Below, one piece after another: positions 1-64,000 of a DNA stretch of 64,000 nt. The stretch is from contig NZ_LGDV01000025.1 of the NCBI RefSeq assembly GCF_001280015.1, forward strand, positions 1 to 64,000. Direction: 5' to 3'. The translations under genes and the position numbers were made by a program. The number at the start of each line of letters is the position of its first letter. The first letter of the stretch is position 1. Origin of the DNA: Streptomyces sp. MMG1121 (GTDB taxonomy: Bacteria > Actinomycetota > Actinomycetes > Streptomycetales > Streptomycetaceae). Under the pieces are notes generated by a model. It was not told the DNA's origin and did no database searches. It saw nothing but the letters and a program-made list of their open reading frames with translations.

Positions 1-300
1 CAGATCTTTTCTCGATCCGATTTCCTCGGTGCTTTCCAGGTTCCCGCTCTCGCGTTTCCCTTTCCGGCGGTTCCGACTCTATCAGATCCTTTCGGCGTCC
101 GATTCCCGGTCGGCGGGATTGTCTCGGGGCTTTGGGCTTTCGCCCGTCGGCCTTTCGACATTCACTACGTTAGCCCATTTTCTCGGCGGCCCATAATCGG
201 GTCTCGGAGTTCGAATTCCGGGCACGCGGGCGCGCCGAAATCGACCCCGACGAGGGGTTGTGACTAGGTAGTGGGTTGGCCGCTCCGGCTGCAGGCGATT
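1..300 (-). promoter_or_regulatory. rRNA operon upstream promoter region, operon outside the window to the left
   Basis: The first 250 bases hold no plausible gene and are purine-rich on the minus strand. Read on that strand they resemble the multi-promoter region in front of Streptomyces 16S rRNA genes. There is a TAGAGT -10 box at 81-76 inside GATCTGATAGAGTCGG, a TAACGT box at 172-167, a possible TTATGG box at 196-191, and a second AGATCTG block cut by the window edge at 7-1. The resemblance is from memory of rrn leader sequences, so an rRNA operon running leftward from base 1 is an inference. Bases 250-352 are spacer beyond the stop of the glycosylase gene. Confidence 0.6.
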
Positions 301-352
301 GCCGTACCCGGTTCAGCGGCTCGGGATACATTACGCACCTTCCAGGGACGCG

Positions 353-1003
353 TCAACTTGGGCGCCGCTTGGGTGCATGGGCCCGGTAGGGGCTGACTGT
401 CGGGTCGTCAGCGACCCAGTAGCGCCACGGATGGACGTCGCCGTCGCCGCCTTCGCCGGACACGCCGGTGCGGGGACCGTTCCGTACCTGGTGAGCGGGG
501 ATCGCCGTACCGGTCAGCATGCGCAGGGGCGTCTCGCCCGGGGCGCACGCATCCGTGCCGTTCAGGGCACGGTCGATCCCGAGAGCCGTGGCCAGACGGG
601 CCGGGCCTTTGGCCAGTTCCTTGTCGTTGCGGGCCGAAAGTCGACGTTTGCGGGCGAGGTCGGCACCCTCGATCACTTCGCCGGCGCGGAGCAGGACGGC
701 GCTCGCCCGGCCCTCGGGACCGCAGACGAGGTTCATGCAGTGCCACATGCCATAGGTGAAGTAGACGTACACATGCCCGGGCCGGCCGAACATCACCTCG
801 TTGCGGGCGGTGCGGCCGCGGTAGGCGTGTGAGCCGGGGTCGTTCGGGCCGTCGTACGCCTCGACCTCGGTGAGGCGCACGGCGATCAGGCCCTCGGGGG
901 TCGTGCGGACCAGGATGCGGCCGAGCAGGTCCGGTGCCACCTCCAGGACCGGGCGGTCGAAGAACTCTCTGGGCAGTGGCGTACGGTCCGGGGACGCGAT
1001 CAT
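353..1003 (-). CDS. 3-methyladenine DNA glycosylase, AAG/MPG family
   Basis: The 216-residue protein matches the alkyladenine DNA glycosylase family, which excises alkylated and deaminated purines from DNA as the first step of base excision repair. Visible family motifs are TEVEAY at residues 45-50, which should carry the catalytic acid, then SHAYRGRT and NEVMFG (about 58-73), VYFTYGMW (80-87) and the AVLLRAGE strand (102-109). The length is normal for bacterial members and the protein should be cytosolic and monomeric. The ATG at 1003 is divergent from spo0M, only 99 bases away, so both promoters share that gap. Downstream on the same strand lies the presumed rRNA promoter region. Confidence 0.93.
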
Positions 1004-1102
1004 GCCGCCCGAGGGTAGTGCAGACGCGGCATGTCGCCGGCGGAACCGGTCAGGGGCGGATCGCGTTTGTAGGGGCGAGGTCCGTTCGTAAAGGGAGAGT
1101 CA

Positions 1103-1885
1103 ATGGCGTTCAAGAAGCTGCTCGCGAGCCTCGGGGCCGGCGGGGCGTCCGTCGAGACGGTGCTGACCGAGGTCAACGTCGTCCCGGGCGGTGTCGTCCA
1201 GGGTGAGGTGCGGATCCAGGGGGGTTCCGTGAGCCAGGACATCGAGGGGCTGTCGGTCGGGCTGCAGGCCAAGGTCGAGGTGGAGAGCGGCGACCAGGAG
1301 TACAAGCAGGACATCGAGTTCACCAAGGTGCGGCTCGGTGGTGCCTTCGAGTTGCAGGCAGGCGCCGTGCACGCGGTGCCGTTCGGGCTCGAGATCCCCT
1401 GGGAGACGCCGGTCACGATGATCGACGGGCAGGCGCTGCGCGGCATGCACATCGGGGTGAGCACCGAGCTGGCCATCGCGCGGGCCGTGGACTCCGGCGA
1501 TCTGGACCCGATCAACGTGCACCCGCTGCCGGCGCAGAAGGCCATCCTGGACGCCTTCATCCAGCTGGGCTTCCGCTTCAAGAACGCGGACATGGAGCGC
1601 GGTCACATCCGGGGGACGCGGCAGACGCTGCCGTTCTACCAGGAGATCGAGTTCCACCCGCCGGCGCAGTACCGGGGTCTGAACCAGGTCGAGCTGAGCT
1701 TCGTGGCCGACGAGCACGCGATGGACGTCGTCCTGGAGATGGACAAGAAGCCGGGTCTGTTCAGCGAGGGTTCGGACACCTACCGGTCCTTCCAGGTGGG
1801 GCAGTACGACTGGCAGGGGACCGACTGGGCGGCCTACCTCAACCAGTGGCTGTCCGAGGTCGGCAGCAAGCGCAACTGGTTCTAG
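1103..1885 (+). CDS. spo0M: SpoOM (Spo0M) family sporulation-control protein
   Basis: The 260-residue product has the arrestin-like all-beta Spo0M fold. The N-terminal half begins AFKKLLASLG and contains a typical VVPGGVVQGEV strand pair, and the C-terminal half contains the PFYQEIEFHPP and GLNQVELSF segments. Spo0M proteins are cytosolic and affect sporulation and cell-division timing, but their molecular activity is unsettled. The ATG at 1103 follows AAGGGAGAG by a normal spacing. No signal peptide or membrane segment is seen. It is the first gene of a rightward run with the PEBP gene 45 bases downstream. Confidence 0.9.
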   Translation: MAFKKLLASLGAGGASVETVLTEVNVVPGGVVQGEVRIQGGSVSQDIEGLSVGLQAKVEVESGDQEYKQDIEFTKVRLGGAFELQAGAVHAVPFGLEIPWETPVTMIDGQALRGMHIGVSTELAIARAVDSGDLDPINVHPLPAQKAILDAFIQLGFRFKNADMERGHIRGTRQTLPFYQEIEFHPPAQYRGLNQVELSFVADEHAMDVVLEMDKKPGLFSEGSDTYRSFQVGQYDWQGTDWAAYLNQWLSEVGSKRNWF

Positions 1886-1930
1886 GCTCGGGAACTGCTG
1901 ATTCCAGATCATCGATCAGGAGGTACCGAG

Positions 1931-2470
1931 GTGACCGAGCTCAAGCGGCGGCCGCTCCCCCACGATTTCCATCCGCCCGTGCCGTCGTTCACGGTGACGA
2001 GCGCGGACATCGAGGAGGGTGCCACCCTCAAGGACGCTCAGGTCCACGCGGAGGGCAACACCTCGCCGCAGCTGCGGTGGGAGGGCTTCCCGCCTGAGAC
2101 CAAGAGCTTCGCCGTGACCTGCTACGACCCCGACGCGCCGACCGGCAGCGGGTTCTGGCACTGGGTCCTGTTCGACATCCCGGCTTCGGTGACGGAGCTT
2201 CCGGCCGGTGCGGGCAGCGGTAAGTTCGACGGGCTGCCCGACGGGGCGGTGCAGGTACGCAACGACTACGGGTCGAAGGACTTCGGCGGTGCCGCGCCCC
2301 CGCCCGGGGACGGGCCGCACCGGTACGTCTTCACGGTGTACGCGGTGGACCAGGAGAAGCTCGGTCCGGATGCCGACGTCTCGCCCGCCGTCGTCGGCTT
2401 CAATCTGCGGTTCCACGCGATCGCGCGTGCGCAGCTCATCGGTGAGTACGAGAACCCCGCGCAGGGCTGA
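1931..2470 (+). CDS. YbhB/YbcL family PEBP-like protein
   Basis: The 179-residue protein belongs to the phosphatidylethanolamine-binding / Raf-kinase-inhibitor-like family (YbhB/YbcL branch). The ligand-pocket signature DPDAP followed by GFWHWVLFDIP is clear around residues 58-80, and a second conserved block GPHRYVFTVYA lies near 130. No signal peptide is visible, so it is probably cytosolic; substrates of bacterial members are mostly unknown. The GTG start at 1931 is chosen because CAGGAGGTACC precedes it. It may be cotranscribed with spo0M, and a clear hairpin terminator follows. Confidence 0.9.
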   Translation: MTELKRRPLPHDFHPPVPSFTVTSADIEEGATLKDAQVHAEGNTSPQLRWEGFPPETKSFAVTCYDPDAPTGSGFWHWVLFDIPASVTELPAGAGSGKFDGLPDGAVQVRNDYGSKDFGGAAPPPGDGPHRYVFTVYAVDQEKLGPDADVSPAVVGFNLRFHAIARAQLIGEYENPAQG

Positions 2471-2510
2471 GCGCAGCACCACAATTCAGTCGAGCGTTCA
2501 TTGAACGTTT

Positions 2511-2553
2511 GCCCGTCTCCGGTCTTGGAAGTGATCGGAGGCGGGCATTTTTT
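2511..2553 (+). terminator. Rho-independent terminator after the PEBP gene
   Basis: GCCCGTCTCCG at 2511-2521 pairs with CGGAGGCGGGC at 2536-2546 (11 pairs, one G-U), followed directly by ATTTTTTATT. This is one of the few hairpins in the window with a true T-tract. Confidence 0.88.
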
Positions 2554-2637
2554 ATTGCGTTGTCCATCTCGGCGCGCCCGTCCAGAGTTGATCCGAGCCC
2601 GCCGGGGGTGGGCAGGTGCACACGGGAGGTGGGCTGG

Positions 2638-3144
2638 ATGCGTGACACGCTGGTGCTGAACGCGAGCTTCGAGCCGCTGTCGACGGTGACCCTGAACCGA
2701 GCCGTGGTTCTGGTGCTCCAGGACAAGGCCGTCGTCGAGCAGGCCCATCCCGAACTGCGCATGCGCGGTGCCGATGTGGACATACCTGCGCCACGGGTGA
2801 TCAGGTTGTGCAGATATGTACGGGTGCCGTTCCGAAGACAAGCCCCGTGGTCGAGGCGGGGAGTGCTGGTCCGGGACCGGCACCGGTGCGCGTACTGCGG
2901 GCGCAGGGCTACGACGGTGGACCATGTGCTGCCGCGGGCGCAGGGTGGGCAGGACACCTGGCTGAATACCGTCGCCGCGTGTGCGGAGGACAACCACCGC
3001 AAGGCTGCTAGGACGCCTGCGGAGGCGGGGATGGCCTTGCTGCGGGAGCCGTTCGAGCCGACGCCTGCTGACGCGATGCTCTTGACCTTGGGGCAGGAGG
3101 ACTTCGCCGCGCTGCCTGAGTGGCTCTCCCGGGATGCGGCCTAG
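2638..3144 (+). CDS. HNH endonuclease
   Basis: The 168-residue protein has an HNH nuclease domain in its C-terminal half. It shows CAYC at residues 84-87, the DHVLPRAQGG core with His96, then a second zinc-type cysteine (Cys115) and the DNHRK block near 119-123. This is the zinc-stabilised HNH type often found as a stand-alone chromosomal gene in actinobacteria, where its role is undefined. The open frame extends upstream, but the ATG at 2638 preceded by GGGAGGTGGG is the most likely start. It is convergent with the SPFH gene across a strong hairpin. Confidence 0.9.
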   Translation: MRDTLVLNASFEPLSTVTLNRAVVLVLQDKAVVEQAHPELRMRGADVDIPAPRVIRLCRYVRVPFRRQAPWSRRGVLVRDRHRCAYCGRRATTVDHVLPRAQGGQDTWLNTVAACAEDNHRKAARTPAEAGMALLREPFEPTPADAMLLTLGQEDFAALPEWLSRDAA

Positions 3145-3169
3145 TCGTCTGCCGGGTTCTGTATGACTG

Positions 3170-3198
3170 CGGCCGCGCCCCGGGAAGGGGTGCGGCCG
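3170..3198. terminator. Bidirectional hairpin between HNH and SPFH genes
   Basis: CGGCCGCGCCCC (3170-3181) pairs with GGGGTGCGGCCG (3187-3198), 12 pairs with one G-U and a 5-base loop. It has no T-tract and lies between convergent genes. Confidence 0.7.
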
Positions 3199-3220
3199 GA
3201 ATCGGCGTCGTAGGGATCCC

Positions 3221-4159
3221 TCAGTCGATGCTCGGCTTCTCCCGGCGTTCTGCGGCGGAGCCTCCGTTGCCCGAACCGCCGCCCAGGGGGCCGAAGTTGC
3301 CCATCGCGCCGGAGAGGCCCTTGAGGGCGTCGCCGATTTCGCTGGGGACGATCCAGAGCTTGTTGGCGTCGCCTTCGGCGATCTTCGGGAGCATCTGGAG
3401 GTACTGGTAGGACAGGAGCTTCTGGTCCGGGTCGCCGGCGTGGATCGCCTCGAAGACCGTGCGGACCGCCTGGGCCTCGCCCTCCGCGCGGAGCGCCGCT
3501 GCCTTGGCCTCACCCTCGGCGCGCAGGATCTGGGACTGCTTCTCGCCCTCGGCGGTGAGGATGGCGGCCTGGCGCGTACCTTCGGCGGTGAGGATCGCGG
3601 CGCGCTTGTCACGGTCGGCGCGCATCTGCTTCTCCATCGAGTCCTGGATGGAGGTGGGCGGTTCGATGGCCTTGAGTTCCACGCGGTTGACGCGGATGCC
3701 CCACTTGCCCGTCGCCTCGTCGAGGACGCCGCGCAGGGCCGCGTTGATCTCCTCGCGGGAGGTGAGGGTGCGCTCCAGGTCCATGCCGCCGATGATGTTG
3801 CGGAGCGTGGTGACCGTCAGCTGCTCGATGGCCTGGATGTAGCTGGCGACCTCGTAGGTGGCCGCCCGCGCGTCCGTGACCTGGTAGTAGATCACCGTGT
3901 CGATGTTCACGACCAGGTTGTCCTGGGTGATCACCGGCTGGGGCGGGAACGGTACGACCTGTTCACGCAGGTCGATGCGGTTGCGGATGGTGTCGATGAA
4001 CGGGACCACGATGTTCAGTCCCGCGTTGAGGGTCCGCGTGTAGCGGCCGAAGCGCTCGACGATGGCGGCGCTGGCCTGTGGGATGACCTGGATGGTCCTG
4101 ACCAGGGCGATGAAGACCAACACCACCAGAATGATCAGGACGATGATGACCGGTTCCAT
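3221..4159 (-). CDS. SPFH/Band 7 (stomatin-like, QmcA-type) membrane protein
   Basis: The 312-residue protein starts with one N-terminal membrane segment (about residues 3-22), followed by an SPFH/PHB domain containing RFGRYTRTLNAGLN and the EQVVPFPPQPVIT strand. A long alanine/glutamate-rich coiled region follows with repeated AEGEK/AEGEA units (about 185-240), then a glycine-rich C-terminus. Stomatin-like proteins form oligomeric membrane scaffolds associated with proteolysis or microdomain organisation. Its partner is the NfeD-like gene upstream on the same strand, the usual pairing for this family. The start is the ATG at 4159. Confidence 0.92.
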   Translation of the reverse strand: MEPVIIVLIILVVLVFIALVRTIQVIPQASAAIVERFGRYTRTLNAGLNIVVPFIDTIRNRIDLREQVVPFPPQPVITQDNLVVNIDTVIYYQVTDARAATYEVASYIQAIEQLTVTTLRNIIGGMDLERTLTSREEINAALRGVLDEATGKWGIRVNRVELKAIEPPTSIQDSMEKQMRADRDKRAAILTAEGTRQAAILTAEGEKQSQILRAEGEAKAAALRAEGEAQAVRTVFEAIHAGDPDQKLLSYQYLQMLPKIAEGDANKLWIVPSEIGDALKGLSGAMGNFGPLGGGSGNGGSAAERREKPSID

Positions 4160-4269
4160 CGTTTCCCCGTACCCCTCTCCGCCTCAACCTCTTCGGCAGA
4201 TCTTATGGCTGTGGAAGATCTTGCTGGTCGAGTCTGACAGACCGCGGCCCAACTCGCTGCTCAGATGGC

Positions 4270-4701
4270 TCAGATGACGATCGCGGTGGCCCCCTCGATC
4301 TCCACGACGTCCACCTCCTGGCCGACTTCGTAGGCCCGGTCGGTGTCCAGGGCGCGTGCCGACCAGACCTCGCCGGCGAGCTTGATGCGGCCGCCGGAGC
4401 CGTCGACCCGTTCCAGTACGACGGCCTGTTTGCCCTTCAACGCCTCGATGCCGGTGGCGAGTCGGGGGCGTTGCCGGGTGTGCCGGTTGGCGATGGGGCG
4501 GACGACGGCGATGAGGGCGACGGAGACGACGACGAACGCGAGGACCTGGATGACGGCGTCGAAGCCGAGTCCGGCGACGACCGCGGCCGCGACGGCTCCC
4601 ACCGCGAGCATGCCGAACTCCGGCATCGCGGTGACCACGAGCGGGATTCCGAGCGCCGCCGCGCCTACGAGCCACCACACCCATGCGTCGATGTCGTTCA
4701 C
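4270..4701 (-). CDS. NfeD family protein
   Basis: The 143-residue product has two closely spaced hydrophobic segments (about residues 8-35 and 45-66). A soluble C-terminal OB-fold follows, recognisable by the GKQAVV, IKLAGEVWSA and VDVVEIEG segments. NfeD-like proteins work with SPFH partners at the membrane, and here the SPFH gene follows 110 bases downstream on the same strand. This is the short NfeD form without the ClpP-like protease domain. The ATG at 4701 is the start; the gene probably leads the two-gene operon. Confidence 0.9.
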   Translation of the reverse strand: MNDIDAWVWWLVGAAALGIPLVVTAMPEFGMLAVGAVAAAVVAGLGFDAVIQVLAFVVVSVALIAVVRPIANRHTRQRPRLATGIEALKGKQAVVLERVDGSGGRIKLAGEVWSARALDTDRAYEVGQEVDVVEIEGATAIVI

Positions 4702-4762
4702 ATGGTCATGGTAGGGCCGGGGCCGGGGCGGCGGACAGGGCGCGAAGAGGAGCGCGGAGGGC

Positions 4763-5560
<798 letters not shown>

Positions 5561-5710
5561 GAGCGCGTTGTCTCCCCTTGCAGTGTGGCCGGTCTCGGCT
5601 GTCGCGTACGCCTGTGGCTCGGGCCGCAGTGCCGGTGGGCGCGGCCCTCATGAAATCTACGCCACGAGTGCCCCGCTCCATTCCATCGGTCCGGTCCTTA
5701 GGGTGGGGGC

Positions 5711-6499
5711 ATGCTCTCGGAACCGCGCTCAGGACGCCTTGCCGCTTGGGGAAATGCCCTATTGGCCGGACTTGTCTCTCCGGATGACGCCGCGCTCGCC
5801 ATTGTGGGCGAAGACACGGTGCACCGGGTGGAGGGGCTGCCCGGTGAGTCCGCGCCGGTCGGGCTCACGCTCGCGCTGGGGCGGTTGCGGACGCTGGGGG
5901 CGACCGGGCTGCGGGTGGCGCTGCCGGCGCCCGGCCATCCGCTGGGGCTGAGCGGCCCGCCGGAGTTCAATGCCCGGGCGCTGGAGGCCGAGGAGGCGGT
6001 GGTCTGCTTCGGGGCCGCGTTCGGGCTGGTGCCTCAGGTGTACGAGGCCGGTCCCGCCGGTGATGTGCATGCCGAGGTGGTCTGGCACGTGCTGCCGGTG
6101 CGGGAGGCGCCGCCCGCCGACGTGCCGTCGCTGGGCGAGGCCGAGCGGGAGCTGGCGGAGGCGCTGCGCGAGGCGACCGAGGTGCTCTCGAAGCTGGACG
6201 TCGCCGGGTCGGGTCCGGTGGCGGAGGCGGCGATCGACGCGTACCGGGCGCGGGCCGAGTGCGGCCGGCAGCTGCTGGCGCCGGGGTATCCGCCGCGTGC
6301 GGTACGGGTGTTGGAGCTGGCGCAGCGGGTCGCGTTGCTGATCTCGCTGGCGTACGGCAACGGGCACGGGGGTGCGGTCAGCTCCGCCGAGATCGCCGCC
6401 CGGGCGGAGGCGCTGCGGCCGGTGGAGCGGACGGCTCGGCGGGCGCAGGTCGCGGCGTACAACTCCATCGTGGAGGAGCGGGAGCGCGGGGTGCGGTAG
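5711..6499 (+). CDS. Conserved hypothetical protein, streptomycete type
   Basis: The 262-residue protein has no motif that I can assign. The N-terminal part is a mixed alpha/beta region rich in Val/Leu/Gly (LVSPDDAALAIVGED, GLTLALGRLRTLGATGLRVALP). The C-terminal 130 residues are predicted largely alpha-helical (ERELAEALREATEVLSKLD, AVRVLELAQRVALLISLAYG). No signal peptide or membrane segment is obvious. Codon use is typical of the host. The ATG at 5711 lies just after a TTAGGGTGGGGGC stretch. The neighbouring ABC gene is divergent and a chaplin remnant is convergent downstream. Function unknown. Confidence 0.75.
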   Translation: MLSEPRSGRLAAWGNALLAGLVSPDDAALAIVGEDTVHRVEGLPGESAPVGLTLALGRLRTLGATGLRVALPAPGHPLGLSGPPEFNARALEAEEAVVCFGAAFGLVPQVYEAGPAGDVHAEVVWHVLPVREAPPADVPSLGEAERELAEALREATEVLSKLDVAGSGPVAEAAIDAYRARAECGRQLLAPGYPPRAVRVLELAQRVALLISLAYGNGHGGAVSSAEIAARAEALRPVERTARRAQVAAYNSIVEERERGVR

Positions 6500-6564
6500 C
6501 CGGTCGCGGCGGACAGCGGGAGCGGGGCTCCACGGATCGTGCGTGGCCTGCGGAGCCCACCGCC

Positions 6565-6804
6565 CTGCTTGTTCGCGACCTTGTCGCCGAACGCGGGGTT
6601 CAGGGCGCCGATCAGGTTGGCGGTCGGGCCCGTGGCGTGCACCGGGACGTCCGGCGGAACCCGGGCCACCAGGCCGGAGGCGACGCCCGGGGAGTTCTCG
6701 GCCGCGTCCTTCGCGTTGGTGTCGGTGACGGCGGCGCCGACGGAAGCGCCGACGGCGATACCGGTGGCGGTCACGGCGGGAGCGGCCTTCTCGGCGGCGT
6801 TCAC
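6565..6804 (-). pseudogene. Degenerate second chaplin gene beside chpE
   Basis: A GTG at 6804 preceded by AGGAGG (10-base spacing) opens 80 codons that align end to end with the 81-residue ChpE. They comprise a decayed signal-peptide-like start (NAAEKAAPAVTATGIAVGAS), then SPGVASGLVARVP and a chaplin ending LIGALNPAFGDKVANKQ. The expected VPVNAVGNSV core is altered to HATGPTANL, the positively charged signal-peptide start is lost, and the stop codon expected after KQ is missing. The frame therefore runs on to 6034, antisense to the upstream gene. I read it as a diverged tandem copy that is probably non-functional; a longer real protein cannot be excluded. Confidence 0.55.
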
Positions 6805-6938
6805 AGGACGGGTTCCTCCTGCGGGTGCTGGGCCGAGCCGACCGTGGGTCGTGCGCTGATCGACGCCGGAGCGATCCGAACAGGTACGGCGGCTGCAGGT
6901 CCGACTGCCCGTTCGGTGCGGTCGGACGACAAGCGGAC

Positions 6939-6968
6939 AGGCCTCCCGGTCACCCGGGAGGCCTGTGG
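6939..6968 (-). terminator. Terminator downstream of chpE
   Basis: A perfect 13-bp stem (6939-6951 with 6956-6968, ACAGGCCTCCCGG/CCGGGAGGCCTGT) with a 4-base loop lies 18 bases past the chpE stop and separates it from the chaplin remnant. Confidence 0.85.
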
Positions 6969-6985
6969 TCACTGGCGGCGGGACC

Positions 6986-7231
6986 TCACTGGTTGACACC
7001 GAGGTTGCCGAAGACCGGGTTCAGCACGCCGACGACGCTCACGCTGTTGCCGACCGCGTTCACCGGGATGTGCACCGGCACCTGAGCGACATTGCCCGAG
7101 ACGACACCCGGGGAGCCCTCGGCCTGGCCGGCGGCCTGGGAGCCGGCGTGGGCGGAGGCCAGGCCCGCACTGGCGGCCATGAGACCACCGGCCACCATCG
7201 TCACGGCCGCTGCCTTCTTCAGGTTCTTCAC
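6986..7231 (-). CDS. chpE: Short chaplin ChpE
   Basis: The 81-residue precursor has a Sec signal peptide (KNLKKAAAVTMVAGGLMAAS, ending near ASA at about residue 27) and one chaplin domain starting SPGVVSGN and ending VLNPVFGNLGVNQ. It has no sorting motif and, unlike most short chaplins, no cysteine pair, which matches ChpE (SCO1800 in S. coelicolor, by recall). Chaplins self-assemble into amyloid-like rodlets at the air interface and make aerial hyphae and spores hydrophobic. The GTG at 7231 follows GGAGGGG. It is monocistronic, with a strong hairpin after the stop. Confidence 0.93.
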   Translation of the reverse strand: MKNLKKAAAVTMVAGGLMAASAGLASAHAGSQAAGQAEGSPGVVSGNVAQVPVHIPVNAVGNSVSVVGVLNPVFGNLGVNQ

Positions 7232-7414
7232 TTTCCAACCCCTCCTAGACGTTCACCACGGCGGTTCGCCGCAGCACGCACTGGAAAACGGTGTGGCCCG
7301 CCGAAGGATGCGCCGTCCGGGTGACATTCCCACGACGGTATGAACCTCAGTCCGGAGCCTGACCCTCGAGGTTGCCGTGAGTGACCGCCGCGGCGAGGCG
7401 TTGCGGAGGGCGTT

Positions 7415-8056
7415 TCAGCCGGTCACGCCGTGGCGTACGGCCCACAGCGCGGCCTGGGTGCGGTCGGCGAGGTCGAGTTTCATCAGGATGTTGGAGACGT
7501 GCGTCTTGACGGTCTTCTCGGACAGGACGAGGGCGCGGGCTATCTCGCGGTTGGAGCGGCCGTCCGCGATCAGACCGAGCACCTCGCGCTCCCGCTCGGT
7601 GAGCGAGGTGCCTCTGCCCTGGCCGGAGTTGGCCTCCTCCTGGGAGAGCAGGACCTCGGCGACCTCCGGCTGGAGCAGGACGTGGCCGGCGTGCACGGAG
7701 CGGATGGCGCCGGCGAGGGCGTCGGGGTCCACGTCCTTGTAGACGTACCCGGCGGCGCCCGCGCGCAGGGCCGGGACCACCGTGCGCCGTTCGGTGAAGC
7801 TGGTGACGATCAGCACGCGCGCGGGGTTGGCGAGTTCACGGAGCTTGCGCAGGGCGTCGATGCCGTCCATGCCCGGCATCTTGACGTCCATGAGGACGAC
7901 GTCCGGGCGCAGTTCCTCGGCGCGGGCGACTCCCCCGGCGCCGTCGACGGCCTCGCCGACCACCTCGATGTCGTCCTGCACCTCCAGGAAGGTGCGCAGG
8001 CCCCGGCGGACGACCTGGTGGTCGTCGACGAGCAGCACCTTGATCGGGTCAGCCAC
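7415..8056 (-). CDS. NarL/FixJ-family response regulator
   Basis: The 213-residue regulator has a receiver domain with the acidic pair DD at 11-12, phospho-acceptor Asp57 in VVLMDVKMPG, Thr in IVTS and Lys in VYKD. A LuxR-type helix-turn-helix follows (about 148-205: TEREREVLGLIADGRSNREI, then KTVKTHVSNILMKL). It overlaps the histidine kinase gene by 8 bases, so the pair is translationally coupled and the kinase should phosphorylate Asp57. The start is GTG at 8056. The target genes are unknown, and adjacency to chpE alone does not show control of it. Confidence 0.95.
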   Translation of the reverse strand: MADPIKVLLVDDHQVVRRGLRTFLEVQDDIEVVGEAVDGAGGVARAEELRPDVVLMDVKMPGMDGIDALRKLRELANPARVLIVTSFTERRTVVPALRAGAAGYVYKDVDPDALAGAIRSVHAGHVLLQPEVAEVLLSQEEANSGQGRGTSLTEREREVLGLIADGRSNREIARALVLSEKTVKTHVSNILMKLDLADRTQAALWAVRHGVTG

Positions 8057-9227
8057 CGGGGACCTCCATCTCGATCGTGGTGCCCTTGCCGGGCACCGAT
8101 TCCACGGTCAGTGTGCCGCCCGCCCCGCTCGCCCGGTCCCGCATCGAGACCAGGCCCAGATGCCGTCCGGCGCGGCGGACCTTCTGCGGGTCGAAGCCGG
8201 TGCCGTCGTCGCTGACGCGCAGCACGGCGCCGCCGCCACGCCGGTCCACGCGCACCGCGACGTGCTCGGCGCCGGAGTGGCGCAGCGCGTTGTGCAGGGC
8301 CTCCTGGGCGACCCTGAGGAGGGCTTCCTCCTGGGCGGCGGGCAGGGCGCGGAAGCCGTTGCTGGCGAAGGTCACGCGCGCGGTGTGGGCGCGGTCGAGG
8401 ACCTGGGTCTGGGTGCGCAGGGTGGCGATCAGGCCGTCCTCGTCGAGGGCGGCGGGGCGCAGCTCCACGACGGCTGCGCGCAGTTCGTCGACGGCCTCGG
8501 CGGCGAGCGCGGCGACCTGATGGAGTTCGTCCTTGGCGCGGGTGGGGTCGCGGTCGACGAGGGCCGTGGCGGCCTGGGCGGTCAGGCGCAGCGAGAAGAG
8601 CTTCTGGCTGACCGCGTCGTGCAGTTCGTGGGCGAGGCGGGAGCGTTCCTCGGCGATGGTGAGCTCGCGGCTGCGTTCGTAGAGCCGGGCGTTGGTGAGG
8701 GCGATGGCGGCGTGCTGGGCGAGGATGGAGAGCAGTTCCTGGTCCTCTTCCGTGAAACCGCAACCGCCTTCCGGTTTCGGGCTCGGGGGGTGTGGGGGGT
8801 GTCCCCCGGCGGAGCGCAGCTTGTTGGCGAGGAACAGGGCGCCGATGACCTCGTCGCCGTCGCGGATGGGCAGGCCGAGGAAGTCGACCAGGTCGGGGTG
8901 TGCGGCCGGCCAGCCTTCGAAGCGGGGGTCCTTGCGCACGTCGGCGAGGCGCTCGGGGCGGGCCTCCTGCAGCATCGCGGCGAGGATGCCGTGCTGGCGG
9001 GGCAGCGGGCCGATGGCCTTCCACTGGTCGTCGCTGACGCCGTCGACGACGAACTGGGCGAAGCCGCCGTGGTCGTCGGGGACGCCGAGGGCGGCGTACT
9101 GCGCGTCGAGCAGCTCGCGGGCGGAGGCGACGATCGTCTTCAGGACGTCGCGCACCTCCAGATGCCTGCTCATGGCCAGCAACGCGGCGCTCACCGCGGC
9201 GAGGCCGGACCGGGGGCCTTGACTCAT
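8049..9227 (-). CDS. GAF-domain sensor histidine kinase (HisKA_3/DesK type)
   Basis: The 392-residue kinase has an N-terminal GAF domain (about 20-180), a HisKA_3 dimerisation helix containing HELHDAVSQKL with phospho-acceptor His203, and an HATPase_c domain with EALHNALRHSG, SDDGTGFD and GLVSMRDRA boxes. No membrane segment is visible, so it should sense a cytosolic signal through the GAF domain. A proline-rich insert (HPPHPPSPKP, near 143-152) sits inside the GAF domain. It is the first gene of the two-component operon, with ATG at 9227, divergent from the SDR gene. Confidence 0.95.
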   Translation of the reverse strand: MSQGPRSGLAAVSAALLAMSRHLEVRDVLKTIVASARELLDAQYAALGVPDDHGGFAQFVVDGVSDDQWKAIGPLPRQHGILAAMLQEARPERLADVRKDPRFEGWPAAHPDLVDFLGLPIRDGDEVIGALFLANKLRSAGGHPPHPPSPKPEGGCGFTEEDQELLSILAQHAAIALTNARLYERSRELTIAEERSRLAHELHDAVSQKLFSLRLTAQAATALVDRDPTRAKDELHQVAALAAEAVDELRAAVVELRPAALDEDGLIATLRTQTQVLDRAHTARVTFASNGFRALPAAQEEALLRVAQEALHNALRHSGAEHVAVRVDRRGGGAVLRVSDDGTGFDPQKVRRAGRHLGLVSMRDRASGAGGTLTVESVPGKGTTIEMEVPGG

Positions 9228-9454
9228 GTCCTCACGGTACCGGCGGGGTGTGACAGCGCGGATCGGACCGCTGGGGGCCCGGACCGGTCCGCTGGACCTA
9301 GGGCGGGTGGCGTAGGTCCCGCGGCCCGGGGCGGGCGGCGTACGCCGAAGGGCCCCCGGGCTTTGCGGCCCGCGTCCGAGGCGGCCGGGGCGGTGCCGTT
9401 CCTACGGTGTGCTCACCGCCCGACCGGGCGGTCGGCGACGAGGGGACGGTTGTC

Positions 9455-10150
9455 ATGCCGGTAGCGATCATCACGGGGGCCTCGAAGGGGCTGGGACGGG
9501 CGCTCGCCGAGGCACTGGCCGCGCGCGGCTGGGATCTGGTGCTCGACGCGCGGGGCGCCGGGGCGCTGAAGGAGGCCGTGGAGGCGGTCGCCGGGCACGG
9601 TACGCGCGTGGAGGCTCTGCCCGGCGATGTCACGGACGCCGGGCACCGGGCCGCGCTGGTGGCGGCCGCGCGCCGGCTGGGCGGCGTCGATCTGCTGGTG
9701 AGCAATGCGAGCGCGCTGGGTGCCGAGCCGCTGGTACCGCTGGCCGAGCTGCCGCTGGAGGGGCTGCGGCGGGCGCTGGAGGTGAACGTGGTGGCCGCGC
9801 TGGGCCTGGTCCGCGAGGCGCTGTCGCCGCTGCGCGAGTCGCCGGCCGGGACGGTGATCGCGGTCAGCTCGGACGCGGCGGCCGAGGCGTACGGGACGTG
9901 GGGCGGCTACGGCGCCTCGAAGGCGGCCCTGGACCAGCTCGCGGCGGTGCTGGGCGTGGAGGAGCCGGGGCTGCGGGTGTGGGCGGTGGACCCCGGGGAC
10001 ATGGCGACGGACCTGTACACGGCGGCCGTACCCGACGACCACGATCCGCGTCAGGCGCCGGAGGCTGTCGTACCGGCGTTCCTGCGGCTGCTGGCGGAGC
10101 GGCCCGCCAGCGGGCGGTACGCGGCTCCGGCACTGCTGGAGGAGCGATGA
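9455..10150 (+). CDS. Short-chain dehydrogenase/reductase
   Basis: The 231-residue classical SDR has the cofactor-binding TGASKGLG motif at residues 7-14, a structural NAS variant (LVSNAS, normally NNAG), catalytic Ser in AVSSDA and the YGASK catalytic pair. Substrate unknown. The ATG at 9455 is used because GAGGGGACG precedes it, although the frame is open further upstream. Its stop overlaps the queA-like start by ATGA, so the two are translationally coupled. That pairing with a tRNA-modification-type enzyme is not explained by any pathway I know. Confidence 0.9.
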   Translation: MPVAIITGASKGLGRALAEALAARGWDLVLDARGAGALKEAVEAVAGHGTRVEALPGDVTDAGHRAALVAAARRLGGVDLLVSNASALGAEPLVPLAELPLEGLRRALEVNVVAALGLVREALSPLRESPAGTVIAVSSDAAAEAYGTWGGYGASKAALDQLAAVLGVEEPGLRVWAVDPGDMATDLYTAAVPDDHDPRQAPEAVVPAFLRLLAERPASGRYAAPALLEER

Positions 10151-11232
10151 GGACCCCCGTGCGCGTACCGGAGGAGCTGGCCGCGCGGGTGCCGGCCGAG
10201 CAGCGGGGGCCGGGGCTGGACCGGGACGCCGTACGGCTGCTGGTCTCGCGCGGTACGGAGGTGACGCATCACGCCTTCCGTGCGCTGCCGCGGCTGCTGC
10301 GGGCCGGGGACCTGCTGGTGGTGAACACCTCGCCCACGCGGGCCGCCGCGGTGAACGGGCGGGTCGGGTACGCGCGCGTGGTGGTGCATTTCTCCACGCT
10401 CGGCGACGACGGCCGGTGGGCGGTCGAGCTGCGGGAACCGGACGGACGGGGCACCACACGCGCGCGTACGGGTACATATGCGGGAACAGGGGTGTCGCTG
10501 CCGGGCGGGACGCGACTGGTCCTCGAGGAGCCCCTGAGCGAGCGCGGGGAGCGGCTGTGGTGGGCGCGGGCCGCCGGGGCGGACGTGACGGAGGTGCTGC
10601 GGGAGCACGGGCGGCCGATCCGTTACTCCTATACGGAGCGGGACCAGCCGCTGTCGGCGTACCAGACGGTGTTCGCGCTGCCGTCGGCGGACGGGCAGGC
10701 CAGTGCGGAGATGCCGAGTGCGGCGCGGCCGTTCACCACGCGGCTGGTGGCGGAGCTGGTGAGCCGGGGGGTGCAGTTCGCGCCGGTCACGCTGCACACG
10801 GGGGTGGCGTCGGCGGAGGCGCACGAGCCGCCGTATCCGGAGCGGTTCGTGGTGCCGGAGGCTTCCGCGCGGCTGATCAACGCGGTGCGGGCCGGTGACG
10901 GGCAGGTGATCGCGGTGGGCACGACCGCCGTGCGGGCCGTGGAGTCGGCGGCGGGGCCGGGCGGGGTGGTGCGGGCGGCCGAGGGGTGGACGGACCTGGT
11001 CGTCACGCCGGAACGCGGAGTGCGGGTGGTGGACGGGCTGCTGACCGGGCTGCACGAGCCGCAGGCCTCGCATCTGCTGATGCTGGAGGCGATCGCGGGG
11101 CGGGCCGCGGTCGACCGCGCGTACGAGGAGGCACTGCGTGGGCTCTACCTGTGGCACGAGTTCGGCGACACGCACCTCATCCTCCGGGAGGAGAACCCTC
11201 ACACAGAGCGTTGCGATGGCAACTCCTGGTGA
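10147..11232 (+). CDS. queA: S-adenosylmethionine:tRNA ribosyltransferase-isomerase (QueA) homologue
   Basis: The 361-residue protein belongs to the QueA family, which transfers and isomerises the ribosyl part of SAM onto 7-aminomethyl-7-deazaguanine in tRNA to make epoxyqueuosine. Recognisable segments are GDLLVVNTSPTRAA near the N-terminus, the SYTERDQPLSAYQTVFA region, the PFTTRL and FAPVTLHTG blocks and a C-terminal ASHLLMLEAI. The ATG at 10147 overlaps the SDR stop. The family call is firm. Whether it makes queuosine here is uncertain, because no other queuosine gene is in the window and actinobacterial members may act on other substrates. Confidence 0.82.
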   Translation: MRTPVRVPEELAARVPAEQRGPGLDRDAVRLLVSRGTEVTHHAFRALPRLLRAGDLLVVNTSPTRAAAVNGRVGYARVVVHFSTLGDDGRWAVELREPDGRGTTRARTGTYAGTGVSLPGGTRLVLEEPLSERGERLWWARAAGADVTEVLREHGRPIRYSYTERDQPLSAYQTVFALPSADGQASAEMPSAARPFTTRLVAELVSRGVQFAPVTLHTGVASAEAHEPPYPERFVVPEASARLINAVRAGDGQVIAVGTTAVRAVESAAGPGGVVRAAEGWTDLVVTPERGVRVVDGLLTGLHEPQASHLLMLEAIAGRAAVDRAYEEALRGLYLWHEFGDTHLILREENPHTERCDGNSW

Positions 11233-11315
11233 AACCGTTACGTCACCGATGTGAGCCCGCACATAGGGTCCACATCACGTACGAACGGACATAGGAGATA
11301 AAGCTTCCCCACATG

Positions 11316-11345
11316 AACGGGACAGACGGTCTAGTCTGTCCCGTT
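11316..11345 (+). terminator. Terminator after the queA-like gene
   Basis: AACGGGACAGAC (11316-11327) pairs perfectly with GTCTGTCCCGTT (11334-11345) around a 6-base loop, followed by a short TT. It closes the SDR-queA operon and insulates the transglycosylase promoter. Confidence 0.85.
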
Positions 11346-11389
11346 TTGCCCTTACCCGATCCACTACCGGGGATCGTAGGTCACACCTT

Positions 11390-11530
11390 TGCCTGGGCAT
11401 TTTGCGCCAGCTAAGAATGGCTCCCGTCGCTCAGCGCCGTGGGTTTCCGCCCCGCAGCGTTCGTGCGGGAGGAGCGATTCCCCCGGCGGACGCAGGAGCG
11501 ACCTCCGCGCTAACGAGAGGTCCAGCAGCC
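11390..11530 (+). promoter_or_regulatory. Structured 5' leader of the transglycosylase gene (possible riboswitch)
   Basis: The leader between the upstream terminator and the ATG is rich in alternative pairings. CCCGCA/TGCGGG forms a hairpin around 11453-11471. GGAG (11495-11498) can pair with CTCC (11503-11506). In competition, GACCTC (11500-11505) can pair with GAGGTC (11517-11522), which would bury the GAGAGG ribosome site. Lytic-enzyme genes in Streptomyces are known to carry c-di-AMP (ydaO) riboswitches in this position, but the canonical ydaO core is not clearly recognisable here. The function is a guess. Confidence 0.3.
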
Positions 11531-12256
11531 ATGCCCAAGAACATCCTCGGCCGAGTTCATAGTCGTGCCCTGACCAAGCAGGGCAAGATCGCCGTCGCCG
11601 GTGCCGTCGCTCTCGGCACGGCCGCCCTGGCCTTCTCGGCCGCCCCCGGCAACGCCGGGACCGTCACCACCGGTGCCACGGCCACGACCGCCCAGGTCGC
11701 GAGCAGCGCGCCGCTGAAGAACGTCAAGGGCACGGTCACCGACCAGCTCGCCACCGACACGGTCAAGCTCGACGCCCTCGCCGCGAAGAAGAAGGCCGCC
11801 GACGAGGCCGCGGCGAAGAAGGCCGCCGACGAGGCCGCCGCGAAGAAGGCCGCCCAGCAGCGCACCGCGGACGAGGCCGCGAGCCGCTCCGCGCAGCGCC
11901 CGCAGATGGAGACGGTCGCCGCCACGACGACGTACGCGAACAACCTCGACGGCTGGATCCGCGAGGCCCTGAGCATCATGCAGGCCAAGGGCATCCCCGG
12001 CTCCTACAACGGCCTGCACCGCAACATCATGCGCGAGTCCTCGGGCAACCCGATGGCCATCAACAACTGGGACATCAACGCCATCAACGGCATCCCGTCC
12101 AAGGGCCTGCTGCAGGTGATCCAGCCCACCTTCAACACCTACCACGTGTCCGGCACGTCGTGGAACATCTACGACCCGGTCGCCAACATCACCGCCGCCG
12201 CCAACTACGCGGCGCACCGCTACGGCTCGATGGACAACGTCAACAGCGCGTACTGA
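11531..12256 (+). CDS. Secreted lytic transglycosylase (SLT domain)
   Basis: The 241-residue protein has an N-terminal basic region plus hydrophobic segment (about 18-40, ending near AAPGNA) acting as a signal peptide or anchor. A repetitive alanine/lysine coiled region follows (AADEAAAKK units, about 82-118), then a C-terminal SLT domain. The presumed catalytic Glu169 lies in IMRESSGNP, and the SKGLLQVIQPTF motif (190-201) is typical of peptidoglycan-cleaving transglycosylases. It should act in the cell wall during growth or germination. The ATG at 11531 lies just after a GAGAGG site that could be sequestered in the leader. Confidence 0.9.
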   Translation: MPKNILGRVHSRALTKQGKIAVAGAVALGTAALAFSAAPGNAGTVTTGATATTAQVASSAPLKNVKGTVTDQLATDTVKLDALAAKKKAADEAAAKKAADEAAAKKAAQQRTADEAASRSAQRPQMETVAATTTYANNLDGWIREALSIMQAKGIPGSYNGLHRNIMRESSGNPMAINNWDINAINGIPSKGLLQVIQPTFNTYHVSGTSWNIYDPVANITAAANYAAHRYGSMDNVNSAY

Positions 12257-12284
12257 GGCCTGGCGCGGACCTCAGCGACGTGAC

Positions 12285-12326
12285 GCCGAAGGGCGGCACC
12301 CCGGAAACGGGGTGCCGCCCTTCGGC
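12285..12326. terminator. Strong bidirectional terminator hairpin
   Basis: A perfect 19-bp stem (12285-12303 with 12308-12326) with a GAAA loop, followed by TTTC, lies between the convergent transglycosylase and FHA-ABC genes. Confidence 0.9.
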
Positions 12327-12345
12327 TTTCCTGCCGCGCGCGTGC

Positions 12346-14964
12346 CTACTTGCGCATGACCTCCGGCTCGTGGCGGCGCAGGAAGCGGGCCACGAAGAAG
12401 CCGCAGATCACGCCGAGCACGATCAGCGCGACCATGTCCAGGGTCCAGGCCCCGCCCGTGTGGTTCCACAGCGGGTCGGTGCTGCTCGGGTCGTCGGTGT
12501 TCGGCGCGATGTTGTTGAAGTCCAGCGTGGCACCGGCCGCGGCCACCGCCCAGCGCGACGGCATCAGATACGAGAACTCGTTGACACCGAGCGTGCCGTG
12601 CAGGGTGAACAGGCAGCCGGTGAACACGACCTGGATGATCGCGAACATCACCAGCAGCGGCATGGTCTTCTCGGCGGTCTTCACCAGCGAGGAGATCACC
12701 AGGCCGACCATCATCGAGGTGAAGCCCAGCGCCATGATCGGCAGGCACAGCTCGAGCAGCGTCGAGCCGCCGAGCACGACCCCCTGGTCCGGGATCTCCC
12801 GGCTGGAGAAGCCGATCACGCCGACCAGCAGGCCCTGGAGCACGGTCACGGCGCCGAGCACGACGACCTTGGACATCAGGTACGCCGACCGGGACAGACC
12901 CGTCGCGCGCTCCCGCTCGTAGATGACCCGTTCCTTGATCAGCTCACGGACCGAGTTCGCGGCGCCCGCGAAACACGCGCCGACGGCGAGGATCAGCAGC
13001 ACGGTGGTGGCCGTGCCGTTCGGGACGTGCGTGCCGGTGATCTTGTTGATCACCGGGTTCACCAGCAGGCCCCGCTTGTGGTCGATCAGGAGGCTGACCG
13101 AGCCGAGCACCGCCGGCAGGATCACCGTCAGCGCCAGGAAGCCCTTGTCGGAGACGATGACCGACACATAGCGCCGGATCAGGGTCATCAGCTGCGAGCC
13201 CCACGCCTGCGGCTTGGGCGGCTTGATGGCCTGCGGCGGAGGCATGTGTACGGACTGCGGGGCGACCGCGTCGATGTCCGCCGCGTACATCTGGTAGTGC
13301 TGCGAGCCCTTCCAGCGGTCCGCCCAGTCGTAGTCGCGGTAGTTCTCGAAGGCGGAGAAGACGTCGGCCCAGCTGTCGTAGCCGAAGAAGTTCAGCGCCT
13401 CCTCGGGCGGGCCGAAGTAGGCGACCGCACCGCCCGGCGCCATCACCAGCAGCTTGTCGCACAGCGCCAGCTCGGCCACCGAGTGGGTGACGACGAGGAC
13501 GGTGCGGCCGTCGTCGGCGAGGCCGCGCAGCAGCTGCATGACATCGCGGTCCATGCCCGGGTCGAGACCGGAGGTCGGCTCGTCCAGGAAGATCAGCGAC
13601 GGCTTGGTGAGCAGCTCCAGGGCCACCGAGACACGCTTGCGCTGGCCACCGGAGAGCGAGGTGACCTTCTTGTCCTTGTGGATGTCGAGCTTCAGCTCGC
13701 GCAGCACCTCGTCGATGCGGGCGTCGCGCTCCTGCCCGGTGGTGTCGGCCGGGAAGCGCAGCTTGGCCGCGTACTTCAGGGCCTTCTTGACGGTCAGCTC
13801 CTTGTGCAGGATGTCGTCCTGCGGGACCAGACCGATGCGCTGGCGCAGCTCGGCGAACTGCTTGTACAGGTTCCGGTTGTCGTACAGCACCTCGCCCTGG
13901 TTGGCGGGCCGGTAGCCGGTGAGCGCCTTGAGCAGGGTCGACTTGCCGGAGCCGGACGGGCCGATGACCGCGACCAGCGACTTCTCCGGGACGCCGAAGG
14001 AGACGTCCTTCAGGATCTGCTTGCCGCCGTCGACCGTGACGGTCAGATGGCGCGCGGAGAAGGAGACCTCACCGGTGTCGACGAACTCCTCGAGGCGGTC
14101 GCCGACGATCCGGAAGGTGGAGTGGCCGACGCCGACGATGTCGCTCGGGCCGAGCAGCACCGAGCCGCCCTTGGCGATCGGCTGGCCGTTGACGTAGGTG
14201 CCGTTGTGCGATCCCAGGTCACGGATCTCGAAGCGGCCGTCGGGCGTCGAGTGGAACTCGGCGTGGTGCCGGGAGACCTGGAGGTCGGAGACGACCAGCT
14301 CGTTCTCCAGGGCACGGCCGATGCGCATCACGCGGCCGATGGAGAACTGGTGGAACGTGGTCGGGCTCCGGTCGCCGTGGACCGGCGGTGCCCCCGCGCC
14401 ACCACCGGGCGTCTGCGCGTGCTGATCGGCGGGCCCTACCTGCTGCTGCGGGAACGCCGACGCCTGCGCCGGCTGCTGCTGCCACCCGGCGTGCTGTGCC
14501 TGCTGCGGTACCGGTGCCTGCTGTACCGGTGCCTGCTGGGCCATGGCCTGCTGCGGTACCGGCGCCTGCTGGGCCCAGCCCGGAGCCCCGGCGCCCTGCG
14601 CGGCGTACGGCGCGGACTGCTGCTGGGCGGCCGCGGCACCGGACAGATTCAGCCGCGGCCCGTCGGTCGCGTTACCGAGATGCAGCGCCGTACCCGGGCC
14701 GATCTCCGTGTGCTCGATCCGCCGCCCCTGCACGAATGTGCCGTTGGTGCTGCCGTGGTCGTCGATGACCCAACTGCGGCCGTCGAAGCTGATCGTGGCA
14801 TGCCGCCAGGACACCCTGGCGTCGTCGAAGACGATGTCACCCTGCGGATCGCGGCCGAGGGTGTAGGGCCTGGACGGGTCCAACGTCCAGGTCCGTCCGT
14901 TTGATTCCAGTACGAGTTCAGGCACTCCATAGCCCCACTGAGTTGTCCCCCGAGTTACCCCCAT
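12346..14964 (-). CDS. Double-FHA-domain ABC transporter (ATPase-permease fusion)
   Basis: The protein of about 872 residues carries, in order: an FHA domain (about 15-95, with DDARVSWRHA and GSTNGTFV), a long Gln/Pro/Ala linker, and a second FHA domain (about 205-285, with VSRHHAEF and GSHNGTYVNG). These are followed by an ABC ATPase (Walker A GPSGSGKS near 335, LSGGQRKR, Walker B LIFLDEPTSG) and an ABC-2 permease with about six membrane segments in the last 280 residues. FHA domains bind phosphothreonine, so control by Ser/Thr kinases is likely. Substrate unknown. Start uncertain: ATG at 14964 is used, but GTG at 14925 or ATG at 14991 is possible. Confidence 0.88.
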   Translation of the reverse strand: MGVTRGTTQWGYGVPELVLESNGRTWTLDPSRPYTLGRDPQGDIVFDDARVSWRHATISFDGRSWVIDDHGSTNGTFVQGRRIEHTEIGPGTALHLGNATDGPRLNLSGAAAAQQQSAPYAAQGAGAPGWAQQAPVPQQAMAQQAPVQQAPVPQQAQHAGWQQQPAQASAFPQQQVGPADQHAQTPGGGAGAPPVHGDRSPTTFHQFSIGRVMRIGRALENELVVSDLQVSRHHAEFHSTPDGRFEIRDLGSHNGTYVNGQPIAKGGSVLLGPSDIVGVGHSTFRIVGDRLEEFVDTGEVSFSARHLTVTVDGGKQILKDVSFGVPEKSLVAVIGPSGSGKSTLLKALTGYRPANQGEVLYDNRNLYKQFAELRQRIGLVPQDDILHKELTVKKALKYAAKLRFPADTTGQERDARIDEVLRELKLDIHKDKKVTSLSGGQRKRVSVALELLTKPSLIFLDEPTSGLDPGMDRDVMQLLRGLADDGRTVLVVTHSVAELALCDKLLVMAPGGAVAYFGPPEEALNFFGYDSWADVFSAFENYRDYDWADRWKGSQHYQMYAADIDAVAPQSVHMPPPQAIKPPKPQAWGSQLMTLIRRYVSVIVSDKGFLALTVILPAVLGSVSLLIDHKRGLLVNPVINKITGTHVPNGTATTVLLILAVGACFAGAANSVRELIKERVIYERERATGLSRSAYLMSKVVVLGAVTVLQGLLVGVIGFSSREIPDQGVVLGGSTLLELCLPIMALGFTSMMVGLVISSLVKTAEKTMPLLVMFAIIQVVFTGCLFTLHGTLGVNEFSYLMPSRWAVAAAGATLDFNNIAPNTDDPSSTDPLWNHTGGAWTLDMVALIVLGVICGFFVARFLRRHEPEVMRK

Positions 14965-15181
14965 CGCAGGGAGTCTAGGGATGTCGAACATCGTGGGGAA
15001 CTATTTCAGGCTCCGCCCCCTGACCGAAACCCGGGCCTTGCCACGGGTGCGCCCGTGCGCTCCAACTCGCGCCGTTGACGGGGTTGAAACCCGGCCGGAG
15101 AGTGGTAATCCCGGCGAGGGGGACAAGCGCGGCCGCGCCACGGGCCGGTGGGATCCGCCATGAGGCGATCGGGGGTCTGCC

Positions 15182-17257
15182 ATGCGTTCTGCCCTGCGTA
15201 CCGGGACCGCGCGGCGTGCCGGGAGGGTGCCCTGGACGGACGTCCTGGTGTCCGCGATCGCCGCGGTGAGCTGGGCGTTGATCGGGATGGCTGGTACGGC
15301 CGCGCTCGGTCTGCATCTGCTCCAGGCGGACACGGCGGGTGCGCTGGGCCCCATGACGGCGGCCGTCGTGGCGCTCGGGGCGGGTGGTTCGGTCGTACCG
15401 TCGGGCGATGTATCCGCTTTCGGACTGAAAGGCGCCGAGGCGCACACCGCCATCGAGATCACGCCACTCGGGGTGAGCCTGGTCGGGGCGCTGCTGCTGT
15501 CGTGGTTCTTCCTACGGTCCCTGCGCACGGCCGGAGTTGTGATCGCACCCGCCGAACTGCTCACGCGCGCGGGCACCGTGGTCGCCTTCTTCGTGGCGAT
15601 GCTCGGCGGTCTCGCCTGGGCCGGGCACGACGTCGTCACCATCGACGGCGACTCGCTCGGCGTGGACGAACTCCCGGGCTCGGGCGGCAAGACCGGCGGG
15701 CTCAGCATTCCCGGACTGGGGGACGTGGGCGGACCGCTGCCGCACCGGATCGGCGCCCTGATCCACGCCAAGGCCGGCGTCGGCTTCACCGTGGACACCC
15801 CGGCCACGGTGCTGGGCGGCCTCGGCTGGTGCGCCGGGGTCCTGCTGATCGCCCTGCTGGCCGCCCGCCGCGCTCCGCTGCCGCCGGGCTGGTCCGCCCT
15901 GCACCGGGTGGTACGGCCGGCCGTCTCGGCGCTCGTCGCCGTACTGCTGCTGGCCGTCGCGGCCGGGCTCGCCGCGGCGGCGTACGCGGCGGTCGGCGAC
16001 GACCATCCGCGGCGGATCGCCGGCGCGGCCCTGCTCGGCGCCGCGAACGGCGTCTGGCTCGGCCTGCCCCTCGGTCTGTTCGTCCCCTGGGACGGCCACG
16101 CCACGGGGCTGCTGCGCACGTTCCTCCCCCACCCCCTCGACCAGCTCCTCGGCAGCGGGTCCGACCAGCCCGTGACGCTGGACCGGCTGGCGGCCCTGGA
16201 CGGCCGGGTGTGGCTGCTGGCGGTGGCGTCCGGGCTGGCGATGCTGCTGGCCGGGGTGCTGACGGCGGTCCGCACCCCGGTGGCAGGGCAGCCCGGCACC
16301 GTCCTCACCCTGGCCGCCCGCTGCGCACTGCGCCTCGGCATCGCGACCGCCCTCGCCCTCCCCCTGCTCGCCTGGCTGACGGACGTCTCCGTGACCGCGT
16401 CCCTGTCCGTGCTCGGCTTCGACGCCTTCGGCGCGGGCATCACCCTGCACGGCCACCTCGCCGCCGCCCTCCTGCTGGGGGCCGGATGGGGCGCGGGCGC
16501 GGGGGCGGCGGGAGCACTGCTGGCCTGGGCCACTGGGGCGGCGGGATCCCAAGCGGTATGGGCGGCTCGGGGGGCCACGGGGGTTGCGGGGGTCAGCTGG
16601 GACGGCGGGGACAGCGCGGGTGCCGGGAGCGGCGATGCGGATGGGGGCGGATATTCCGGGTACGGCGGCCGGATCGGGGGTTCGCCGCCCGGTAGCGGGT
16701 CGGAGGGTTCGCCGCCCGGCAGCGGGTACGGGGGTTCACCGCCCCGCAGCGGGTCGGAGAGTTCGCCATCCGGCAGCGGCTACGAGGGTTCACCGCCCGG
16801 CAGCGGGTACGGGGGTTCACCGCCCCGCAGCGGGTCGGAGAGTTCGCCGCCCGGCAGTGGCTACGGGGGTTCGCCGCCCGGCAGCGGGTCGGAGGGTTCG
16901 CCGTCCGGCAGTGGCTACGGCGAAGGGGCCGATTCCCCGGGATACGGCGAAGGCGCCGGGCCGTACGTGCCGGGCGTGCCGTACCGGCCGCCGAACCCCG
17001 GCACGAACCCTTACCTCCAGGTACCGGAAGAGCCGCGTGAGGAGCCTGAGGACGCGCGGCCGCCGGGGGCCCGGGACGACGTGTACGGCGCCCCGACCGT
17101 CGCCGGGCCGCTCGACCCCGCTCCCCCACGCCCTCGGCGCCGTCCCGCGCCCCGGCCGGACGACCGCTCGCCGGGGCCGGACCGCTCCGCATGGCCGCCA
17201 CCACCGCCACCACCACCGCCGCCTCCACCCCCGGGGAAGCCGAAACGCCGAGGGTGA
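15182..17257 (+). CDS. Polytopic membrane protein with repeat-rich, proline-rich cytosolic tail
   Basis: This 691-residue protein has about eight hydrophobic segments in its first 440 residues. Then comes a glycine/serine-rich tail containing nine near-perfect 9-residue repeats of the pattern GSPPGSGYG, a YVPGVPYRPPNPG stretch, and a run of 13 prolines just before the basic end GKPKRRG. I recognise no catalytic domain; it resembles streptomycete integral membrane proteins annotated only as hypothetical. The long low-complexity tail may mediate protein interactions or phase separation at the membrane, which is speculation. The ATG at 15182 has a GGGGG stretch upstream as a weak ribosome site. 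Confidence 0.8.
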   Translation: MRSALRTGTARRAGRVPWTDVLVSAIAAVSWALIGMAGTAALGLHLLQADTAGALGPMTAAVVALGAGGSVVPSGDVSAFGLKGAEAHTAIEITPLGVSLVGALLLSWFFLRSLRTAGVVIAPAELLTRAGTVVAFFVAMLGGLAWAGHDVVTIDGDSLGVDELPGSGGKTGGLSIPGLGDVGGPLPHRIGALIHAKAGVGFTVDTPATVLGGLGWCAGVLLIALLAARRAPLPPGWSALHRVVRPAVSALVAVLLLAVAAGLAAAAYAAVGDDHPRRIAGAALLGAANGVWLGLPLGLFVPWDGHATGLLRTFLPHPLDQLLGSGSDQPVTLDRLAALDGRVWLLAVASGLAMLLAGVLTAVRTPVAGQPGTVLTLAARCALRLGIATALALPLLAWLTDVSVTASLSVLGFDAFGAGITLHGHLAAALLLGAGWGAGAGAAGALLAWATGAAGSQAVWAARGATGVAGVSWDGGDSAGAGSGDADGGGYSGYGGRIGGSPPGSGSEGSPPGSGYGGSPPRSGSESSPSGSGYEGSPPGSGYGGSPPRSGSESSPPGSGYGGSPPGSGSEGSPSGSGYGEGADSPGYGEGAGPYVPGVPYRPPNPGTNPYLQVPEEPREEPEDARPPGARDDVYGAPTVAGPLDPAPPRPRRRPAPRPDDRSPGPDRSAWPPPPPPPPPPPPPGKPKRRG
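16679..16921 (+). repeat. Nine tandem 27-bp coding repeats
   Basis: Nine in-frame 27-bp units (9 residues each) run without interruption. They alternate between SGSE, SGYG and PRSG variants in a higher-order pattern suggestive of duplication of 2-3 unit blocks. Such arrays usually vary in copy number between strains. Confidence 0.9.
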
Positions 17258-17381
17258 CCCTCGCCCCCGACCGTCTTCCGACAGCAAGATCCCTGACACC
17301 GGTCCGCCATCCATTGTTCCGTGTCCGTCAGGCGGACCTCGGCGGCGGAAGGCACTGGGTGCCGGATACGGTGGTGACACC

Positions 17382-18605
17382 ATGAGCGCTTCGCAGACTC
17401 CCGTCTCACAGACCCCCGAGGCCCCCACTCTCCTCGTCAAGATCTTCGGCAAGGACAGGCCGGGCATCACGGCGGGGCTCTTCGACACCCTCGCCGCCTA
17501 CCTCGTCGACGTGGTCGACATCGAGCAGGTCGTCACCCGGGGCCGCCTGGTGCTGTGTGTGCTGGTGACGCAGCCGCCGGCCGGTCTGGAGGGCGACCTG
17601 CGGGCCACCGTGCACAGCTGGGCCGAGTCGATGAAGATGCAGGCGGAGATCATCTCGGGGCACGGCGACAACCGGCCGCGCGGTCTCGGGCGTTCCCTGG
17701 TGACCGTTCTCGGCCATCCGCTCACCGCCGAGTCGACGGCCGCGGTGGCCGCCCGGATCGCGAAGGCCGGCGGCAACATCGACCGTATCTTCCGGCTCGC
17801 CAAGTACCCGGTGACGGCAGTGGAGTTCGCCATCTCCGGCGTGGAGACCGAGGTGCTGCGCACGGCCCTGGCCTCCGACGCGGGGGCACTGGGTGTCGAC
17901 ATCGCGGTCGTCTCGGCGGGCCTGCACCGGCGCGCTCAGCGGCTGGTCGTCATGGACGTGGACTCCACCCTGATCCAGGACGAGGTCATCGAACTCTTCG
18001 CCGCGCATGCCGGCTGCGAGGACGAGGTCGCCGAGGTGACGGCGGCGGCGATGCGCGGCGAGCTGGACTTCGAGCAGTCGCTGCACGCGCGCGTGGCGCT
18101 GCTGAGGGGACTGGACGCCTCCGTGGTGGAGAAGGTGCGCAACGAGGTCCGGCTGACGCCGGGCGCGCGCACCCTGATCCGCACGCTGAAACGACTCGGC
18201 TACCAGGTCGGGGTCGTCTCTGGCGGCTTCACCCAGGTCACGGACGATCTGAAGGAGCGGCTGGGCCTGGACTTCGCGCAGGCCAACACGCTGGAGATCG
18301 TCGACGGGAAGCTCACCGGCCGGGTCGTCGGCGAGATCGTGGACCGGGCGGGCAAGGCGCGGCTGCTGCGCCGGTTCGCCGCGGAGGCCGGGGTGCCGCT
18401 GGTGCAGACGGTGGCGATCGGCGACGGCGCCAACGACCTGGACATGCTGAACGCGGCCGGTCTGGGCGTCGCCTTCAACGCCAAGCCGGTGGTCCGCGAG
18501 GCGGCGCACACGGCGGTGAACTTCCCCTTCCTCGACACCGTGCTCTATCTGCTGGGCGTCACCCGCGAAGAGGTCGAGGCGGCGGACACGCACGACGAGG
18601 GCTGA
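17382..18605 (+). CDS. serB: Phosphoserine phosphatase SerB with N-terminal ACT-like domains
   Basis: The 407-residue enzyme makes L-serine from phosphoserine in the last step of the phosphorylated serine pathway. Two ACT-like regulatory segments (about 15-90 and 103-175) precede a HAD-type catalytic domain with the DVDSTL motif (nucleophile Asp192, acid Asp194), SGGF (motif II Ser), and GDGANDLDML (motif III). The ACT domains suggest feedback by serine, as known for mycobacterial SerB2. The ATG at 17382 follows GGTGGTG. It is 124 bases beyond the membrane protein gene and ends before a convergent terminator. Confidence 0.94.
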   Translation: MSASQTPVSQTPEAPTLLVKIFGKDRPGITAGLFDTLAAYLVDVVDIEQVVTRGRLVLCVLVTQPPAGLEGDLRATVHSWAESMKMQAEIISGHGDNRPRGLGRSLVTVLGHPLTAESTAAVAARIAKAGGNIDRIFRLAKYPVTAVEFAISGVETEVLRTALASDAGALGVDIAVVSAGLHRRAQRLVVMDVDSTLIQDEVIELFAAHAGCEDEVAEVTAAAMRGELDFEQSLHARVALLRGLDASVVEKVRNEVRLTPGARTLIRTLKRLGYQVGVVSGGFTQVTDDLKERLGLDFAQANTLEIVDGKLTGRVVGEIVDRAGKARLLRRFAAEAGVPLVQTVAIGDGANDLDMLNAAGLGVAFNAKPVVREAAHTAVNFPFLDTVLYLLGVTREEVEAADTHDEG

Positions 18606-18641
18606 GCCGCTCCGCCCGGCCCGGACACCGGCCCGGACACG

Positions 18642-18682
18642 AGAGGGCCCGGTGCCGCGCCTGCGGGATGCCGGGCCCCTCT
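18642..18682. terminator. Bidirectional hairpin between serB and the SixA-like gene
   Basis: AGAGGGCCCGG (from 18642) pairs with CCGGGCCCCTCT (18671-18682), with further GC pairs inside the loop, between convergent genes. Confidence 0.8.
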
Positions 18683-18691
18683 TCCGGTCCG

Positions 18692-19210
18692 TCAGGCGTG
18701 CGGGCCCCAGAAGTCGACCAGCGTGGCCGCGCCGTGTTCCACGGCCTTCCATGAGCCCTCGAAGGTGAGCACCGCGAAGGCGGCGGTCGGGAAGCCGCTG
18801 CGGTTCATCCGTGGCAGGGCGTCACCTTCGGCCTCTCCCGCGAGGGCGTCGGCGAGGGCGTGGATACCCGGGTTGTGACCGATCAGGACGACGTTGCGCA
18901 CGTCGTCCGGCGTCTCGTTGAGCAGGGCGATCAGCTCACCCAGGGAAGCCTCGTAGACCCGCTCCTCGTAGACGGTCCTCGGTCGCGTCGCCAGCTCCTG
19001 GACCGCGAGCTTCCAGGTCTCCCGGGTCCGGGCCGCGGTGGAGCACAGGGCCAGGTCGAAGGTGATCCCGGTTTCGGCCAGTTTGCGGCCTGCGGCGGGG
19101 GCGTCCTGACGGCCGCGCTCGGCGAGGGGCCGTTCGTGGTCGGCTTCCTGGCCCCAGTCGGCCTTCGCGTGCCGGAGGAGGACGATCTTGCGAGGTTCTT
19201 CAACGCTCAT
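18692..19210 (-). CDS. SixA-type histidine phosphatase family protein
   Basis: The 172-residue protein is a small branch-2-like histidine phosphatase. It has the catalytic LLRHAKAD motif with His14, the CSTAARTRET block and the second active-site histidine in LIGHNPG. SixA proteins dephosphorylate phosphohistidine in phosphorelays or PTS proteins; the substrate here is unknown. The ATG at 19210 is chosen because the domain begins directly after it, although the frame stays open upstream. It is convergent with serB. Confidence 0.9.
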   Translation of the reverse strand: MSVEEPRKIVLLRHAKADWGQEADHERPLAERGRQDAPAAGRKLAETGITFDLALCSTAARTRETWKLAVQELATRPRTVYEERVYEASLGELIALLNETPDDVRNVVLIGHNPGIHALADALAGEAEGDALPRMNRSGFPTAAFAVLTFEGSWKAVEHGAATLVDFWGPHA

Positions 19211-19287
19211 GGCGCCCAGCTTCGCATGAAACGAGCCATGCGGCGCAGGGAGTTGACTTGCGGATTCACCGCGCACGGGGCTCCGGA

Positions 19288-19494
19288 TCAGCGCGCGAGG
19301 AGCTGCTGGGCGCGCTCGAAGAGGTGCGTGATCGCGGGGTCGCCGCTCGCCGCTTGGGCGTCCGACGGGTTCAGTATCAGCAACAGCAGTGCGATGAACG
19401 CGAGCGCCGGCAGAGCGAGGGCCCACCAGGGCAGCCTGATGTCGACACCGCCCGTGGGCGCCGGGTGGGGCCGGGAGTGGGTGCGGGCCGACAT
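19288..19494 (-). CDS. Small single-pass membrane protein, hypothetical
   Basis: The 68-residue product has a short basic N-terminus, one strong membrane segment (LPWWALALPALAFIALLLLI, about residues 21-41) and a short alpha-helical tail ending FERAQQLLAR. The ATG at 19494 is supported by GGAGG 5 bases upstream, although the frame is open to 19545. No family recognised. It lies upstream of the SixA-like gene on the same strand, 77 bases apart, and could be cotranscribed with it. Confidence 0.7.
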   Translation of the reverse strand: MSARTHSRPHPAPTGGVDIRLPWWALALPALAFIALLLLILNPSDAQAASGDPAITHLFERAQQLLAR

Positions 19495-19622
19495 GATCGC
19501 CTCCGTGGGGCTTCGAGCAGGTCCGTGACCGCCGTGTGCGGTCACATCTCGAAGCTACGGAATCCGAGGCCGCCAACCCATCCGGAGATCCACCCACTTG
19601 ACCCTGAGCCTCGCCCCCTAGG

Positions 19623-19648
19623 GGATGGTGGAGCTAGCCCCACCATCC
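19623..19648 (-). terminator. Hairpin terminator after the MFS / small-protein operon
   Basis: GGATGGTGG (19623-19631) pairs perfectly with CCACCATCC (19640-19648), with an 8-base loop, 60 bases past the stop of the 39-residue gene. Confidence 0.7.
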
Positions 19649-19709
19649 GCCGCGAGAGGCGGCCGGGAGACGACGGTCACGGGAAGCGATCGTCACCGGG
19701 AGGCGGTCC

Positions 19710-19829
19710 TCACGGGGAGAGGATGATCGCGACGACGGCGATGACGGCGAAGATGGCGAAGAACGAGCCGAAGACGAGCAGCATCTTCTTCTGGCCGTTC
19801 TGCGGGTTCGGGTCGAGCACAGGCTGCAT
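19710..19829 (-). CDS. SGM_5486-family transporter-associated small protein
   Basis: A 39-codon gene too short for routine ORF calling. It has an N-terminal soluble stretch DPNPQNGQKK followed by one hydrophobic helix (about residues 16-37) ending ILSP. The sequence fits the small family I recall as SGM_5486 transporter-associated proteins, found next to CynX/NimT-type MFS genes in Streptomyces. Here it lies 51 bases after the MFS stop on the same strand and should be cotranscribed and membrane-inserted with it. It may be an accessory subunit, which is inference from the fixed neighbourhood. Confidence 0.8.
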   Translation of the reverse strand: MQPVLDPNPQNGQKKMLLVFGSFFAIFAVIAVVAIILSP

Positions 19830-19880
19830 GCGGTCAGTCTCGCACCCGTCCCGCGCGCGCGTGCCTCCGGGGTCGGCCGC

Positions 19881-21218
19881 TCAGCTCGCGGCCGCCTCGT
19901 CCTCCACCGTGCGGTTGCGGCCCGCCAGGAAGCCGACCAGGATCTGCGGCACCATCAGGCCCGCCATGAGGGCGATCGGCAGTCCCCAGCCGCCGCTCTG
20001 CTGGTAGAGCACGCCGACCAGCAGCGGGCCGGGGATGGAGATCAGATAGCCGGTGCTCTGCGCGAACGCGGACAGCTGGGCCACGCCCGCACCGCTCCTG
20101 GCACGCATGCCGACCATCGTGAGGGCCAGCGGGAAGGCGCAGTTGGAGATGCCGAGCAGCACGGCCCAGGCCCAGGCACCGGCGGCCGGCGCGAAGTACA
20201 GGCCGGCGTATCCGGCGAGGCCGCACACGCCGAGGACCAGCACGATCGGCCCCTGCTGGGGCAGCCGGGTGGCGACGCGCGGGATGACGAAGGCCAGCGG
20301 CACGCCCATCACCATGGTGACGGCGAGCAGCACGCCCGCGGTGCCGGCCGGGACACCGGCGTCCCGGAAGATCTGCGGCATCCAGCCCATGGTGATGTAG
20401 GCGGCGGTGGCCTGGAGGCCGAAGAAGACGGCGAGCGCCCACGCGGTACGGCTGCGGGTGATGCGCAGGGGCGCGGGCTGTTCCTCCGCCGCGCGCACCG
20501 GCTGCTGTGCGGGCGCGGTGCCGCGGTCGCGGACGAGCGGCAGCCAGGGCAGGACGGCGACGGCCGCGATGGTGGACCACACGGCGAGGCCGGGCTGCCA
20601 GCCGCCGCCCATGGCGTGGGTCAGCGGCACGGTGACCGCTGCGGCGAGGGATGTGCCGAAGGCGAGGGCCATCGAGTACAGGCCGGTCATGGAGCCGACA
20701 CGGTCGGGGAACCAGCGCTTGACGATGACCGGCATGAGCACGTTGCTGACCGCTATGCCCATGAGGGCGAGCGCACTGGCGGCCAGGAAGCCGGCCGTGC
20801 CGCCGATGTACGGCCGTATCAGCAGGCCCGTGGCGATGGCGGCCATGCCGGCGCACACCACCGCGGCCGGGCCGAAGCGGCGGGCCAGGCGGGGCGCGGT
20901 GACACCGAAGACGGCGAAGCAGAGCGGGGGCACGGAGGTGAGCAGGCCGGCGACGCTGCCGCTCATGCCGAGCCCGTCGCGGACCTCCTCCAGGAGGGCG
21001 CCGAGGCTCGTGATGGCCGGGCGGAGGTTCAGCGCGGACAGCACGATGCCGACGACGACCAGGCGGGTCGCCCACGCGCGCGTGCGGCCTGTGCCGGGGG
21101 TCGTCTCGGGGGTGCTCGCCACGGCGGCGGCACCGCGTTCGGCCGATGACGTCGACGACGTCGCCGTAGGGGTGTGCGCCATACCGGTCTGCGCGGTCCG
21201 GGTTTCCTCACTAGCCAT
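19881..21218 (-). CDS. CynX/NimT-family MFS transporter
   Basis: The 445-residue transporter has about 12 membrane segments after a 45-residue Ser/Thr-rich N-terminus. The family-typical VLSALNLRPAITSLG motif lies in helix 1, followed by RLARRFG. CynX/NimT proteins move cyanate, nitroimidazoles or similar small molecules; the substrate here is unknown. The ATG at 21218 is preferred over upstream ATGs because a TATGAT -10 box (21231-21226) puts the transcript start about one base before it, making the mRNA nearly leaderless. That box lies inside the palindrome bound, presumably, by the divergent GntR regulator. A 39-residue partner follows. Confidence 0.9.
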   Translation of the reverse strand: MASEETRTAQTGMAHTPTATSSTSSAERGAAAVASTPETTPGTGRTRAWATRLVVVGIVLSALNLRPAITSLGALLEEVRDGLGMSGSVAGLLTSVPPLCFAVFGVTAPRLARRFGPAAVVCAGMAAIATGLLIRPYIGGTAGFLAASALALMGIAVSNVLMPVIVKRWFPDRVGSMTGLYSMALAFGTSLAAAVTVPLTHAMGGGWQPGLAVWSTIAAVAVLPWLPLVRDRGTAPAQQPVRAAEEQPAPLRITRSRTAWALAVFFGLQATAAYITMGWMPQIFRDAGVPAGTAGVLLAVTMVMGVPLAFVIPRVATRLPQQGPIVLVLGVCGLAGYAGLYFAPAAGAWAWAVLLGISNCAFPLALTMVGMRARSGAGVAQLSAFAQSTGYLISIPGPLLVGVLYQQSGGWGLPIALMAGLMVPQILVGFLAGRNRTVEDEAAAS

Positions 21219-21222
21219 GAGA

Positions 21223-21241
21223 CCCATCATAGAATGATGGG
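21223..21241. promoter_or_regulatory. Palindromic operator of the divergent GntR/MFS pair
   Basis: CCCATCAT-AGA-ATGATGGG is a perfect 8+3+8 inverted repeat in the divergent intergenic region. It overlaps the MFS -10 box and lies 60 bases before the GntR start. FadR-subfamily regulators bind short palindromes of this kind, so autoregulation plus repression of the transporter is the likely logic. Confidence 0.75.
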
Positions 21242-21300
21242 ATGATTGACTGTCCATCCCCGGGTCGTCCGGGCCCGGGCCTTACGTGCGAAGGTGTGCC

Positions 21301-21993
21301 ATGCCGCTGAGCCACCCGCGCCGTTCGGCGCTGTCCGAGCAGGTCATCGCCGAACTGCGCAACCAGATCACCTCCGGCGAGTGGCCGGTCGGCTCACGCA
21401 TCCCGACGGAACCGGAACTGGTCGAGCAGCTCGGTGTCGCCCGCAACACGGTCCGCGAGGCCGTCCGCGCGCTTGCGCACAACGGTCTGCTGGACATCCG
21501 GCAGGGCTCCGGCACCTATGTGGTGGCGACGAGCGAGCTGGCCGGTGTGATGCACCGCCGGTTCGCCGACGCCGACCCCCGGCACATCGCCGAGCTGCGC
21601 GCCGCACTGGAGTCGGCCGCGGCGAAGCTGGCCGCCGAGCGGCGCACCGAGAAGGACCTCAAGCAGCTGGACGCGCTCATGGAGCGGCGCGAGGAGGCCT
21701 GGGACACGGGCGAGGCGGAGGCCTTCGTGGCGGCCGACGCCACCTTCCATCTGGCCGTCGTGGCCGCCTCCCACAACGACGTCATGACGGCGATGTACGC
21801 CGACCTGGGCGAGGTGCTGCGCGACTGGCTGCGCGCGGACGTCGGGGCGGAGCTGACCCCTCGGACGCACATGGATCACACGCGGCTGGTGGACGCGATC
21901 CGCACCGGCGACGCGGAGGCCGCGGCGGCCGAGGCCGCGAGCTATCCGTTCCTGTGTCGCCCGGAGCGGTTCAGCGCTCCTTCTGGTGGCTGA
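21301..21993 (+). CDS. GntR-family transcriptional regulator, FadR/FCD subfamily
   Basis: The 230-residue regulator has an N-terminal winged helix (about 8-75, with IPTEPELVEQLGVARNTVRE and RQGSGTYV) and a C-terminal all-helical FCD ligand domain with the expected metal-type histidines in DATFHLAVVAASHN and THMDHTRLV. It is divergent from the CynX-type transporter and probably controls it and itself through the palindrome at 21223-21241. The ATG at 21301 has a modest AAGG site; an in-frame GTG at 21286 is an alternative. The 3' end overlaps a convergent gene by 23 bases. Confidence 0.92.
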   Translation: MPLSHPRRSALSEQVIAELRNQITSGEWPVGSRIPTEPELVEQLGVARNTVREAVRALAHNGLLDIRQGSGTYVVATSELAGVMHRRFADADPRHIAELRAALESAAAKLAAERRTEKDLKQLDALMERREEAWDTGEAEAFVAADATFHLAVVAASHNDVMTAMYADLGEVLRDWLRADVGAELTPRTHMDHTRLVDAIRTGDAEAAAAEAASYPFLCRPERFSAPSGG

Positions 21994-22321
21994 TCCACAC
22001 CAGGCGGACCTCCTTCCAGCACCGGCCCGTGAGCCGCACGGTCAGGGCGGGCGCGGTGTCCACCGGCGCGCTGTCGGTGCCGATGTCCCACCAGCGGGCG
22101 CACTGGACGTGCAGGCGTACGCGATCGGTGTCGACATAGGGGTTGTGGCAGTAGGCCACCACCTGGGAGCCGCGCACGGCGGTCCGGCAGGCGGCGCCGA
22201 AGAGGCTGGGCGCGGGCGGCTTCACGTCGTCCACGCGCGCGTACGACAGGGCGTCGTACGGCAGGCAGAGCACGAGGGCCACGGCCGCGGTCACCGGGGC
22301 CGGGGTTCTGGACAGGCGCAC
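21971..22321 (-). CDS. Secreted hypothetical protein
   Basis: The 116-residue protein has a signal-peptide-like start (RTPAPVTAAVALVLCLPYDA, cleavage likely near residue 25) and four later cysteines in a compact domain (ACRTAV, AYCHNP, VQCARWW, GRCWKEV), suggesting two disulfides in an exported protein. The GTG at 22321 is supported by GAGGAGGT upstream. No family recognised. It is convergent with the GntR gene, overlapping its end. Confidence 0.7.
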   Translation of the reverse strand: MRLSRTPAPVTAAVALVLCLPYDALSYARVDDVKPPAPSLFGAACRTAVRGSQVVAYCHNPYVDTDRVRLHVQCARWWDIGTDSAPVDTAPALTVRLTGRCWKEVRLVWISHQKER

Positions 22322-22429
22322 AAGGGGACCTCCTCGGCCGGGCTGGGGAGGGTCGCGGCGTGAGGTGAACGCGTAGTCCAGCGTGCGCCGTCGCAGCCGG
22401 TGCCCGCCCGGCAGGCGGGCCGGACGGGT

Positions 22430-22468
22430 GACGCCCCGCTTCCCGCGCGGGGCGGGAGACGGGGCGTC
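22430..22468 (-). terminator. Terminator after fabI
   Basis: GACGCCCCG (22430-22438) pairs with CGGGGCGTC (22460-22468), and inner TCCCGC/GCGGGA-type pairs extend the stem. It lies 20 bases past the fabI stop. Confidence 0.78.
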
Positions 22469-22487
22469 GTGTGCGGCGTGGGAGCGA

Positions 22488-23255
22488 TCAGGCGCCGATC
22501 GCGTGCAGACCGCCGTCGACGTGGATGATCTCGCCGGTGGTCTTCGGGAACCAGTCGCTCAGCAGGGCGACGATGCCGCGGCCGGCCGGCTCCGGGTCCT
22601 TCAGGTCCCACTCCAGCGGGGAGCGCGAGTCCCACACCGCGGCCAGGTCGGCGAAGCCCGGGATGGACTTGGCGGCCATGGAGCCGATCGGGCCCGCGGA
22701 GATGAGGTTGCAGCGGATGTTCTGCTTGCCCAGGTCGCGCGCCATGTAGCGGTTGGTCGCCTCGAGGGCGGCCTTGGCCGGGCCCATCCAGTCGTACTGC
22801 GGCCAGGCGTACTGCGCGTCGAAGGTGAGGCCGACGACCGAGCCGCCGTTCTGCATCAGCGGCAGGCAGGCCATGGTCAGCGACTTCAGGGAGAACGCCG
22901 AGACGTGCATGGCGGTGGCCACGGACTCGAAGGGCGTGTTCAGGAAGTTGCCGCCGAGCGCGTCCTGCGGCGCGAAGCCGATGGAGTGCACGACGCCGTC
23001 GAGGCCGCCCAGCTCCTCGCCGACGACGTCGGCCAGGCGGCCGAGGTGCTCGTCGTTGGTGACGTCCAGCTCGATGACCTTGGTCGGCTTCGGCAGCTTC
23101 TTGGCGATGCGCTCGGTCAGCGTGGGCCGCGGGAACGCGGTCAGGATGATCTCCGCCCCCTGCTCCTGGGCCAGCTTGGCCGCGTGGAAGGCGATGGAGG
23201 ACTCCATCAGCACACCGGTGATCAGGACGCGCTTGCCCTCGAGGATTCCGCTCAT
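22488..23255 (-). CDS. fabI: Enoyl-ACP reductase FabI/InhA type
   Basis: The 255-residue NADH-dependent enoyl-ACP reductase performs the last reduction in each cycle of type II fatty-acid synthesis. FabI-type features are the atypical cofactor motif GVLMESSIAFHAA (instead of GxxxGxG), VVHSIGFAP, and the catalytic Tyr in YDWMGPAKAALE with Lys as the downstream partner. The C-terminus HVDGGLHAIGA is typical. It lies 5 bases after fabG in the same operon, so reductase and dehydrogenase steps are coexpressed. Known target family of isoniazid and triclosan. Confidence 0.95.
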   Translation of the reverse strand: MSGILEGKRVLITGVLMESSIAFHAAKLAQEQGAEIILTAFPRPTLTERIAKKLPKPTKVIELDVTNDEHLGRLADVVGEELGGLDGVVHSIGFAPQDALGGNFLNTPFESVATAMHVSAFSLKSLTMACLPLMQNGGSVVGLTFDAQYAWPQYDWMGPAKAALEATNRYMARDLGKQNIRCNLISAGPIGSMAAKSIPGFADLAAVWDSRSPLEWDLKDPEPAGRGIVALLSDWFPKTTGEIIHVDGGLHAIGA

Positions 23256-23260
23256 GGTGA

Positions 23261-23965
23261 TCAGTGACCCATTCCCAGTCCGCCGTCAACGGGGATGACG
23301 GCTCCAGTGATGTACGAGGCGTCGTCCGAGGCGAGGAACCGCACCGTCGCGGCGATCTCCTCGGGCTGCGCGTACCGGCCGAGCGGCACCTGAGACACGA
23401 TGTTCGCGCGCTGCTCGTCGGTGAGCACCTTGGTCATGTCGGTGTCGACGAAGCCGGGCGCGACGACGTTGAAGGTGATGTTGCGCGAGCCCAGCTCACG
23501 GGCGAGGGAGCGCGCGAAGCCGACCAGGGCGGCCTTGGAGGCGGCGTAGTTCGCCTGCCCCGCCGAGCCGAGCAGTCCGACCACGGACGAGATAAGGATG
23601 ACGCGGCCCTTCTTGGCACGCAGCATGCCCCGGTTGGCGCGCTTGACGACACGGAAGGTGCCGGTGAGGTTGGTGTCGATGACCGAGGTGAAGTCCTCCT
23701 CGGACATGCGCATCAGGAGCTGGTCCTTGGTCACGCCGGCGTTGGCGATCAGGATCTCGACCGGGCCGTGCTGGTCCTCGATCTCCTTGTAGGCCTGCTC
23801 CACCTGCTCCGGGTCGGTGATGTCGCACTTGACGGCGAGGAAGTCGGCCGGCGGCTCACCCGAGCGGTACGTGACCGCGACCTTGTCGCCGGCGTCGGCG
23901 AACGCGCGGGCGATGGCGAGGCCGATGCCCCGGTTTCCTCCGGTGACGAGAACCGAGCGGCTCAA
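23261..23965 (-). CDS. fabG: 3-oxoacyl-ACP reductase FabG
   Basis: The 234-residue SDR is the ketoacyl-ACP reductase of fatty-acid synthesis, called so mainly from its operon with fabI. It has TGGNRGIG at residues 8-15, ILIANAGVT, catalytic Ser in LISSVVG, YAASKAALVG and the C-terminal VDGGLGMGH. It starts with a TTG at 23965 preceded by GAAAGGGTGATCC; this rare start may lower expression. It is the first gene of the fabG-fabI operon. Confidence 0.94.
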   Translation of the reverse strand: MSRSVLVTGGNRGIGLAIARAFADAGDKVAVTYRSGEPPADFLAVKCDITDPEQVEQAYKEIEDQHGPVEILIANAGVTKDQLLMRMSEEDFTSVIDTNLTGTFRVVKRANRGMLRAKKGRVILISSVVGLLGSAGQANYAASKAALVGFARSLARELGSRNITFNVVAPGFVDTDMTKVLTDEQRANIVSQVPLGRYAQPEEIAATVRFLASDDASYITGAVIPVDGGLGMGH

Positions 23966-24214
23966 CGGATCACCCTTTCGATAGCGGTCTGAAGCAGTTG
24001 GACTGCCCGCCCGAACACGTCGATGACAGGCGGCTTCATCGAAAACCTATCGGTAGCGCCGCGCGCTCGGGCAAGCGGGCACCGACAGTGGCGCGGGTGA
24101 GTCCCTGTCGGATCCCTACAGAAAGGAGCAGGACGGGACCGAAACCGTGTAGTCCGCGAGGCCGGGTCCGCGACATGATCGGACCCGACAGGCCACGACA
24201 GCAGGGAGACCTCC

Positions 24215-25741
24215 GTGCCCCATTCCATCGACGAAGCCTTCACAGCGCTTCCGCTACGGGCCCTTGCCGACGCCGCACTCGCACGCGCGCGTGCGCTGGG
24301 CGCCGCGCACGCGGACTTCCGGTTCGAGCGGGTGCGCAGCGCGTCCTGGCGGCTGCGGGACGCCAAGCCCGCCGGTTCCTCGGACACCACCGACCTCGGG
24401 TACGCGGTCCGGGTCGTGCACGGCGGCACGTGGGGCTTCGCCTCCGGGGTCGACCTGACCCTGGACGCGGCGGCCAAGGTCGCCTCGCAGGCGGTGGCGA
24501 TGGCCAAGCTGTCCGCCCAGGTCATCAGGGCTGCCGGGGCCGACGAACAGGTCGAGCTGGCCGACGAGCCGGTGCACGCCGAGCGGACGTGGATCTCGTC
24601 GTACGAGATCGACCCGTTCTCGGTGCCCGACGAGGAGAAGGCCGCGCTGCTGGCGGAGTGGAGCACGCGGCTGCTGGCCGCGCAGGGTGTCGACCACGTG
24701 GACGCCTCGCTGCTCACCGTGCACGAGAACAAGTTCTACGCGGACACCGCCGGCACCGTGACCACCCAGCAGCGGGTGCGGCTGCATCCGCAGCTGACGG
24801 CGGTGTCGGTCGACGAGTCGAGCGGCGAGTTCGACTCGATGCGGACCATCGCGCCGCCCGTCGGACGCGGCTGGGAGTACCTGACGGGCACCGGCTGGGA
24901 CTGGGACGGCGAGCTGGAGCAGATCCCGGAGCTGCTCGCCGAGAAGATGCGGGCGCCGAGCGTGGAGCCGGGCCTGTACGACCTGGTGGTCGATCCCTCC
25001 AATCTGTGGCTGACCATCCACGAGTCCATCGGCCACGCCACCGAGCTGGACCGTGCCCTCGGCTACGAGGCCGCCTACGCCGGCACCTCCTTCGCCACCT
25101 TCGACCAGCTGGGCAAGCTGAGGTACGGCTCCGAGCTGATGAACGTCACCGGCGACCGGACCGCCGAGCACGGCCTCGCGACCGTCGGGTACGACGACGA
25201 GGGTGTCGAGGCGCAGTCCTGGGACCTGGTGAAGGACGGCACGCTGGTCGGCTACCAGCTGGATCGCAGGATCGCGAAGCTGACCGGTTTCGACCGCTCC
25301 AACGGCTGCGCGTTCGCCGACTCCCCCGGGCACGTGCCGGTGCAGCGCATGGCCAACGTCTCGCTCCGGCCGGACCCGGCCGGGCTGTCCACCGAGGGCC
25401 TGATCGGCGGTGTCGACCGGGGCATCTACGTCGTCGGGGACCGGTCCTGGTCGATCGACATGCAGCGGTACAACTTCCAGTTTACGGGTCAGAGGGCATA
25501 CATGATCCGGAACGGCCGCCTTGAGGGACAGGTCAAGGACTTTGCATATCAGGGAGTCACCCCTCAGTTCTGGGGCTCCATGGAAGCAGTCGGAGGACCC
25601 CAGACCTACGTACTAGGAGGGGCTTTCAACTGTGGAAAGGCCCAGCCTGGGCAGGTCGCCTCCGTGTCCCACGGGTGCCCGTCCGCAATGTTTCGGAGTG
25701 TGAACATCCTGAACACTGCGAACGAGTCCGGCCGCGCCTGA
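24215..25741 (+). CDS. tldD: TldD metalloprotease, chimeric: 3' end supplied by an integrated element
   Basis: The 508-residue protein is TldD, the zinc subunit of the TldD/TldE protease heterodimer that degrades unfolded or modified peptides. The HExxxH zinc motif is HESIGH at residues 269-274, and the expected third ligand is a cysteine near the C-terminus (Cys473 in FNCGKAQ). The gene is a hybrid. Codons 1-419 have host codon use, while from the 11-bp core at 25472 the last 89 codons switch to lower GC3 (TTT, ATA-rich flanks, CTA, GGA, GCA, CCT). They encode a tail about three-quarters identical to the displaced native tail at 31898-32164. The reading frame and Cys473 are preserved, so the enzyme is probably active. 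Confidence 0.9.
   Translation: MPHSIDEAFTALPLRALADAALARARALGAAHADFRFERVRSASWRLRDAKPAGSSDTTDLGYAVRVVHGGTWGFASGVDLTLDAAAKVASQAVAMAKLSAQVIRAAGADEQVELADEPVHAERTWISSYEIDPFSVPDEEKAALLAEWSTRLLAAQGVDHVDASLLTVHENKFYADTAGTVTTQQRVRLHPQLTAVSVDESSGEFDSMRTIAPPVGRGWEYLTGTGWDWDGELEQIPELLAEKMRAPSVEPGLYDLVVDPSNLWLTIHESIGHATELDRALGYEAAYAGTSFATFDQLGKLRYGSELMNVTGDRTAEHGLATVGYDDEGVEAQSWDLVKDGTLVGYQLDRRIAKLTGFDRSNGCAFADSPGHVPVQRMANVSLRPDPAGLSTEGLIGGVDRGIYVVGDRSWSIDMQRYNFQFTGQRAYMIRNGRLEGQVKDFAYQGVTPQFWGSMEAVGGPQTYVLGGAFNCGKAQPGQVASVSHGCPSAMFRSVNILNTANESGRA
25472..25482 (+). repeat. attL core within tldD
   Basis: AACTTCCAGTT, codons 420-423 of the hybrid tldD. It is the left copy of the duplicated attachment core; sequence to its right belongs to the element. 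Confidence 0.8.
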
Positions 25742-25801
25742 GAGGGCGACCGATCCGGCTCGAAGTCTGCACCGGGTCGACACGCAGTCACAGCCAACCA
25801 C

Positions 25802-27049
25802 CTACGCCACGTCGTCCCAGTCCTCGATGTCGTCCTCCGTGGGCGTCGGGGAGGGCGGGACGATCAGGCCCTTGAACGGCTCCAGCCTCAGCCCCAGGCG
25901 GTTGTGCATGGTGCGGGCGCCACGGTCCATGGCGCGGCGGACGAGGTGGCCGTAGACCAGTTCCGTAGTCCGAGTGGTGCGGTGACCGACCCACGCCGCC
26001 ACCTCGAAGAGCGGGATCTGAGCATGGATCGCCTCGGAGACGAAGAAGTGCCGGAAGCTCTTCGGGGTGTACTGCGGAGTCCCGGCCAGCTTGGCCGCCG
26101 CCTTGAACTGATCCAGGAACCAGTCATAGGACGGGTGGCGGTCATTCAGCCGAGGGGACTCGAAGAACCAGCCTCGGTCCCCCCAGGTCCCGAATGTATC
26201 AATGTGATCATTGAAGATCTCGTTGATTGATTCAGGCACCGGAGTCTTCCGAGTCTGCTCGAAGGCGCGATGTTTCGTGCCTCGTTTCACGCCTCGCCTG
26301 TAGCCGGAGATTTCCTGGCAGCCGTAGGCCGAGACCTGGTGATCCACAGCGAGGACGCTGCGCTCCCAGTCCATGGACTCATCAGAGAGGGCCAAGGCTT
26401 CCCCTGGGCGCACACCGCAGCCCGCCATGGCCCAGAAGCCGGCTCGGATCAGCTTTGGGGCTTCCGCGATGATCCCCAACACCTCTTCCATACTCGGGAT
26501 GTCTTCGTCGGTCACGGGGGTGAGTTGCTGCCCCGAGCGCCGACGGGGGTTCGCTTTCTTGCACGGATTGCGGCCGATGATTTCGGCGGCTACCGCATAG
26601 TTGAAAACGGACGACAGGACGTTCTTACGTCCGTTGATTCCGGTTTCTTTGTAGCCGCGTTCCTTCTGGTCCGCCTCCCATTCCTGGATGGTCGTAGGGG
26701 TGATACTGCCGATGGGCTTGGTCCCGAAGAAGGGGCCGTAGTGGTTGCCGTAGACGCTCTGGTAATTCCTCTTCGAGGACTCTTCCAGGGTTCCCGCCTC
26801 AACCCACTCGTGCCACACCTGCTCGAACGTCCGCTGCCCCGCCTTGGGGTTGATGTAGGTCCCCAAGTCCTTGTCCCGCTCGACCTTGACTGCGAACGCT
26901 TCCGCGTCTTCGAGCTTCTTGAAGGACACCTGCCGAGGCTTGCCTGCCCTGCCCCCGGGCTCCCGGTACGTCACCCGGTAGGGCTTGTGAGGGCACGTGG
27001 GTTTCTTGCGCCGGGGGCAGGAGCAGTCTTCCTTCTTGATGGTCGCCAC
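25802..27049 (-). CDS. int: Tyrosine-recombinase integrase of the element
   Basis: The 415-residue phage-type integrase should catalyse site-specific recombination at the tldD core. N-terminal residues carry a Cys/His cluster (CSC at 9-11, TCPH at 18-21), then an arm/SAM-like domain. The catalytic domain shows Arg214 in CGVRPGEAL, Lys330 and Arg333 in PKSFRHFF (the HxxR box with Lys first), His356 in GHRTT and nucleophile Tyr366 in LVYGH. The ATG at 27049 starts after the xis gene, with a 47-base gap. It is convergent with the hybrid tldD, 60 bases apart, which places int beside attL as in pSAM2-class elements. Confidence 0.95.
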   Translation of the reverse strand: MATIKKEDCSCPRRKKPTCPHKPYRVTYREPGGRAGKPRQVSFKKLEDAEAFAVKVERDKDLGTYINPKAGQRTFEQVWHEWVEAGTLEESSKRNYQSVYGNHYGPFFGTKPIGSITPTTIQEWEADQKERGYKETGINGRKNVLSSVFNYAVAAEIIGRNPCKKANPRRRSGQQLTPVTDEDIPSMEEVLGIIAEAPKLIRAGFWAMAGCGVRPGEALALSDESMDWERSVLAVDHQVSAYGCQEISGYRRGVKRGTKHRAFEQTRKTPVPESINEIFNDHIDTFGTWGDRGWFFESPRLNDRHPSYDWFLDQFKAAAKLAGTPQYTPKSFRHFFVSEAIHAQIPLFEVAAWVGHRTTRTTELVYGHLVRRAMDRGARTMHNRLGLRLEPFKGLIVPPSPTPTEDDIEDWDDVA

Positions 27050-27096
27050 GCGTGTTAACCCTTCACATGTTGATTGGTTGGTGACTGATCGTCAGC

Positions 27097-27285
27097 CTAC
27101 TCTTGCTGCATACGCTCCTCAACCCAGTTGTGTAGATCACGAGTTCGGAACCGGACATGCTTGCCGACCTTGAGGAACGGGATGCCCCAGCGCCGGTACG
27201 AGTCCATGAGGACGCGCTTCGTCACACCGAGTTCCGCCGCCGCCTCATCCGGCGTCATGAGCAGGTTGCTACCGCCCCTCACCAC
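27097..27285 (-). CDS. xis: Excisionase / MerR-like helix-turn-helix protein
   Basis: The 62-residue basic protein has a winged helix of the HTH_17/excisionase family (TPDEAAAELGVTKRVLMDSY, then FLKVGKHVRFRTRDL). It is the expected directionality factor that binds near the attachment site and steers the integrase toward excision. The GTG at 27285 overlaps the rep stop by 7 bases, so translation is coupled to rep. An ATG ten codons in is the alternative start. Confidence 0.88.
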   Translation of the reverse strand: MVRGGSNLLMTPDEAAAELGVTKRVLMDSYRRWGIPFLKVGKHVRFRTRDLHNWVEERMQQE

Positions 27286-28772
27286 CGCTCACCCCACTTC
27301 TGCGCGTCCTCCCGCGCCTCCCTGCCCAGTTGGAGACTCTGCGCGTGGTCTTCGGCGATCCCGAGGGCGAGGCCAGCCTTGCCGGGGGTGTAGCCCGAGC
27401 CGACGTAGCGCCAGGCCGATTCCGTGACCGTGTTCGGGTCGTCCACGGGCTTGGCGCTGCCCCGGCGGTGGTCGGCCCGTTCCTCGCGCAGTGCGCCGTA
27501 CGTGGTGGAGTAGCGGCGGGATTTGGTGAGGATGTGGCCCCGGTAGCCGAGGCTGTGAGCCCAGGTGCGCAGCCGGAGGTGTTCCAGTTCGGCCAGGCCG
27601 CCCAGGCGCCAGCAGGTACCCATGAGGGCCCGTACGTGGCCGTTGACAACCGCCGCGCGGATGTCATCCAGGCTGGTGACCCGGCAGTCCAGGCCGCCGG
27701 CCGTCTCGGCAGCCCCCTTGGTCACGTACTTGGCCACGTACCCGGCAACGGCCGCATCTGACGGAACGCCACCATCGGGGAAGGGGCGGATGGGGTGGGC
27801 GTCGAACTGCCCGCCCCAGCCGAGTCGTTCCGTGCCGTAGGCGTCGGAGTCCGCCACCGTGACGAAGGTCGACGCGGCGGCATGTTCGACCGCATCCAAG
27901 AGCACGTCCTCACTCGCCCAGGCCGGAGCCGACGAGCCGGGGCCGTCCGGGCCGTCCAGGCGCACGACGGCATGGAAGTGGACGGCCGCGCGCCGCTGGA
28001 ACTCGGCGACCTTGGCGAAGGACACCACCAGGTGGTCACCGAGCTTGGAGCGGGGTATGCCACCGGCGGAGGCCAGATAGCGGCGCACGGCGGTGGTGAA
28101 CCGGTCCCAGAGCCGCCCCGCGTGCGCGTGCCACAGCACATGGCCCACGTAGTCGTAGCAGTCCGGGCACAGCGGCAGACCCACCAGCGGGTCATCCTCG
28201 GTGTGCACCAGGCCGCAGCCGAGCCGCCGCCCGTGCTCGCAGCGCGGATCATCACGGCGAGGACGGCAGCGCTCCCCGTCCAGTACCCGATGCACCGGCC
28301 CGAACGAGGGGGCCGTGAGCGTGACGAACAGCCGGGGCCGATCCCGCACCACATCGGGCACGCCCTTACCACCGGACAGGCCCGCACGAACGAGCTGGAA
28401 AGTATCCCCCGCATGCAGGCGAGAGCACGGCTCGCACACCGAGGCACGCCGGTTACGGCAGCGCACGGCCAGCCGCTCACCAGGCTCCCCGGCGGTCGAG
28501 TAGGACGAGATCACCTCACCCGTAACGGCATCGCGGGTGACCGTGGAGCCGGACAGGTAAATCGGATGGGCGCAGCCACCGATGGCTTTGATCTGCTCCC
28601 GCCAGCGCGGATAGAGGGGATCACTGACGAGCCGTATAAGGTCACGGTCCGCCTCTGAGAGAGCTTGCAGACGTAGTTCGCGTGCCAGCACGCCGGAACG
28701 CTCGGCCGGAGCGGACGACGCGGCGGACAGGCGGGTTTTGCGCGTGGTGCTGTTGCCGGATTCGGCAGACAT
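27279..28772 (-). CDS. Replication initiator, RepSA-like
   Basis: The 497-residue protein resembles the RepSA-type initiators of pSAM2-class elements, which start rolling-circle replication of the excised circle. It has two zinc-type pairs, CEPC (113-116) and LCPDC (202-205). A HUH-type metal motif follows, VHFHAVV with His265 and His267, then the candidate catalytic tyrosine in GYVAKYVTKG (Tyr345 or Tyr349). Length and layout fit the family. It is first in the rep-xis-int operon. A TATAAT box on the minus strand at 28901-28896 is a candidate promoter about 120 bases before the ATG at 28772. Confidence 0.9.
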   Translation of the reverse strand: MSAESGNSTTRKTRLSAASSAPAERSGVLARELRLQALSEADRDLIRLVSDPLYPRWREQIKAIGGCAHPIYLSGSTVTRDAVTGEVISSYSTAGEPGERLAVRCRNRRASVCEPCSRLHAGDTFQLVRAGLSGGKGVPDVVRDRPRLFVTLTAPSFGPVHRVLDGERCRPRRDDPRCEHGRRLGCGLVHTEDDPLVGLPLCPDCYDYVGHVLWHAHAGRLWDRFTTAVRRYLASAGGIPRSKLGDHLVVSFAKVAEFQRRAAVHFHAVVRLDGPDGPGSSAPAWASEDVLLDAVEHAAASTFVTVADSDAYGTERLGWGGQFDAHPIRPFPDGGVPSDAAVAGYVAKYVTKGAAETAGGLDCRVTSLDDIRAAVVNGHVRALMGTCWRLGGLAELEHLRLRTWAHSLGYRGHILTKSRRYSTTYGALREERADHRRGSAKPVDDPNTVTESAWRYVGSGYTPGKAGLALGIAEDHAQSLQLGREAREDAQKWGERW

Positions 28773-29110
28773 GACGCGGCCTCCAGAGCCTCAAGTCAGG
28801 AAGTAGATAGCGGGTGTTCATGGGTTTTCTCCTTTGCGCTTACAGGGCGCTTATCCTGCATACGCCCTGATCAGGCGCAGCCAACTTGCCTTGGAATTAT
28901 ATGAGTTGGCACCGACAACGGCCTGTGATTTTTCCGTGACACTCGCAAAATCAGAACGAGGGCCGATTGTCAACCGAGTTACCGCCGGAGGCAGGGCATC
29001 TGAGGGCACGCCCGGAGAGGGGAAGTCGCACGGCCCGGCAGCGGTGAACTGAGCCTGTCTGTCCGGCCGGTTGCGCAGCGTGCCACGCGCCCATCGGGAG
29101 AGGGGAGCGG

Positions 29111-29383
29111 TCAGCGGTTCGGGGCGTGGCGGAATCTGGCTTTACTTTTTCCAGGGCGCGCCTTCGGCGCGCCGCCGGATGCGGCTTGCCGCACCCCGGC
29201 CCGGCATGCGGCCTTCGGCCGGTCCGGTCCGGGGCGCCGCCGCCCCGGCGTATACCAGACGACCCTGGAGACGTACGCCAGATCCAGCACGACCCACCTT
29301 GCCCGCCCCGATCGCGAGGGCTGTGGCCCGAGGCTCACGGCCTCCAGCAGCTCAGCCACCGACCCGGACCACGACACCCACAC
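29111..29383 (-). CDS. Possible small protein, low confidence
   Basis: A 90-codon frame starting GTG at 29383 has a plausible N-terminal half (WVSWSGSVAELLEAVSLG and WVVLDLAYVSRVVWYT) with host-like GC3. Its second half lies over four tandem hairpins and reads as low-complexity basic sequence. No ribosome site stands out and I recognise no family. It could equally be non-coding origin sequence. Confidence 0.25.
   Translation of the reverse strand: MWVSWSGSVAELLEAVSLGPQPSRSGRARWVVLDLAYVSRVVWYTPGRRRPGPDRPKAACRAGVRQAASGGAPKARPGKSKARFRHAPNR
29155..29248. repeat. Cluster of four tandem hairpins in the element
   Basis: Four separate stems follow each other: GGCGCGCC/GGCGCGCC at 29155-29173 with a TTC loop, TGCGG/CCGCA at 29180-29193, CGGCC/GGCCG at 29209-29221 with a TTC loop, and CCGGGGCG/CGCCCCGG at 29229-29248. 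Such clusters are typical of single-strand origins or terminators. Confidence 0.75.
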
Positions 29384-29486
29384 CGGCCAGCCCGAGAGCC
29401 CGCCCCGCGCGGCATCGGGCGACTCGGCCCCGCTCCGGAGGGACGAGGCTGATGTTCACCCTCTCGGGCTGGGGCCGACGGCCTAC

Positions 29487-29636
29487 GAGGATTTTAGGCA
29501 GCCACCATGGGGCGAGCCTCGAAGAACAGGGGGCCGATCGGGCTATTGCGGGCAGGTCCCAAAGACTGCCCGATCCGCTGGCGAGCGTAAGGCCCCCTGT
29601 TCACTCGCCCCATGGCAGCTCCAGCCCAAAATCCTC
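29487..29636. repeat. 150-base imperfect inverted repeat in the element
   Basis: Nested arms pair in order. GAGGATTTT (29487-29495) pairs with AAAATCCTC (29628-29636). CCATGGGGCGAG (29505-29516) pairs with CTCGCCCCATGG (29604-29615). GAACAGGGGGCC (29524-29535) pairs with GGCCCCCTGTTC (29591-29602). GATCGGGC (29536-29543) pairs with GCCCGATC (29568-29575). Together they make a long bulged stem with a small apical loop near 29556-29565. It is a candidate replication origin or a structured RNA. Confidence 0.8.
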
Positions 29637-29780
29637 TCCGGCCGGCGGCGTGCCCAAGCGCACCACCACGGCACCACACGCCCAAACACGAAAGAGCCCC
29701 GCCCGTGCGCCGGGGGAGACGCATAGACGGGGCAACCGACGCGCCGAGTCCTGGTTCGCCGTCACTCAGCGCGCCGGGGT

Positions 29781-30053
29781 CTACTCCTCATGAGTCACGC
29801 AGGTGTGATCGGCCACGACACGGCCGTCCGGCGCCGTCTGAACGTGCGCAGGTGACGCCATCAGATGCGCCGCTACCTTCTGCACCACATCAGCGTTCCA
29901 CGTCCCCATGGCCACCATCGGACGGCCGTCCGGCGCCACGCGCGGAGCCAACCAGCCAAGATCCCGCGCCGGAATCCCGATCGCCAGCAACGCCTGCCGC
30001 AACACCTCATGCGCGTCAGCAGCGGCCCTCTTGCTGCTCTTGTAGATCTCCAT
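29781..30053 (-). CDS. Hypothetical small protein of the element
   Basis: The 90-residue product begins EIYKSSKRAAADAHEVLRQ and is mixed alpha/beta with no recognisable domain. Codon use is acceptable for the host but less biased than in core genes. The ATG at 30053 lies 6 bases after the stop of the preceding gene, suggesting a two-gene unit. No ribosome site is strong. Function unknown. Confidence 0.5.
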   Translation of the reverse strand: MEIYKSSKRAAADAHEVLRQALLAIGIPARDLGWLAPRVAPDGRPMVAMGTWNADVVQKVAAHLMASPAHVQTAPDGRVVADHTCVTHEE

Positions 30054-30058
30054 GGGAA

Positions 30059-30298
30059 TCACTGCCCCGCCCCCTTCAGTGCGCAAGCCGTGTGCCAGTA
30101 CGCCACGATCGGAGACGAGTTCCGGCGAGCCAGCATCCCCCGGCGGCAGCTCTCAAGGGACTTGATCGGCACACCGCATGCCGGGCACGTCTCACCGGCC
30201 GGGGCGTAGGTCGTGTACTCCCACTGACGCGCGTCGGCATCGGCCGTGGTCATGCGCTCACGGACAGCTGTCTCTGCTGCTCTACCTTGGGTCGCCAT
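30059..30298 (-). CDS. Hypothetical small cysteine-containing protein of the element
   Basis: The 79-residue protein has a CPACG motif and another cysteine about ten residues later (SLESCRRG), plus a C-terminal YWHTACAL, which together could bind zinc. Small proteins with this CxxC...C layout are common in actinomycete plasmids and integrative elements with no assigned role. The ATG at 30298 is used; the frame is open a little further. It precedes the 90-residue gene by 5 bases. Confidence 0.5.
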   Translation of the reverse strand: MATQGRAAETAVRERMTTADADARQWEYTTYAPAGETCPACGVPIKSLESCRRGMLARRNSSPIVAYWHTACALKGAGQ

Positions 30299-30376
30299 GC
30301 ATATGACGCTATGTAACGGCAGGAACACACCTCAATGGCACTTTGATGGGGGGCCAGCCCGAAGCGCCACACCGGG

Positions 30377-31558
30377 TCACACGGGTACGCCGATCGCGTC
30401 GGCCAGGTCCCGCATCTCCTGAGTCAGGGTGCGCCGACGCGCGATCACTCGGCCGAAGATGTCCCGCGCGTAGCGTTGATTGGGCAGCCACTGTGGGGCG
30501 TCCGCGCGAATGCCCTGCAAGACCTCAACCGTTTTCGCGTAGTCACGCGAGCGGGCATGGGCCTCTGCCACGTCCAGGAGGTGACGGTTGCGGTTGTTGG
30601 AGGTGGGCCGCATGCCGCTGGTCGGGATGCGCTTCGAGAGCTTGAGCACCAAGTCCGGCTTGTCGACGATCATGGCATTCTCGGCCCGCTTCAGAGCCAC
30701 CGTGACCGGCCCGAACGCCTGCAAGAAGTCGTCACGCGGAGCGAACTCCCGCCCCATCGCGACCGCCGCCGAGTTGGCGTAGCGCAACGCGTCTTCGGCC
30801 TCCCCAGACCGGTTGTCCCGGATCGCAGCAGCGGAGGCCCGCAGCAGCAGCCAGCCCCAGGCGCTCAGCTCCGCCGGGGTCGCCCGCGAAATGCGAGGCT
30901 CGACCTCATCCGCCCACCGCGTTGCCAGCTCCCGCGCCTCAGACAACCGACCGCGCCGCAGCAAGAGCCAGCACTGTGTGCTCACCGTCGCCGCCGCCTG
31001 AAGCCGATCCGACGACTCCTCCAGCGACCGGGACAGAGCGATGTCGGCCGCCTCGAACTGCCGAGTCTGTGTGAGCAGCCAGCCTGTGAGCTGTGAGAGC
31101 CGGACACGTACGGCCCGCCCCTCCGGGCCACTCTCGGCGATCAGATCAGCATCCCGCAGCAGGGGCGGAAGGATCACACTCAGCTCTGCGAAACGATCAC
31201 CGGAGAAGAGCGGCAGGGCTGATTCCAGCGCATCCCGGACACCGCCCACGGTCGGCTCTTCCGTCGAACCGTTCGCCCGTACCGGCGCTACGAGCGCACG
31301 CCGGACAGCCTCCCAACGATCATCAGCGCCAGGCGGCGTCTCGGGATCGTCCTCATGATCAGCAATGAGGTTCGTCGTAGGCACCCGCAGGGCCTGCGCC
31401 AGTCGACGCGCAGTCTCCAGGCGCGTGTCAGACCGCTCCCCTTGCTCCAGCTTCCGGATCAAGGACAGGGACACGCTTGACTCGCTCGCTAGCTGACGCT
31501 GCGTCATGCCGCGTCGCTTGCGTACGTCCTGGAGCCGCTTGCCAATGTCGGCACTCAT
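30377..31558 (-). CDS. XRE-family regulator with TPR-like C-terminus, element-encoded
   Basis: The 393-residue protein starts with an XRE helix-turn-helix (about residues 4-65: RLQDVRKRRGMTQRQLASES, SLIRKLEQGERS). About 300 residues of helical, tetratricopeptide-like sequence follow. This layout is shared by streptomycete regulators that sense peptides or small molecules through the helical part. As the only DNA-binding regulator in the element it probably keeps rep-xis-int silent or controls entry into excision, but that is inference. The ATG at 31558 starts the HTH exactly; the long upstream frame is not used. Confidence 0.82.
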   Translation of the reverse strand: MSADIGKRLQDVRKRRGMTQRQLASESSVSLSLIRKLEQGERSDTRLETARRLAQALRVPTTNLIADHEDDPETPPGADDRWEAVRRALVAPVRANGSTEEPTVGGVRDALESALPLFSGDRFAELSVILPPLLRDADLIAESGPEGRAVRVRLSQLTGWLLTQTRQFEAADIALSRSLEESSDRLQAAATVSTQCWLLLRRGRLSEARELATRWADEVEPRISRATPAELSAWGWLLLRASAAAIRDNRSGEAEDALRYANSAAVAMGREFAPRDDFLQAFGPVTVALKRAENAMIVDKPDLVLKLSKRIPTSGMRPTSNNRNRHLLDVAEAHARSRDYAKTVEVLQGIRADAPQWLPNQRYARDIFGRVIARRRTLTQEMRDLADAIGVPV

Positions 31559-31897
31559 GATTCGAGCGTACGGCGCCCGCCGTCCGTCCGGGCAGCCTTC
31601 ACCGCTCGTCACTCCCGCAGGCTGCCTTGTCATGCAACTGGAGAGTCTGAGGTCAGGGCGATATCTGCATCCCAGCCCGGACCAGCGATGGGTAGTCTCT
31701 GATCCGATCTGGAGCCAGTCTCCAGGACCCGCCCCAGGCAGCCCCAAGGCGGATCCCGGAGGTCGACACCAGGTCATCACCAGACCCCGTACAGTCCGGT
31801 TTCACCCCGTATGAACAGGGATTGAGGGCAGACCTTGAATAGCCGCCTGACCTGCACAAACGCCGTTCAGAGACGTATGCCCCCCGACCCTGCGGTG
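31559..31897. other. Right-end non-coding region of the element
   Basis: This 339-base stretch lies between the XRE regulator and the right attachment core and should contain integrase arm sites and promoters. Visible features are an inverted repeat CTGGAG-N5-CTCCAG (31709-31725), a TACAGT -10-like box (31790-31795) directed rightward, and a TTG codon at 31835 preceded by GAGGG that opens a frame into the displaced tldD tail. No gene of its own is seen. Confidence 0.5.
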
Positions 31898-31908
31898 AAC
31901 TTCCAGTT
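31898..31908 (+). repeat. attR core
   Basis: Second copy of AACTTCCAGTT, identical to 25472-25482 and in the same tldD codon phase. Chromosomal sequence resumes here. Confidence 0.8.
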
Positions 31909-32164
31909 CACCGGGCAGCGCTTCTTCAGGATCGAGAACGGGCGGATCACCGGGCAGCTGAAGGACGTGGCGTACCAGGCGACCACGACCGACTTCTGGG
32001 GGTCGATGGCCGCCGTGGGCGGTCCGCAGACCTATGTCCTCGGCGGCGCCTTCAACTGCGGCAAGGCCCAGCCCGGACAGGTGGCCGCCGTGTCGCACGG
32101 CTGCCCCTCGGCCCTGTTCAAGGGAGTCAACATCCTCAACACCACGCAGGAGGCCGGTCGATGA
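31898..32164 (+). pseudogene. tldD: Displaced native 3' end of tldD
   Basis: These 88 codons encode NFQFTGQRFF through NTTQEAGR, the original TldD C-terminus with its FNCGKAQ cysteine, in host-typical codons. They were separated from codons 1-419 by the element. The frame is still open and connects upstream to a TTG at 31835 with GAGGG before it, so a 109-residue fragment could be made. Its stop overlaps the tldE start (ATGA), so translating the fragment may still couple to tldE. On its own it lacks the HExxxH motif and cannot be an active protease. Confidence 0.9.
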
Positions 32165-33555
32165 GTGCCCGTAGCAACAAGCCGCACGAGATCGTCGAGC
32201 AGGCGCTCGCGCTGTCGCGGGCCGACGGGTGTGTCGTCATCGCCGACGAGCAGTCGACCGCCAACCTGCGCTGGGCGGGCAACGCGCTCACCACGAACGG
32301 GGTGACGCGCGGTCGTACACTCACCGTGATCGCGACCGTGGACGGGCAGCAGGGCACCGCCTCCGGTGTCGTGTCGCGCTCGGCGGTCACCGCCGAGGAG
32401 CTGGAGCCGCTGGTGCGGGCCGCCGAGGCTGCCGCACGCGGTGCCGGGCCCGCCGAGGACGCGCAGCCCCTGGTCGCCGGGGTGCCGCAGTCCCCCGACT
32501 TCACGGACGCGCCCGCCGAGACCTCCTCCGCGGTGTTCGCCGACTTCGCCCCGGCGCTCGGCGAGGCGTTCGCACGCGCGCGTGCGGGCGGCCGCGAACT
32601 GTACGGCTTCGCCAACCACGAGCTGGTGTCGACCTACATGGGTACGTCGACCGGGCTGCGCCTCAGGCACGACCAGCCCACCGGCACGCTGGAGCTGAAC
32701 GCCAAGTCGCCCGACCGGCTGCGCTCGGCCTGGGCCGGCCGCTCCACGCGGGACTTCAAGGACGTCGACCCGGGCGCCCTGGACGCCGAGCTGGCCGTAC
32801 GGCTCGGCTGGGCGCAGCGGCGCGTGGAACTGCCCGCGGGCCGCTACGAGACGCTGCTGCCGCCGACCGCGGTCGCGGACCTGCTGATCTACCAGCTGTG
32901 GTCGGCGTCGGGCCGGGACGCGGCCGAGGGCCGGACGGTGTTCTCCAAGCCGGGCGGGGGCACGCGGGTCGGTGACCGGTTGAGCGAGCTGCCGCTGACG
33001 CTGCGCAGCGACCCGAACGAGCCGGGCCTGGAGTGCGCGCCGTTCGCGGTCGCCCACTCCTCCGGCGGCGATCAGTCGGTGTTCGACAACGGGCTGCCGG
33101 CGCGGGCCACCGAGTGGATCGGCGAGGGTGTGCTGAAGCACCTCACCACCACCCGGCACAGCGCGGCGCTGACCGGGCTGCCGGTCGCCCCGGCGCTCGG
33201 GAACCTGATCCTGGACGGCGGGCAGGACCGCTCGCTCCAGGAGATGGTCGCGAGCACCGAACGCGGGCTGCTGCTGACCTGCCTGTGGTACATCCGCGAG
33301 GTCGATCCGGCGACGCTGCTGCTGACCGGCCTGACCCGGGACGGGGTCTACCTCGTGGAGAACGGCGAGGTGACCGGGCAGGTGAACAACTTCCGGTTCA
33401 ACGAGTCGCCGGTGGACCTGCTCGGGCGGGCCGCGGAGGCCGGGCGCAGCGAGAAGACGCTGCCGCGCGAGTGGAGCGACTGGTTCACCCGGGCCGCGAT
33501 GCCGGCGCTGCGGATCCCGGATTTCAATATGAGCTCTGTCAGTCAGGGCGTATAA
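32161..33555 (+). CDS. tldE: TldE/PmbA metalloprotease partner subunit
   Basis: The 464-residue protein is the TldE (PmbA) subunit, which lacks the zinc motif and forms the heterodimeric protease barrel with TldD. Typical parts are the N-terminal RADGCVVIADEQSTANLRWAG region, FANHELVSTYMGTSTGLRLR, and the C-terminal GVYLVENGEVTGQVNNFRFN. The start codon overlaps the end of the displaced tldD tail, the native operon arrangement. Because the element now separates it from tldD by 6.4 kb, its transcription must come from inside the element or from readthrough. Confidence 0.93.
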   Translation: MSARSNKPHEIVEQALALSRADGCVVIADEQSTANLRWAGNALTTNGVTRGRTLTVIATVDGQQGTASGVVSRSAVTAEELEPLVRAAEAAARGAGPAEDAQPLVAGVPQSPDFTDAPAETSSAVFADFAPALGEAFARARAGGRELYGFANHELVSTYMGTSTGLRLRHDQPTGTLELNAKSPDRLRSAWAGRSTRDFKDVDPGALDAELAVRLGWAQRRVELPAGRYETLLPPTAVADLLIYQLWSASGRDAAEGRTVFSKPGGGTRVGDRLSELPLTLRSDPNEPGLECAPFAVAHSSGGDQSVFDNGLPARATEWIGEGVLKHLTTTRHSAALTGLPVAPALGNLILDGGQDRSLQEMVASTERGLLLTCLWYIREVDPATLLLTGLTRDGVYLVENGEVTGQVNNFRFNESPVDLLGRAAEAGRSEKTLPREWSDWFTRAAMPALRIPDFNMSSVSQGV

Positions 33556-33635
33556 CCTCGTAGGCGTTCGTGGTCGGATCTCGCCGTCAGGGTGTCGTCC
33601 GATCGCCCGAAGATCATCGAGGAGACACGAGAACC

Positions 33636-34904
33636 GTGACGGACATCGTCGACGAGCTGAAGTGGCGCGGGCTGTTCGCCCTGTCCACCGACGAGGACGC
33701 TTTGCGCAAGGCGCTCGCGGACGGTCCCGTCACGTTCTATTGCGGTTTCGACCCGACCGCGCCGTCGCTGCACGTGGGGCACCTGGTGCAGGTGCTCACC
33801 GTGCGCCGCCTCCAGCAGGCCGGGCACCGGCCGCTGGCGCTGGTGGGCGGCGCGACGGGTCTGATCGGCGATCCGCGCCCGACGGCGGAGCGCACGCTGA
33901 ACGACCCGGAGACGGTGGCCGGCTGGGTCGGCAGGCTGCGCGCGCAGATCGAGCCGTTCCTGTCCTTCGAGGGCGAGAACGCCGCGGTCATGGTCAACAA
34001 CCTCGACTGGACCGCGGGCCTGTCCGCGATCGAGTTCCTGCGGGACATCGGTAAGCACTTCCGCGTCAACAAGATGCTGACGAAGGACTCCGTGGCCCGC
34101 CGTCTGGAGTCCGACCAGGGCATCAGCTACACCGAGTTCAGCTACCAGATCCTGCAGGGCATGGACTTCCTCCAGCTCTACCGGCGGCACGGCTGCACGC
34201 TCCAGCAGGGCGGCAGCGACCAGTGGGGCAACCTCACGGCGGGCCTGGACCTGATCCACAAGCTGGAGCCCGGCGCCGAGGTGCACGCCCTGGCCACCCC
34301 GCTGATGACCAAGGCGGACGGCACCAAGTTCGGCAAGACCGAGGGCGGCGCCGTCTGGCTCGACCCGGAGATGACGACGCCGTACGCGTTCTACCAGTTC
34401 TGGCTGAACGTGGACGACCGGGACATCTCGACGTACCTGCGGATCCTGTCCTTCAAGTCCCGTGCGGAGCTGGAGGAGCTGGAGCGGCAGACCGAGGAGC
34501 GGCCGCAGGCCCGGGCGGCGCAGCGGGCGCTCGCCGAGGAGCTGACGACGCTGGTGCACGGGGCCGGCCAGACGGCCGCGGTGATCGCCGCGAGCCGCGC
34601 GCTCTTCGGGCAGGGCGAGCTGACGGAGCTGGACGGTGCGACGCTGGCCGCGGCGCTGTCCGAGGTGCCGCACATCCAGGTCGCCGAGCTGGGCCAGGTG
34701 GTCGACCTGTTCGCGGAGGTCGGTCTCGTCGCCAGCAAGTCCGCCGCGCGGCGGACGGTGAAGGAGGGCGGGGCCTACGTGAACAACGTGAAGGTCCCCT
34801 CCGAGGACGCCGTCCCGGCGAAGGAGGATCTGCTGGACGGGCGGTGGCTGGTGCTGCGGCGCGGGAAGAAGAACCTTGCCGCGGTGGAGGTTGTCGCCGG
34901 TTAG
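33636..34904 (+). CDS. tyrS: Tyrosyl-tRNA synthetase
   Basis: The 422-residue class Ic synthetase charges tRNA-Tyr. It has the HIGH-type motif HVGH at residues 46-49 (PSLHVGHL), the KMSKS-type loop TKFGKT (near 230), the GGSDQWGN tyrosine-site motif, and a C-terminal S4-like RNA-binding domain ([17 protein letters not shown]). Length is normal. The GTG at 33636 follows GAGGAGACACG. The gene begins about 80 bases after tldE, and a terminator hairpin lies downstream. Confidence 0.96.
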
Positions 34905-34962
34905 CGCCGTTGGGCGTGGGGCTGTCTGCGGGCTGCGGCTTCGTCGTCGTCGCGCGGGCCCC

Positions 34963-34982
34963 CGCGCCCCTTCCGGGGCGCG
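34963..34982. terminator. Hairpin between convergent tyrS and GlsB-type gene
   Basis: CGCGCCCC (34963-34970) pairs with GGGGCGCG (34975-34982) around TTCC, flanked by more GC-rich pairing, between convergent genes. Confidence 0.6.
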
Positions 34983-34998
34983 CCTGCTCAGCAGGTTC

Positions 34999-35280
34999 TC
35001 AAATGCGCTGCGCCTTCTTCTTGCCCAGCGTCGCCATGTAGAGGGCGTCCACGGCGGCCACGATGATGATGGCCGCCACCAGTTGGAAGATGTGCCGGCT
35101 CCAGTCGATGCCCCGGGTGGACGCGACGCCCACGGCGCGGGCGATGGCGTTGCCCACGATGGCGCCGAGGATGCCGCAGATGGTGGTCAGCCACAGCGGG
35201 CTGTGCTGCTTGCCCGGGATGACGGCCTTGGCGATGACGCCGAGCACGAATCCCACGATGATCGCCCACAACCAGCCCAT
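34999..35280 (-). CDS. GlsB/YeaQ/YmgE family membrane protein
   Basis: The 93-residue protein has three hydrophobic segments with the family signature GWLWAIIVGFVLGVIAK followed by VIPGKQ, GxxLGAIVGN in the middle helix and a C-terminal helix ending LGKKKAQRI. Members of this transglycosylase-associated family are stress-linked inner membrane proteins without a known enzymatic role. The ATG at 35280 has GGAGGCAGCC upstream. Monocistronic, divergent from the DUF3099 gene. Confidence 0.9.
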   Translation of the reverse strand: MGWLWAIIVGFVLGVIAKAVIPGKQHSPLWLTTICGILGAIVGNAIARAVGVASTRGIDWSRHIFQLVAAIIIVAAVDALYMATLGKKKAQRI

Positions 35281-35524
35281 GGCTGCCTCCTCGTACGGCT
35301 CGACGTGAGCATTAGGGCCAGTGTGGTCGGGCAGGCCGTACGACGCATGTCGGGTGCCCCATGCGGGGCGGGTCCCACGCCGTTGTCGCAGGCAGTGGGT
35401 GCCCCGGTCTCGTCGGCGGAACGGCCGCGGCGTAACGTGGAACGTGTCCCTGCCCGGTTCCCGGCCGGGCGTGGACGACGGTGCGGGCCGGGGAGAGTCC
35501 GATGCGGGCGGATGGTGGATTGTG

Positions 35525-35917
35525 ATGCGGAAACAGCACGGTGGCAGCGCCCAGGTGTTCCGGATCACCGGAGCCCGGACGGGCCTCGCCGAAGACGTAC
35601 GGGGCCGGCAGCGGCGGTACGTCATCTCGATGACGCTGCGCACCCTCTCGGTGATCCTCGCGGTCGCCCTGTGGAACGTCGAGCGGTACGTCGCGATCGT
35701 CGCGCTGGTGCTCGGCGCGCTGCTCCCCTACGTCGCCGTGGTGATCGCGAACGCGGGCCGCGAGCGGCCGCAGTCCCTTCCGTCGACATTTGTCAGCATG
35801 CCGACGCCTCCGATGATCCTGCCGCCGCAGACCGGGGACGCCCGGGCGCAGTCCGCCGCGCAGGACGCCGCGGCTCATCCGACGGGGGCGGGCGGCGAGC
35901 GGCCCGACCCGGTGTGA
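35525..35917 (+). CDS. DUF3099-type membrane protein
   Basis: The 130-residue product has a basic N-terminus (RKQHGGSAQVFRITGARTGL), two membrane segments separated by a short ERYV hairpin (about 48-66 and 70-90) and a Pro/Ala-rich cytosolic tail. The layout matches actinobacterial DUF3099 proteins of unknown role. The ATG at 35525 follows GGTGGATTGTG; the longer upstream frame reads as non-coding. Monocistronic. Confidence 0.82.
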   Translation: MRKQHGGSAQVFRITGARTGLAEDVRGRQRRYVISMTLRTLSVILAVALWNVERYVAIVALVLGALLPYVAVVIANAGRERPQSLPSTFVSMPTPPMILPPQTGDARAQSAAQDAAAHPTGAGGERPDPV

Positions 35918-36134
35918 CCCCGGCGGCCGCCGCGGAAGCGGAATGCGGGCTACCCATGAAGCTCAAGAAAAGCTCAGATCAATCATGCAGTTCCAGTGCC
36001 GGGCGGCGGGGTACCCGTGACATACTGCGTACGCGCTCCGCATCCCCCGTCGGAGCGACGGACCGACGCCGGGCAGCTCCCCCCGTGGCTGCTCGGCGTC
36101 GCCTTGTCCGGGCCTCTTTCTGCGAGACGAACCT

Positions 36135-36359
36135 GTGACTGACGAGACCCCGATCTGCTCCGCCAAGGGCTGCCGTGCCGCTGCCGTGTGGGTGCTGGCG
36201 TGGAACAACCCGAAGATCCACACGCCGGAGCGGCGCAAGACGTGGCTCGCGTGCGAGGAACATCGCGAGCATCTTTCCCAGTTCCTCGGGGTGCGAGGTT
36301 TTCTGAAGGACGTCGTTCTGCTCAAGGAGTGGGAAGAGCGGGAGGACGGGGACGGCTGA
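36135..36359 (+). CDS. Small zinc-binding-like hypothetical protein
   Basis: The 74-residue protein has cysteines in ICSAKGC near the N-terminus and CEEHREH in the second half, a layout that could bind one zinc. The rest is a short beta region (AAAVWVLAWNNP) and an acidic helix at the end. I recall homologues in many actinobacteria with inconsistent annotation. GTG start at 36135 with a weak ribosome site. Function unknown. Confidence 0.72.
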   Translation: MTDETPICSAKGCRAAAVWVLAWNNPKIHTPERRKTWLACEEHREHLSQFLGVRGFLKDVVLLKEWEEREDGDG

Positions 36360-36425
36360 GGCCGGGTCCGGTCCACGTGTCGTCGTGGGCCGGTCGCGCC
36401 GTCCCGCGGTCTTTTGGCCGTCTGC

Positions 36426-37415
36426 TCAACCGCCGATTGCCGACATCGGCCGGTCCGGCTGGACGAACGACGGGTCGTCCAGTCCCGCTCCCGCCTTCTT
36501 GCCCCACATCGCCAGTCGCCAGATGCGGGCGATCTCCTCGTCCGGGGCACCGGAGCGCAGGGCCGCGCGGAGGTCGGTCTCCTCGGTGGCGAACAAGCAG
36601 GTGCGTATCTGACCGTCGGCCGTGAGGCGGGTGCGGTCGCAGGCCGCGCAGAACGGGCGGGTCACCGAGGCGATGACACCGACCCGGTGCGGGCCGCCGT
36701 CGACCAGCCAGCGCTCCGCCGGGGCCGAGCCGCGCTCGTCGGCGCCCTCGGGCGTGAGGTCGAAGCGGGTGCGCAGGGAGGCGAGGATGTCTCCGGCGGT
36801 GACCATGCCCTCACGCTTCCAGCCGTGCTGGGCGTCCAGCGGCATCTGCTCGATGAACCGCTGCTCGTAGCCGTGCTCGATCGCCCAGGCCAGCAGGTCG
36901 GGGGCCTCGTCCTCGTTCAGCCCCGGCATCAGGACCGAGTTGATCTTGACGGGGGTGAGGCCGGCCGCGCGGGCGGCTTCCAGGCCCTCGATGACGTCCT
37001 TGTGGCGGTCGCGCCGGGTGAGGGTCTTGAAGACGTCCGGGCGCAGGGTGTCCAGGGAGGCGTTGACCCGGTCCAGGCCGGCCGCCTTCAGGGCACTCGC
37101 GGTGCGCTTGAGGCCGATTGCGTTGGTGGTCAACGACATCTGGGGGCGCGGGGTCAGCGCCGCCACGCGCTCGACGATGCCGACCAGGCCCGGGCGCAAC
37201 AGGGGCTCGCCCCCGGTGAAGCGGACCTCCTCGATGCCGAGCATCCGCACCGCGATGTCGATGAGGCGGACGATCTCGTCGTCGGTGAGCAGGTCCGGCT
37301 TGGCCAGCCACTGCAGGCCCTCCTCGGGCATGCAGTAGGTGCAACGCAGATTGCACCGATCGGTCAGTGAGACCCTCAGGTCGGTGGCCACTCGGCCGTA
37401 GGTGTCGATGAGCAC
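36426..37415 (-). CDS. moaA: GTP 3',8-cyclase MoaA
   Basis: The 329-residue radical-SAM enzyme carries out the first step of molybdenum-cofactor synthesis, converting GTP to the cyclic dehydro-GTP intermediate. The radical-SAM cluster motif is Cys21, Cys25, Cys28 (CNLRCTYC), the SAM-site GGEPLL is present, the second C-terminal 4Fe-4S cluster uses CAACDRTRL plus a later Cys, and the protein ends with the conserved GG. The GTG at 37415 is the start. It stands alone here, with other moa genes elsewhere. Confidence 0.95.
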   Translation of the reverse strand: MLIDTYGRVATDLRVSLTDRCNLRCTYCMPEEGLQWLAKPDLLTDDEIVRLIDIAVRMLGIEEVRFTGGEPLLRPGLVGIVERVAALTPRPQMSLTTNAIGLKRTASALKAAGLDRVNASLDTLRPDVFKTLTRRDRHKDVIEGLEAARAAGLTPVKINSVLMPGLNEDEAPDLLAWAIEHGYEQRFIEQMPLDAQHGWKREGMVTAGDILASLRTRFDLTPEGADERGSAPAERWLVDGGPHRVGVIASVTRPFCAACDRTRLTADGQIRTCLFATEETDLRAALRSGAPDEEIARIWRLAMWGKKAGAGLDDPSFVQPDRPMSAIGG

Positions 37416-37586
37416 GTGGGCCCCCTCCCTCGTTCCCGGAGCATTCGTTTCCCGTTACCTGCGAGCCTACGTGACACCACTGACAACGACAGCGGCCTGA
37501 TCCCACGAGCCCGGACGCGGCCGCGTCGTAGGACCGTACAGTCCCGGGCGACGCGGCCGTCGTACGAAGAGGTGTCAGCGAGGGTG

Positions 37587-39212
37587 TCAGTGCGCTCCGG
37601 TGCCGGTCAGGGACCGCACCTCCAGTTCGGCGTACTTGCCGGCGTCCGGGACCTCCTTCGACAGCAGGGTGCCCAGGGCGCCGAGCAGGAATCCGACGGG
37701 GATGGAGATGATGCCGGGGTTCTCCAGCGGGAACCAGTGGAAGTCGACGCCGGGGAACATCGAGGCCGGGCTGCCGGAGACCACCGGCGAGAACAGCACC
37801 AGGCCGACCGCGGTGACCAGGCCGCCGTAGATCGACCACAGGGCACCCGACGTGGTGAACCGCTTCCAGAACAGGCTGTAGAGGATCGTGGGAAGGTTTG
37901 CCGAGGCGGCGACCGCGAAGGCGAGGGCGACCAGGCCGGCCACGTTCAGGTCGCGGGCGAGGGCGCCGAGGACGATGGAGACCGCGCCGATGCCGACGGT
38001 CGCCCAGCGGGCCGCGCCGATCTCCTGCTTCTCGGTGGCCTGCCCCTTCTTGATGACGTTGGCGTAGATGTCGTGCGCGAAGGACGAGGACGAGGCCAGG
38101 GTCAGGCCCGCGACGACCGCGAGGATCGTGGCGAAGGCGACCGCGGAGATGGTGGCGAGCAGGACGGCGCCCCAGTTGGAGTCCACGCCGCCGAGGTGGA
38201 GGGCGAGGAGGGGGGCCGCGGTGTTGCCCGCCTTGTTGGAGGCGATGATCTCGTCCGGCTTGATGAGGGCGGCCGCGCCGAAGCCGAGGGCGAGGGTCAT
38301 CAGGTAGAAGGCGCCGATCAGACCGATCGCCCAGATGACCGACTTACGGGCGGTCTTCGCGGTCGGGACGGTGTAGAAGCGGATCAGGATGTGCGGCAGG
38401 CCGGCGGTGCCGAGGACCAGGGCGATGCCGAGCGAGAGGAAGTCCAGCTTGGTGGTGCCGGTGGCGCCGTACTTCAGGCCGGGCTCCAGGAAGGCCGCGC
38501 CCTTGCCACTGTTGTCGGCGGCCCTGCCGAGCAGGTCCGAGACGTTGAAGTGGAACTTCAGCAGGACCAGGAAGGTCAGCAGCAGGGCACCGATGATCAG
38601 CAGCACCGCCTTGACCATCTGCACCCAGGTGGTGCCCTTCATGCCGCCGATCGTGACGTACACGATCATCAGGACGCCGACCAGGGCGACGATGCCGATC
38701 TTGCCGCCGTCGCTGGTGATGCCGAGGAGCAGCGAGACGAGGACGCCGGCGCCCGCCATCTGGGCCAGCAGGTAGAAGATCGAGACGACGATCGTGGAGA
38801 CGCCGGCGGCCGTGCGGACCGGGCGCTGGCGCATCCGGTAGGCCAGCACGTCGCCCATGGTGTAGCGGCCGGAGTTGCGCAGCGGCTCGGCGACCAGGAG
38901 CAGGGCCACGAGCCAGGCGACGAGGAAGCCGATGGAGTACAGGAAGCCGTCGTAGCCGAAGAGGGCGATGGCGCCCGCGATACCGAGGAAGGACGCGGCG
39001 GACATGTAGTCGCCGGAGACGGCGAGTCCGTTCTGGAAACCGGTGAACTGGCGGCCGCCGGCGTAGAAGTCGGCGGCGTCCTTGGTCTGGCGGCCCGCCC
39101 AGACCGTGATGACGAGGGTCGCGGCGACGAACACCGCGAACAGGGTGATGATCAGGGTCCGGTGCTGACTGGCCTCGCCGGCGGCGAGCAGGGTGTGCTG
39201 TGCGGGGCTCAT
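37587..39212 (-). CDS. Sodium/solute symporter, ActP-like (acetate/monocarboxylate)
   Basis: The 541-residue SSS-family transporter has about 13 membrane segments. ActP-like traits are DFYAGGRQFTGFQNGLAVSGDYMSAASFLG near the start, LLAQMAGAGVLV in helix 4, and the TAGLPHILIRFYTV segment. It probably imports acetate or another short carboxylate with sodium. The ATG at 39212 overlaps the stop of the upstream DUF485 gene (ATGA), the standard arrangement for ActP and its small partner. The C-terminus is cytosolic. Confidence 0.92.
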   Translation of the reverse strand: MSPAQHTLLAAGEASQHRTLIITLFAVFVAATLVITVWAGRQTKDAADFYAGGRQFTGFQNGLAVSGDYMSAASFLGIAGAIALFGYDGFLYSIGFLVAWLVALLLVAEPLRNSGRYTMGDVLAYRMRQRPVRTAAGVSTIVVSIFYLLAQMAGAGVLVSLLLGITSDGGKIGIVALVGVLMIVYVTIGGMKGTTWVQMVKAVLLIIGALLLTFLVLLKFHFNVSDLLGRAADNSGKGAAFLEPGLKYGATGTTKLDFLSLGIALVLGTAGLPHILIRFYTVPTAKTARKSVIWAIGLIGAFYLMTLALGFGAAALIKPDEIIASNKAGNTAAPLLALHLGGVDSNWGAVLLATISAVAFATILAVVAGLTLASSSSFAHDIYANVIKKGQATEKQEIGAARWATVGIGAVSIVLGALARDLNVAGLVALAFAVAASANLPTILYSLFWKRFTTSGALWSIYGGLVTAVGLVLFSPVVSGSPASMFPGVDFHWFPLENPGIISIPVGFLLGALGTLLSKEVPDAGKYAELEVRSLTGTGAH

Positions 39213-39565
39213 GCTCCGCCCTCCATCCGGGACTTGATGGCCTCCGCCTTGGGGTCGAGCTCGGCGGCGGCGTGCCGGGCGTACCACCAGGCGATGAGGA
39301 ACGTGGTGAGGAACTGGGCGAGGCCCAGGACGAGGGCGACGTTGATGTTGCCGGCCACCTTGGTGCCCATGAAGCCGTCCGCGTAGTTGGAGAGCAGCAC
39401 GTAGAGCAGGTACCAGGCGGAGAAGGCGATCGTCAGGGGGAAGGCGAAGGAGCGGTGGGCGCGGCGCAGTTCACCGAACTCCGCGCTCTGCTGCACCTCG
39501 GTGAACTCCTCGGTGGAGGGAAGTGGGGTCCCGGATCGGGCGGGTGGCGGTGTCTCGGTGGCCAC
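39209..39565 (-). CDS. DUF485 family membrane protein, symporter partner
   Basis: The 118-residue protein has two membrane segments (SFAFPLTIAFSAWYLLYVLL and VALVLGLAQFLTTFLIAWW), typical of DUF485 (YjcH-like) proteins encoded with ActP-type symporters. It is translationally coupled to the symporter through ATGA. The GTG at 39565 is chosen because GAGGAG lies just upstream; an ATG at 39622 would add 19 residues. First gene of the two-gene operon. Confidence 0.9.
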   Translation of the reverse strand: MATETPPPARSGTPLPSTEEFTEVQQSAEFGELRRAHRSFAFPLTIAFSAWYLLYVLLSNYADGFMGTKVAGNINVALVLGLAQFLTTFLIAWWYARHAAAELDPKAEAIKSRMEGGA

Positions 39566-39827
39566 GGAGTCTCCTCGCGTTTGCGTCTGCCATGAACGAC
39601 GGGGGGGCTCGATGGTGCTCATGCCCCCTGCCCAAGGTCCACGGCGCCACGCAAGGACCGGTTCAAGTCCTATGAGTTGAACCGCAAGCGGTCTTGATGA
39701 GTCATTGCCAAGTCATTGCCGATCACTGAGCCGGGGAGATAGCTTCGCCCTGCGCTACCCGTGATGTACCTGCCCGAGCACCACCTGTGTCTCGGGCGGT
39801 TTCGTACCCGGATGATGTGGAGATCCC

Positions 39828-39899
39828 ATGGCTCATCTGCGCTCCAGACGCGGGCTCGCGCTCGCCACGCCCGTCAACGCGCCGCGCACCGTCAAGTAG
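39828..39899 (+). CDS. Possible 23-residue leader peptide upstream of the subtilase
   Basis: An ATG at 39828 with GGAG 5 bases before it opens 23 codons reading MAHLRSRRGLALATPVNAPR plus three residues, then TAG. Codon use is host-like. It lies in the 404-base gap between the DUF485 gene and the subtilase and ends 70 bases before the subtilase ATG. It could be a translated upstream ORF that modulates the protease gene, or chance. The rest of the gap (39566-39827) shows no gene. Confidence 0.35.
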   Translation: MAHLRSRRGLALATPVNAPRTVK

Positions 39900-39969
39900 G
39901 CCTCTTCTTCCGGGACTTCCCGCACGGCATGCTCGTACCGACCGCGAACGAACTGGAGAGAACCGACCC

Positions 39970-41493
39970 ATGACAGCGCCCAAGCCGCGCTTGCGCCGCG
40001 CCCTCGCGATCCCGGCCGGGACGGCCCTGGCCACAGCACTCGCGTTCCTGCCGAACGTCACCGCGTCCGCGACGGAGAACACCCCGGCGGCCGCCTCCGA
40101 GGGGACCGCGCTCAGCTATGTCGTCAACGTCCGCCCGGGACACGGCGTCTCGGCGCACGTGCAGGAGGCGATCGCCCGGGCCGGCGGTTCGGTGGTGATC
40201 GCGTACGACCGGATCGGCGTGATCGTCGCCCACTCGGCCGACCCGGACTTCGCCGCGGAGATCCGCGGGGTGCGCGGGGTGGACTCGGCCGGTGCCACGC
40301 GCACCGCGCCGCTGCCCGCCCAGTCCACCACCGACGTGGGTACCCCGAAGGCGCTCGGTGCGAAGGAGATCGCCGCGGCCGGTGCGCGGGCGACGGCGGG
40401 GCAGGACCCGCTGGAGCCGCTGCAGTGGGATCTGCCGGCCGTCAAGGCGGACAAGGCGCACGAGAAGACCCTGGGCAGCCCGGACGTCACGGTCGCGGTC
40501 ATCGACACCGGCGTGGACGACACCCATCCGGACATCGCGCCCAACTTCGACCGCGCGGCCTCGGCCAACTGCGTGTCCGGCAGGCCCGACACGACGGACG
40601 GCGCCTGGCGGCCGAGTGCGTCGGAGAGCCCGCACGGCACGCACGTGGCCGGTGAGATCGCGGCTGCGAAGAACGGCGTCGGAGTCACCGGGGTGGCGCC
40701 GGGCGTCAAGGTGGCCGGCATCAAGGTCGCGAACCCGAACGGGTACTTCTACACCGAGGCCGTGGTGTGCGGCTTCATGTGGGCGGCCGAGCACCACGTC
40801 GACGTGACCAACAACAGCTATTACACCGACCCGTGGTACTTCAACTGCACCGGCGATCCGGACCAGAAGGCGCTCGTCGACGCCATCACCCGGGCCTCGC
40901 GGTACGCGGAGAAGAAGGGCACGGTCAACGTCGCGGCGGCGGGCAACGAGAGCTACGACCTCGCGTCCGACTCGATCACCGACCCGGCCTCCCCGAACGA
41001 CGGCACCCCGTCGGACCGCGTGATCGACCCGCACAGGTGCTCCGACATACCGACCCAGCTGCCGGGTGTCGTGACGGTCGCGGCGACCGGCGCGAAGGGC
41101 CTGAAGTCGTCGTTCTCCAACTACGGCCTCGGCGTGATCGACATCGCCGCGCCCGGCGGCGACTCGACCGCCTACCAGAAGCCGCAGCCCCCGGCGACGA
41201 GCGGCCTCATCCTGGGCCCGCTGCCCGGCGGCAAGTGGGGCTACATGGCCGGGACGTCGATGGCGACCCCGCACGTCGCGGGCGTCGCCGCATTGATCAA
41301 GTCAACCCATCCACACGCCCCGGCGGCCCTCGTGAAGGCCCTGCTGTACGCGGAGGCCGACGCCACGCCGTGCACGGATCCGTACGACATCGACGGGGAC
41401 GGCAAGGTCGACGCGGTGTGCGAGGGGGCGAAGAACTACAACGGCTTCTACGGCTGGGGCACGGCGGACGCGCTGGCCGCGGTGACCGAGTAG
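39970..41493 (+). CDS. Secreted subtilisin-like serine protease (S8)
   Basis: The 507-residue preproprotein has a signal peptide (about 1-34, ending TASA), an inhibitor-I9-like propeptide (about 45-115) and an S8 catalytic domain. The triad is Asp179 in VAVIDTGVDD, His222 in SPHGTHVAG and Ser430 in GTSMATPHVAG. Cysteines in the catalytic domain suggest disulfides suited to extracellular life. No C-terminal sorting signal is seen, so it is probably released into the medium. The ATG at 39970 follows GGAGAGAACC. Confidence 0.95.
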   Translation: MTAPKPRLRRALAIPAGTALATALAFLPNVTASATENTPAAASEGTALSYVVNVRPGHGVSAHVQEAIARAGGSVVIAYDRIGVIVAHSADPDFAAEIRGVRGVDSAGATRTAPLPAQSTTDVGTPKALGAKEIAAAGARATAGQDPLEPLQWDLPAVKADKAHEKTLGSPDVTVAVIDTGVDDTHPDIAPNFDRAASANCVSGRPDTTDGAWRPSASESPHGTHVAGEIAAAKNGVGVTGVAPGVKVAGIKVANPNGYFYTEAVVCGFMWAAEHHVDVTNNSYYTDPWYFNCTGDPDQKALVDAITRASRYAEKKGTVNVAAAGNESYDLASDSITDPASPNDGTPSDRVIDPHRCSDIPTQLPGVVTVAATGAKGLKSSFSNYGLGVIDIAAPGGDSTAYQKPQPPATSGLILGPLPGGKWGYMAGTSMATPHVAGVAALIKSTHPHAPAALVKALLYAEADATPCTDPYDIDGDGKVDAVCEGAKNYNGFYGWGTADALAAVTE

Positions 41494-41548
41494 GGCTCCC
41501 TCGTTCGGATCACCCGTACGGATTGCCCGTTCGCATCTACCGCACAGG

Positions 41549-41576
41549 TTGATTGAATCAATATTGATCGATCAAT
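41549..41576. promoter_or_regulatory. Tandem palindromes before the CaiB/BaiF gene
   Basis: TTGATTGAATCAA (41549-41561, 6+1+6) and ATTGATCGATCAAT (41563-41576, 7+7) are adjacent perfect inverted repeats just upstream of a CATAGT -10-like box (41581-41586). They look like paired operators of a TetR- or MarR-type repressor; no such regulator is adjacent. Confidence 0.65.
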
Positions 41577-41592
41577 CATGCATAGTGTAGTC

Positions 41593-43005
41593 ATGACAGA
41601 TACCGCGTCAGACATCTCGTCCGACATCTCGTCAGACATCGCGCTCGCATGGACCGCGCTGGGCGGCGATCCTGCCCTCCTCTCCCGGGTGACGACGGTC
41701 GAGCGCCCCGGCGCTCTTCCGTCGCGCCTTCCCGTACGGCAGCTGGCGCGCGCGTGTGTCGGCGCCTGCGCGCTGGCCGCCGCGGAGCTGGCGGCCCGCC
41801 GGGCCGGGCTCGCCGAGGTGCCCGCCGTCCGGATCGACGACGGCGCCGTCGCGGCCGCCTTCCACAGTGAGCGCCAGCTGCTGGTCGACGGGCGGGCGCC
41901 GGTCGCCTTCGCGCCGCTGTCGCGGTTCTGGCGGACGGCCGACGGCTGGGTGCGCACCCACGCCAACTACCCGCACCACCGGGCCCGGTTGCTCGGCGCG
42001 CTGGGCCTGCCCGGGGACGCCTCGGCACAGGACGCGGCCGCACGGCTCGCCGAACGGCCCGCCCTGGAGGTCGAGGAGGCGGTCTACGGCGCCGGCGGCC
42101 TGGCCGTGGCCCTGCGCACCCCGAAGGAGTGGGCGGCCACCGAGCAGGCCGCCGAGGTGGCCGCGCGCCCGCTGGTCGAGCGCGCCCACCTGGACGCCAC
42201 GCACGCGCGCGTGTTCACCCCGCTCGGCCCCGGGACCGCTCCCCTGCTGCCCGCCGCCGGGCTGCGGGTCCTCGACCTGACCCGGGTCCTCGCCGGTCCC
42301 GTCGCCACCCGCACCCTCGCGCTGCTGGGCGCGGACGTGCTGCGCCTGGACGCCCCCTGGCTGCCCGAACTCCCCGACCAGCACGCCGACACGGGCTTCG
42401 GCAAGCGGTCCGCCACGCTCGACCTGGGCACCGGCCGCGATGCCTTCGAGGAACTGCTGGCGTCGGCGGACGTCGTCGTCACCGGGTACCGGCCGGGCAC
42501 CCTGGACCGGTTCGGGCTCTCCCCGAAGGCCCTGATCGCGCGCCGGCCCGGGCTGGTCGTGGCGCAGGTCTCGGCGTGGGGCGCGTACGGGCCCTGGGGC
42601 GCGCGGCGCGGCTTCGACAGCCTGGTGCAGGTCGCGACCGGCATCGCGACGACCGAAGGCTCGGCCGAGGAGCCCGGCGCGCTGCCCGCGCAGGCGCTGG
42701 ACCACGGCACCGGCTATCTGCTCGCGGCGGCCGTCCTGCGGTCGCTGACCGAGCAGTCGTACGACGGCGGCGGCCGGTCGGTGCGGCTGGCGCTGGCCCG
42801 GACCGCACGCTGGCTGACGGACGGGATCCGGCCGGCTCGGGCCACGGGTGCGCCGTACGGGGGCCCGGACGCCTGGCTGACCGAGACGGACGGCCCGCTC
42901 GGCCGGCTGCGGCACGCCAGGCCGCCGGTGGCCTTCGCGGGGGGCCCGGCCGGCTGGGCGGCGCCTCCGGTGCCCTGGGGGTCGGAGCCGGCGCGCTGGC
43001 GGTGA
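41593..43005 (+). CDS. CaiB/BaiF family CoA-transferase
   Basis: The 470-residue protein has the class III CoA-transferase fold. The core block is GLRVLDLTRVLAGPVATRTLALLGADVLRL near residues 222-251, then ADVVVTGYRPGTLDRFGLS and a C-terminal GPLGRLRHARPPV. The N-terminal 200 residues are a second, degenerate half, as in some fused members. It probably moves CoA between carboxylic acids; substrate unknown. The ATG at 41593 sits 6 bases after a CATAGT box, implying a leaderless mRNA; ATG at 41578 is the alternative. Its N-terminus repeats the short motif SDIS. Confidence 0.85.
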   Translation: MTDTASDISSDISSDIALAWTALGGDPALLSRVTTVERPGALPSRLPVRQLARACVGACALAAAELAARRAGLAEVPAVRIDDGAVAAAFHSERQLLVDGRAPVAFAPLSRFWRTADGWVRTHANYPHHRARLLGALGLPGDASAQDAAARLAERPALEVEEAVYGAGGLAVALRTPKEWAATEQAAEVAARPLVERAHLDATHARVFTPLGPGTAPLLPAAGLRVLDLTRVLAGPVATRTLALLGADVLRLDAPWLPELPDQHADTGFGKRSATLDLGTGRDAFEELLASADVVVTGYRPGTLDRFGLSPKALIARRPGLVVAQVSAWGAYGPWGARRGFDSLVQVATGIATTEGSAEEPGALPAQALDHGTGYLLAAAVLRSLTEQSYDGGGRSVRLALARTARWLTDGIRPARATGAPYGGPDAWLTETDGPLGRLRHARPPVAFAGGPAGWAAPPVPWGSEPARWR

Positions 43006-43103
43006 GCGCGGATGGCCGGAAACGTACGGATGCACGGAATGCCGTACCGCCAGTTGTTTTCAGGGACTTGCCCGGTTCTGCGGCGGTTGGCGAAGATCTC
43101 GGG

Positions 43104-44108
43104 ATGAGCACGCTACGACCGGCCGCCGAGGCGACCGAGGAGGGCGGCACCGGCCGGACCGTCGCCGTTCTGGTCCTGACTGCGCTGGGTGCCCTGATCC
43201 CGCTGCTCGGACCGTTGGCGGCACTGCACGGTACCGGGGAGGCCGCCGCGCCGGGGGCGGGCGGCATCGGTCTGCTGCGCGCGGTGCTGTTCGCCGCGCT
43301 GAGCGTGCCGCTGGGAGAGCTGCTCGTGCACCGGATCGCCCGGCGCCTGCCCGGTGCCCCGCCCGAACGGCCGCGCGGCTGGGCGCCGTTCGCCGCCTGG
43401 GCCGGCTTCGGCGCCGCGCTGGCGCTCGCCTCGGTGGTGTCCGCGGGCAATCTGGTCCCGCACGGCCCGGGCCAGATCGACGTCGGCGGCCTGTACGGCT
43501 CTCGCGACGGAAAGCTGGCCCTGCTGGAGGTCAACGCCTTCCTCCTGACGGCCCTGTGCGCCCTCTCGCGGCGCCCGGCGGCGCAGGTGTGGCCGCTGGC
43601 CGCGGTGGTGGTCGCGGAGGCGCTGCGGGCGCACCCCGCGACCGAGCAGAGCCCGCTGACCGGCTCCGCGCTGACCCTGGTCCACCTGACGTGCGCAGCG
43701 CTGTGGGCCGGGGGTCTGCTCCACGCCCTGCGCCTGCTAGGGGTGTGGCGCGGCCACCCGGCGGGTGCCGCGCTGCTCGGCCGCTACGCGCGCGTGGCGC
43801 TCGTCCTGCTCGCGGCCATCACCGCGACGGGCGTGTGCAGTGCGCTGCGGCGGATGCCGGCGGCCACGGTCCTGGACCAGCTGACGACGACGGCGTACGG
43901 GCGCACCGTGCTGGCCAAGGTCGTCCTGGTCGCCGTCGTCGCCCTGCTCGCCCTGTGGGCACGGATCCGGCTGCGCCGCGCGCGGGACCCGCTGACCGCG
44001 TCCGCGCCCGCGCGGGCCGAGGTGGTCGCACTGGGCGCGGTCGTGGCGGTCTCGGGCCTGCTCACGGCGCTGCCGCTGCCGATCCGCTGGTCCTGGCCGG
44101 GTGGCTAG
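43104..44108 (+). CDS. CopD-domain copper-resistance-like membrane protein
   Basis: The 334-residue protein has about eight membrane segments. Its last 150 residues match the CopD domain (HLTCAALWAGGLLHALRLL, RYARVALVLLAAITATG, TAYGRTVLAKVVLVA). CopD proteins are linked to copper import or resistance. A CopC domain is not present in this protein. ATG at 43104 with no clear ribosome site. Its stop overlaps the stop of the convergent alcohol dehydrogenase gene by 3 bases (GGCTAGCC). Confidence 0.85.
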   Translation: MSTLRPAAEATEEGGTGRTVAVLVLTALGALIPLLGPLAALHGTGEAAAPGAGGIGLLRAVLFAALSVPLGELLVHRIARRLPGAPPERPRGWAPFAAWAGFGAALALASVVSAGNLVPHGPGQIDVGGLYGSRDGKLALLEVNAFLLTALCALSRRPAAQVWPLAAVVVAEALRAHPATEQSPLTGSALTLVHLTCAALWAGGLLHALRLLGVWRGHPAGAALLGRYARVALVLLAAITATGVCSALRRMPAATVLDQLTTTAYGRTVLAKVVLVAVVALLALWARIRLRRARDPLTASAPARAEVVALGAVVAVSGLLTALPLPIRWSWPGG

Positions 44109-45151
44109 CCGTTGGTGACGAGCACCTTGAGGGCGGTGCGCTCGTCCATCGCCTTGTAGCCGCCGGGCACGCCCTCGATGCCGACGGTCAGGTCGAACAC
44201 CGGCGAGGGGTCGATCGTGCCGTCCAGAACGTCGGGGAGCAGATCGGGGATGTAGGCGCGGACCGGGGCGACACCGCCGCGCAGGGCGATGTTCCGGTCG
44301 AACATGACGCTGAGGTCCAGGCCGGTGCCGCTGCCGTGCGGCACGCCGACGAAGCCGATCGCGCCGCCGTCGCGGGCGATGTTGACGGCCGTCCGCATGG
44401 ACTGTTCGGTGCCGACGGCCTCCACGACGGCGTGCGCGCCCTGGCCGCGGGTCAGCTCGCGGACGGCCTCGACGGCCGCGTCCCCGCGCTCGGCGACGAT
44501 GTCGGTGGCGCCGAAGCGGCGCGCGATGTCGGTACGGACCTCGTGGCGGCCGAGCGCGATGATCCGCTCGGCGCCGAGCCGCTTGGCGGCCAGGACGGCA
44601 CACAGGCCGACCGCGCCGTCACCGACGACCGCGACCGTGGCGCCGGGGCGGGCACCCGCGCCGAGCGCGGCGTGGTGTCCGGTGCCGAGGACGTCGGAGA
44701 GGGTCAGCAGGGCGGACAGCAGATGGTCGTCGGAGGCCGCGTCCTTGGGGAGCTGGACGAGGGTGCCGTCGGCGAACGGCACGCGCACCGCCTCGCCCTG
44801 GCCGCCGTCGTAGCCGACCGAGCCCCAGAAACCGCCGTGCTCGCACGAGGTCGTCAGGCCCTCGCGGCAGTAGTCGCACACGCCGTCGGACCACATGAAG
44901 GGCGCGACCACCAGGTCGCCGCGCCGGACGGTGCCCACCTCGGAGCCGGTCTCCTCGACGACGCCGAGGAACTCGTGCCCGATGCGCTGCCCCGGCTGAC
45001 GGGCCGCCTCGCCGCGGTAGGCCCACAGGTCGCTGCCGCAGATGCAGGCGCGCAGGACCCGTACGACGGCGTCGGTGGGCAGCTGCACCACGGGCTCGGG
45101 GACGTTCTCCACGCGCATGTCGTAGGGAGCGTGGATGGTGGTGGCGCGCAT
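44105..45151 (-). CDS. Zinc-dependent alcohol dehydrogenase family protein
   Basis: The 348-residue medium-chain dehydrogenase has catalytic zinc ligands Cys37 (CICGSD) and His59/Glu60 (GHEFLG). The structural-zinc loop is GVCDYCREGLTTSC, with only three of the usual four cysteines (the first is replaced by Asp or Ser). The Rossmann motif is VAVVGDGAVGLCAV. It should oxidise an alcohol or formaldehyde adduct with NAD(P). ATG at 45151. Single gene, convergent with the CopD gene. Confidence 0.92.
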   Translation of the reverse strand: MRATTIHAPYDMRVENVPEPVVQLPTDAVVRVLRACICGSDLWAYRGEAARQPGQRIGHEFLGVVEETGSEVGTVRRGDLVVAPFMWSDGVCDYCREGLTTSCEHGGFWGSVGYDGGQGEAVRVPFADGTLVQLPKDAASDDHLLSALLTLSDVLGTGHHAALGAGARPGATVAVVGDGAVGLCAVLAAKRLGAERIIALGRHEVRTDIARRFGATDIVAERGDAAVEAVRELTRGQGAHAVVEAVGTEQSMRTAVNIARDGGAIGFVGVPHGSGTGLDLSVMFDRNIALRGGVAPVRAYIPDLLPDVLDGTIDPSPVFDLTVGIEGVPGGYKAMDERTALKVLVTNG

Positions 45152-45295
45152 GGCGAGGGTCCTTCTCGTGCGGAGGTCGTGCGATGCGCCCGGGGGGTGT
45201 TCGAGCGCACCTCACGGTACGCCGCGGCGTCGGCGCCCCGCGCGCCGAGGGTGCTCTGACCGGCGCAGGCACGGCCGGCACGGCGCGCGGACCGC

Positions 45296-46006
45296 TCACA
45301 CGCCCGCCGCGCCCAGGAGGCGGCCGGCCGCGTAGGTGACCCCCATGGCCAGGGCCCCGCCGACCACGTTGCGCAGTACCGCTCGCCGGGGGTCCGCCGC
45401 GCCGAGGCGGGCGCTGCTCCAGCCGGTGAGGACGAGGGCGGCCAGGACGGAGACGACGGTGACGGGGAGCCGCCAGCCGGCCGGGGGCAGCACGATGGCC
45501 AGCAGCGGCAGCAGCGCGCCCACGGTGAAGGCCAGGAAGCTCGCCCAGGCCGCGTGCCAGGGGTTGGCCAGCTCGTTCGGGTCGATACCCAGCTCCACGC
45601 GCGCGTGCGCCTGCAGCGGGTCCCGCGCGGTGAGCTGCTCGGCGGCCTCCCGAGCCACCTCGCGGGTGAGGCCGCGCTCCTGCAGCAGACCGGTCAGCTC
45701 CCGCAGTTCGGCCTCCGGCTGCTCCCGCAGTTCCCGTTTCTCCGTGGCCAGCGCGGCCCTCTCGGAGTCGCGCTGGGTGGAGACGGAGACGTACTCGCCG
45801 GCCGCCATGGACATCGAGCCGGCGAGCAGGCCGGCCAGCCCGGCGGTGAGCAGGGCGGACCGGCTCCCGGTCGCGCCGGCCACACCGACGACGATTCCGG
45901 CGGTGGAGACGATGCCGTCGTTCGCGCCGAGCACGGCGGCCCGCAGCCAGTTCAGCCGCGAGCCGAGTGCGCCGCCGTGGGCCTCTTCGTGGGTGGGTTC
46001 CGTCAC
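45296..46006 (-). CDS. VIT1/CCC1-type iron/manganese transporter
   Basis: The 236-residue protein has five membrane segments in VIT1 order. Helix 1-2 carry LRAAVLGANDGIVSTAGIVVGV and GLAGLLAGSMSMAAGEYVSVSTQRD. A cytosolic Glu-rich domain follows (about 80-145) that binds metal in this family, then three C-terminal helices. In bacteria such proteins export Fe(II)/Mn(II). ATG at 46006. It lies downstream of the amidohydrolase operon, 85 bases from its end, and could be partly cotranscribed. Confidence 0.9.
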   Translation of the reverse strand: MTEPTHEEAHGGALGSRLNWLRAAVLGANDGIVSTAGIVVGVAGATGSRSALLTAGLAGLLAGSMSMAAGEYVSVSTQRDSERAALATEKRELREQPEAELRELTGLLQERGLTREVAREAAEQLTARDPLQAHARVELGIDPNELANPWHAAWASFLAFTVGALLPLLAIVLPPAGWRLPVTVVSVLAALVLTGWSSARLGAADPRRAVLRNVVGGALAMGVTYAAGRLLGAAGV

Positions 46007-46090
46007 AGCAGGGAGGATCGCACCCCCGGGCCCGCCCGCACCGGACCGACGCCCCCATGCCCCGCGCGCGGGGTCACGGCCTCTCCTGCC

Positions 46091-47320
46091 TCACCACACC
46101 CGTAGCGACGCCCCCCGCGCGAACACCGGGCTGGTCGCGTCCGCCGGGGGTTGCGCCAGCGGCTCGGCGATCTCGGCCACCGTCGGGCCCACCTTCGCCG
46201 CGATGGGGTCCAGGAGGGCGAGGTCGAAGCCGTAGACGCGGGCCGCGTTGCCGCCGAGCATGGCCGCCAGCTCCGCGCGCGGGACGCCCGCGTAGGCGAA
46301 CCGCAGGGCCTCGCGGGTGTACGGGTGGGTGCCCTCGTCGTGCGGGTAGTCGCTGCCCCACATGATCTTGTCGACGCCGATGCGGTCGCGCAGCGGCACC
46401 TCGTGCGGGCGCATGAAGCTGGCGCCGACGTAGCAGTTGTCCCGCCACACCCGGGAGGGCGCCGCGCCCATGCCGGCGGCCAGACCGGCGCCGAACCTGG
46501 CCTCGGCGGTCTCGGCCTTCGTGGCCGCCGCGACCAGCCGGGCGTGGTAGTAGTCCAGCATGCCGAGCACTCCGGGGATCCAGCCCGAGCCCTGTTCGGT
46601 CAGGACCAGCCGCAGCTCCGGATGGCGGCGGAAGGCGCCGCCGAACACCAGGTGCCACAGGGCGCGGTGGGAGAACCAGGTCGTCTCCACCATGAACACC
46701 GCGCGGGCGGCCGGTTCCTCGCCGAGCGGCGGGGAGGCCGAGCCGGCGTGGTGGTTGACGGGGACGCCGAGTTCGGCGCAGGTGGCCCAGACCGGGTCGT
46801 ACGTCCGCGAGTACAGCTCGGGCAGCCCGCAGCCGGGCGGGGTGCCGGGCAGCATCAGACCGCCCTTCAGGCCCGCCGAGGCGGCCCGGCGGATCTCCTT
46901 CACCGCCTCCTCGACGTCGCCCAGCAGGATCTGGAAGACACCCGCCCGGCGGCCCGGCGCGGCGGCGCAGAAGTCCGCGAGCCAGCGGTTGTGGGCGCGC
47001 AGGCCGGCCCAGCGGCGTGCGAGGTCCTCGGGACCGGTCGGCTGGGCCATGAGCGAGCTGGACGGGAAGAACGGCGGAATGGTGTTCGGGAAGATCACCT
47101 CGGCGACGATCCCGTCCGCCTCCAGCTCCGCGAGGCGCCGCTCAGAGTTCCAGTTCCGGTCGGCGTAGTCGGCGAGCAGGTCCTCGTGCGGGTTGACGTA
47201 GGTGGCCGCCCAGACGTCGAAGTCGTCGTGGTACCGCTTCTCCAGGTACGGCTTGTAGTCCAGCAGGTCGGCACCCGCGTGGCAGTCGGCGGAAATCACC
47301 GTGTAGCGGTCGTCGTTCAT
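46091..47320 (-). CDS. Amidohydrolase family protein (amidohydrolase_2), second copy
   Basis: The 409-residue TIM-barrel enzyme of the Amidohydrolase_2/ACMSD-like family starts with the metal-type SADCHAG motif (residues 9-15), has HNRWLADFC, VNHHAGS and the C-terminal catalytic IMWGSDYPHDEG motif (Asp as base). It is paralogous to the gene just upstream, with the same overall layout. Both probably hydrolyse or decarboxylate related carboxylic or cyclic substrates. The ATG overlaps the upstream stop (ATGA). Last gene of a four-gene operon. Confidence 0.9.
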   Translation of the reverse strand: MNDDRYTVISADCHAGADLLDYKPYLEKRYHDDFDVWAATYVNPHEDLLADYADRNWNSERRLAELEADGIVAEVIFPNTIPPFFPSSSLMAQPTGPEDLARRWAGLRAHNRWLADFCAAAPGRRAGVFQILLGDVEEAVKEIRRAASAGLKGGLMLPGTPPGCGLPELYSRTYDPVWATCAELGVPVNHHAGSASPPLGEEPAARAVFMVETTWFSHRALWHLVFGGAFRRHPELRLVLTEQGSGWIPGVLGMLDYYHARLVAAATKAETAEARFGAGLAAGMGAAPSRVWRDNCYVGASFMRPHEVPLRDRIGVDKIMWGSDYPHDEGTHPYTREALRFAYAGVPRAELAAMLGGNAARVYGFDLALLDPIAAKVGPTVAEIAEPLAQPPADATSPVFARGASLRVW

Positions 47321-48612
47321 CGCGTCGCCCCCAGGACCGGGAAGTCGTGGCCGGTCAGCCAGTGCCGGCCCGTCTCGCGCGAGCGCGCCCAGGAGGCCTC
47401 GACGGCCGCCTGGTCGGCCGGCTGGCCGAGGTCGGCGGGGGTGGGGCCGATGCGGCGGGCCAGGGGCGCGAGCCCCTCGGTGTCGAAGCCGAAGACCTCG
47501 GCGGCGGCGAGACCGAGCATCCGGCGGGTCTCGCTGACGGGGATGTCGTGGAAGGTGCGGCGCAGCCACGCGCGCGTGTCGGGCCAGGTGCCCTCGGGGT
47601 GCGGGAAGTCGCTGCCCCACAGGATGTTGTCGACGCCGATCTCGTAGCGCTGGGCCAGCTCACGCCGTTTGGTGTTGGTCGCGCAGACGAAGACCTGCCG
47701 GTCCAGGTACTCGTGCGGCGGGCGCTTCAGCTCCTCGAACGGCGAGAGCTTCTTGCCGCCGTGCGCGCCGAGGTAGAGGCGGTCCATGAACCACAGCAGG
47801 TTCGGCAGCCACCAGCAGCCGGACTCGGCGACGCCGAAGCGCAGGCCCGGGTGGCGTTCGAAGACGCCGGACCAGAGCAGGAACCACAGCGGCCGGGCCG
47901 GCCACCAGGTCACCTCGCTCACGTAGATGCCGAGGTGGTCGCCGTACTCCTCGCGCGGGGCGGCGCCGGAGTGGGTGAGCACCGGCATGGCGCACTCGGC
48001 GGCGGCCGCCCACACGGGGTCGTAACGGCGGTCGTGGTACGGCTCCTTGTCGACCCACATGGAGGGGATCATCAGGGCGCCCAGGCCGGACTCCCTGGCA
48101 CGCTGGACCTCGGCGACGACCTCGCGGACCTCGCCGGTGATCGGCAACAGGGCGACGCCGCAGTGCCGTTCGGGATGCGCGGAGACGAACTCCGCGAGCC
48201 AGCGGTTGTGCGCCTTGGCGCCCGCCATGCCCAGCTCGGGGTCCTGGTCGCCGCTCAGGCCGAGGCCGACGCCGAAGGGGGCGGCGGTGCGGCTGTCGAC
48301 GGCGTCGGCGTCCGGGAAGACCACCTCGGCGGCCACGCCGTCCCCGTCCAGCTCCTTCAGCCGCTGCGCGCTGTCCCAGCCGCCGCGCAGGCCCTCCTCG
48401 TTGTCCTCGAACCACTTGGCCGCGAACGCCTCGTTGCGGATGCCGAGCCGGTTCATCTCCTCGCGGCGCCGGTCGCGGCCCGCGAGGAACTCGTCGAAGT
48501 CCCGGTGGAAACGGGACTCCAGATAGGGCCGGTACTCCTCGGTGGGCAGTCCGGCATGACAGTCGGAGGAGATGATCAGATACGGGTCCCCGCCGGAAAC
48601 GGCGTCGGTCAT
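47317..48612 (-). CDS. Amidohydrolase family protein (amidohydrolase_2), first copy
   Basis: The 431-residue protein has the same family layout as its downstream neighbour: SSDCHAGL (residues 15-22), HNRWLAEFVS, VLTHSGAA, and ILWGSDFPHPEG near the C-terminus. It is longer in the region after the first strand (RRREEMNRLGIRNEA). The two enzymes probably act together or as a heteromer in one pathway. Starts ATG at 48612, 12 bases after the SDR stop, and its stop overlaps the next gene. Confidence 0.9.
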   Translation of the reverse strand: MTDAVSGGDPYLIISSDCHAGLPTEEYRPYLESRFHRDFDEFLAGRDRRREEMNRLGIRNEAFAAKWFEDNEEGLRGGWDSAQRLKELDGDGVAAEVVFPDADAVDSRTAAPFGVGLGLSGDQDPELGMAGAKAHNRWLAEFVSAHPERHCGVALLPITGEVREVVAEVQRARESGLGALMIPSMWVDKEPYHDRRYDPVWAAAAECAMPVLTHSGAAPREEYGDHLGIYVSEVTWWPARPLWFLLWSGVFERHPGLRFGVAESGCWWLPNLLWFMDRLYLGAHGGKKLSPFEELKRPPHEYLDRQVFVCATNTKRRELAQRYEIGVDNILWGSDFPHPEGTWPDTRAWLRRTFHDIPVSETRRMLGLAAAEVFGFDTEGLAPLARRIGPTPADLGQPADQAAVEASWARSRETGRHWLTGHDFPVLGATR

Positions 48613-48624
48613 CGCGGCCCCCTC

Positions 48625-49509
48625 TCAGTCCAGGATGAAGTTTTCGAGGTACGACGGGTTCGCTCGGTCCAGCATCGAGCGGGCCCGCGCACGGATCTGG
48701 GCGTCGCTGTGCTCGCTCGCCGGCAGCAGCCAGAAGCGGTCCGCGCGGATGCCGTCCACGACGAGGCCGGCGACCTGCTCGACCGGCGTGAAGCGGACCT
48801 CCTTGCCGGATGCGCGCATCGCCGCCTCCCACTGGTCGAGGCTGCGGTACGGCGTCTTCCGGGGACGCTGCTTGGCGTAGCGGGCGGGGCGGTTGCGGTG
48901 CGACTCCCACAGGCCGGTGCGCAGCATGTGCGGGCCCGGGAAGAGCACGGAAGCGCCCACGCGCGCGTGCTCGGCCTTGAGATGGGCGTACAGGGACTCG
49001 GTCAGGGTGACGACGGCCGCCTTGGTGACCGCGTAGACGGAGGCGGTCGGCAGCGGTGCGATACCGCCGTCACCGGAGGACGTGTTGACCACATGACCGG
49101 GTTGACCGGAGTTGATCATCCGTGGAACGAACGCCTGGACACCGTGGAAGACGCCCCACACGTTGACGGCGAACGCCCACTGCCAGTCGTTCGGTTCGTG
49201 CTCCCACATCCGGCCCTCGGCTCCGGAGCCGACACCCGCGTTGTTGCACAGGACGTGCACCGCGCCGTAGGTGTCGTACACCGTCTCGGCCAGCTCCATG
49301 ACCTCGGCGCGCTCGCCGACGTCCACCACGCGCGTGTGCACGTCGGCGCCCGCCGCGCGCAGTTCGGCCGCGGCCTTGCCGAGGGCGGCCTCCTCCACGT
49401 CGGCGAGGACCACCTTCAGGCCCTCGGCCGCGAACCGCCGGGCCATCGCGAGCCCGATCCCGCTCGCCGCCCCGGTGACGACGGCGACCTGTCCCGCCTG
49501 CAGATCCAT
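48625..49509 (-). CDS. Short-chain dehydrogenase/reductase of the catabolic operon
   Basis: The 294-residue classical SDR has TGAASGIG (residues 13-20), NNAGVG, catalytic Ser in NTSSGDGG and YAVTKAAV. A long C-terminal extension (about residues 230-294) may form a substrate lid. It should oxidise or reduce a hydroxyl on the intermediate processed by the surrounding enzymes. ATG at 49509 overlaps the decarboxylase-like stop by one base. Confidence 0.9.
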   Translation of the reverse strand: MDLQAGQVAVVTGAASGIGLAMARRFAAEGLKVVLADVEEAALGKAAAELRAAGADVHTRVVDVGERAEVMELAETVYDTYGAVHVLCNNAGVGSGAEGRMWEHEPNDWQWAFAVNVWGVFHGVQAFVPRMINSGQPGHVVNTSSGDGGIAPLPTASVYAVTKAAVVTLTESLYAHLKAEHARVGASVLFPGPHMLRTGLWESHRNRPARYAKQRPRKTPYRSLDQWEAAMRASGKEVRFTPVEQVAGLVVDGIRADRFWLLPASEHSDAQIRARARSMLDRANPSYLENFILD

Positions 49510-50306
49510 CAGTGGCTCCCCTCGGGCGGCGCGTCGAGGATCTGGAGCGGATCGTCGTAGCGCTGATGGATGTACGGCAACAGCGCCTGGGCGTTGACGC
49601 GTTCGACCACCCGGCCGCTCTGGTCGCTGGTCTTCTCGCCGATGGTGATCTCGCGCAGGCGCAGCACCGGCAGGTCGGCCACGGGGTCGTACGCCGACTC
49701 GCGCAGGACGACGTCGCCGCCGATCCGCTCCAGCCGGCGCACCTTCTCGTGACGCACGCAGTGCACCAGCACCGGGTCGGTGTCGAAGCCGGAACCGTCC
49801 ACGGCGGGAAGGAACTTGAAGTAGAAGTCGGTCTTGCGGGAGGGCTCGGGCACGGGCAGCTCCCCGCTCACCGCGCCACGCACCTCGACGAAGGCGATGC
49901 CGTGCCGGGCCAGGGCCGCGCGCACGGCCGGGCCGTCGCGCTCGACGGTCACCTCGCCGAGCTTCTTGGGCTCGCCGAAGACCTCGCGGCCGCCGGTGAG
50001 GGCGCGCTCGTGGGTCATCGGCATGACCAGCGGATACCAGCCCTCGACCGTGCCGTGCGCGGCGGCGACCGCGAACGAGCCCGCGCCGAGCGGGTATCCG
50101 GGCAGGTCCACCGTGCTGATGTTCACCCGGACGAGCGGGAGACCGGTGGGTTTCAGAGGTGGCGGCAGCACCGCCGCGACGGCGTCCGGGTCGGTCTCCC
50201 AGACGGCCACCACACCGGTGGACCAGATGTCGGGAAGCCGCGCGCTCGCGGTGCGCGTGGCGGAGACCTCCCGCTCGGTCCGTGCGCCGTACCGTGCGCG
50301 TGTCAT
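49509..50306 (-). CDS. Acetoacetate decarboxylase family protein
   Basis: The 265-residue protein matches the acetoacetate-decarboxylase fold. The putative Schiff-base lysine pair lies in GEPKKLGEV (about residues 112-120), and VRVNISTVDLPGYPLG and YPLVMPMTHERA are typical. Members include decarboxylases and aldolase-dehydratases, so the true reaction is open. First gene of the four-gene operon, divergent from a TetR gene with a palindrome between them. ATG at 50306. Confidence 0.87.
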   Translation of the reverse strand: MTRARYGARTEREVSATRTASARLPDIWSTGVVAVWETDPDAVAAVLPPPLKPTGLPLVRVNISTVDLPGYPLGAGSFAVAAAHGTVEGWYPLVMPMTHERALTGGREVFGEPKKLGEVTVERDGPAVRAALARHGIAFVEVRGAVSGELPVPEPSRKTDFYFKFLPAVDGSGFDTDPVLVHCVRHEKVRRLERIGGDVVLRESAYDPVADLPVLRLREITIGEKTSDQSGRVVERVNAQALLPYIHQRYDDPLQILDAPPEGSH

Positions 50307-50355
50307 ACGCCGTACCGCCCTTCTTCCGGCAGCCCAGTTCCTGACTGGCCGTCAC

Positions 50356-50372
50356 CTGTAACACAGTTACAG
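50356..50372. promoter_or_regulatory. TetR-type operator in the divergent promoter region
   Basis: CTGTAAC-ACA-GTTACAG, a perfect 7+3+7 palindrome, lies 50 bases from each of the divergent starts (decarboxylase-like and TetR genes). Its position and symmetry fit the operator of the adjacent TetR regulator. Confidence 0.75.
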
Positions 50373-50423
50373 CAGACCTCGTGCGGGGTAAAGACCCGTG
50401 TACGAACGCGAGTTGGGGGGATC

Positions 50424-51089
50424 ATGCCGAACGGGGCGAGAGGTGCACTGAGCCGGGAGGCGGTGCTGGCGGCCGCCGCGGGTCTGGTGAAGGAGCACGG
50501 ACCGGACGCGCTCACCATGCGGGGGCTCGCCGCCGAGCTGGGCACGGCCGTGACGTCGATCTACTGGCACGTGGGCGGCCGTGAGGCGCTGCTCGACGCC
50601 CTCGTGGAGCGGACCATGGCCGAGCTGGGCGAGATCCGGCCGTCCGGGCACACCCCCGAGCAGCGCGTGGTCGGCGTCGCGTGCGCCCTGCGCCGCCAAC
50701 TGCGCGACCATCCGCATCTGGTGGCGCTGGTGCACGAGCGGGGGCTGACCGAGCGGATGTTCCTGCCCGCCCAGCGGGTCCTGGTGCGCGAGGCGCACGC
50801 GGCCGGGCTGCGCGGCACCCGGGCCGCCGAGTTCGTACGGGCCGTGCAGTTCCAGGTCGTCGGGCATGTGCTGGTGGAGCGTAACCGCGAGCGGGCTCCG
50901 GCGCAGCATCCCGGCGAGGAGGAGCTGTGGGGCGCCGAGACCGCCGGGGACGACCCCGCGCTGGCCCGCGCGCTGGCCCGCCCGGTGGACACGGAACGGC
51001 TGTTCCGGACGGCCGTACGCGCGCTGGTACGGTCCCTGCTGGCACCGGCCGACCGCTCACCCGCCCGTCCGTCCGACCCGGTCGGCTGA
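50424..51089 (+). CDS. TetR-family transcriptional regulator
   Basis: The 221-residue repressor has an N-terminal TetR helix-turn-helix (about 9-60, with ALTMRGLAAELGTAVTSIYWHVGGREALLDAL) and a helical ligand domain. It is divergent from the decarboxylase-SDR-amidohydrolase operon and should repress it until a substrate or CoA-type metabolite binds. The ATG at 50424 follows TTGGGGGG. The ligand is unknown. Confidence 0.93.
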   Translation: MPNGARGALSREAVLAAAAGLVKEHGPDALTMRGLAAELGTAVTSIYWHVGGREALLDALVERTMAELGEIRPSGHTPEQRVVGVACALRRQLRDHPHLVALVHERGLTERMFLPAQRVLVREAHAAGLRGTRAAEFVRAVQFQVVGHVLVERNRERAPAQHPGEEELWGAETAGDDPALARALARPVDTERLFRTAVRALVRSLLAPADRSPARPSDPVG

Positions 51090-51202
51090 GCGGCACGGCC
51101 GCAAGCACGCACGCGTGTGCGGCTCCCGAGCGCCCGGACGGAGCCGGGTCACCGGGACCGGTACCTGCGGGACCGTGCTGTCAGTGAGGGCCCGTATCCT
51201 CA

Positions 51203-52192
51203 ATGACCATGCTCGAAGACCGTGCGACCGCAGTGTCCTCCCCCACCCAGTGGCCGGCCGCGTACCCGAAGGGATACGCGGTCGTTGACGTGGAGACCAC
51301 CGGCCTGGCCCGGGACGACCGGATCATCTCGGCGGCCGTCTACCGGCTGGACGAGCGCGGCGCGGTCGAGGACCACTGGTACACGCTGGTCAACCCGGAG
51401 CGCGATCCGGGACCCGTGTGGATACACGGCCTGACGAGCGAGACCCTGGAAGGGGCGCCGCTCTTCGGAGACATCGCGGAGGAGTTCGCCGCCCGGCTGG
51501 ACGGCCGGGTGCTCGTCGCGCACAACGCCGTCTTCGACTGGCAGATGATCGCGCGGGAGTACGCGCGCGCGAAGCGCGAGGCTCCGGTGCGCCAGCGCCT
51601 GTGCACCATCGCGCTGTCGAAGGAGCTGGGGCTGCCGCTGCCCAACTTCAAACTGGAGTCGCTGGCGGCGCACTACGGGGTCGTGCAGCAACGTGCGCAC
51701 CACGCGCTGGACGACGCGCGCGTGCTGGCGGAGGCGTTCCGGCCGAGCCTCCTGGCCGCGGCGGCGGGCGGCGTGCGGCTGCCGCTGCTGGAGTGCCGGT
51801 CGTTGACGGAGTGGTCGGACCGCCCGGTGCCCCGGCAGTCGTCCGGCGGCTACGGAGGCTTCCGTCCGGGCAGTTGGCGCGCGCCCCGGAAGCGGCCCGC
51901 CTGCCCCTACCCCAACCCCGGACGGTACGAGGACGGCAAACGCCTCAAACAGGGCATGCGGGTGGCGTTCTCCGGTGACACCTCCGTCGACCGCGAGCTG
52001 CTGGAGGACCGGGCGGCCGAGGCCGGACTGCACGTGGCGACCAGCATCTCCCGGCTGACCAGCCTGCTGGTGACCAACGACCCCGACTCGGGCACGTCCA
52101 AGGTGGTCAAGGCGCGGCAGTTCGGCACACCGGTGCTCGACGAGGCCGCCTTCGGGCAGCTACTGCGGGATGTCGAGCCCGCCGACGGGTGA
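51203..52192 (+). CDS. DEDDh 3'-5' exonuclease with C-terminal BRCT domain
   Basis: The 329-residue protein has a DnaQ-like exonuclease domain: DVETTG (about 29-34), the AHNAVFDW motif and HHALDDARV near 155-163, giving the DEDDh metal ligands. A Pro/Arg-rich linker with GGYGG follows, then a BRCT-like domain (MRVAFSGDTSVDRELLEDRAAEAG, LVTNDPDSGTSKVVKARQFGTPVLDE). It probably trims DNA in repair or replication. ATG at 51203 is used; an ATG two codons in is possible. Confidence 0.9.
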   Translation: MTMLEDRATAVSSPTQWPAAYPKGYAVVDVETTGLARDDRIISAAVYRLDERGAVEDHWYTLVNPERDPGPVWIHGLTSETLEGAPLFGDIAEEFAARLDGRVLVAHNAVFDWQMIAREYARAKREAPVRQRLCTIALSKELGLPLPNFKLESLAAHYGVVQQRAHHALDDARVLAEAFRPSLLAAAAGGVRLPLLECRSLTEWSDRPVPRQSSGGYGGFRPGSWRAPRKRPACPYPNPGRYEDGKRLKQGMRVAFSGDTSVDRELLEDRAAEAGLHVATSISRLTSLLVTNDPDSGTSKVVKARQFGTPVLDEAAFGQLLRDVEPADG

Positions 52193-52316
52193 CCGGCCGA
52201 TGCGCGACCGAGGGGTGCGGGACCGTACGCCACATGACCGTACGAACGGGTGATTGTCGTAGGACTCACCCACCGGCCACTCGCCCGCACCCCGGCGACG
52301 GCCCACCCTGTGGCGC

Positions 52317-52550
52317 ATGGCGAAATGTGAAGTTTGCGGCAACGACTACGGAATGACCTTCGAGGTCCACGCGCAGGGCGCGGTGCACGTCTTCGACTGC
52401 TTCTCCTGTGCGATCCACCGCATGGCACCGATCTGCGACCACTGCCGGGTGCAGATCATCGGCCAGGGAGTGGAGGCGGAGGGCAGCTGGTACTGCGGCG
52501 CCCACTGCGCCCGCCAGGACGGCAAGACGGGAGTGGTGGACCGGGTGTGA
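52317..52550 (+). CDS. Small cysteine-rich zinc-ribbon-like protein
   Basis: The 77-residue protein has paired cysteines CEVC, CFSC, CDHC and CGAHC with the residue spacing of a treble-clef or LIM-like zinc module. A central beta region FEVHAQGAVHVFD links the pairs. Homologues in actinobacteria are annotated as hypothetical or metallothionein-like. ATG at 52317, monocistronic. Confidence 0.8.
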   Translation: MAKCEVCGNDYGMTFEVHAQGAVHVFDCFSCAIHRMAPICDHCRVQIIGQGVEAEGSWYCGAHCARQDGKTGVVDRV

Positions 52551-52600
52551 CCCGGGTACCCCCCTGAAGGCGCCCCACGGCCCGGAGGTACCGTCGTGGG

Positions 52601-53392
52601 GTGCGCCGCTACCGCTTCCTGTTGTCCGCCCAGTGGGTGATCCTCACCCTCGTCTCGATCGCGCTGATCCCGACGATGATCCGGCTCGGCATCTGGCAGG
52701 GGCACCGGTACGACGAGCGGACCGCGCGCAACAACCTGGTCTCCTCCGCACTGCACGCCAAGCCCGTGCCGGTCGAGCAGCTGTCCGCTCCCGGGCACGC
52801 CGTGACCCGCACCGAGAAGTACCGCACGGTCACCGCGACCGGCACCTTCGACACCGCCAAGGAGGTCGTGGTCCGACGCCGGACCAACTCCGACGACGAG
52901 GTCGGCTACCACGTGCTCACCCCGCTCGTCCTCGCCGACGGCAAGGTGGTGCTGGTCAACCGCGGCTGGATCCCCGCGAACGGCGCGCAGACCGCCTTCC
53001 CGAAGATCCCCGCCCCGCCGGCCGGCCGCACCACCATCACCGGACGGCTGATGGCCGACGAGACGACCGCGGCGAGCGGCATCAAGAACGTCAAGGGCCT
53101 GCCCGACCGGCAGATCATGCTGATCAACAGCACGGAGGAGGCGCACCGGCTCGGCGCCCAGGTGCTCGGCGGCTATGTCGAGCAGACGGGGCCCCAGACC
53201 GACTCCCCGGAGCAGATCTCGGACCCGGGCAGCGAGGACGCCCCGCTGAACTACGCGTACATGATCCAGTGGTGGCTGTTCGCCGCGGGCGTCCCGGTCG
53301 GCTGGTGGTTCCTGGTCCGGCGTGAGATCCGCGACCGCGAGGAGGCCGCCGCCGAGACCGCGCCGGAGGAGCCGGAACCGGCCGCCGTATAG
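52601..53392 (+). CDS. SURF1 family cytochrome-oxidase assembly protein
   Basis: The 263-residue membrane protein has an N-terminal helix (about 10-30, ending LGIWQGHR) and a C-terminal helix (MIQWWLFAAGVPVGWWFLV), with a periplasmic domain between carrying VVRRRTNSDDEVGYHVLTPL and VLVNRGWIP. SURF1 helps insert heme a into cytochrome c oxidase. GTG at 52601 with GGAGG 12 bases upstream. The cytochrome oxidase genes are not in this window. Confidence 0.93.
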   Translation: MRRYRFLLSAQWVILTLVSIALIPTMIRLGIWQGHRYDERTARNNLVSSALHAKPVPVEQLSAPGHAVTRTEKYRTVTATGTFDTAKEVVVRRRTNSDDEVGYHVLTPLVLADGKVVLVNRGWIPANGAQTAFPKIPAPPAGRTTITGRLMADETTAASGIKNVKGLPDRQIMLINSTEEAHRLGAQVLGGYVEQTGPQTDSPEQISDPGSEDAPLNYAYMIQWWLFAAGVPVGWWFLVRREIRDREEAAAETAPEEPEPAAV

Positions 53393-53482
53393 CCGTACCG
53401 CCGCACCGAGCGGCGCGGGCTCCCCGGGCGCACCACCTGTTCGGCCCTCTTGCCCGCCGGGAAAGCCGGGAAACCGCATCCC

Positions 53483-55267
53483 GTGAACGCGCGCATCGAG
53501 GACTACGCCCTCATCGGCGACGAGCAGACCGCGGCCCTGGTCGGCACCGACGGCTCGATCGACTGGCTGTGCCTGCCCCGCTTCGACTCCGGCGCCTGCT
53601 TCGCCCGGCTGCTGGGCGACGAGAACCACGGGTACTGGCGGATGGCTCCCGAGGACGCTGGTGTGTGCACCCGCCGCGCCTACCGGCCCAACACGCTCGT
53701 CCTCGACACCGAGTGGGACACCGCCCACGGCACGGTCCGCGTCACCGACCTGATGCCGCAGCGGGACCGCGCCCCGGACATCGTGCGCATCGTCGAGGGG
53801 ATCAGCGGCCGCGTCACCGTCCGCAGCACGCTCCGCCTGCGCTTCGACTACGGCTCGATCATGCCGTGGGTGCGCCGCTCGGACGGGCACCGGGTGGCCG
53901 TCGCGGGGCCGGACTCGGTCTGGCTGCGCTCGGAGCCGTCGGTACGCACCTGGGGCGAGGACTACGGCACCCACTCGGAGTTCACCCTCGCCGAGGGCGA
54001 GCGGGTCGCGTTCGTGCTCACCTGGCACCCCTCGCACGAGCCGCGCCCGCCGCTCACCGACCCCTACGCGGCGCTGAGCAGCAGTGTCCGGGACTGGCGG
54101 CGCTGGGCGGCCCGCTGCCGCTATGCCGGGCCGTACCGGGACGCCGTCGTACGGTCCCTGATCACCCTCAAGGCGCTCACCTACGCCCCGACGGGCGGGA
54201 TCGTCGCCGCGGCCACCACCTCGCTGCCCGAGGAGCTGGGGGGCGTGCGCAACTGGGACTACCGCTTCTGCTGGCTGCGCGATTCCACCCTCACCCTCGG
54301 CGCCATGCTGTCCGCGGGGTACCACAAGGAGGCCGAGGCCTGGCGCGACTGGCTGCTGCGCGCGGTCGCGGGCGATCCGGCGGACCTGCAGATCATGTAC
54401 GGCGTGGCGGGCGAGCGCCGGCTGCCGGAATGGGAGCTGCCCTGGCTGCCCGGCTTCGCCGGCTCCGCGCCGGTGCGGGTGGGCAACGGCGCCGTGGACC
54501 AGCTTCAGCTGGATGTGTACGGGGAGGTGATGGACTCGCTGTGGCTGGCCCGGGACTCAGGGCTGAGCGCCAAGCCCCACATGTGGGCGTTCCAGCGCGC
54601 GCTGATGGAGTTCCTGCAGTCGTCCTGGCGCCAGCCCGACGAGGGCCTGTGGGAGGTGCGCGGCGGCCGGCGCCAGTTCGTGCACTCGAAGGTGATGGTC
54701 TGGGTGGCCGCCGACCGCGCCGTACGGACGCTGGAACGGTACCCGGAGCTGAGCGGCGATCTGGACGGCTGGCGGGCCATGCGCGACGAGGTGCACCGGG
54801 AGGTGTGCGCACAGGGCTACGACCCGCGGCGCAACACGTTCACCCAGTACTACGGTTCGCGCGAGCTGGACGCCGCCCTGCTGATGATCCCCCGTGTCGG
54901 CTTCCTGCCGCCCGACGATCCGCGGGTGATCGGCACGGTCGACGCGGTCCGCGCGGACCTGGACCACGGCGGCTTCCTGCGCCGTTACGACATCGACGCC
55001 GTCGGCGTGGACGGCATGCCGGGCGGCGAGGGCGCCTTCTTGGCCTGCTCGTTCTGGCTCGCGCAGGCCCTGCACGTGACCGGTCGCGGGGACGAGGCCC
55101 GGGAGTTGTTCGAGCGGCTGGTGGGCCTCACCAACGACGTGGGGCTGCTGGCGGAGGAGTACGAGCCGGAGCTGGGCCGCCAGGTGGGCAACTTCCCGCA
55201 GGCCTTCAGCCACATCGCCCTCGTGAACACCGCCCTCACCCTCTTCGGGGACGACCAGGCAGGATAG
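53483..55267 (+). CDS. Glycoside hydrolase family 15 protein (glucoamylase/trehalase-like)
   Basis: The 594-residue GH15 enzyme has the family start RIEDYALIGDEQTAALVG and IDWLCLPRFDS, a beta-sandwich N-domain, and an (alpha/alpha)6 barrel. The catalytic acid region is RNWDYRFCWLRDSTLTL, and the second carboxylate lies near LLAEEYEP. No signal peptide is seen, so it is intracellular, as for actinobacterial trehalases of this family. Substrate (maltose-type glucan or trehalose) is not settled. GTG at 53483 is preferred over TTG at 53450. Confidence 0.9.
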   Translation: MNARIEDYALIGDEQTAALVGTDGSIDWLCLPRFDSGACFARLLGDENHGYWRMAPEDAGVCTRRAYRPNTLVLDTEWDTAHGTVRVTDLMPQRDRAPDIVRIVEGISGRVTVRSTLRLRFDYGSIMPWVRRSDGHRVAVAGPDSVWLRSEPSVRTWGEDYGTHSEFTLAEGERVAFVLTWHPSHEPRPPLTDPYAALSSSVRDWRRWAARCRYAGPYRDAVVRSLITLKALTYAPTGGIVAAATTSLPEELGGVRNWDYRFCWLRDSTLTLGAMLSAGYHKEAEAWRDWLLRAVAGDPADLQIMYGVAGERRLPEWELPWLPGFAGSAPVRVGNGAVDQLQLDVYGEVMDSLWLARDSGLSAKPHMWAFQRALMEFLQSSWRQPDEGLWEVRGGRRQFVHSKVMVWVAADRAVRTLERYPELSGDLDGWRAMRDEVHREVCAQGYDPRRNTFTQYYGSRELDAALLMIPRVGFLPPDDPRVIGTVDAVRADLDHGGFLRRYDIDAVGVDGMPGGEGAFLACSFWLAQALHVTGRGDEARELFERLVGLTNDVGLLAEEYEPELGRQVGNFPQAFSHIALVNTALTLFGDDQAG

Positions 55268-55272
55268 GGGCC

Positions 55273-56028
55273 ATGGATCTTGGACTGAAGGACCGGGTGT
55301 ACGTCGTCACCGGAGCGACGCGCGGGCTGGGCAACGCCGCCGCGCGGGAACTCGTCGCCGACGGGGCGAAGGTCGTGATCAGCGGCCGGGACGAGAAGCG
55401 GGTCGCCGACGCCGCCGCCGAACTGGGCCCGAACGCGCTGGGCGTGGCCGTGGACAACGCCGACGCCGGGGCCGCCGAGCGGCTCGTCGCGGCCGCCCGT
55501 GAGCAGTTCGGCGGCTTTCACGGCGTGCTGGTGAGCGTGGGCGGGCCGCCGCCCGGGTTCGTCGCGGACAACACCGACGAGCAGTGGCAGCACGCGTTCG
55601 AGTCGGTGTTCCTCGGCGCGGTCAGGCTCGCGCGCGCGGCGGCGGCCGAGCTGGAGCCGGGCGGGGTCATCGGGTTCGTGCTGTCCGCGTCGGTGCACGA
55701 GCCGATCCCCGGGCTGACCATCTCCAACGGGCTGCGGCCGGGACTCGCCGGCTTCGCCAAGTCCCTCGCCGACGAGCTGGGACCGCGCGGGATCCGGGTG
55801 CTCGGGCTGCTGCCCTCGCGCATCGACACGGATCGCGTGCGCGAGCTGGACGGTCTGTCCGCCGACCCCGAGGCCACGCGGGCCGCGCACGAGTCCAGGA
55901 TCCCGCTGCGGCGCTACGGGACGCCGGAGGAGTTCGGCCGGGTCGCGGCGTTCCTGCTGTCTCCGGCCGCGTCCTATCTGACGGGGATCATGGTGCCCGT
56001 GGACGGGGGCATGCGGCACGGGTTCTGA
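55273..56028 (+). CDS. SDR-family protein lacking the catalytic Tyr and Lys
   Basis: The 251-residue protein keeps TGATRGLG (residues 13-20) for cofactor binding, an atypical VSVGGPPPG after strand 4, and a Ser in VLSASV. At the usual YxxxK position it has SNGLRPG, so the catalytic Tyr and Lys are replaced. This is a known divergent SDR subgroup of unclear activity. It begins 5 bases after the GH15 stop, so both are cotranscribed. ATG at 55273. Confidence 0.9.
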   Translation: MDLGLKDRVYVVTGATRGLGNAAARELVADGAKVVISGRDEKRVADAAAELGPNALGVAVDNADAGAAERLVAAAREQFGGFHGVLVSVGGPPPGFVADNTDEQWQHAFESVFLGAVRLARAAAAELEPGGVIGFVLSASVHEPIPGLTISNGLRPGLAGFAKSLADELGPRGIRVLGLLPSRIDTDRVRELDGLSADPEATRAAHESRIPLRRYGTPEEFGRVAAFLLSPAASYLTGIMVPVDGGMRHGF

Positions 56029-56032
56029 ACGG

Positions 56033-56614
56033 TCAAATCACCCTTTCCGCACGGTGCTTGACCGTCCGCAGACGTACCTCCGCCGGGAGGGACCCCGTCC
56101 TCGCCGACTCGCGTGCGTGCGTCAGTGCCCGCGCCGTGAAGTCCCGCAGGGCCGTCGCCGGGTCCACGTGCGGCTCCAGTTGGAGCCAGATCCTCGCCGT
56201 GGGTGCCGTACGGCGGCCGCGCAGGAGGACCTCGGCGTGGGCCACGCCCTCCTGCCGGACGGCGTCCCGGGCCAGCGCCGCCTCCAGGGCCCTGCCGCGC
56301 AGGAGGGCGGACTCGCCGTCGCCGGTGTCGACGAGGATCTCGGCCAGCCGGCGGCGGCGCAGCACCGTCGTCAGCCACCACAGGGCGAGCAGGACCAGAA
56401 CGGCCGGCGCGGCGAGGGCGGTCGGCCACCACCAGTCGGTGTGCCGCCAGCGGGTGCGCTCGGCCCGGCTCAGCAGGACGTCGTGCGCGCCGGTGTGGAT
56501 CCACCAGGAGGGCACCGGCGCGCCCAGGCCGACGGCCAGCACCGCACCGCCGAGCACGAGCAGGAGCAGGCCGGCGAGAGCAAGCACGACGCGGTTCAGG
56601 CGGCCCGTGCGCAT
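56033..56614 (-). CDS. AmaP-like alkaline-shock membrane anchor protein
   Basis: The 193-residue protein has two N-terminal membrane segments (about 8-30 and 64-84) and a cytosolic domain, the arrangement of AmaP proteins that tether Asp23/Gls24 proteins to the membrane. It is last in a five-gene envelope-stress operon, 4 bases after the preceding gene. ATG at 56614. It is convergent with the SDR gene, only 4 bases apart. Confidence 0.85.
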   Translation of the reverse strand: MRTGRLNRVVLALAGLLLLVLGGAVLAVGLGAPVPSWWIHTGAHDVLLSRAERTRWRHTDWWWPTALAAPAVLVLLALWWLTTVLRRRRLAEILVDTGDGESALLRGRALEAALARDAVRQEGVAHAEVLLRGRRTAPTARIWLQLEPHVDPATALRDFTARALTHARESARTGSLPAEVRLRTVKHRAERVI

Positions 56615-56618
56615 CGCC

Positions 56619-57227
56619 TCACCCCTTCCGTCCGGGCCGGGCCACCCGCAGCGACAGGGTGGGCGGCCGGGCCAGGCCGAGGCCCCGGATCGCGTCGCCC
56701 AGCGTCAGGGCCAGGTCGGCGTGTACGTCGTCCAGGTCACGGAAGTGCGACTCGGCGCGGACGTCGGCCCTCGTGCGGCGCATCCGCACCCGCACCGACC
56801 GGACCCCGGACACGTCCAGGGCCCGGTCGCGCAGCAGCAGCGCAGCCGCCTCCCGGTCGAGGGCGGCGCGGACCTCGGGGTGCGGGCGCCACATGGGCAG
56901 CAGGCCGCGCCGGCCGGGCGTGACCGCGAGGACGATCAGCCACAGGCCGAGGGCGACGGCGACACCCGCGCCGGCCAGCACCCAGGTGTCGTCCAGCTGC
57001 CGCTCGGCCAGTTGCCGGGCGAGCGCGCGGCGCCAGTGCATCGCCGGGTGGTGGGCGCGGACGGCGGCGATGTCGTACAGCAGGAGGCCGGCGCCGGCCA
57101 GGAGCAGGACGGCGACGACGACGGACGGAACGCGGCGCGGCGACCAGAAGCGACCGCTGCCCTGGACAGCGGGCGGCGCTGCGGCCGGGGCCTTGTCGAG
57201 GGTCGGGGGGCCTTGGGGCTCGCTCAT
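56619..57227 (-). CDS. DUF6286-like membrane protein of the Asp23 operon
   Basis: The 202-residue protein has a Pro-rich N-terminus, two membrane segments (about 35-53 and 83-103) and a C-terminal cytosolic alpha/beta domain (ALLLRDRALDVSGVRSVRVRM). It is a streptomycete companion of Asp23/Gls24 proteins with the same topology as the next gene. Its ATG overlaps the upstream stop (ATGA). Confidence 0.85.
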   Translation of the reverse strand: MSEPQGPPTLDKAPAAAPPAVQGSGRFWSPRRVPSVVVAVLLLAGAGLLLYDIAAVRAHHPAMHWRRALARQLAERQLDDTWVLAGAGVAVALGLWLIVLAVTPGRRGLLPMWRPHPEVRAALDREAAALLLRDRALDVSGVRSVRVRMRRTRADVRAESHFRDLDDVHADLALTLGDAIRGLGLARPPTLSLRVARPGRKG

Positions 57228-57598
57228 CCTGCCCTCCCGTGGACCGCGTCGGCTGCCGGTGCCGGATGCAGCCGCTCGACCTCCACGGCGACCTCGGGCA
57301 CCTCCATGTCCACCAACGCCCTTACCCGCTCGGCGACTTGGCGACGCACGGCGGCGCAGTGGGCGCCGATGTCGCAGGGGTAGCCGAGTTCGAGGTGCAC
57401 GCGGATGCGGGCCGCCCGGTGGTGGACGACGACCGTGGCGTGCGGGGCGGCGGCGTCGGCGGGCAGGGGTGGCAGCACCTCGCGGGCGGCCTGTGCGGCG
57501 ATCTTCGCCACGACCCGGTCGGCGATCCGCAGGGCCCCTCGCTCGCCCGGCGGCGCGAGGGGCGGGCGCGGCCGCGCCACGCCGGTCCCGGCGCTCAC
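57224..57598 (-). CDS. Asp23/Gls24 family envelope stress protein (short copy)
   Basis: The 124-residue protein has the Asp23 core: RIADRVVAKIAAQAARE at the start and the RIRVHLELGYPCDIG, AAVRRQVAERVRALVDM and VPEVAVEVERL segments. GTG at 57598. It sits between a short membrane gene and the DUF6286-like gene, overlapping the latter by ATGA. It is a second, more diverged Asp23 copy in the operon and may form filaments or heteropolymers with the other. Confidence 0.88.
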   Translation of the reverse strand: MSAGTGVARPRPPLAPPGERGALRIADRVVAKIAAQAAREVLPPLPADAAAPHATVVVHHRAARIRVHLELGYPCDIGAHCAAVRRQVAERVRALVDMEVPEVAVEVERLHPAPAADAVHGRAG

Positions 57599-57604
57599 CT
57601 CAGG

Positions 57605-57799
57605 TCACCGCCGCCGGTCGCGCCGGTCGTCACGGGTCCGGAAGAAGTCGCCCAGTTCCAGGTCGCCCTCCGCGAACCGGCCGACCACGAACCCGATCGC
57701 CCCCAGGGCCGCCACCAGCAGGAACGCGCCGAAACCGCCGAAGTACCCGGCGAATCCCAGCGCCATTCCGGCGATCATGCCGACCACGGCCATGCTCAT
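57605..57799 (-). CDS. Small two-helix membrane protein of the Asp23 operon
   Basis: The 64-residue product has one long or two short hydrophobic helices (MAVVGMIAGMALGFAGYFGG and FGAFLLVAALGAIGFVVGRF) and a highly charged C-terminal tail ending RDDRRDRRR. GAGGAG lies 6 bases before the ATG at 57799. It is 6 bases upstream of the short Asp23 gene. Similar small DUF2273-like proteins accompany Asp23 operons. Confidence 0.85.
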   Translation of the reverse strand: MSMAVVGMIAGMALGFAGYFGGFGAFLLVAALGAIGFVVGRFAEGDLELGDFFRTRDDRRDRRR

Positions 57800-57852
57800 G
57801 CAACGCTCCTCAGCTCGTCGGCGTGCGGGGTCCAGGGCTGTGTCCGAGCCGA

Positions 57853-58323
57853 TCACTGGATCCGGGGCTCGGGCTCCTCGTCCTCCTCCTCGGGCAGCTT
57901 GACGTCGCTCACCGCGATGTTGACCTCCACGACCTCGAGGCCGGTCATACGCTCCACGGCGGCGATCACGTTCTCGCGCACCGCTCGGGCGACGTCGCCG
58001 ATCGAGACGCCGTAGTCCACGACGATCTCCAGGTCGAGTGCGGTCTGCACCTCGCCGACCTCGGCCTTGACGCCCCGTGTCACCGACTTGGAGCCGCCCG
58101 GCACCCGGTCGCGCACGGCGCCGAAGGTGCGGGCCAGCCCGCTGCCCATCGCGTGCACGCCGACCACGTCCCGGGCGGCGAGCCCGGCGATCTTCTCCAC
58201 GACGCCGTCTGCGATGGTCGTCCGGCCGCGGACCGCCGGGTCGCCGCCACCACGCCGGGTGGGCTTGCGGGTCGACAGCCGCTCCTCGTGATCGCCCTCG
58301 GGGGTCGCCGTCATGTCGGTCAT
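57853..58323 (-). CDS. Asp23/Gls24 family envelope stress protein (main copy)
   Basis: The 156-residue protein has a charged N-terminus (EGDHEERLSTRKPTRRGG), the Asp23 core (TTIADGVVEKIAGLAARDVVG, TALDLEIVVDYGVSIGDVAR, TGLEVVEVNIAVSDVKL) and an acidic C-tail. It is first of the five-gene operon, and in this family it coats the inner membrane and supports envelope homeostasis. ATG at 58323. Confidence 0.92.
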   Translation of the reverse strand: MTDMTATPEGDHEERLSTRKPTRRGGGDPAVRGRTTIADGVVEKIAGLAARDVVGVHAMGSGLARTFGAVRDRVPGGSKSVTRGVKAEVGEVQTALDLEIVVDYGVSIGDVARAVRENVIAAVERMTGLEVVEVNIAVSDVKLPEEEDEEPEPRIQ

Positions 58324-58410
58324 CGCCGTACGTCCCTTCCGGTCGTCGTCTCCCGACCACGGTACGCATGGTTGCCCGGCAGCGCGCCGGGGATGCGGCA
58401 GGCTGGTGGA

Positions 58411-59109
58411 ATGACGGCGGACCGGTGGACACAGACCGTGCGGCACCACGTGGGACTGGGCAGGCTGTTGCCGCTCGGCGGGCCGCGCGACGGCGCGTGG
58501 ATCGCGGAGGGTGCGGCCGTGGCCGTACTGGGGCACGCGGCGGCGGACGAGGTGCCCGGGGCGCGGCTGGGCACGGTGCGGATCGCGCTCGCCGATCCGG
58601 AGGACGTGCACGAGCCCGTCGTACCGGCTCCGCCGGGCGCGCTGCCGCCGGGCGCGCTCCGGCTGACGGCGGACTTCGCGGCGACGGCCGCCGAGCCGCT
58701 GCCGGCGGTGGCGTCCCGGCTGCGGCTGGCCCTGGCCACGGCCGCGACGCGGTGCCTCGGGCTCGTGCTGACGGACGTGGACCTACGGGTGACCGACCTG
58801 CTGGCAGCGGAGCCGCCGTCGAGGGAGGTACCCGCCCCGCGGCCGACGCCGGCCCGGGAACCCACGGACCCGGACGAGGCCGGCGCGGCCACGGCCGCGC
58901 TGTCCGTCCCGGGGGTGAGCGTGCTGACGGGGCTGCGTCTGGAGGAGCGCACGGCCGGGACGGCACTGCCGCACCGGCACGCGCGCGTGGAGCTGGCGAC
59001 CGGCGCGGATCACCGGGCCGTCGAGGTGGCCCGGCAGGTCCGCGCGGCCGTGCGCGAAGCGCTGGAGGACAGACCGACGGTGACCGTGCTGATCACGGCG
59101 GTGAGCTGA
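58411..59109 (+). CDS. Conserved hypothetical protein next to the Asp23 operon
   Basis: The 232-residue protein has a N-terminal domain (WTQTVRHHVGLGRLLPLG, AWIAEGAAVAVLG) and a C-terminal half (LSVPGVSVLTG, RLEERTAG, VARQVRAAVREALED) similar to the Asp23-operon partner proteins. I recall it in Streptomyces with only loose family names. It is divergent from the Asp23 gene across 87 bases, suggesting joint control. ATG at 58411 with GGTGGA. Confidence 0.78.
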   Translation: MTADRWTQTVRHHVGLGRLLPLGGPRDGAWIAEGAAVAVLGHAAADEVPGARLGTVRIALADPEDVHEPVVPAPPGALPPGALRLTADFAATAAEPLPAVASRLRLALATAATRCLGLVLTDVDLRVTDLLAAEPPSREVPAPRPTPAREPTDPDEAGAATAALSVPGVSVLTGLRLEERTAGTALPHRHARVELATGADHRAVEVARQVRAAVREALEDRPTVTVLITAVS

Positions 59110-59138
59110 CCGCTCCGGGCGCCTGCCCGGCGCGGCGG

Positions 59139-59942
59139 CTACTCGCCGACGCCGGCCAGGTCCCGCAGCCGCCGCGCCTGAGCGGCACGCTCGGCCGCAC
59201 GCTGCTCGTCGTACGTACGATCCACCGCACCGCGCAGCAACGCCTTGGTCTCGACGACCGCGTCCCGTGGCGCGGCCAGCAGCGCCACGGCCAAGTCCCG
59301 CACGGCCTCGTCCAGTTGAGAGCCGGGCACGGCGAGGTTGGCCAGGCCGCTCGTCACCGACTCCTCGGCGCCGACGAACCGTCCGGTGGCGCAGATCTCC
59401 AGCGCGCGGGCGTACCCGACGAGACCGACCAGCGGATGCGTACCGGTCAGGTCGGGGACGATGCCGAGGCTGGTCTCGCGCATGGCGAACTGCACGTCGT
59501 CCGCGACGACCCGCAGGTCGCACGCGAGCGCGAGCTGGAAGCCGGCCCCGATGGCGTGCCCCTGAACGGCGGCGACGGACACGATGTCGCTGCGCCGCCA
59601 CCAGGTGAACGCCTCCTGGAATTCGGCGATGGCCGCATCGAGCCCGGCGTCGTCACGGCGCGCGAGATCGGTGAAGGTCGGCTCGCCCGGGATCCCCTCC
59701 GGCGTGAACATCTGCCGGTCGAGACCCGCGGAGAAGGACCTGCCCTCGCCGCGCAGCACGACGACACGAACGGAGCCCGGCAGCAGCCGACCGGCCTCGG
59801 TGAGCGCCCGCCACAGGGCGGGGCTCTGCGCGTTGCGCTTGGCCGGATTGGTCAGCGTCACCGTGGCGAGCGCGTCGTCGACGGTGAGCCGTACGCCGTC
59901 CTTGTCGAGTACAGGAGCGAGGTCCTGGTCGGGCGAAGCCAT
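59139..59942 (-). CDS. Enoyl-CoA hydratase/isomerase family protein
   Basis: The 267-residue crotonase-fold enzyme has LTNPAKRNAQS, the oxyanion-hole residues in FSAGLDR and GHAIGAGFQLALACDLR, and MRETSLGIVPDL. The acid/base Glu in the last motif is present, so hydratase activity is likely. No obvious operon partners. ATG at 59942. Confidence 0.92.
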   Translation of the reverse strand: MASPDQDLAPVLDKDGVRLTVDDALATVTLTNPAKRNAQSPALWRALTEAGRLLPGSVRVVVLRGEGRSFSAGLDRQMFTPEGIPGEPTFTDLARRDDAGLDAAIAEFQEAFTWWRRSDIVSVAAVQGHAIGAGFQLALACDLRVVADDVQFAMRETSLGIVPDLTGTHPLVGLVGYARALEICATGRFVGAEESVTSGLANLAVPGSQLDEAVRDLAVALLAAPRDAVVETKALLRGAVDRTYDEQRAAERAAQARRLRDLAGVGE

Positions 59943-60006
59943 GGGGCGCCTCCGATGGGTGCGGTCAGTCAGGCGTGCCGCGCACGCTTAAGTGACTGCA
60001 CAGTAA

Positions 60007-60038
60007 CCACCCGGTCGATCAGACCGCCGACCGGGTGG
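60007..60038 (-). terminator. Terminator after gbn
   Basis: CCACCCGGTCG (60007-60017) pairs with CGACCGGGTGG (60028-60038), 11 perfect pairs with a 10-base loop, 31 bases beyond the gbn stop. Confidence 0.8.
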
Positions 60039-60068
60039 CCACCATCGAAGCCGATGGGCCGCCCGAAG

Positions 60069-60290
60069 TCAGGACGATGCGGCCTTCTTGCCCCGGGTCG
60101 CTCCGCCACGCCCACGGAGCGTGACGCCCGACTCGCTGAGCATCCGGTGCACGAAGCCATACGAGCGGCCGGTCTCCTCGGCCAGCGCCCGGATGCTCGC
60201 ACCGGAGTCGTACTTCTTCTTCAGGTCTGCCGCGAGCTTGTCGCGCGCGGCGCCGGTCACCCGGCTGCCCTTCTTCAGAGTCTCGGCCAC
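60069..60290 (-). CDS. gbn: Nucleoid-associated protein Gbn
   Basis: The 73-residue basic protein has one helix-turn-helix (SIRALAEETGRSYGFVHRML) after a charged N-terminus (ETLKKGSRVTGAARDKLAAD) and ends GATRGKKAASS. Its length and sequence match Gbn (SCO1839 of S. coelicolor, by recall), a GATC-binding nucleoid protein that affects sporulation and chromosome organisation in Streptomyces. The GTG at 60290 is supported by GAGGAGGCACGG. The upstream 323 bases are unusually rich in GATC. Confidence 0.78.
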   Translation of the reverse strand: MAETLKKGSRVTGAARDKLAADLKKKYDSGASIRALAEETGRSYGFVHRMLSESGVTLRGRGGATRGKKAASS

Positions 60291-60613
60291 CCGTGCCTCC
60301 TCATGGGAAGTGCGCTCTGGTCTCCTCATGATCACCCCTCCGGGGCGTGATGGCCACCCATTCGGCAAGGTCGGTGGGACATCGTTGTGACGACAGGAGT
60401 GGATCCCCACAAGCGGAACAAGGGCTTCCAAGGGCGGCTGTCAACGGGGCTGAACGGGTGGATTCGCGAAGTGCCAGGTCAGAGACGCGAAACGGCCGAT
60501 CCCTTGGCAACAAAGGGATCGGCCGCGAAATCCGTGTACGACACACGCCGATACGAGGAGATCTCACACAGATGATGGATCACGGATCGGCCGAATGATC
60601 CATACGCAGTGGA
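60291..60613. promoter_or_regulatory. gbn upstream region with a dense GATC cluster
   Basis: This gap holds the gbn promoter, a terminator for the ABC-F gene and no gene. It contains nine GATC sites: 60330, 60412, 60498, 60517, 60560, 60578, 60585, 60597 and 60612 (the last runs two bases past the gap), about eight of them in 204 bases where less than one is expected. Because Gbn binds GATC, this looks like an autoregulatory binding cluster. Confidence 0.6.
60494..60524 (-). terminator. Terminator downstream of the ABC-F gene
   Basis: GGCCGATCCCTT (60494-60505) pairs perfectly with AAGGGATCGGCC (60513-60524), 12 pairs, 7-base loop. Both arms contain a GATC. Confidence 0.8.
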
Positions 60614-62212
60614 TCACGCGAGGGCGACGAGGTCCGCGTAGTCGGAACCCCACAGGTCCTCGACGCCGTCCGGCAACAGGATGATCCGCTCCGGCTGGAG
60701 CGCCTCGACGGCGCCCTCGTCGTGCGTGACGAGGACGACCGCGCCCTTGTAGGTGCGCAGCGCGCCGAGGATCTCCTCGCGGCTCGCGGGGTCGAGGTTG
60801 TTGGTCGGCTCGTCCAGGAGCAGCACGTTCGCCGAGGAGACCACCAGCGTGGCGAGCGCGAGGCGGGTCTTCTCGCCGCCGGAGAGGACGCCGGCGGGCT
60901 TGTCGACGTCGTCGCCGGAGAACAGGAACGAGCCCAGCACCTTGCGGACCTCGACCAGGTCCAGGTCGGGGGCGGCCGAGCGCATGTTCTCCAGGACCGA
61001 GCGCTCGGGGTCCAGGGTCTCGTGCTCCTGGGCGTAGTAGCCGAGCTTGAGGCCGTGGCCGGGGACGACCTCGCCGGTGTCGGGCTGCTCCACCCCGCCG
61101 AGCAGCCGCAGCAGCGTGGTCTTGCCGGCGCCGTTGAGGCCGAGGATGACGACCCTGGAGCCCTTGTCGATGGCGAGATCGACGTCGGTGAAGATCTCCA
61201 GCGAGCCGTACGACTTCGACAGGCCCTCGGCCATCAGCGGGGTCTTGCCGCACGGCGAGGGCTCGGGGAAGCGGAGCTTGGCGACCTTGTCGGACTGCCG
61301 GACCGCATCCAGGCCGGCCAGCAGCTTGTCCGCGCGGCGGGCCATGTTCTGCGCGGCGACCGTCTTGGTGGCCTTGGCGCGCATCTTGTCGGCCTGCGAG
61401 TGCAGTGCGGCGGCCTTCTTCTCGGCGTTGGCGCGCTCGCGCTTGCGGCGCTTCTCGTCGGCCTCGCGCTGCTGCTGGTAGAGCTTCCAGCCCATGTTGT
61501 AGACGTCGATCTGGGCGCGGTTGGCGTCCAGGTAGAACACCTTGTTGACGACCGTCTCGACCAGGTCGACGTCGTGACTGATCACGATGAAGCCGCCGCG
61601 GTAGGTCTTCAGGTAGTCCCGCAGCCAGATGATCGAGTCCGCGTCGAGGTGGTTGGTGGGCTCGTCGAGGAGCAGGGTGTCGGCGTCCGAGAACAGGATC
61701 CGGGCCAGCTCGATACGGCGGCGCTGACCGCCGGAGAGCGTGTGCAGGGGCTGGCCGAGCACGCGGTCGGGCAGGTTCAGCGCCGCGGCGATGGTGGCGG
61801 CCTCGGCCTCGGCGGCGTATCCGCCCTTGGTGAGGAACTCGGTCTCCTGGCGCTCGTACTGCCTGAGGGCCTTCTCGCGGGTGGCGCCCTGGCCGCCCGC
61901 GATGCGCTGTTCGTTGTCACGCATCTTGCGGAGCAGGACGTCGAGGCCGCGCGCGGAGAGGATCCGGTCGCGGGCGAGGACGTCGAGGTCGCCGGTGCGG
62001 GGGTCCTGCGGGAGGTAGCCGACCTCGCCGGAGCGGGCGATCTGGCCCCCGGCGGGGATGCCCTCGCCGGCCAGGCACTTGGTGAGGGTGGTCTTGCCGG
62101 CGCCGTTGCGGCCGACGAGGCCGATGCGGTCGCCCTTGGCGACACGGAAGGTGGCGTTCTCGATGAGGACGCGCGCACCGGCGCGCAGCTCGATACCGGA
62201 GGCGGAGATCAC
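60614..62212 (-). CDS. ABC-F family ATPase
   Basis: The 532-residue protein has two ABC domains without membrane segments, the ABC-F layout of ribosome-associated ATPases. Walker A motifs are GRNGAGKT and GLNGAGKT, signatures LSGGQRRR and LSGGEKTR, Walker B LLLDEPTNHLD and LLLDEPTNNLD. A Lys/Arg-rich linker between the domains (QQQREADEKRRKRERANAEK) is the P-site tRNA interaction region of this family. Some members give antibiotic resistance and others regulate translation; this one is of the housekeeping type. GTG at 62212 with CTGGAG upstream. Confidence 0.93.
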   Translation of the reverse strand: MISASGIELRAGARVLIENATFRVAKGDRIGLVGRNGAGKTTLTKCLAGEGIPAGGQIARSGEVGYLPQDPRTGDLDVLARDRILSARGLDVLLRKMRDNEQRIAGGQGATREKALRQYERQETEFLTKGGYAAEAEAATIAAALNLPDRVLGQPLHTLSGGQRRRIELARILFSDADTLLLDEPTNHLDADSIIWLRDYLKTYRGGFIVISHDVDLVETVVNKVFYLDANRAQIDVYNMGWKLYQQQREADEKRRKRERANAEKKAAALHSQADKMRAKATKTVAAQNMARRADKLLAGLDAVRQSDKVAKLRFPEPSPCGKTPLMAEGLSKSYGSLEIFTDVDLAIDKGSRVVILGLNGAGKTTLLRLLGGVEQPDTGEVVPGHGLKLGYYAQEHETLDPERSVLENMRSAAPDLDLVEVRKVLGSFLFSGDDVDKPAGVLSGGEKTRLALATLVVSSANVLLLDEPTNNLDPASREEILGALRTYKGAVVLVTHDEGAVEALQPERIILLPDGVEDLWGSDYADLVALA

Positions 62213-62689
62213 GGACAGACTCCAGGGCGTACAGGAAGGGTCGGGTGGACGGCTGAGGGCGTTCCCGCCGTCTAATGCGCGAGGAGAATGGCCATGGAAG
62301 CAGTCTAACGGGGCCGTGCAAGCGGTTTTTCTACGTCCGTGCGTTCGGTCCCGCTCCGGCCCGTGCCCTCGGGCGCCGTTCCCGCAGGTCGTTGCTGGGG
62401 GCGGACGGCCCGGGGTGATCCACCCGAGGTCGTCCGGGGCCGTCGGCCGCCCGGTCCGGGCGTGATCACCGGCCTGGGCAGTGCCTCGCGCGCGGCCCGG
62501 CCGTCCCGGCACGCGCGCGAGGACGTCCTTTCGCTGCCCACGGCCCCGGATCGGTCGGCGAGCCCGGTGCGGGCCGGGCGGGAGGTCCCCCGTTCGGGTG
62601 TTCGTCCGGGGGCGGGGCGGCGCGGCGGGTAGGGATGCCGCCAGGCTTCGCACGACGGGCGCGACGGCGTGGGCAGAGGGCGGTGACGC
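62213..62689. promoter_or_regulatory. Divergent promoter region of ABC-F and zinc peptidase genes
   Basis: The 477-base gap contains the ABC-F promoter and leader on the minus strand. A TAGACT -10 box at 62307-62302 is followed by a 7-residue ORF, and a hairpin lies at 62248-62272. Bases 62330-62689 contain no plausible gene and are GC-rich without clear repeats. Confidence 0.5.
62272..62295 (-). CDS. Possible leader peptide of the ABC-F gene (MAILLAH)
   Basis: An ATG at 62295 lies 6 bases after a TAGACT -10 box, so the transcript likely starts on the ATG itself. The ORF is MAILLAH then TAG. Its stop codon runs into a hairpin GACGGC/GCCGTC (62248-62272) that precedes the ABC-F GTG by 36 bases. 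This is the layout of ribosome-mediated attenuation. No homology supports it. Confidence 0.35.
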   Translation of the reverse strand: MAILLAH

Positions 62690-63577
62690 GTGCAGTTCGA
62701 CGACGACGCGAACCTGGACACCTCCGAGGTGCAGGACCAGCGCGGCAGCCGGATCCCCGGCGGCAGGGCGACCATCGGGGGCGGCCTGGCCGGGGTGATC
62801 GCGCTGCTGCTGGGGCTGTACCTGGGCGTGGGCCCGGACCAGCTCGGGCTGTCCTCCGGCGGCCCGGCCGAGCCCACCGCCTCCTCGCTCGCGCAGGTCC
62901 AGCAGTCCTGCCGTACCGGGAGGGACGCGAACGTCCGGGACGACTGCCGGGCGGTGGCCGTGGTGAACAGCGTGCAGGACTACTGGACCCAGGAGTTCCG
63001 GCGGCGCGGGGGGACGTACAGCGCCTCGCCGACCGTGTTCTTCAGCGGACGGGTCGCCACCGCGTGCGGCGCGGCGACCTCGGCGGTGGGGCCGTTCTAC
63101 TGCCCGGGTGACCGCAAGGTCTATCTGGACCTGGGCTTCTTCGACGAGCTGCGCACGAAGTTCGGGTCCACCGGCGGCCCGTTCGCGCAGGCGTACGTGA
63201 TCGCGCACGAGTACGGTCACCACGTCCAGGATCTGCAGGGCCTCCTCGGCCGTTCCCAGGACGGGCTGACCGGGGCGAACAGCAACTCGGTGCGCACGGA
63301 ACTCCAGGCCGACTGCTACGCCGGGGTGTGGGCGCACCACGCGACGACGACGCCGGCCGCGTCGACCGGCAGACCGCTGGTCACGAGCCTGAGCGCCGCG
63401 GACATCCGGGACGGGCTGGACGCCGCGGCCGCCGTGGGCGACGACCGGATCCAGCAGCGGTACCAGGGCCGGGTGACGCCGGAGACGTGGACGCACGGGT
63501 CGGCCCAGCAGCGGCAGCAGTGGTTCCGGCAGGGCTACCGCACGGGCGACATGAGGCAGTGCGACACGTTCCGCTGA
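62690..63577 (+). CDS. YpfJ-type neutral zinc metallopeptidase
   Basis: The 295-residue protein has one N-terminal membrane segment (about 28-46) and an extracytoplasmic peptidase domain with the zinc motif HEYGHH (His173, Glu174, His177) and a downstream Glu in ELQADCYAGVWA as third ligand. Paired cysteines suggest disulfides outside the cell. GTG at 62690. Confidence 0.92.
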   Translation: MQFDDDANLDTSEVQDQRGSRIPGGRATIGGGLAGVIALLLGLYLGVGPDQLGLSSGGPAEPTASSLAQVQQSCRTGRDANVRDDCRAVAVVNSVQDYWTQEFRRRGGTYSASPTVFFSGRVATACGAATSAVGPFYCPGDRKVYLDLGFFDELRTKFGSTGGPFAQAYVIAHEYGHHVQDLQGLLGRSQDGLTGANSNSVRTELQADCYAGVWAHHATTTPAASTGRPLVTSLSAADIRDGLDAAAAVGDDRIQQRYQGRVTPETWTHGSAQQRQQWFRQGYRTGDMRQCDTFR

Positions 63578-63646
63578 GGCGTTGTCAGTGGCGGCTGCGA
63601 GACTGAACGAGACGCCGCACAGCCGGCGTACGAAGGAGTGATCGGC

Positions 63647-64000
63647 ATGGCGGGCATGGGTGGTGGACGGCCGAGCATCTATCCCTCGCTGCTGTACGCG
63701 GACGCGAAGGCGGCGATCAGACAGCTGACGGAGGCCCTCGGCTTCACGGAGCTGTCGGTGTACGAGACGGCGGACGGCCAGGTGATGCACGCCGAGCTGG
63801 TCCAGGGCCACGGCGCGGTGATGATCGGCTCCAAGGGCCGGGGCGGCCGCTTCGACGCCGCGATGAAGGACGCGGGGCCCGCCGGGGTGTACGTCGTCGT
63901 GGACGACGTGGACACCCACCACCAGCGGGCACTGGAGCACGGCGTGGAGATCCTCATGCCGCCGACCGACCAGGACTACGGCTCGCGGGACTACATGGCC
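63647..64000 (+). CDS. VOC (glyoxalase/bleomycin-resistance-like) family protein, truncated by window end
   Basis: The 118 codons present encode a VOC fold: SIYPSLLYADAKAAIRQLTEALGF with the first beta-alpha-beta unit, and VYVVVDDVDTHHQRALEHGV in the second. Members bind metals or small molecules and often act as lyases, dioxygenases or antibiotic-binding proteins. ATG at 63647 with AAGGAG. The 3' end lies beyond 64000. Confidence 0.85.
   Translation, partial: MAGMGGGRPSIYPSLLYADAKAAIRQLTEALGFTELSVYETADGQVMHAELVQGHGAVMIGSKGRGGRFDAAMKDAGPAGVYVVVDDVDTHHQRALEHGVEILMPPTDQDYGSRDYMA

What the first reader, a model, noticed from the sequence alone, without database searches (positions are those of the whole stretch)
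25472..31908. Integrative element in a protein gene (tldD) with a replacement 3' end
The direct repeat AACTTCCAGTT flanks a 6.4-kb int-xis-rep element, and the 88 codons after the right copy match the 89 codons after the left copy at about three quarters of residues. This shows that the element entered tldD at codon 420 and brought a substitute C-terminal end so that the host keeps a full-length TldD. Most actinomycete integrative elements of this type use tRNA genes. The replaced part holds Cys473, the expected third zinc ligand, so the element must supply a functional tail. I am not aware of a described tldD-specific integrative element.
Basis: partly seen in the sequence, partly recalled or inferred. 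Interest (0 to 1): 0.88.

Follow-up and report, generated by a model that had tools for sequence, protein, structure and literature searches.

The report
Mobile element that repairs tldD-tldE
A small mobile DNA element sits inside a conserved protease gene of a Streptomyces-type bacterium and carries a spare end for that gene, so the host keeps a full-length enzyme; the same insertion kit was found in 17 other related genomes and in a Streptomyces virus.

Summary
An 11-bp repeat (25472, 31898; none in 100 shuffles) brackets a 6.4-kb int-xis-repSA element in tldD at codon 420. The 89-codon tail beside int matches the displaced host tail at 68 of 88 residues and keeps the zinc-ligand Cys473. Relatives support the interpretation. 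In 18 of 18 integrated elements fetched with an integrase at least 70% identical, int lies beside such a tail. The genome of Streptomyces phage Success carries similar int and xis genes, arm-type repeats and a tail (gp10, annotated 'metalloprotease'), so attP itself holds the tail. 14 of 16 element tails group with the phage's, apart from displaced tails and 28 of 29 other tldD tails. I infer that this restarts tldE expression; untested. A TraB gene was found in 3 of 18 elements, not in the window's. My searches found no paper describing tldD as an attachment site; one relevant supplement could not be read. New variant of a known kind.

The parts
24215..25471 (+). tldD, host-derived codons 1-419 (HExxxH at residue 269)
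   Evidence: ORF, Pfam PF01523 and PF19289
25472..25482 (+). left core repeat AACTTCCAGTT (attL)
   Evidence: crossover confined to the first 8 bp if the L041 mismatch at position 9 is an element/host difference
25472..25741 (+). element-supplied replacement tail of tldD, 89 codons plus stop, with Cys473
   Evidence: 68 of 88 residues identical to displaced tail, GC3 0.71; groups with element and phage tails
25764..25783 (+). two putative Int arm-type sites (RGTCNNCAC, 11 bp apart), +292/+303 from core
   Evidence: same distances in phage Success
25802..27049 (-). int, tyrosine integrase, 415 aa
   Evidence: PF00589, PF14659, PF22022
27097..27285 (-). xis, excisionase-type HTH, 62 aa
   Evidence: PF12728; TIGR01764 above cut-off
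27279..28772 (-). repSA-like replication initiator, 497 aa
   Evidence: PF20199 E 2.9e-158
29467..29664 (.). non-coding hairpin of about 200 nt, candidate replication origin structure
   Evidence: folds at -120 (+) and -134 (-) kcal/mol; partly matched on 12 plasmid records
29781..30086 (-). 101-aa ORF, no family
   Evidence: also in L032, L034, L045, L053
30059..30328 (-). 89-aa ORF, no family
30377..31558 (-). XRE-family regulator, 393 aa
   Evidence: HTH_3 E 1.1e-11
31761..31780 (+). two putative Int arm-type sites, -137/-126 from core
31790..31795 (+). TACAGT, possible -10 (TAGAGT in phage); inferred
   Evidence: read from the junctions printed; the sigma-70 scan found none, 0.1 expected by chance
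31824..31828 (+). GAGGG, likely ribosome-binding site of the leader ORF
   Evidence: within 24 nt of the leader start in 14 of 15 junctions; altered in the L034 outer junction
31835..31897 (+). element leader: start codon plus 20 codons in frame with the displaced host tail
   Evidence: 15 of 15 junctions examined; 14 of 18 database proteins read carry it whole
31898..31908 (+). right core repeat (attR)
31898..32164 (+). displaced host 3' end of tldD, 88 codons; stop overlaps tldE start (ATGA)
   Evidence: groups with native tails
32161..33555 (+). tldE/pmbA-type partner subunit
   Evidence: PF19289 E 1.4e-28

Best explanation
The 6.4-kb segment is a tra-less relative of pSAM2-type actinomycete integrative elements. 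Its tyrosine integrase recombines an attP of about 450 bp with an 11-bp core inside tldD (codon 420). attP is laid out as: two arm sites, promoter/ribosome site, 21-codon leader, core, 89-codon tldD tail, two arm sites, int. Integration splits the tldDE operon, and the element mends both cut ends. On the int side, its own tail completes TldD with the zinc ligand Cys473. On the other side, its leader gives the displaced host tail a new translation start; that 109-codon ORF runs into tldE through an ATGA overlap. Shown by sequence and comparison: site, tail swap, empty sites, attP with tail in a phage, low dN/dS of the tail, conserved leader frame. Inferred: that Int uses these arm sites, that the element still excises, that TldD with this tail is active, that the leader region drives tldE.
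For: Repeat and tails. In 18 of 18 fetched integrated elements with Int at least 70% identical the tail lies beside int, against 0 of 29 loci with weaker Int. Phage Success: Int 86%, Xis 69%, gp10 = leader plus tail. Arm-type pairs at -137/-126 in 11 of 15 right sides and +292/+303 in 11 of 17 left sides. Empty site in 28 of 29 tldD loci fetched from relatives. Tail tree: 14 of 16 attL tails plus phage grouped, support 100/98. dN/dS of element tails 0-0.25; Cys kept in 17 of 17; 89 codons in 17 of 17. Leader: start codon at -63 and no in-frame stop in 15 of 15, while the other two frames hold stops in 15 and 13 of 15. In 11 of 13 right ends the overlapped ATG is the tldE start. In G018 no Int or Rep remains, the displaced tail is nearly gone, and an element-type tail still ends TldD.
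Against: No excision, circle, activity or transcript data. No sigma-70-like promoter at 31500-32200 (weak test, 0.1 expected by chance). Leader substitutions are not biased to codon position 3 (12/13/12 in 10 sequences), so the leader peptide itself is not clearly selected. tldE has its own GGAGG site, and four elements (L033, L113, L040, L044) have lost the leader and most or all of the displaced tail but keep tldE, so the leader is not indispensable. In 2 of 13 right ends (L034 outer, L067) the overlapped ATG opens a 29-codon ORF and tldE begins 86 nt on. Displaced tails also show low dN/dS against the nearest native (0-0.23 in 12 of 13), so low values alone do not prove present use. Two attL tails (L068, L044) group with host tails. 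In 11 elements with whole Int, tail distances track Int (r 0.80) no better than host tldD body (0.79); without L068 and L033 the partial link to Int is 0.20.
Confidence: 0.86

Rival explanations
1. The leader is only attP spacer DNA. The element replaces the tldD tail, and the open frame on the other side is a by-product of attP geometry and common descent; tldE is expressed from elsewhere.
For: Arm-to-core spacing is fixed on both sides in most elements, which would also keep the leader at 63 nt; no codon-position bias; four elements lost the leader but keep tldE; tldE has its own GGAGG.
Against: The start codon varies among ATG, GTG and TTG but is a start in 15 of 15, and frame 0 is open in all 15 while other frames have stops; GAGGG kept in 14 of 15; P0019 and P0088, with the most different leaders among the 16 aligned, keep the frame, though P0088's prediction begins four residues later.
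Confidence: 0.35
2. A tandem or segmental duplication of the tldD 3' end, or an IS/transposon insertion, produced the repeat, and int is a neighbour by chance.
For: Two partial gene copies are present.
Against: The two tails differ at 29% of nucleotides and fall in different tree groups; the same layout recurs in 18 elements and in a phage.
Confidence: 0.02
3. The tail serves chiefly as homology for RecA-type recombination and not to mend TldD.
For: Mosaic tails exist (L095, the L067 displaced tail, L044), so exchange between tail copies probably occurs.
Against: Low dN/dS and invariant Cys in element tails; 89-codon frame in 17 of 17 tails; homology of 71% is poor for RecA (established knowledge).
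Confidence: 0.04

Closest known systems
pSAM2-type actinomycete integrative and conjugative elements (AICEs; PMC3218068, passages read)
   Same: int, xis, RepSA-type rep side by side; three tldD elements (L067, L068, L114) also match an FtsK/SpoIIIE-type TraB
   Different: no tra found in the window element; site is a protein gene with replacement tail, whereas the paper says the vast majority of tyrosine-integrase AICEs use tRNA 3' ends, with the pSLS sub-family as exception
Streptomyces phage Success (NC_073472) integration module
   Same: Int 86%, Xis 69%, nearly the same core (one base differs within the 11 bp), arm-type repeats, leader and tldD tail
   Different: a 57-kb phage; RepSA, XRE and TldE gave no hit in the 13 kb read; gp10 is annotated as a metalloprotease although it is a C-terminal fragment
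dusA-associated islands and prophages (PMC4482086, passages read)
   Same: islands in a protein gene that supply the replaced part, with putative promoters kept upstream of it
   Different: they replace the 5' end of one gene; here a 3' end is replaced and a separate start is offered to the next operon gene; proteobacterial
Phage 21/e14 in icd, SXT in prfC and other elements that restore the end of a protein gene (recalled, not tested)
   Same: replacement logic
   Different: other genes, hosts and integrases; no operon-partner leader that I recall
AICE03 of strain RLB3-6 in rlmN (PMC9513070, passages read)
   Same: Streptomyces AICE in a protein gene with an 11-nt repeat
   Different: rlmN, other integrase; sequence not compared

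Membership tests
AICE (actinomycete integrative and conjugative element) | site-specific integrase at one end | tested here: met
   tyrosine Int, att repeats
AICE (actinomycete integrative and conjugative element) | AICE-type replication initiator | tested here: met
   PF20199 RepSA 528 bits; NCBIfam RepSA equivalog cut-off not reached (480 of 700 bits)
AICE (actinomycete integrative and conjugative element) | FtsK/SpoIIIE-type TraB | tested here: not met
   none of the six element ORFs given to Pfam matches it; tblastn with L067 TraB hits 3 of 18 elements, L067, L068 and L114, not the window (L039 and L044 are cut by contig ends)
tldD-site integrase group (defined here) | Int at least 70% identical, tldD tail between core and int | tested here: met
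   18 of 18 integrated elements fetched, and 1 phage; 0 of 29 loci with weaker Int; most of the 43 Int proteins were not placed
lambda-type tyrosine integrase with bivalent arm/core binding | arm-type sites on both sides of core | tested here: inconclusive
   paired RGTCNNCAC repeats at conserved distances; binding not tested
functional, mobile element | excised circle and restored attB | not testable with these tools
   needs reads or PCR; phage attP is indirect support

The most novel reading that the evidence does not exclude
A portable integration module, shared by conjugative-type elements and a phage, repairs a whole operon and not just a gene: it supplies the metal-binding tail of TldD at one end and a promoter plus translated, coupling leader for TldE at the other. 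After the element decays or loses the displaced tail (G018, L033, L113, L040), the host is left with the element's tail as its own TldD C-terminus, so mobile elements steadily rewrite a core protease.
Probability: 0.5. Interest if true: 0.74.

Novelty: new variant of a known kind. Interest (0 to 1): 0.6.

Why it matters
It adds tldD to the insertion sites of Streptomyces integrative elements, links those elements to a phage through a shared integration kit, and offers a clean case for asking how a mobile element keeps a two-gene operon working when it lands in the middle. It also explains a misleading annotation (a phage 'metalloprotease' that is a gene fragment in attP) and suggests a tldD-specific integration vector for Streptomyces.

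Tried and rejected
A tRNA site: none in the window. Rfam: no match in 24000-33000 at E 0.5. Viral contigs: two scans, with Int and with phage gp10, gave no relative. Plasmids: no tldD element, only parts of the hairpin; the six plasmid records with a tldD-tail hit were not followed further. Int/tail co-evolution as proof that tails travel with Int: mixed, not claimed. Selection on the leader peptide: variable columns 12/13/12 by codon position against T6, C7 and P16 invariant in 16 aligned proteins; left open. The L034 middle tail in the tree is frameshifted and its long branch is not meaningful. Relatives with weaker Int as members: rejected, 0 of 29 loci checked have a tldD match (25 loci with up to 1.5 kb each side; L058, L059, L115 and L116). 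Four of the 7 fetched at up to 20 kb abut the 3' part of a phosphoribosyltransferase gene, and in L115 that gene is cut with no second tail. The other weak Int hits listed were not examined. Structure prediction was not run: a model of TldD with either tail would not decide activity.
Full report
WHAT IS THERE. AACTTCCAGTT occurs twice in the 64-kb window, at 25472 and 31898, and never in 100 shuffles. It is the exact start of a 263-nt direct repeat at 71% identity. The left copy sits inside an intact 508-codon tldD (24215-25741) at codon 420; 68 of 88 residues after the two copies are identical; differences by codon position are 17/9/48 over 258 nt; third-position GC is 0.71 in the left tail, 0.92 in the right tail and 0.95 in the tldD body. 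So the left tail is the foreign one and the right tail the host's own. Between them are int, xis, a RepSA-type initiator, two small ORFs and an XRE regulator, all on the minus strand, with no tRNA and no FtsK/SpoIIIE match among the six element proteins scanned. The host is of the genus Streptomyces by inference: genomes listed as its genus-mates hold contigs of the same length and match as named Streptomyces records.

RELATIVES. Int searches covered 199 genomes of relatives, a scan of one genome per species that returned 9 loci, 392 genomes of the genus and 394 of the family (with a distant Int as query). In 18 of 18 the tldD body is followed directly by a tail, and int lies convergent beside it. 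In the genus sample, 10 of 392 genomes carry one; 12 passed the E cut-off, and two of these (G010, G298) have only a 35-40% Int. The protein database holds 43 Int relatives at E 1e-100 or better; most were not placed in their genomes. TraB was found in 3 of 18: L067, L068 and L114 (Pfam FtsK_SpoIIIE for L067); L039 and L044 are cut by contig ends. The group thus includes elements with int, rep and tra, while the window's is a small tra-less one.

THE FREE FORM. Tblastn of Int against 50,697 phage records gave 491 records; the only ones above 60% identity were the two copies of Streptomyces phage Success, at 86%. In that genome gp11 is Int, gp12 matches Xis (69%), and gp10, annotated 'metalloprotease', is 110 aa: a 21-residue leader followed by a tldD tail. 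Its core differs from the window's at one of 11 bases. Joining the window's right-end leader to its left tail in a script gives an ORF of the same layout and length. This is the arrangement expected of attP, seen in a free genome.

ATT ANATOMY. Pairs of RGTCNNCAC repeats 11 bp apart lie at -137/-126 from the core in 11 of 15 right sides and at +292/+303 in 11 of 17 left sides, the window and the phage among both. Most others have one site of the pair or a shift of 1-10 bp; none was found beside L033's tail or at the L034 outer junction. I read them as Int arm sites (inference). In L041 the attL core has A and the attR core G at position 9, which, if it is an element/host difference, places the crossover in the first 8 bp.

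TAILS. Of 29 tldD loci fetched from relatives, 28 have an 88-codon tail whose stop overlaps the next start and no element between. The 29th, G018 (L100/L101), has an element-type tail, 3.2 kb of DNA with no Int or Rep match, and only the last codons of the displaced tail before tldE: by my reading a decayed occupant whose tail remains in use. In a tree of 60 tails, 14 of 16 attL tails, the phage tail, L100 and the frameshifted middle copy of L034 separate from the native and displaced tails (100/98); L068 and L044 do not. The bootstrap had not fully settled, and L113/L114 were not in this tree. dN/dS between each element tail and its nearest kin is 0-0.25. Displaced tails against their nearest native give 0-0.23 in 12 of 13, which includes the time before displacement, so low values alone do not prove present use. 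FNCGKA is in 17 of 17 element tails; its Cys lies at the CGK motif shared with E. coli TldD, whose Cys454 is a zinc ligand (PMC5810440, passages). Some tails are mosaics: L095 is element-like over its first 48 nt and native after; the L067 displaced tail and L044 are mixed. This suggests past exchange between tail copies. In 11 elements with whole Int, tail distance correlates with Int distance (0.80) and with host body distance (0.79), so I do not claim strict co-inheritance with Int.

THE OTHER END. The host's displaced tail does not simply hang free. In 15 junctions examined (13 right ends of distinct elements, one internal junction of the doubled L034 locus, one phage attP) a start codon (ATG, GTG or TTG) stands exactly 63 nt before the core, in frame, with no stop in frame 0. 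The other two frames have stops in 15 and 13 of 15. GAGGG lies just upstream in 14 of 15; the decayed L034 outer junction has an altered form. Of the 18 elements, four lack this end (L033, L113, L040, L044), and L114's was not reached, though protein P0008 (S. natalensis, contig of the same length, 86,140) is probably it. A database search found 984 short relatives, 120 of them listed; of 18 chosen from the list and read, 14 carry the whole 21-residue leader (phage gp10 among them), P0088 lacks its first four residues, P0013 has the last seven, and P0030 and P0059 have none. In 13 of 13 right ends the displaced tail's stop overlaps an ATG. In 11 of 13 this ATG is in frame with tldE; in the other two (L034 outer, L067) it opens a 29-codon ORF and the tldE match starts 86 nt on, a spacing also present in one native locus, L083. 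TldD and TldE act as a heterodimer and both are needed for activity in E. coli (PMC5810440 summary), so an element that cuts the operon would be expected to hurt TldE supply. The best reading is that this end supplies a promoter and translation start for the displaced tail and, through the ATGA overlap, tldE. Against it: no sigma-70-like site was found, though only 0.1 is expected by chance and the scan does not cover other promoter types; the leader codons show no third-position bias; tldE has its own GGAGG; four elements do without the leader. I put the tldE-restart step at about 0.6.

DECAY AND STACKING. L034 holds two elements end to end with a broken int. Its outer displaced tail has dN/dS 0.63 against the nearest native, yet stays open through to ATGA. 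L033, L113 and L040 have lost the displaced tail wholly or nearly so, so in those hosts the element tail is now the only full TldD end seen.

SISTER INTEGRASES. None of 29 loci with weaker Int has a tldD match. Of 7 of these fetched at up to 20 kb (Int 33-44%), four (L058, L059, L115, L116) abut the 3' part of a phosphoribosyltransferase gene. That part occurs once in each of the four genomes. In L115 the 5' part lies 5.1 kb away, truncated by a stop, with no replacement tail. Tail replacement therefore looks like a trait of the tldD group, not of the wider integrase family; only L115 was followed to both ends.

KNOWN OR NEW. Elements that restore a protein gene are a known kind (stated in PMC12884075, passages; 5'-end version in PMC4482086, passages). 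Searches for tldD with integration terms in 5.39 million open papers (listings, the last four asking for only some of the terms and three of them showing only the best 20) showed nothing describing tldD as a Streptomyces attachment site. A search for phage Success with Streptomyces listed 3 papers, none on this phage by title. The one tldD co-occurrence opened for this question lists tldD beside a genome-plasticity region in Photorhabdus/Xenorhabdus (PMC3091717, passage). PMC3218068 and PMC9513070 do not hold 'tldD' in the main text (term counts and passages); the latter's table of 14 protein-gene sites was not readable here. I class it as a new variant of a known kind: the tail swap is familiar, while the site, the sharing with a phage, and the apparent care for the second operon gene are not described in what I could read.

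Re-reading the calls and one more script changed these facts: GAGGG is in 14 of 15 junctions, the overlapped ATG is the tldE start in 11 of 13 right ends, empty sites were verified at 28 loci, and 29 weaker-Int loci were checked.

Noticed in passing
window 29467-29664: A nearly self-complementary non-coding stretch of about 200 nt (MFE -120/-134 kcal/mol), matched over 197-244 nt in 6 other tldD-element loci plus a 44-nt piece in L034, and in part on 12 plasmid records (Kutzneria 91%, Streptomyces), with no phage or Rfam match. Possible single-strand origin of rolling-circle replication.
   Followed up: partly
L031 (phage Success NC_073472) 7308-7640: gp10 annotated 'metalloprotease' is an attP-borne tldD tail with leader, not a whole protease; an annotation trap.
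   Followed up: yes
L058, L059, L115, L116: Related integrases (40-44%) lie at a phosphoribosyltransferase gene; in L115 the gene is split with no replacement tail.
   Followed up: partly
L034 11200-13100: Two tldD elements stacked; the outer displaced tail is decaying (dN/dS 0.63) but its frame is still open to ATGA.
   Followed up: partly
L034 outer junction, L067 16698-16784, native L083 (and L090, 89 nt): Between tldD and tldE some loci have 86 nt; in L034 and L067 this is a 29-codon ORF that starts in the tldD stop (ATGA) and ends in EAGR/EAGQ like tldD, at the tldE start: a possible second coupling step.
   Followed up: partly
L095 (G023), L067 16435-16698, L044: Mosaic tldD tails: element-like near the core, native further on, suggesting exchange between tail copies or scars of past occupants.
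   Followed up: partly
L067 8183-11485: A 1100-aa NB-ARC/TPR repeat protein carried as cargo by the 14.6-kb tldD element of S. griseocarneus.
   Followed up: no
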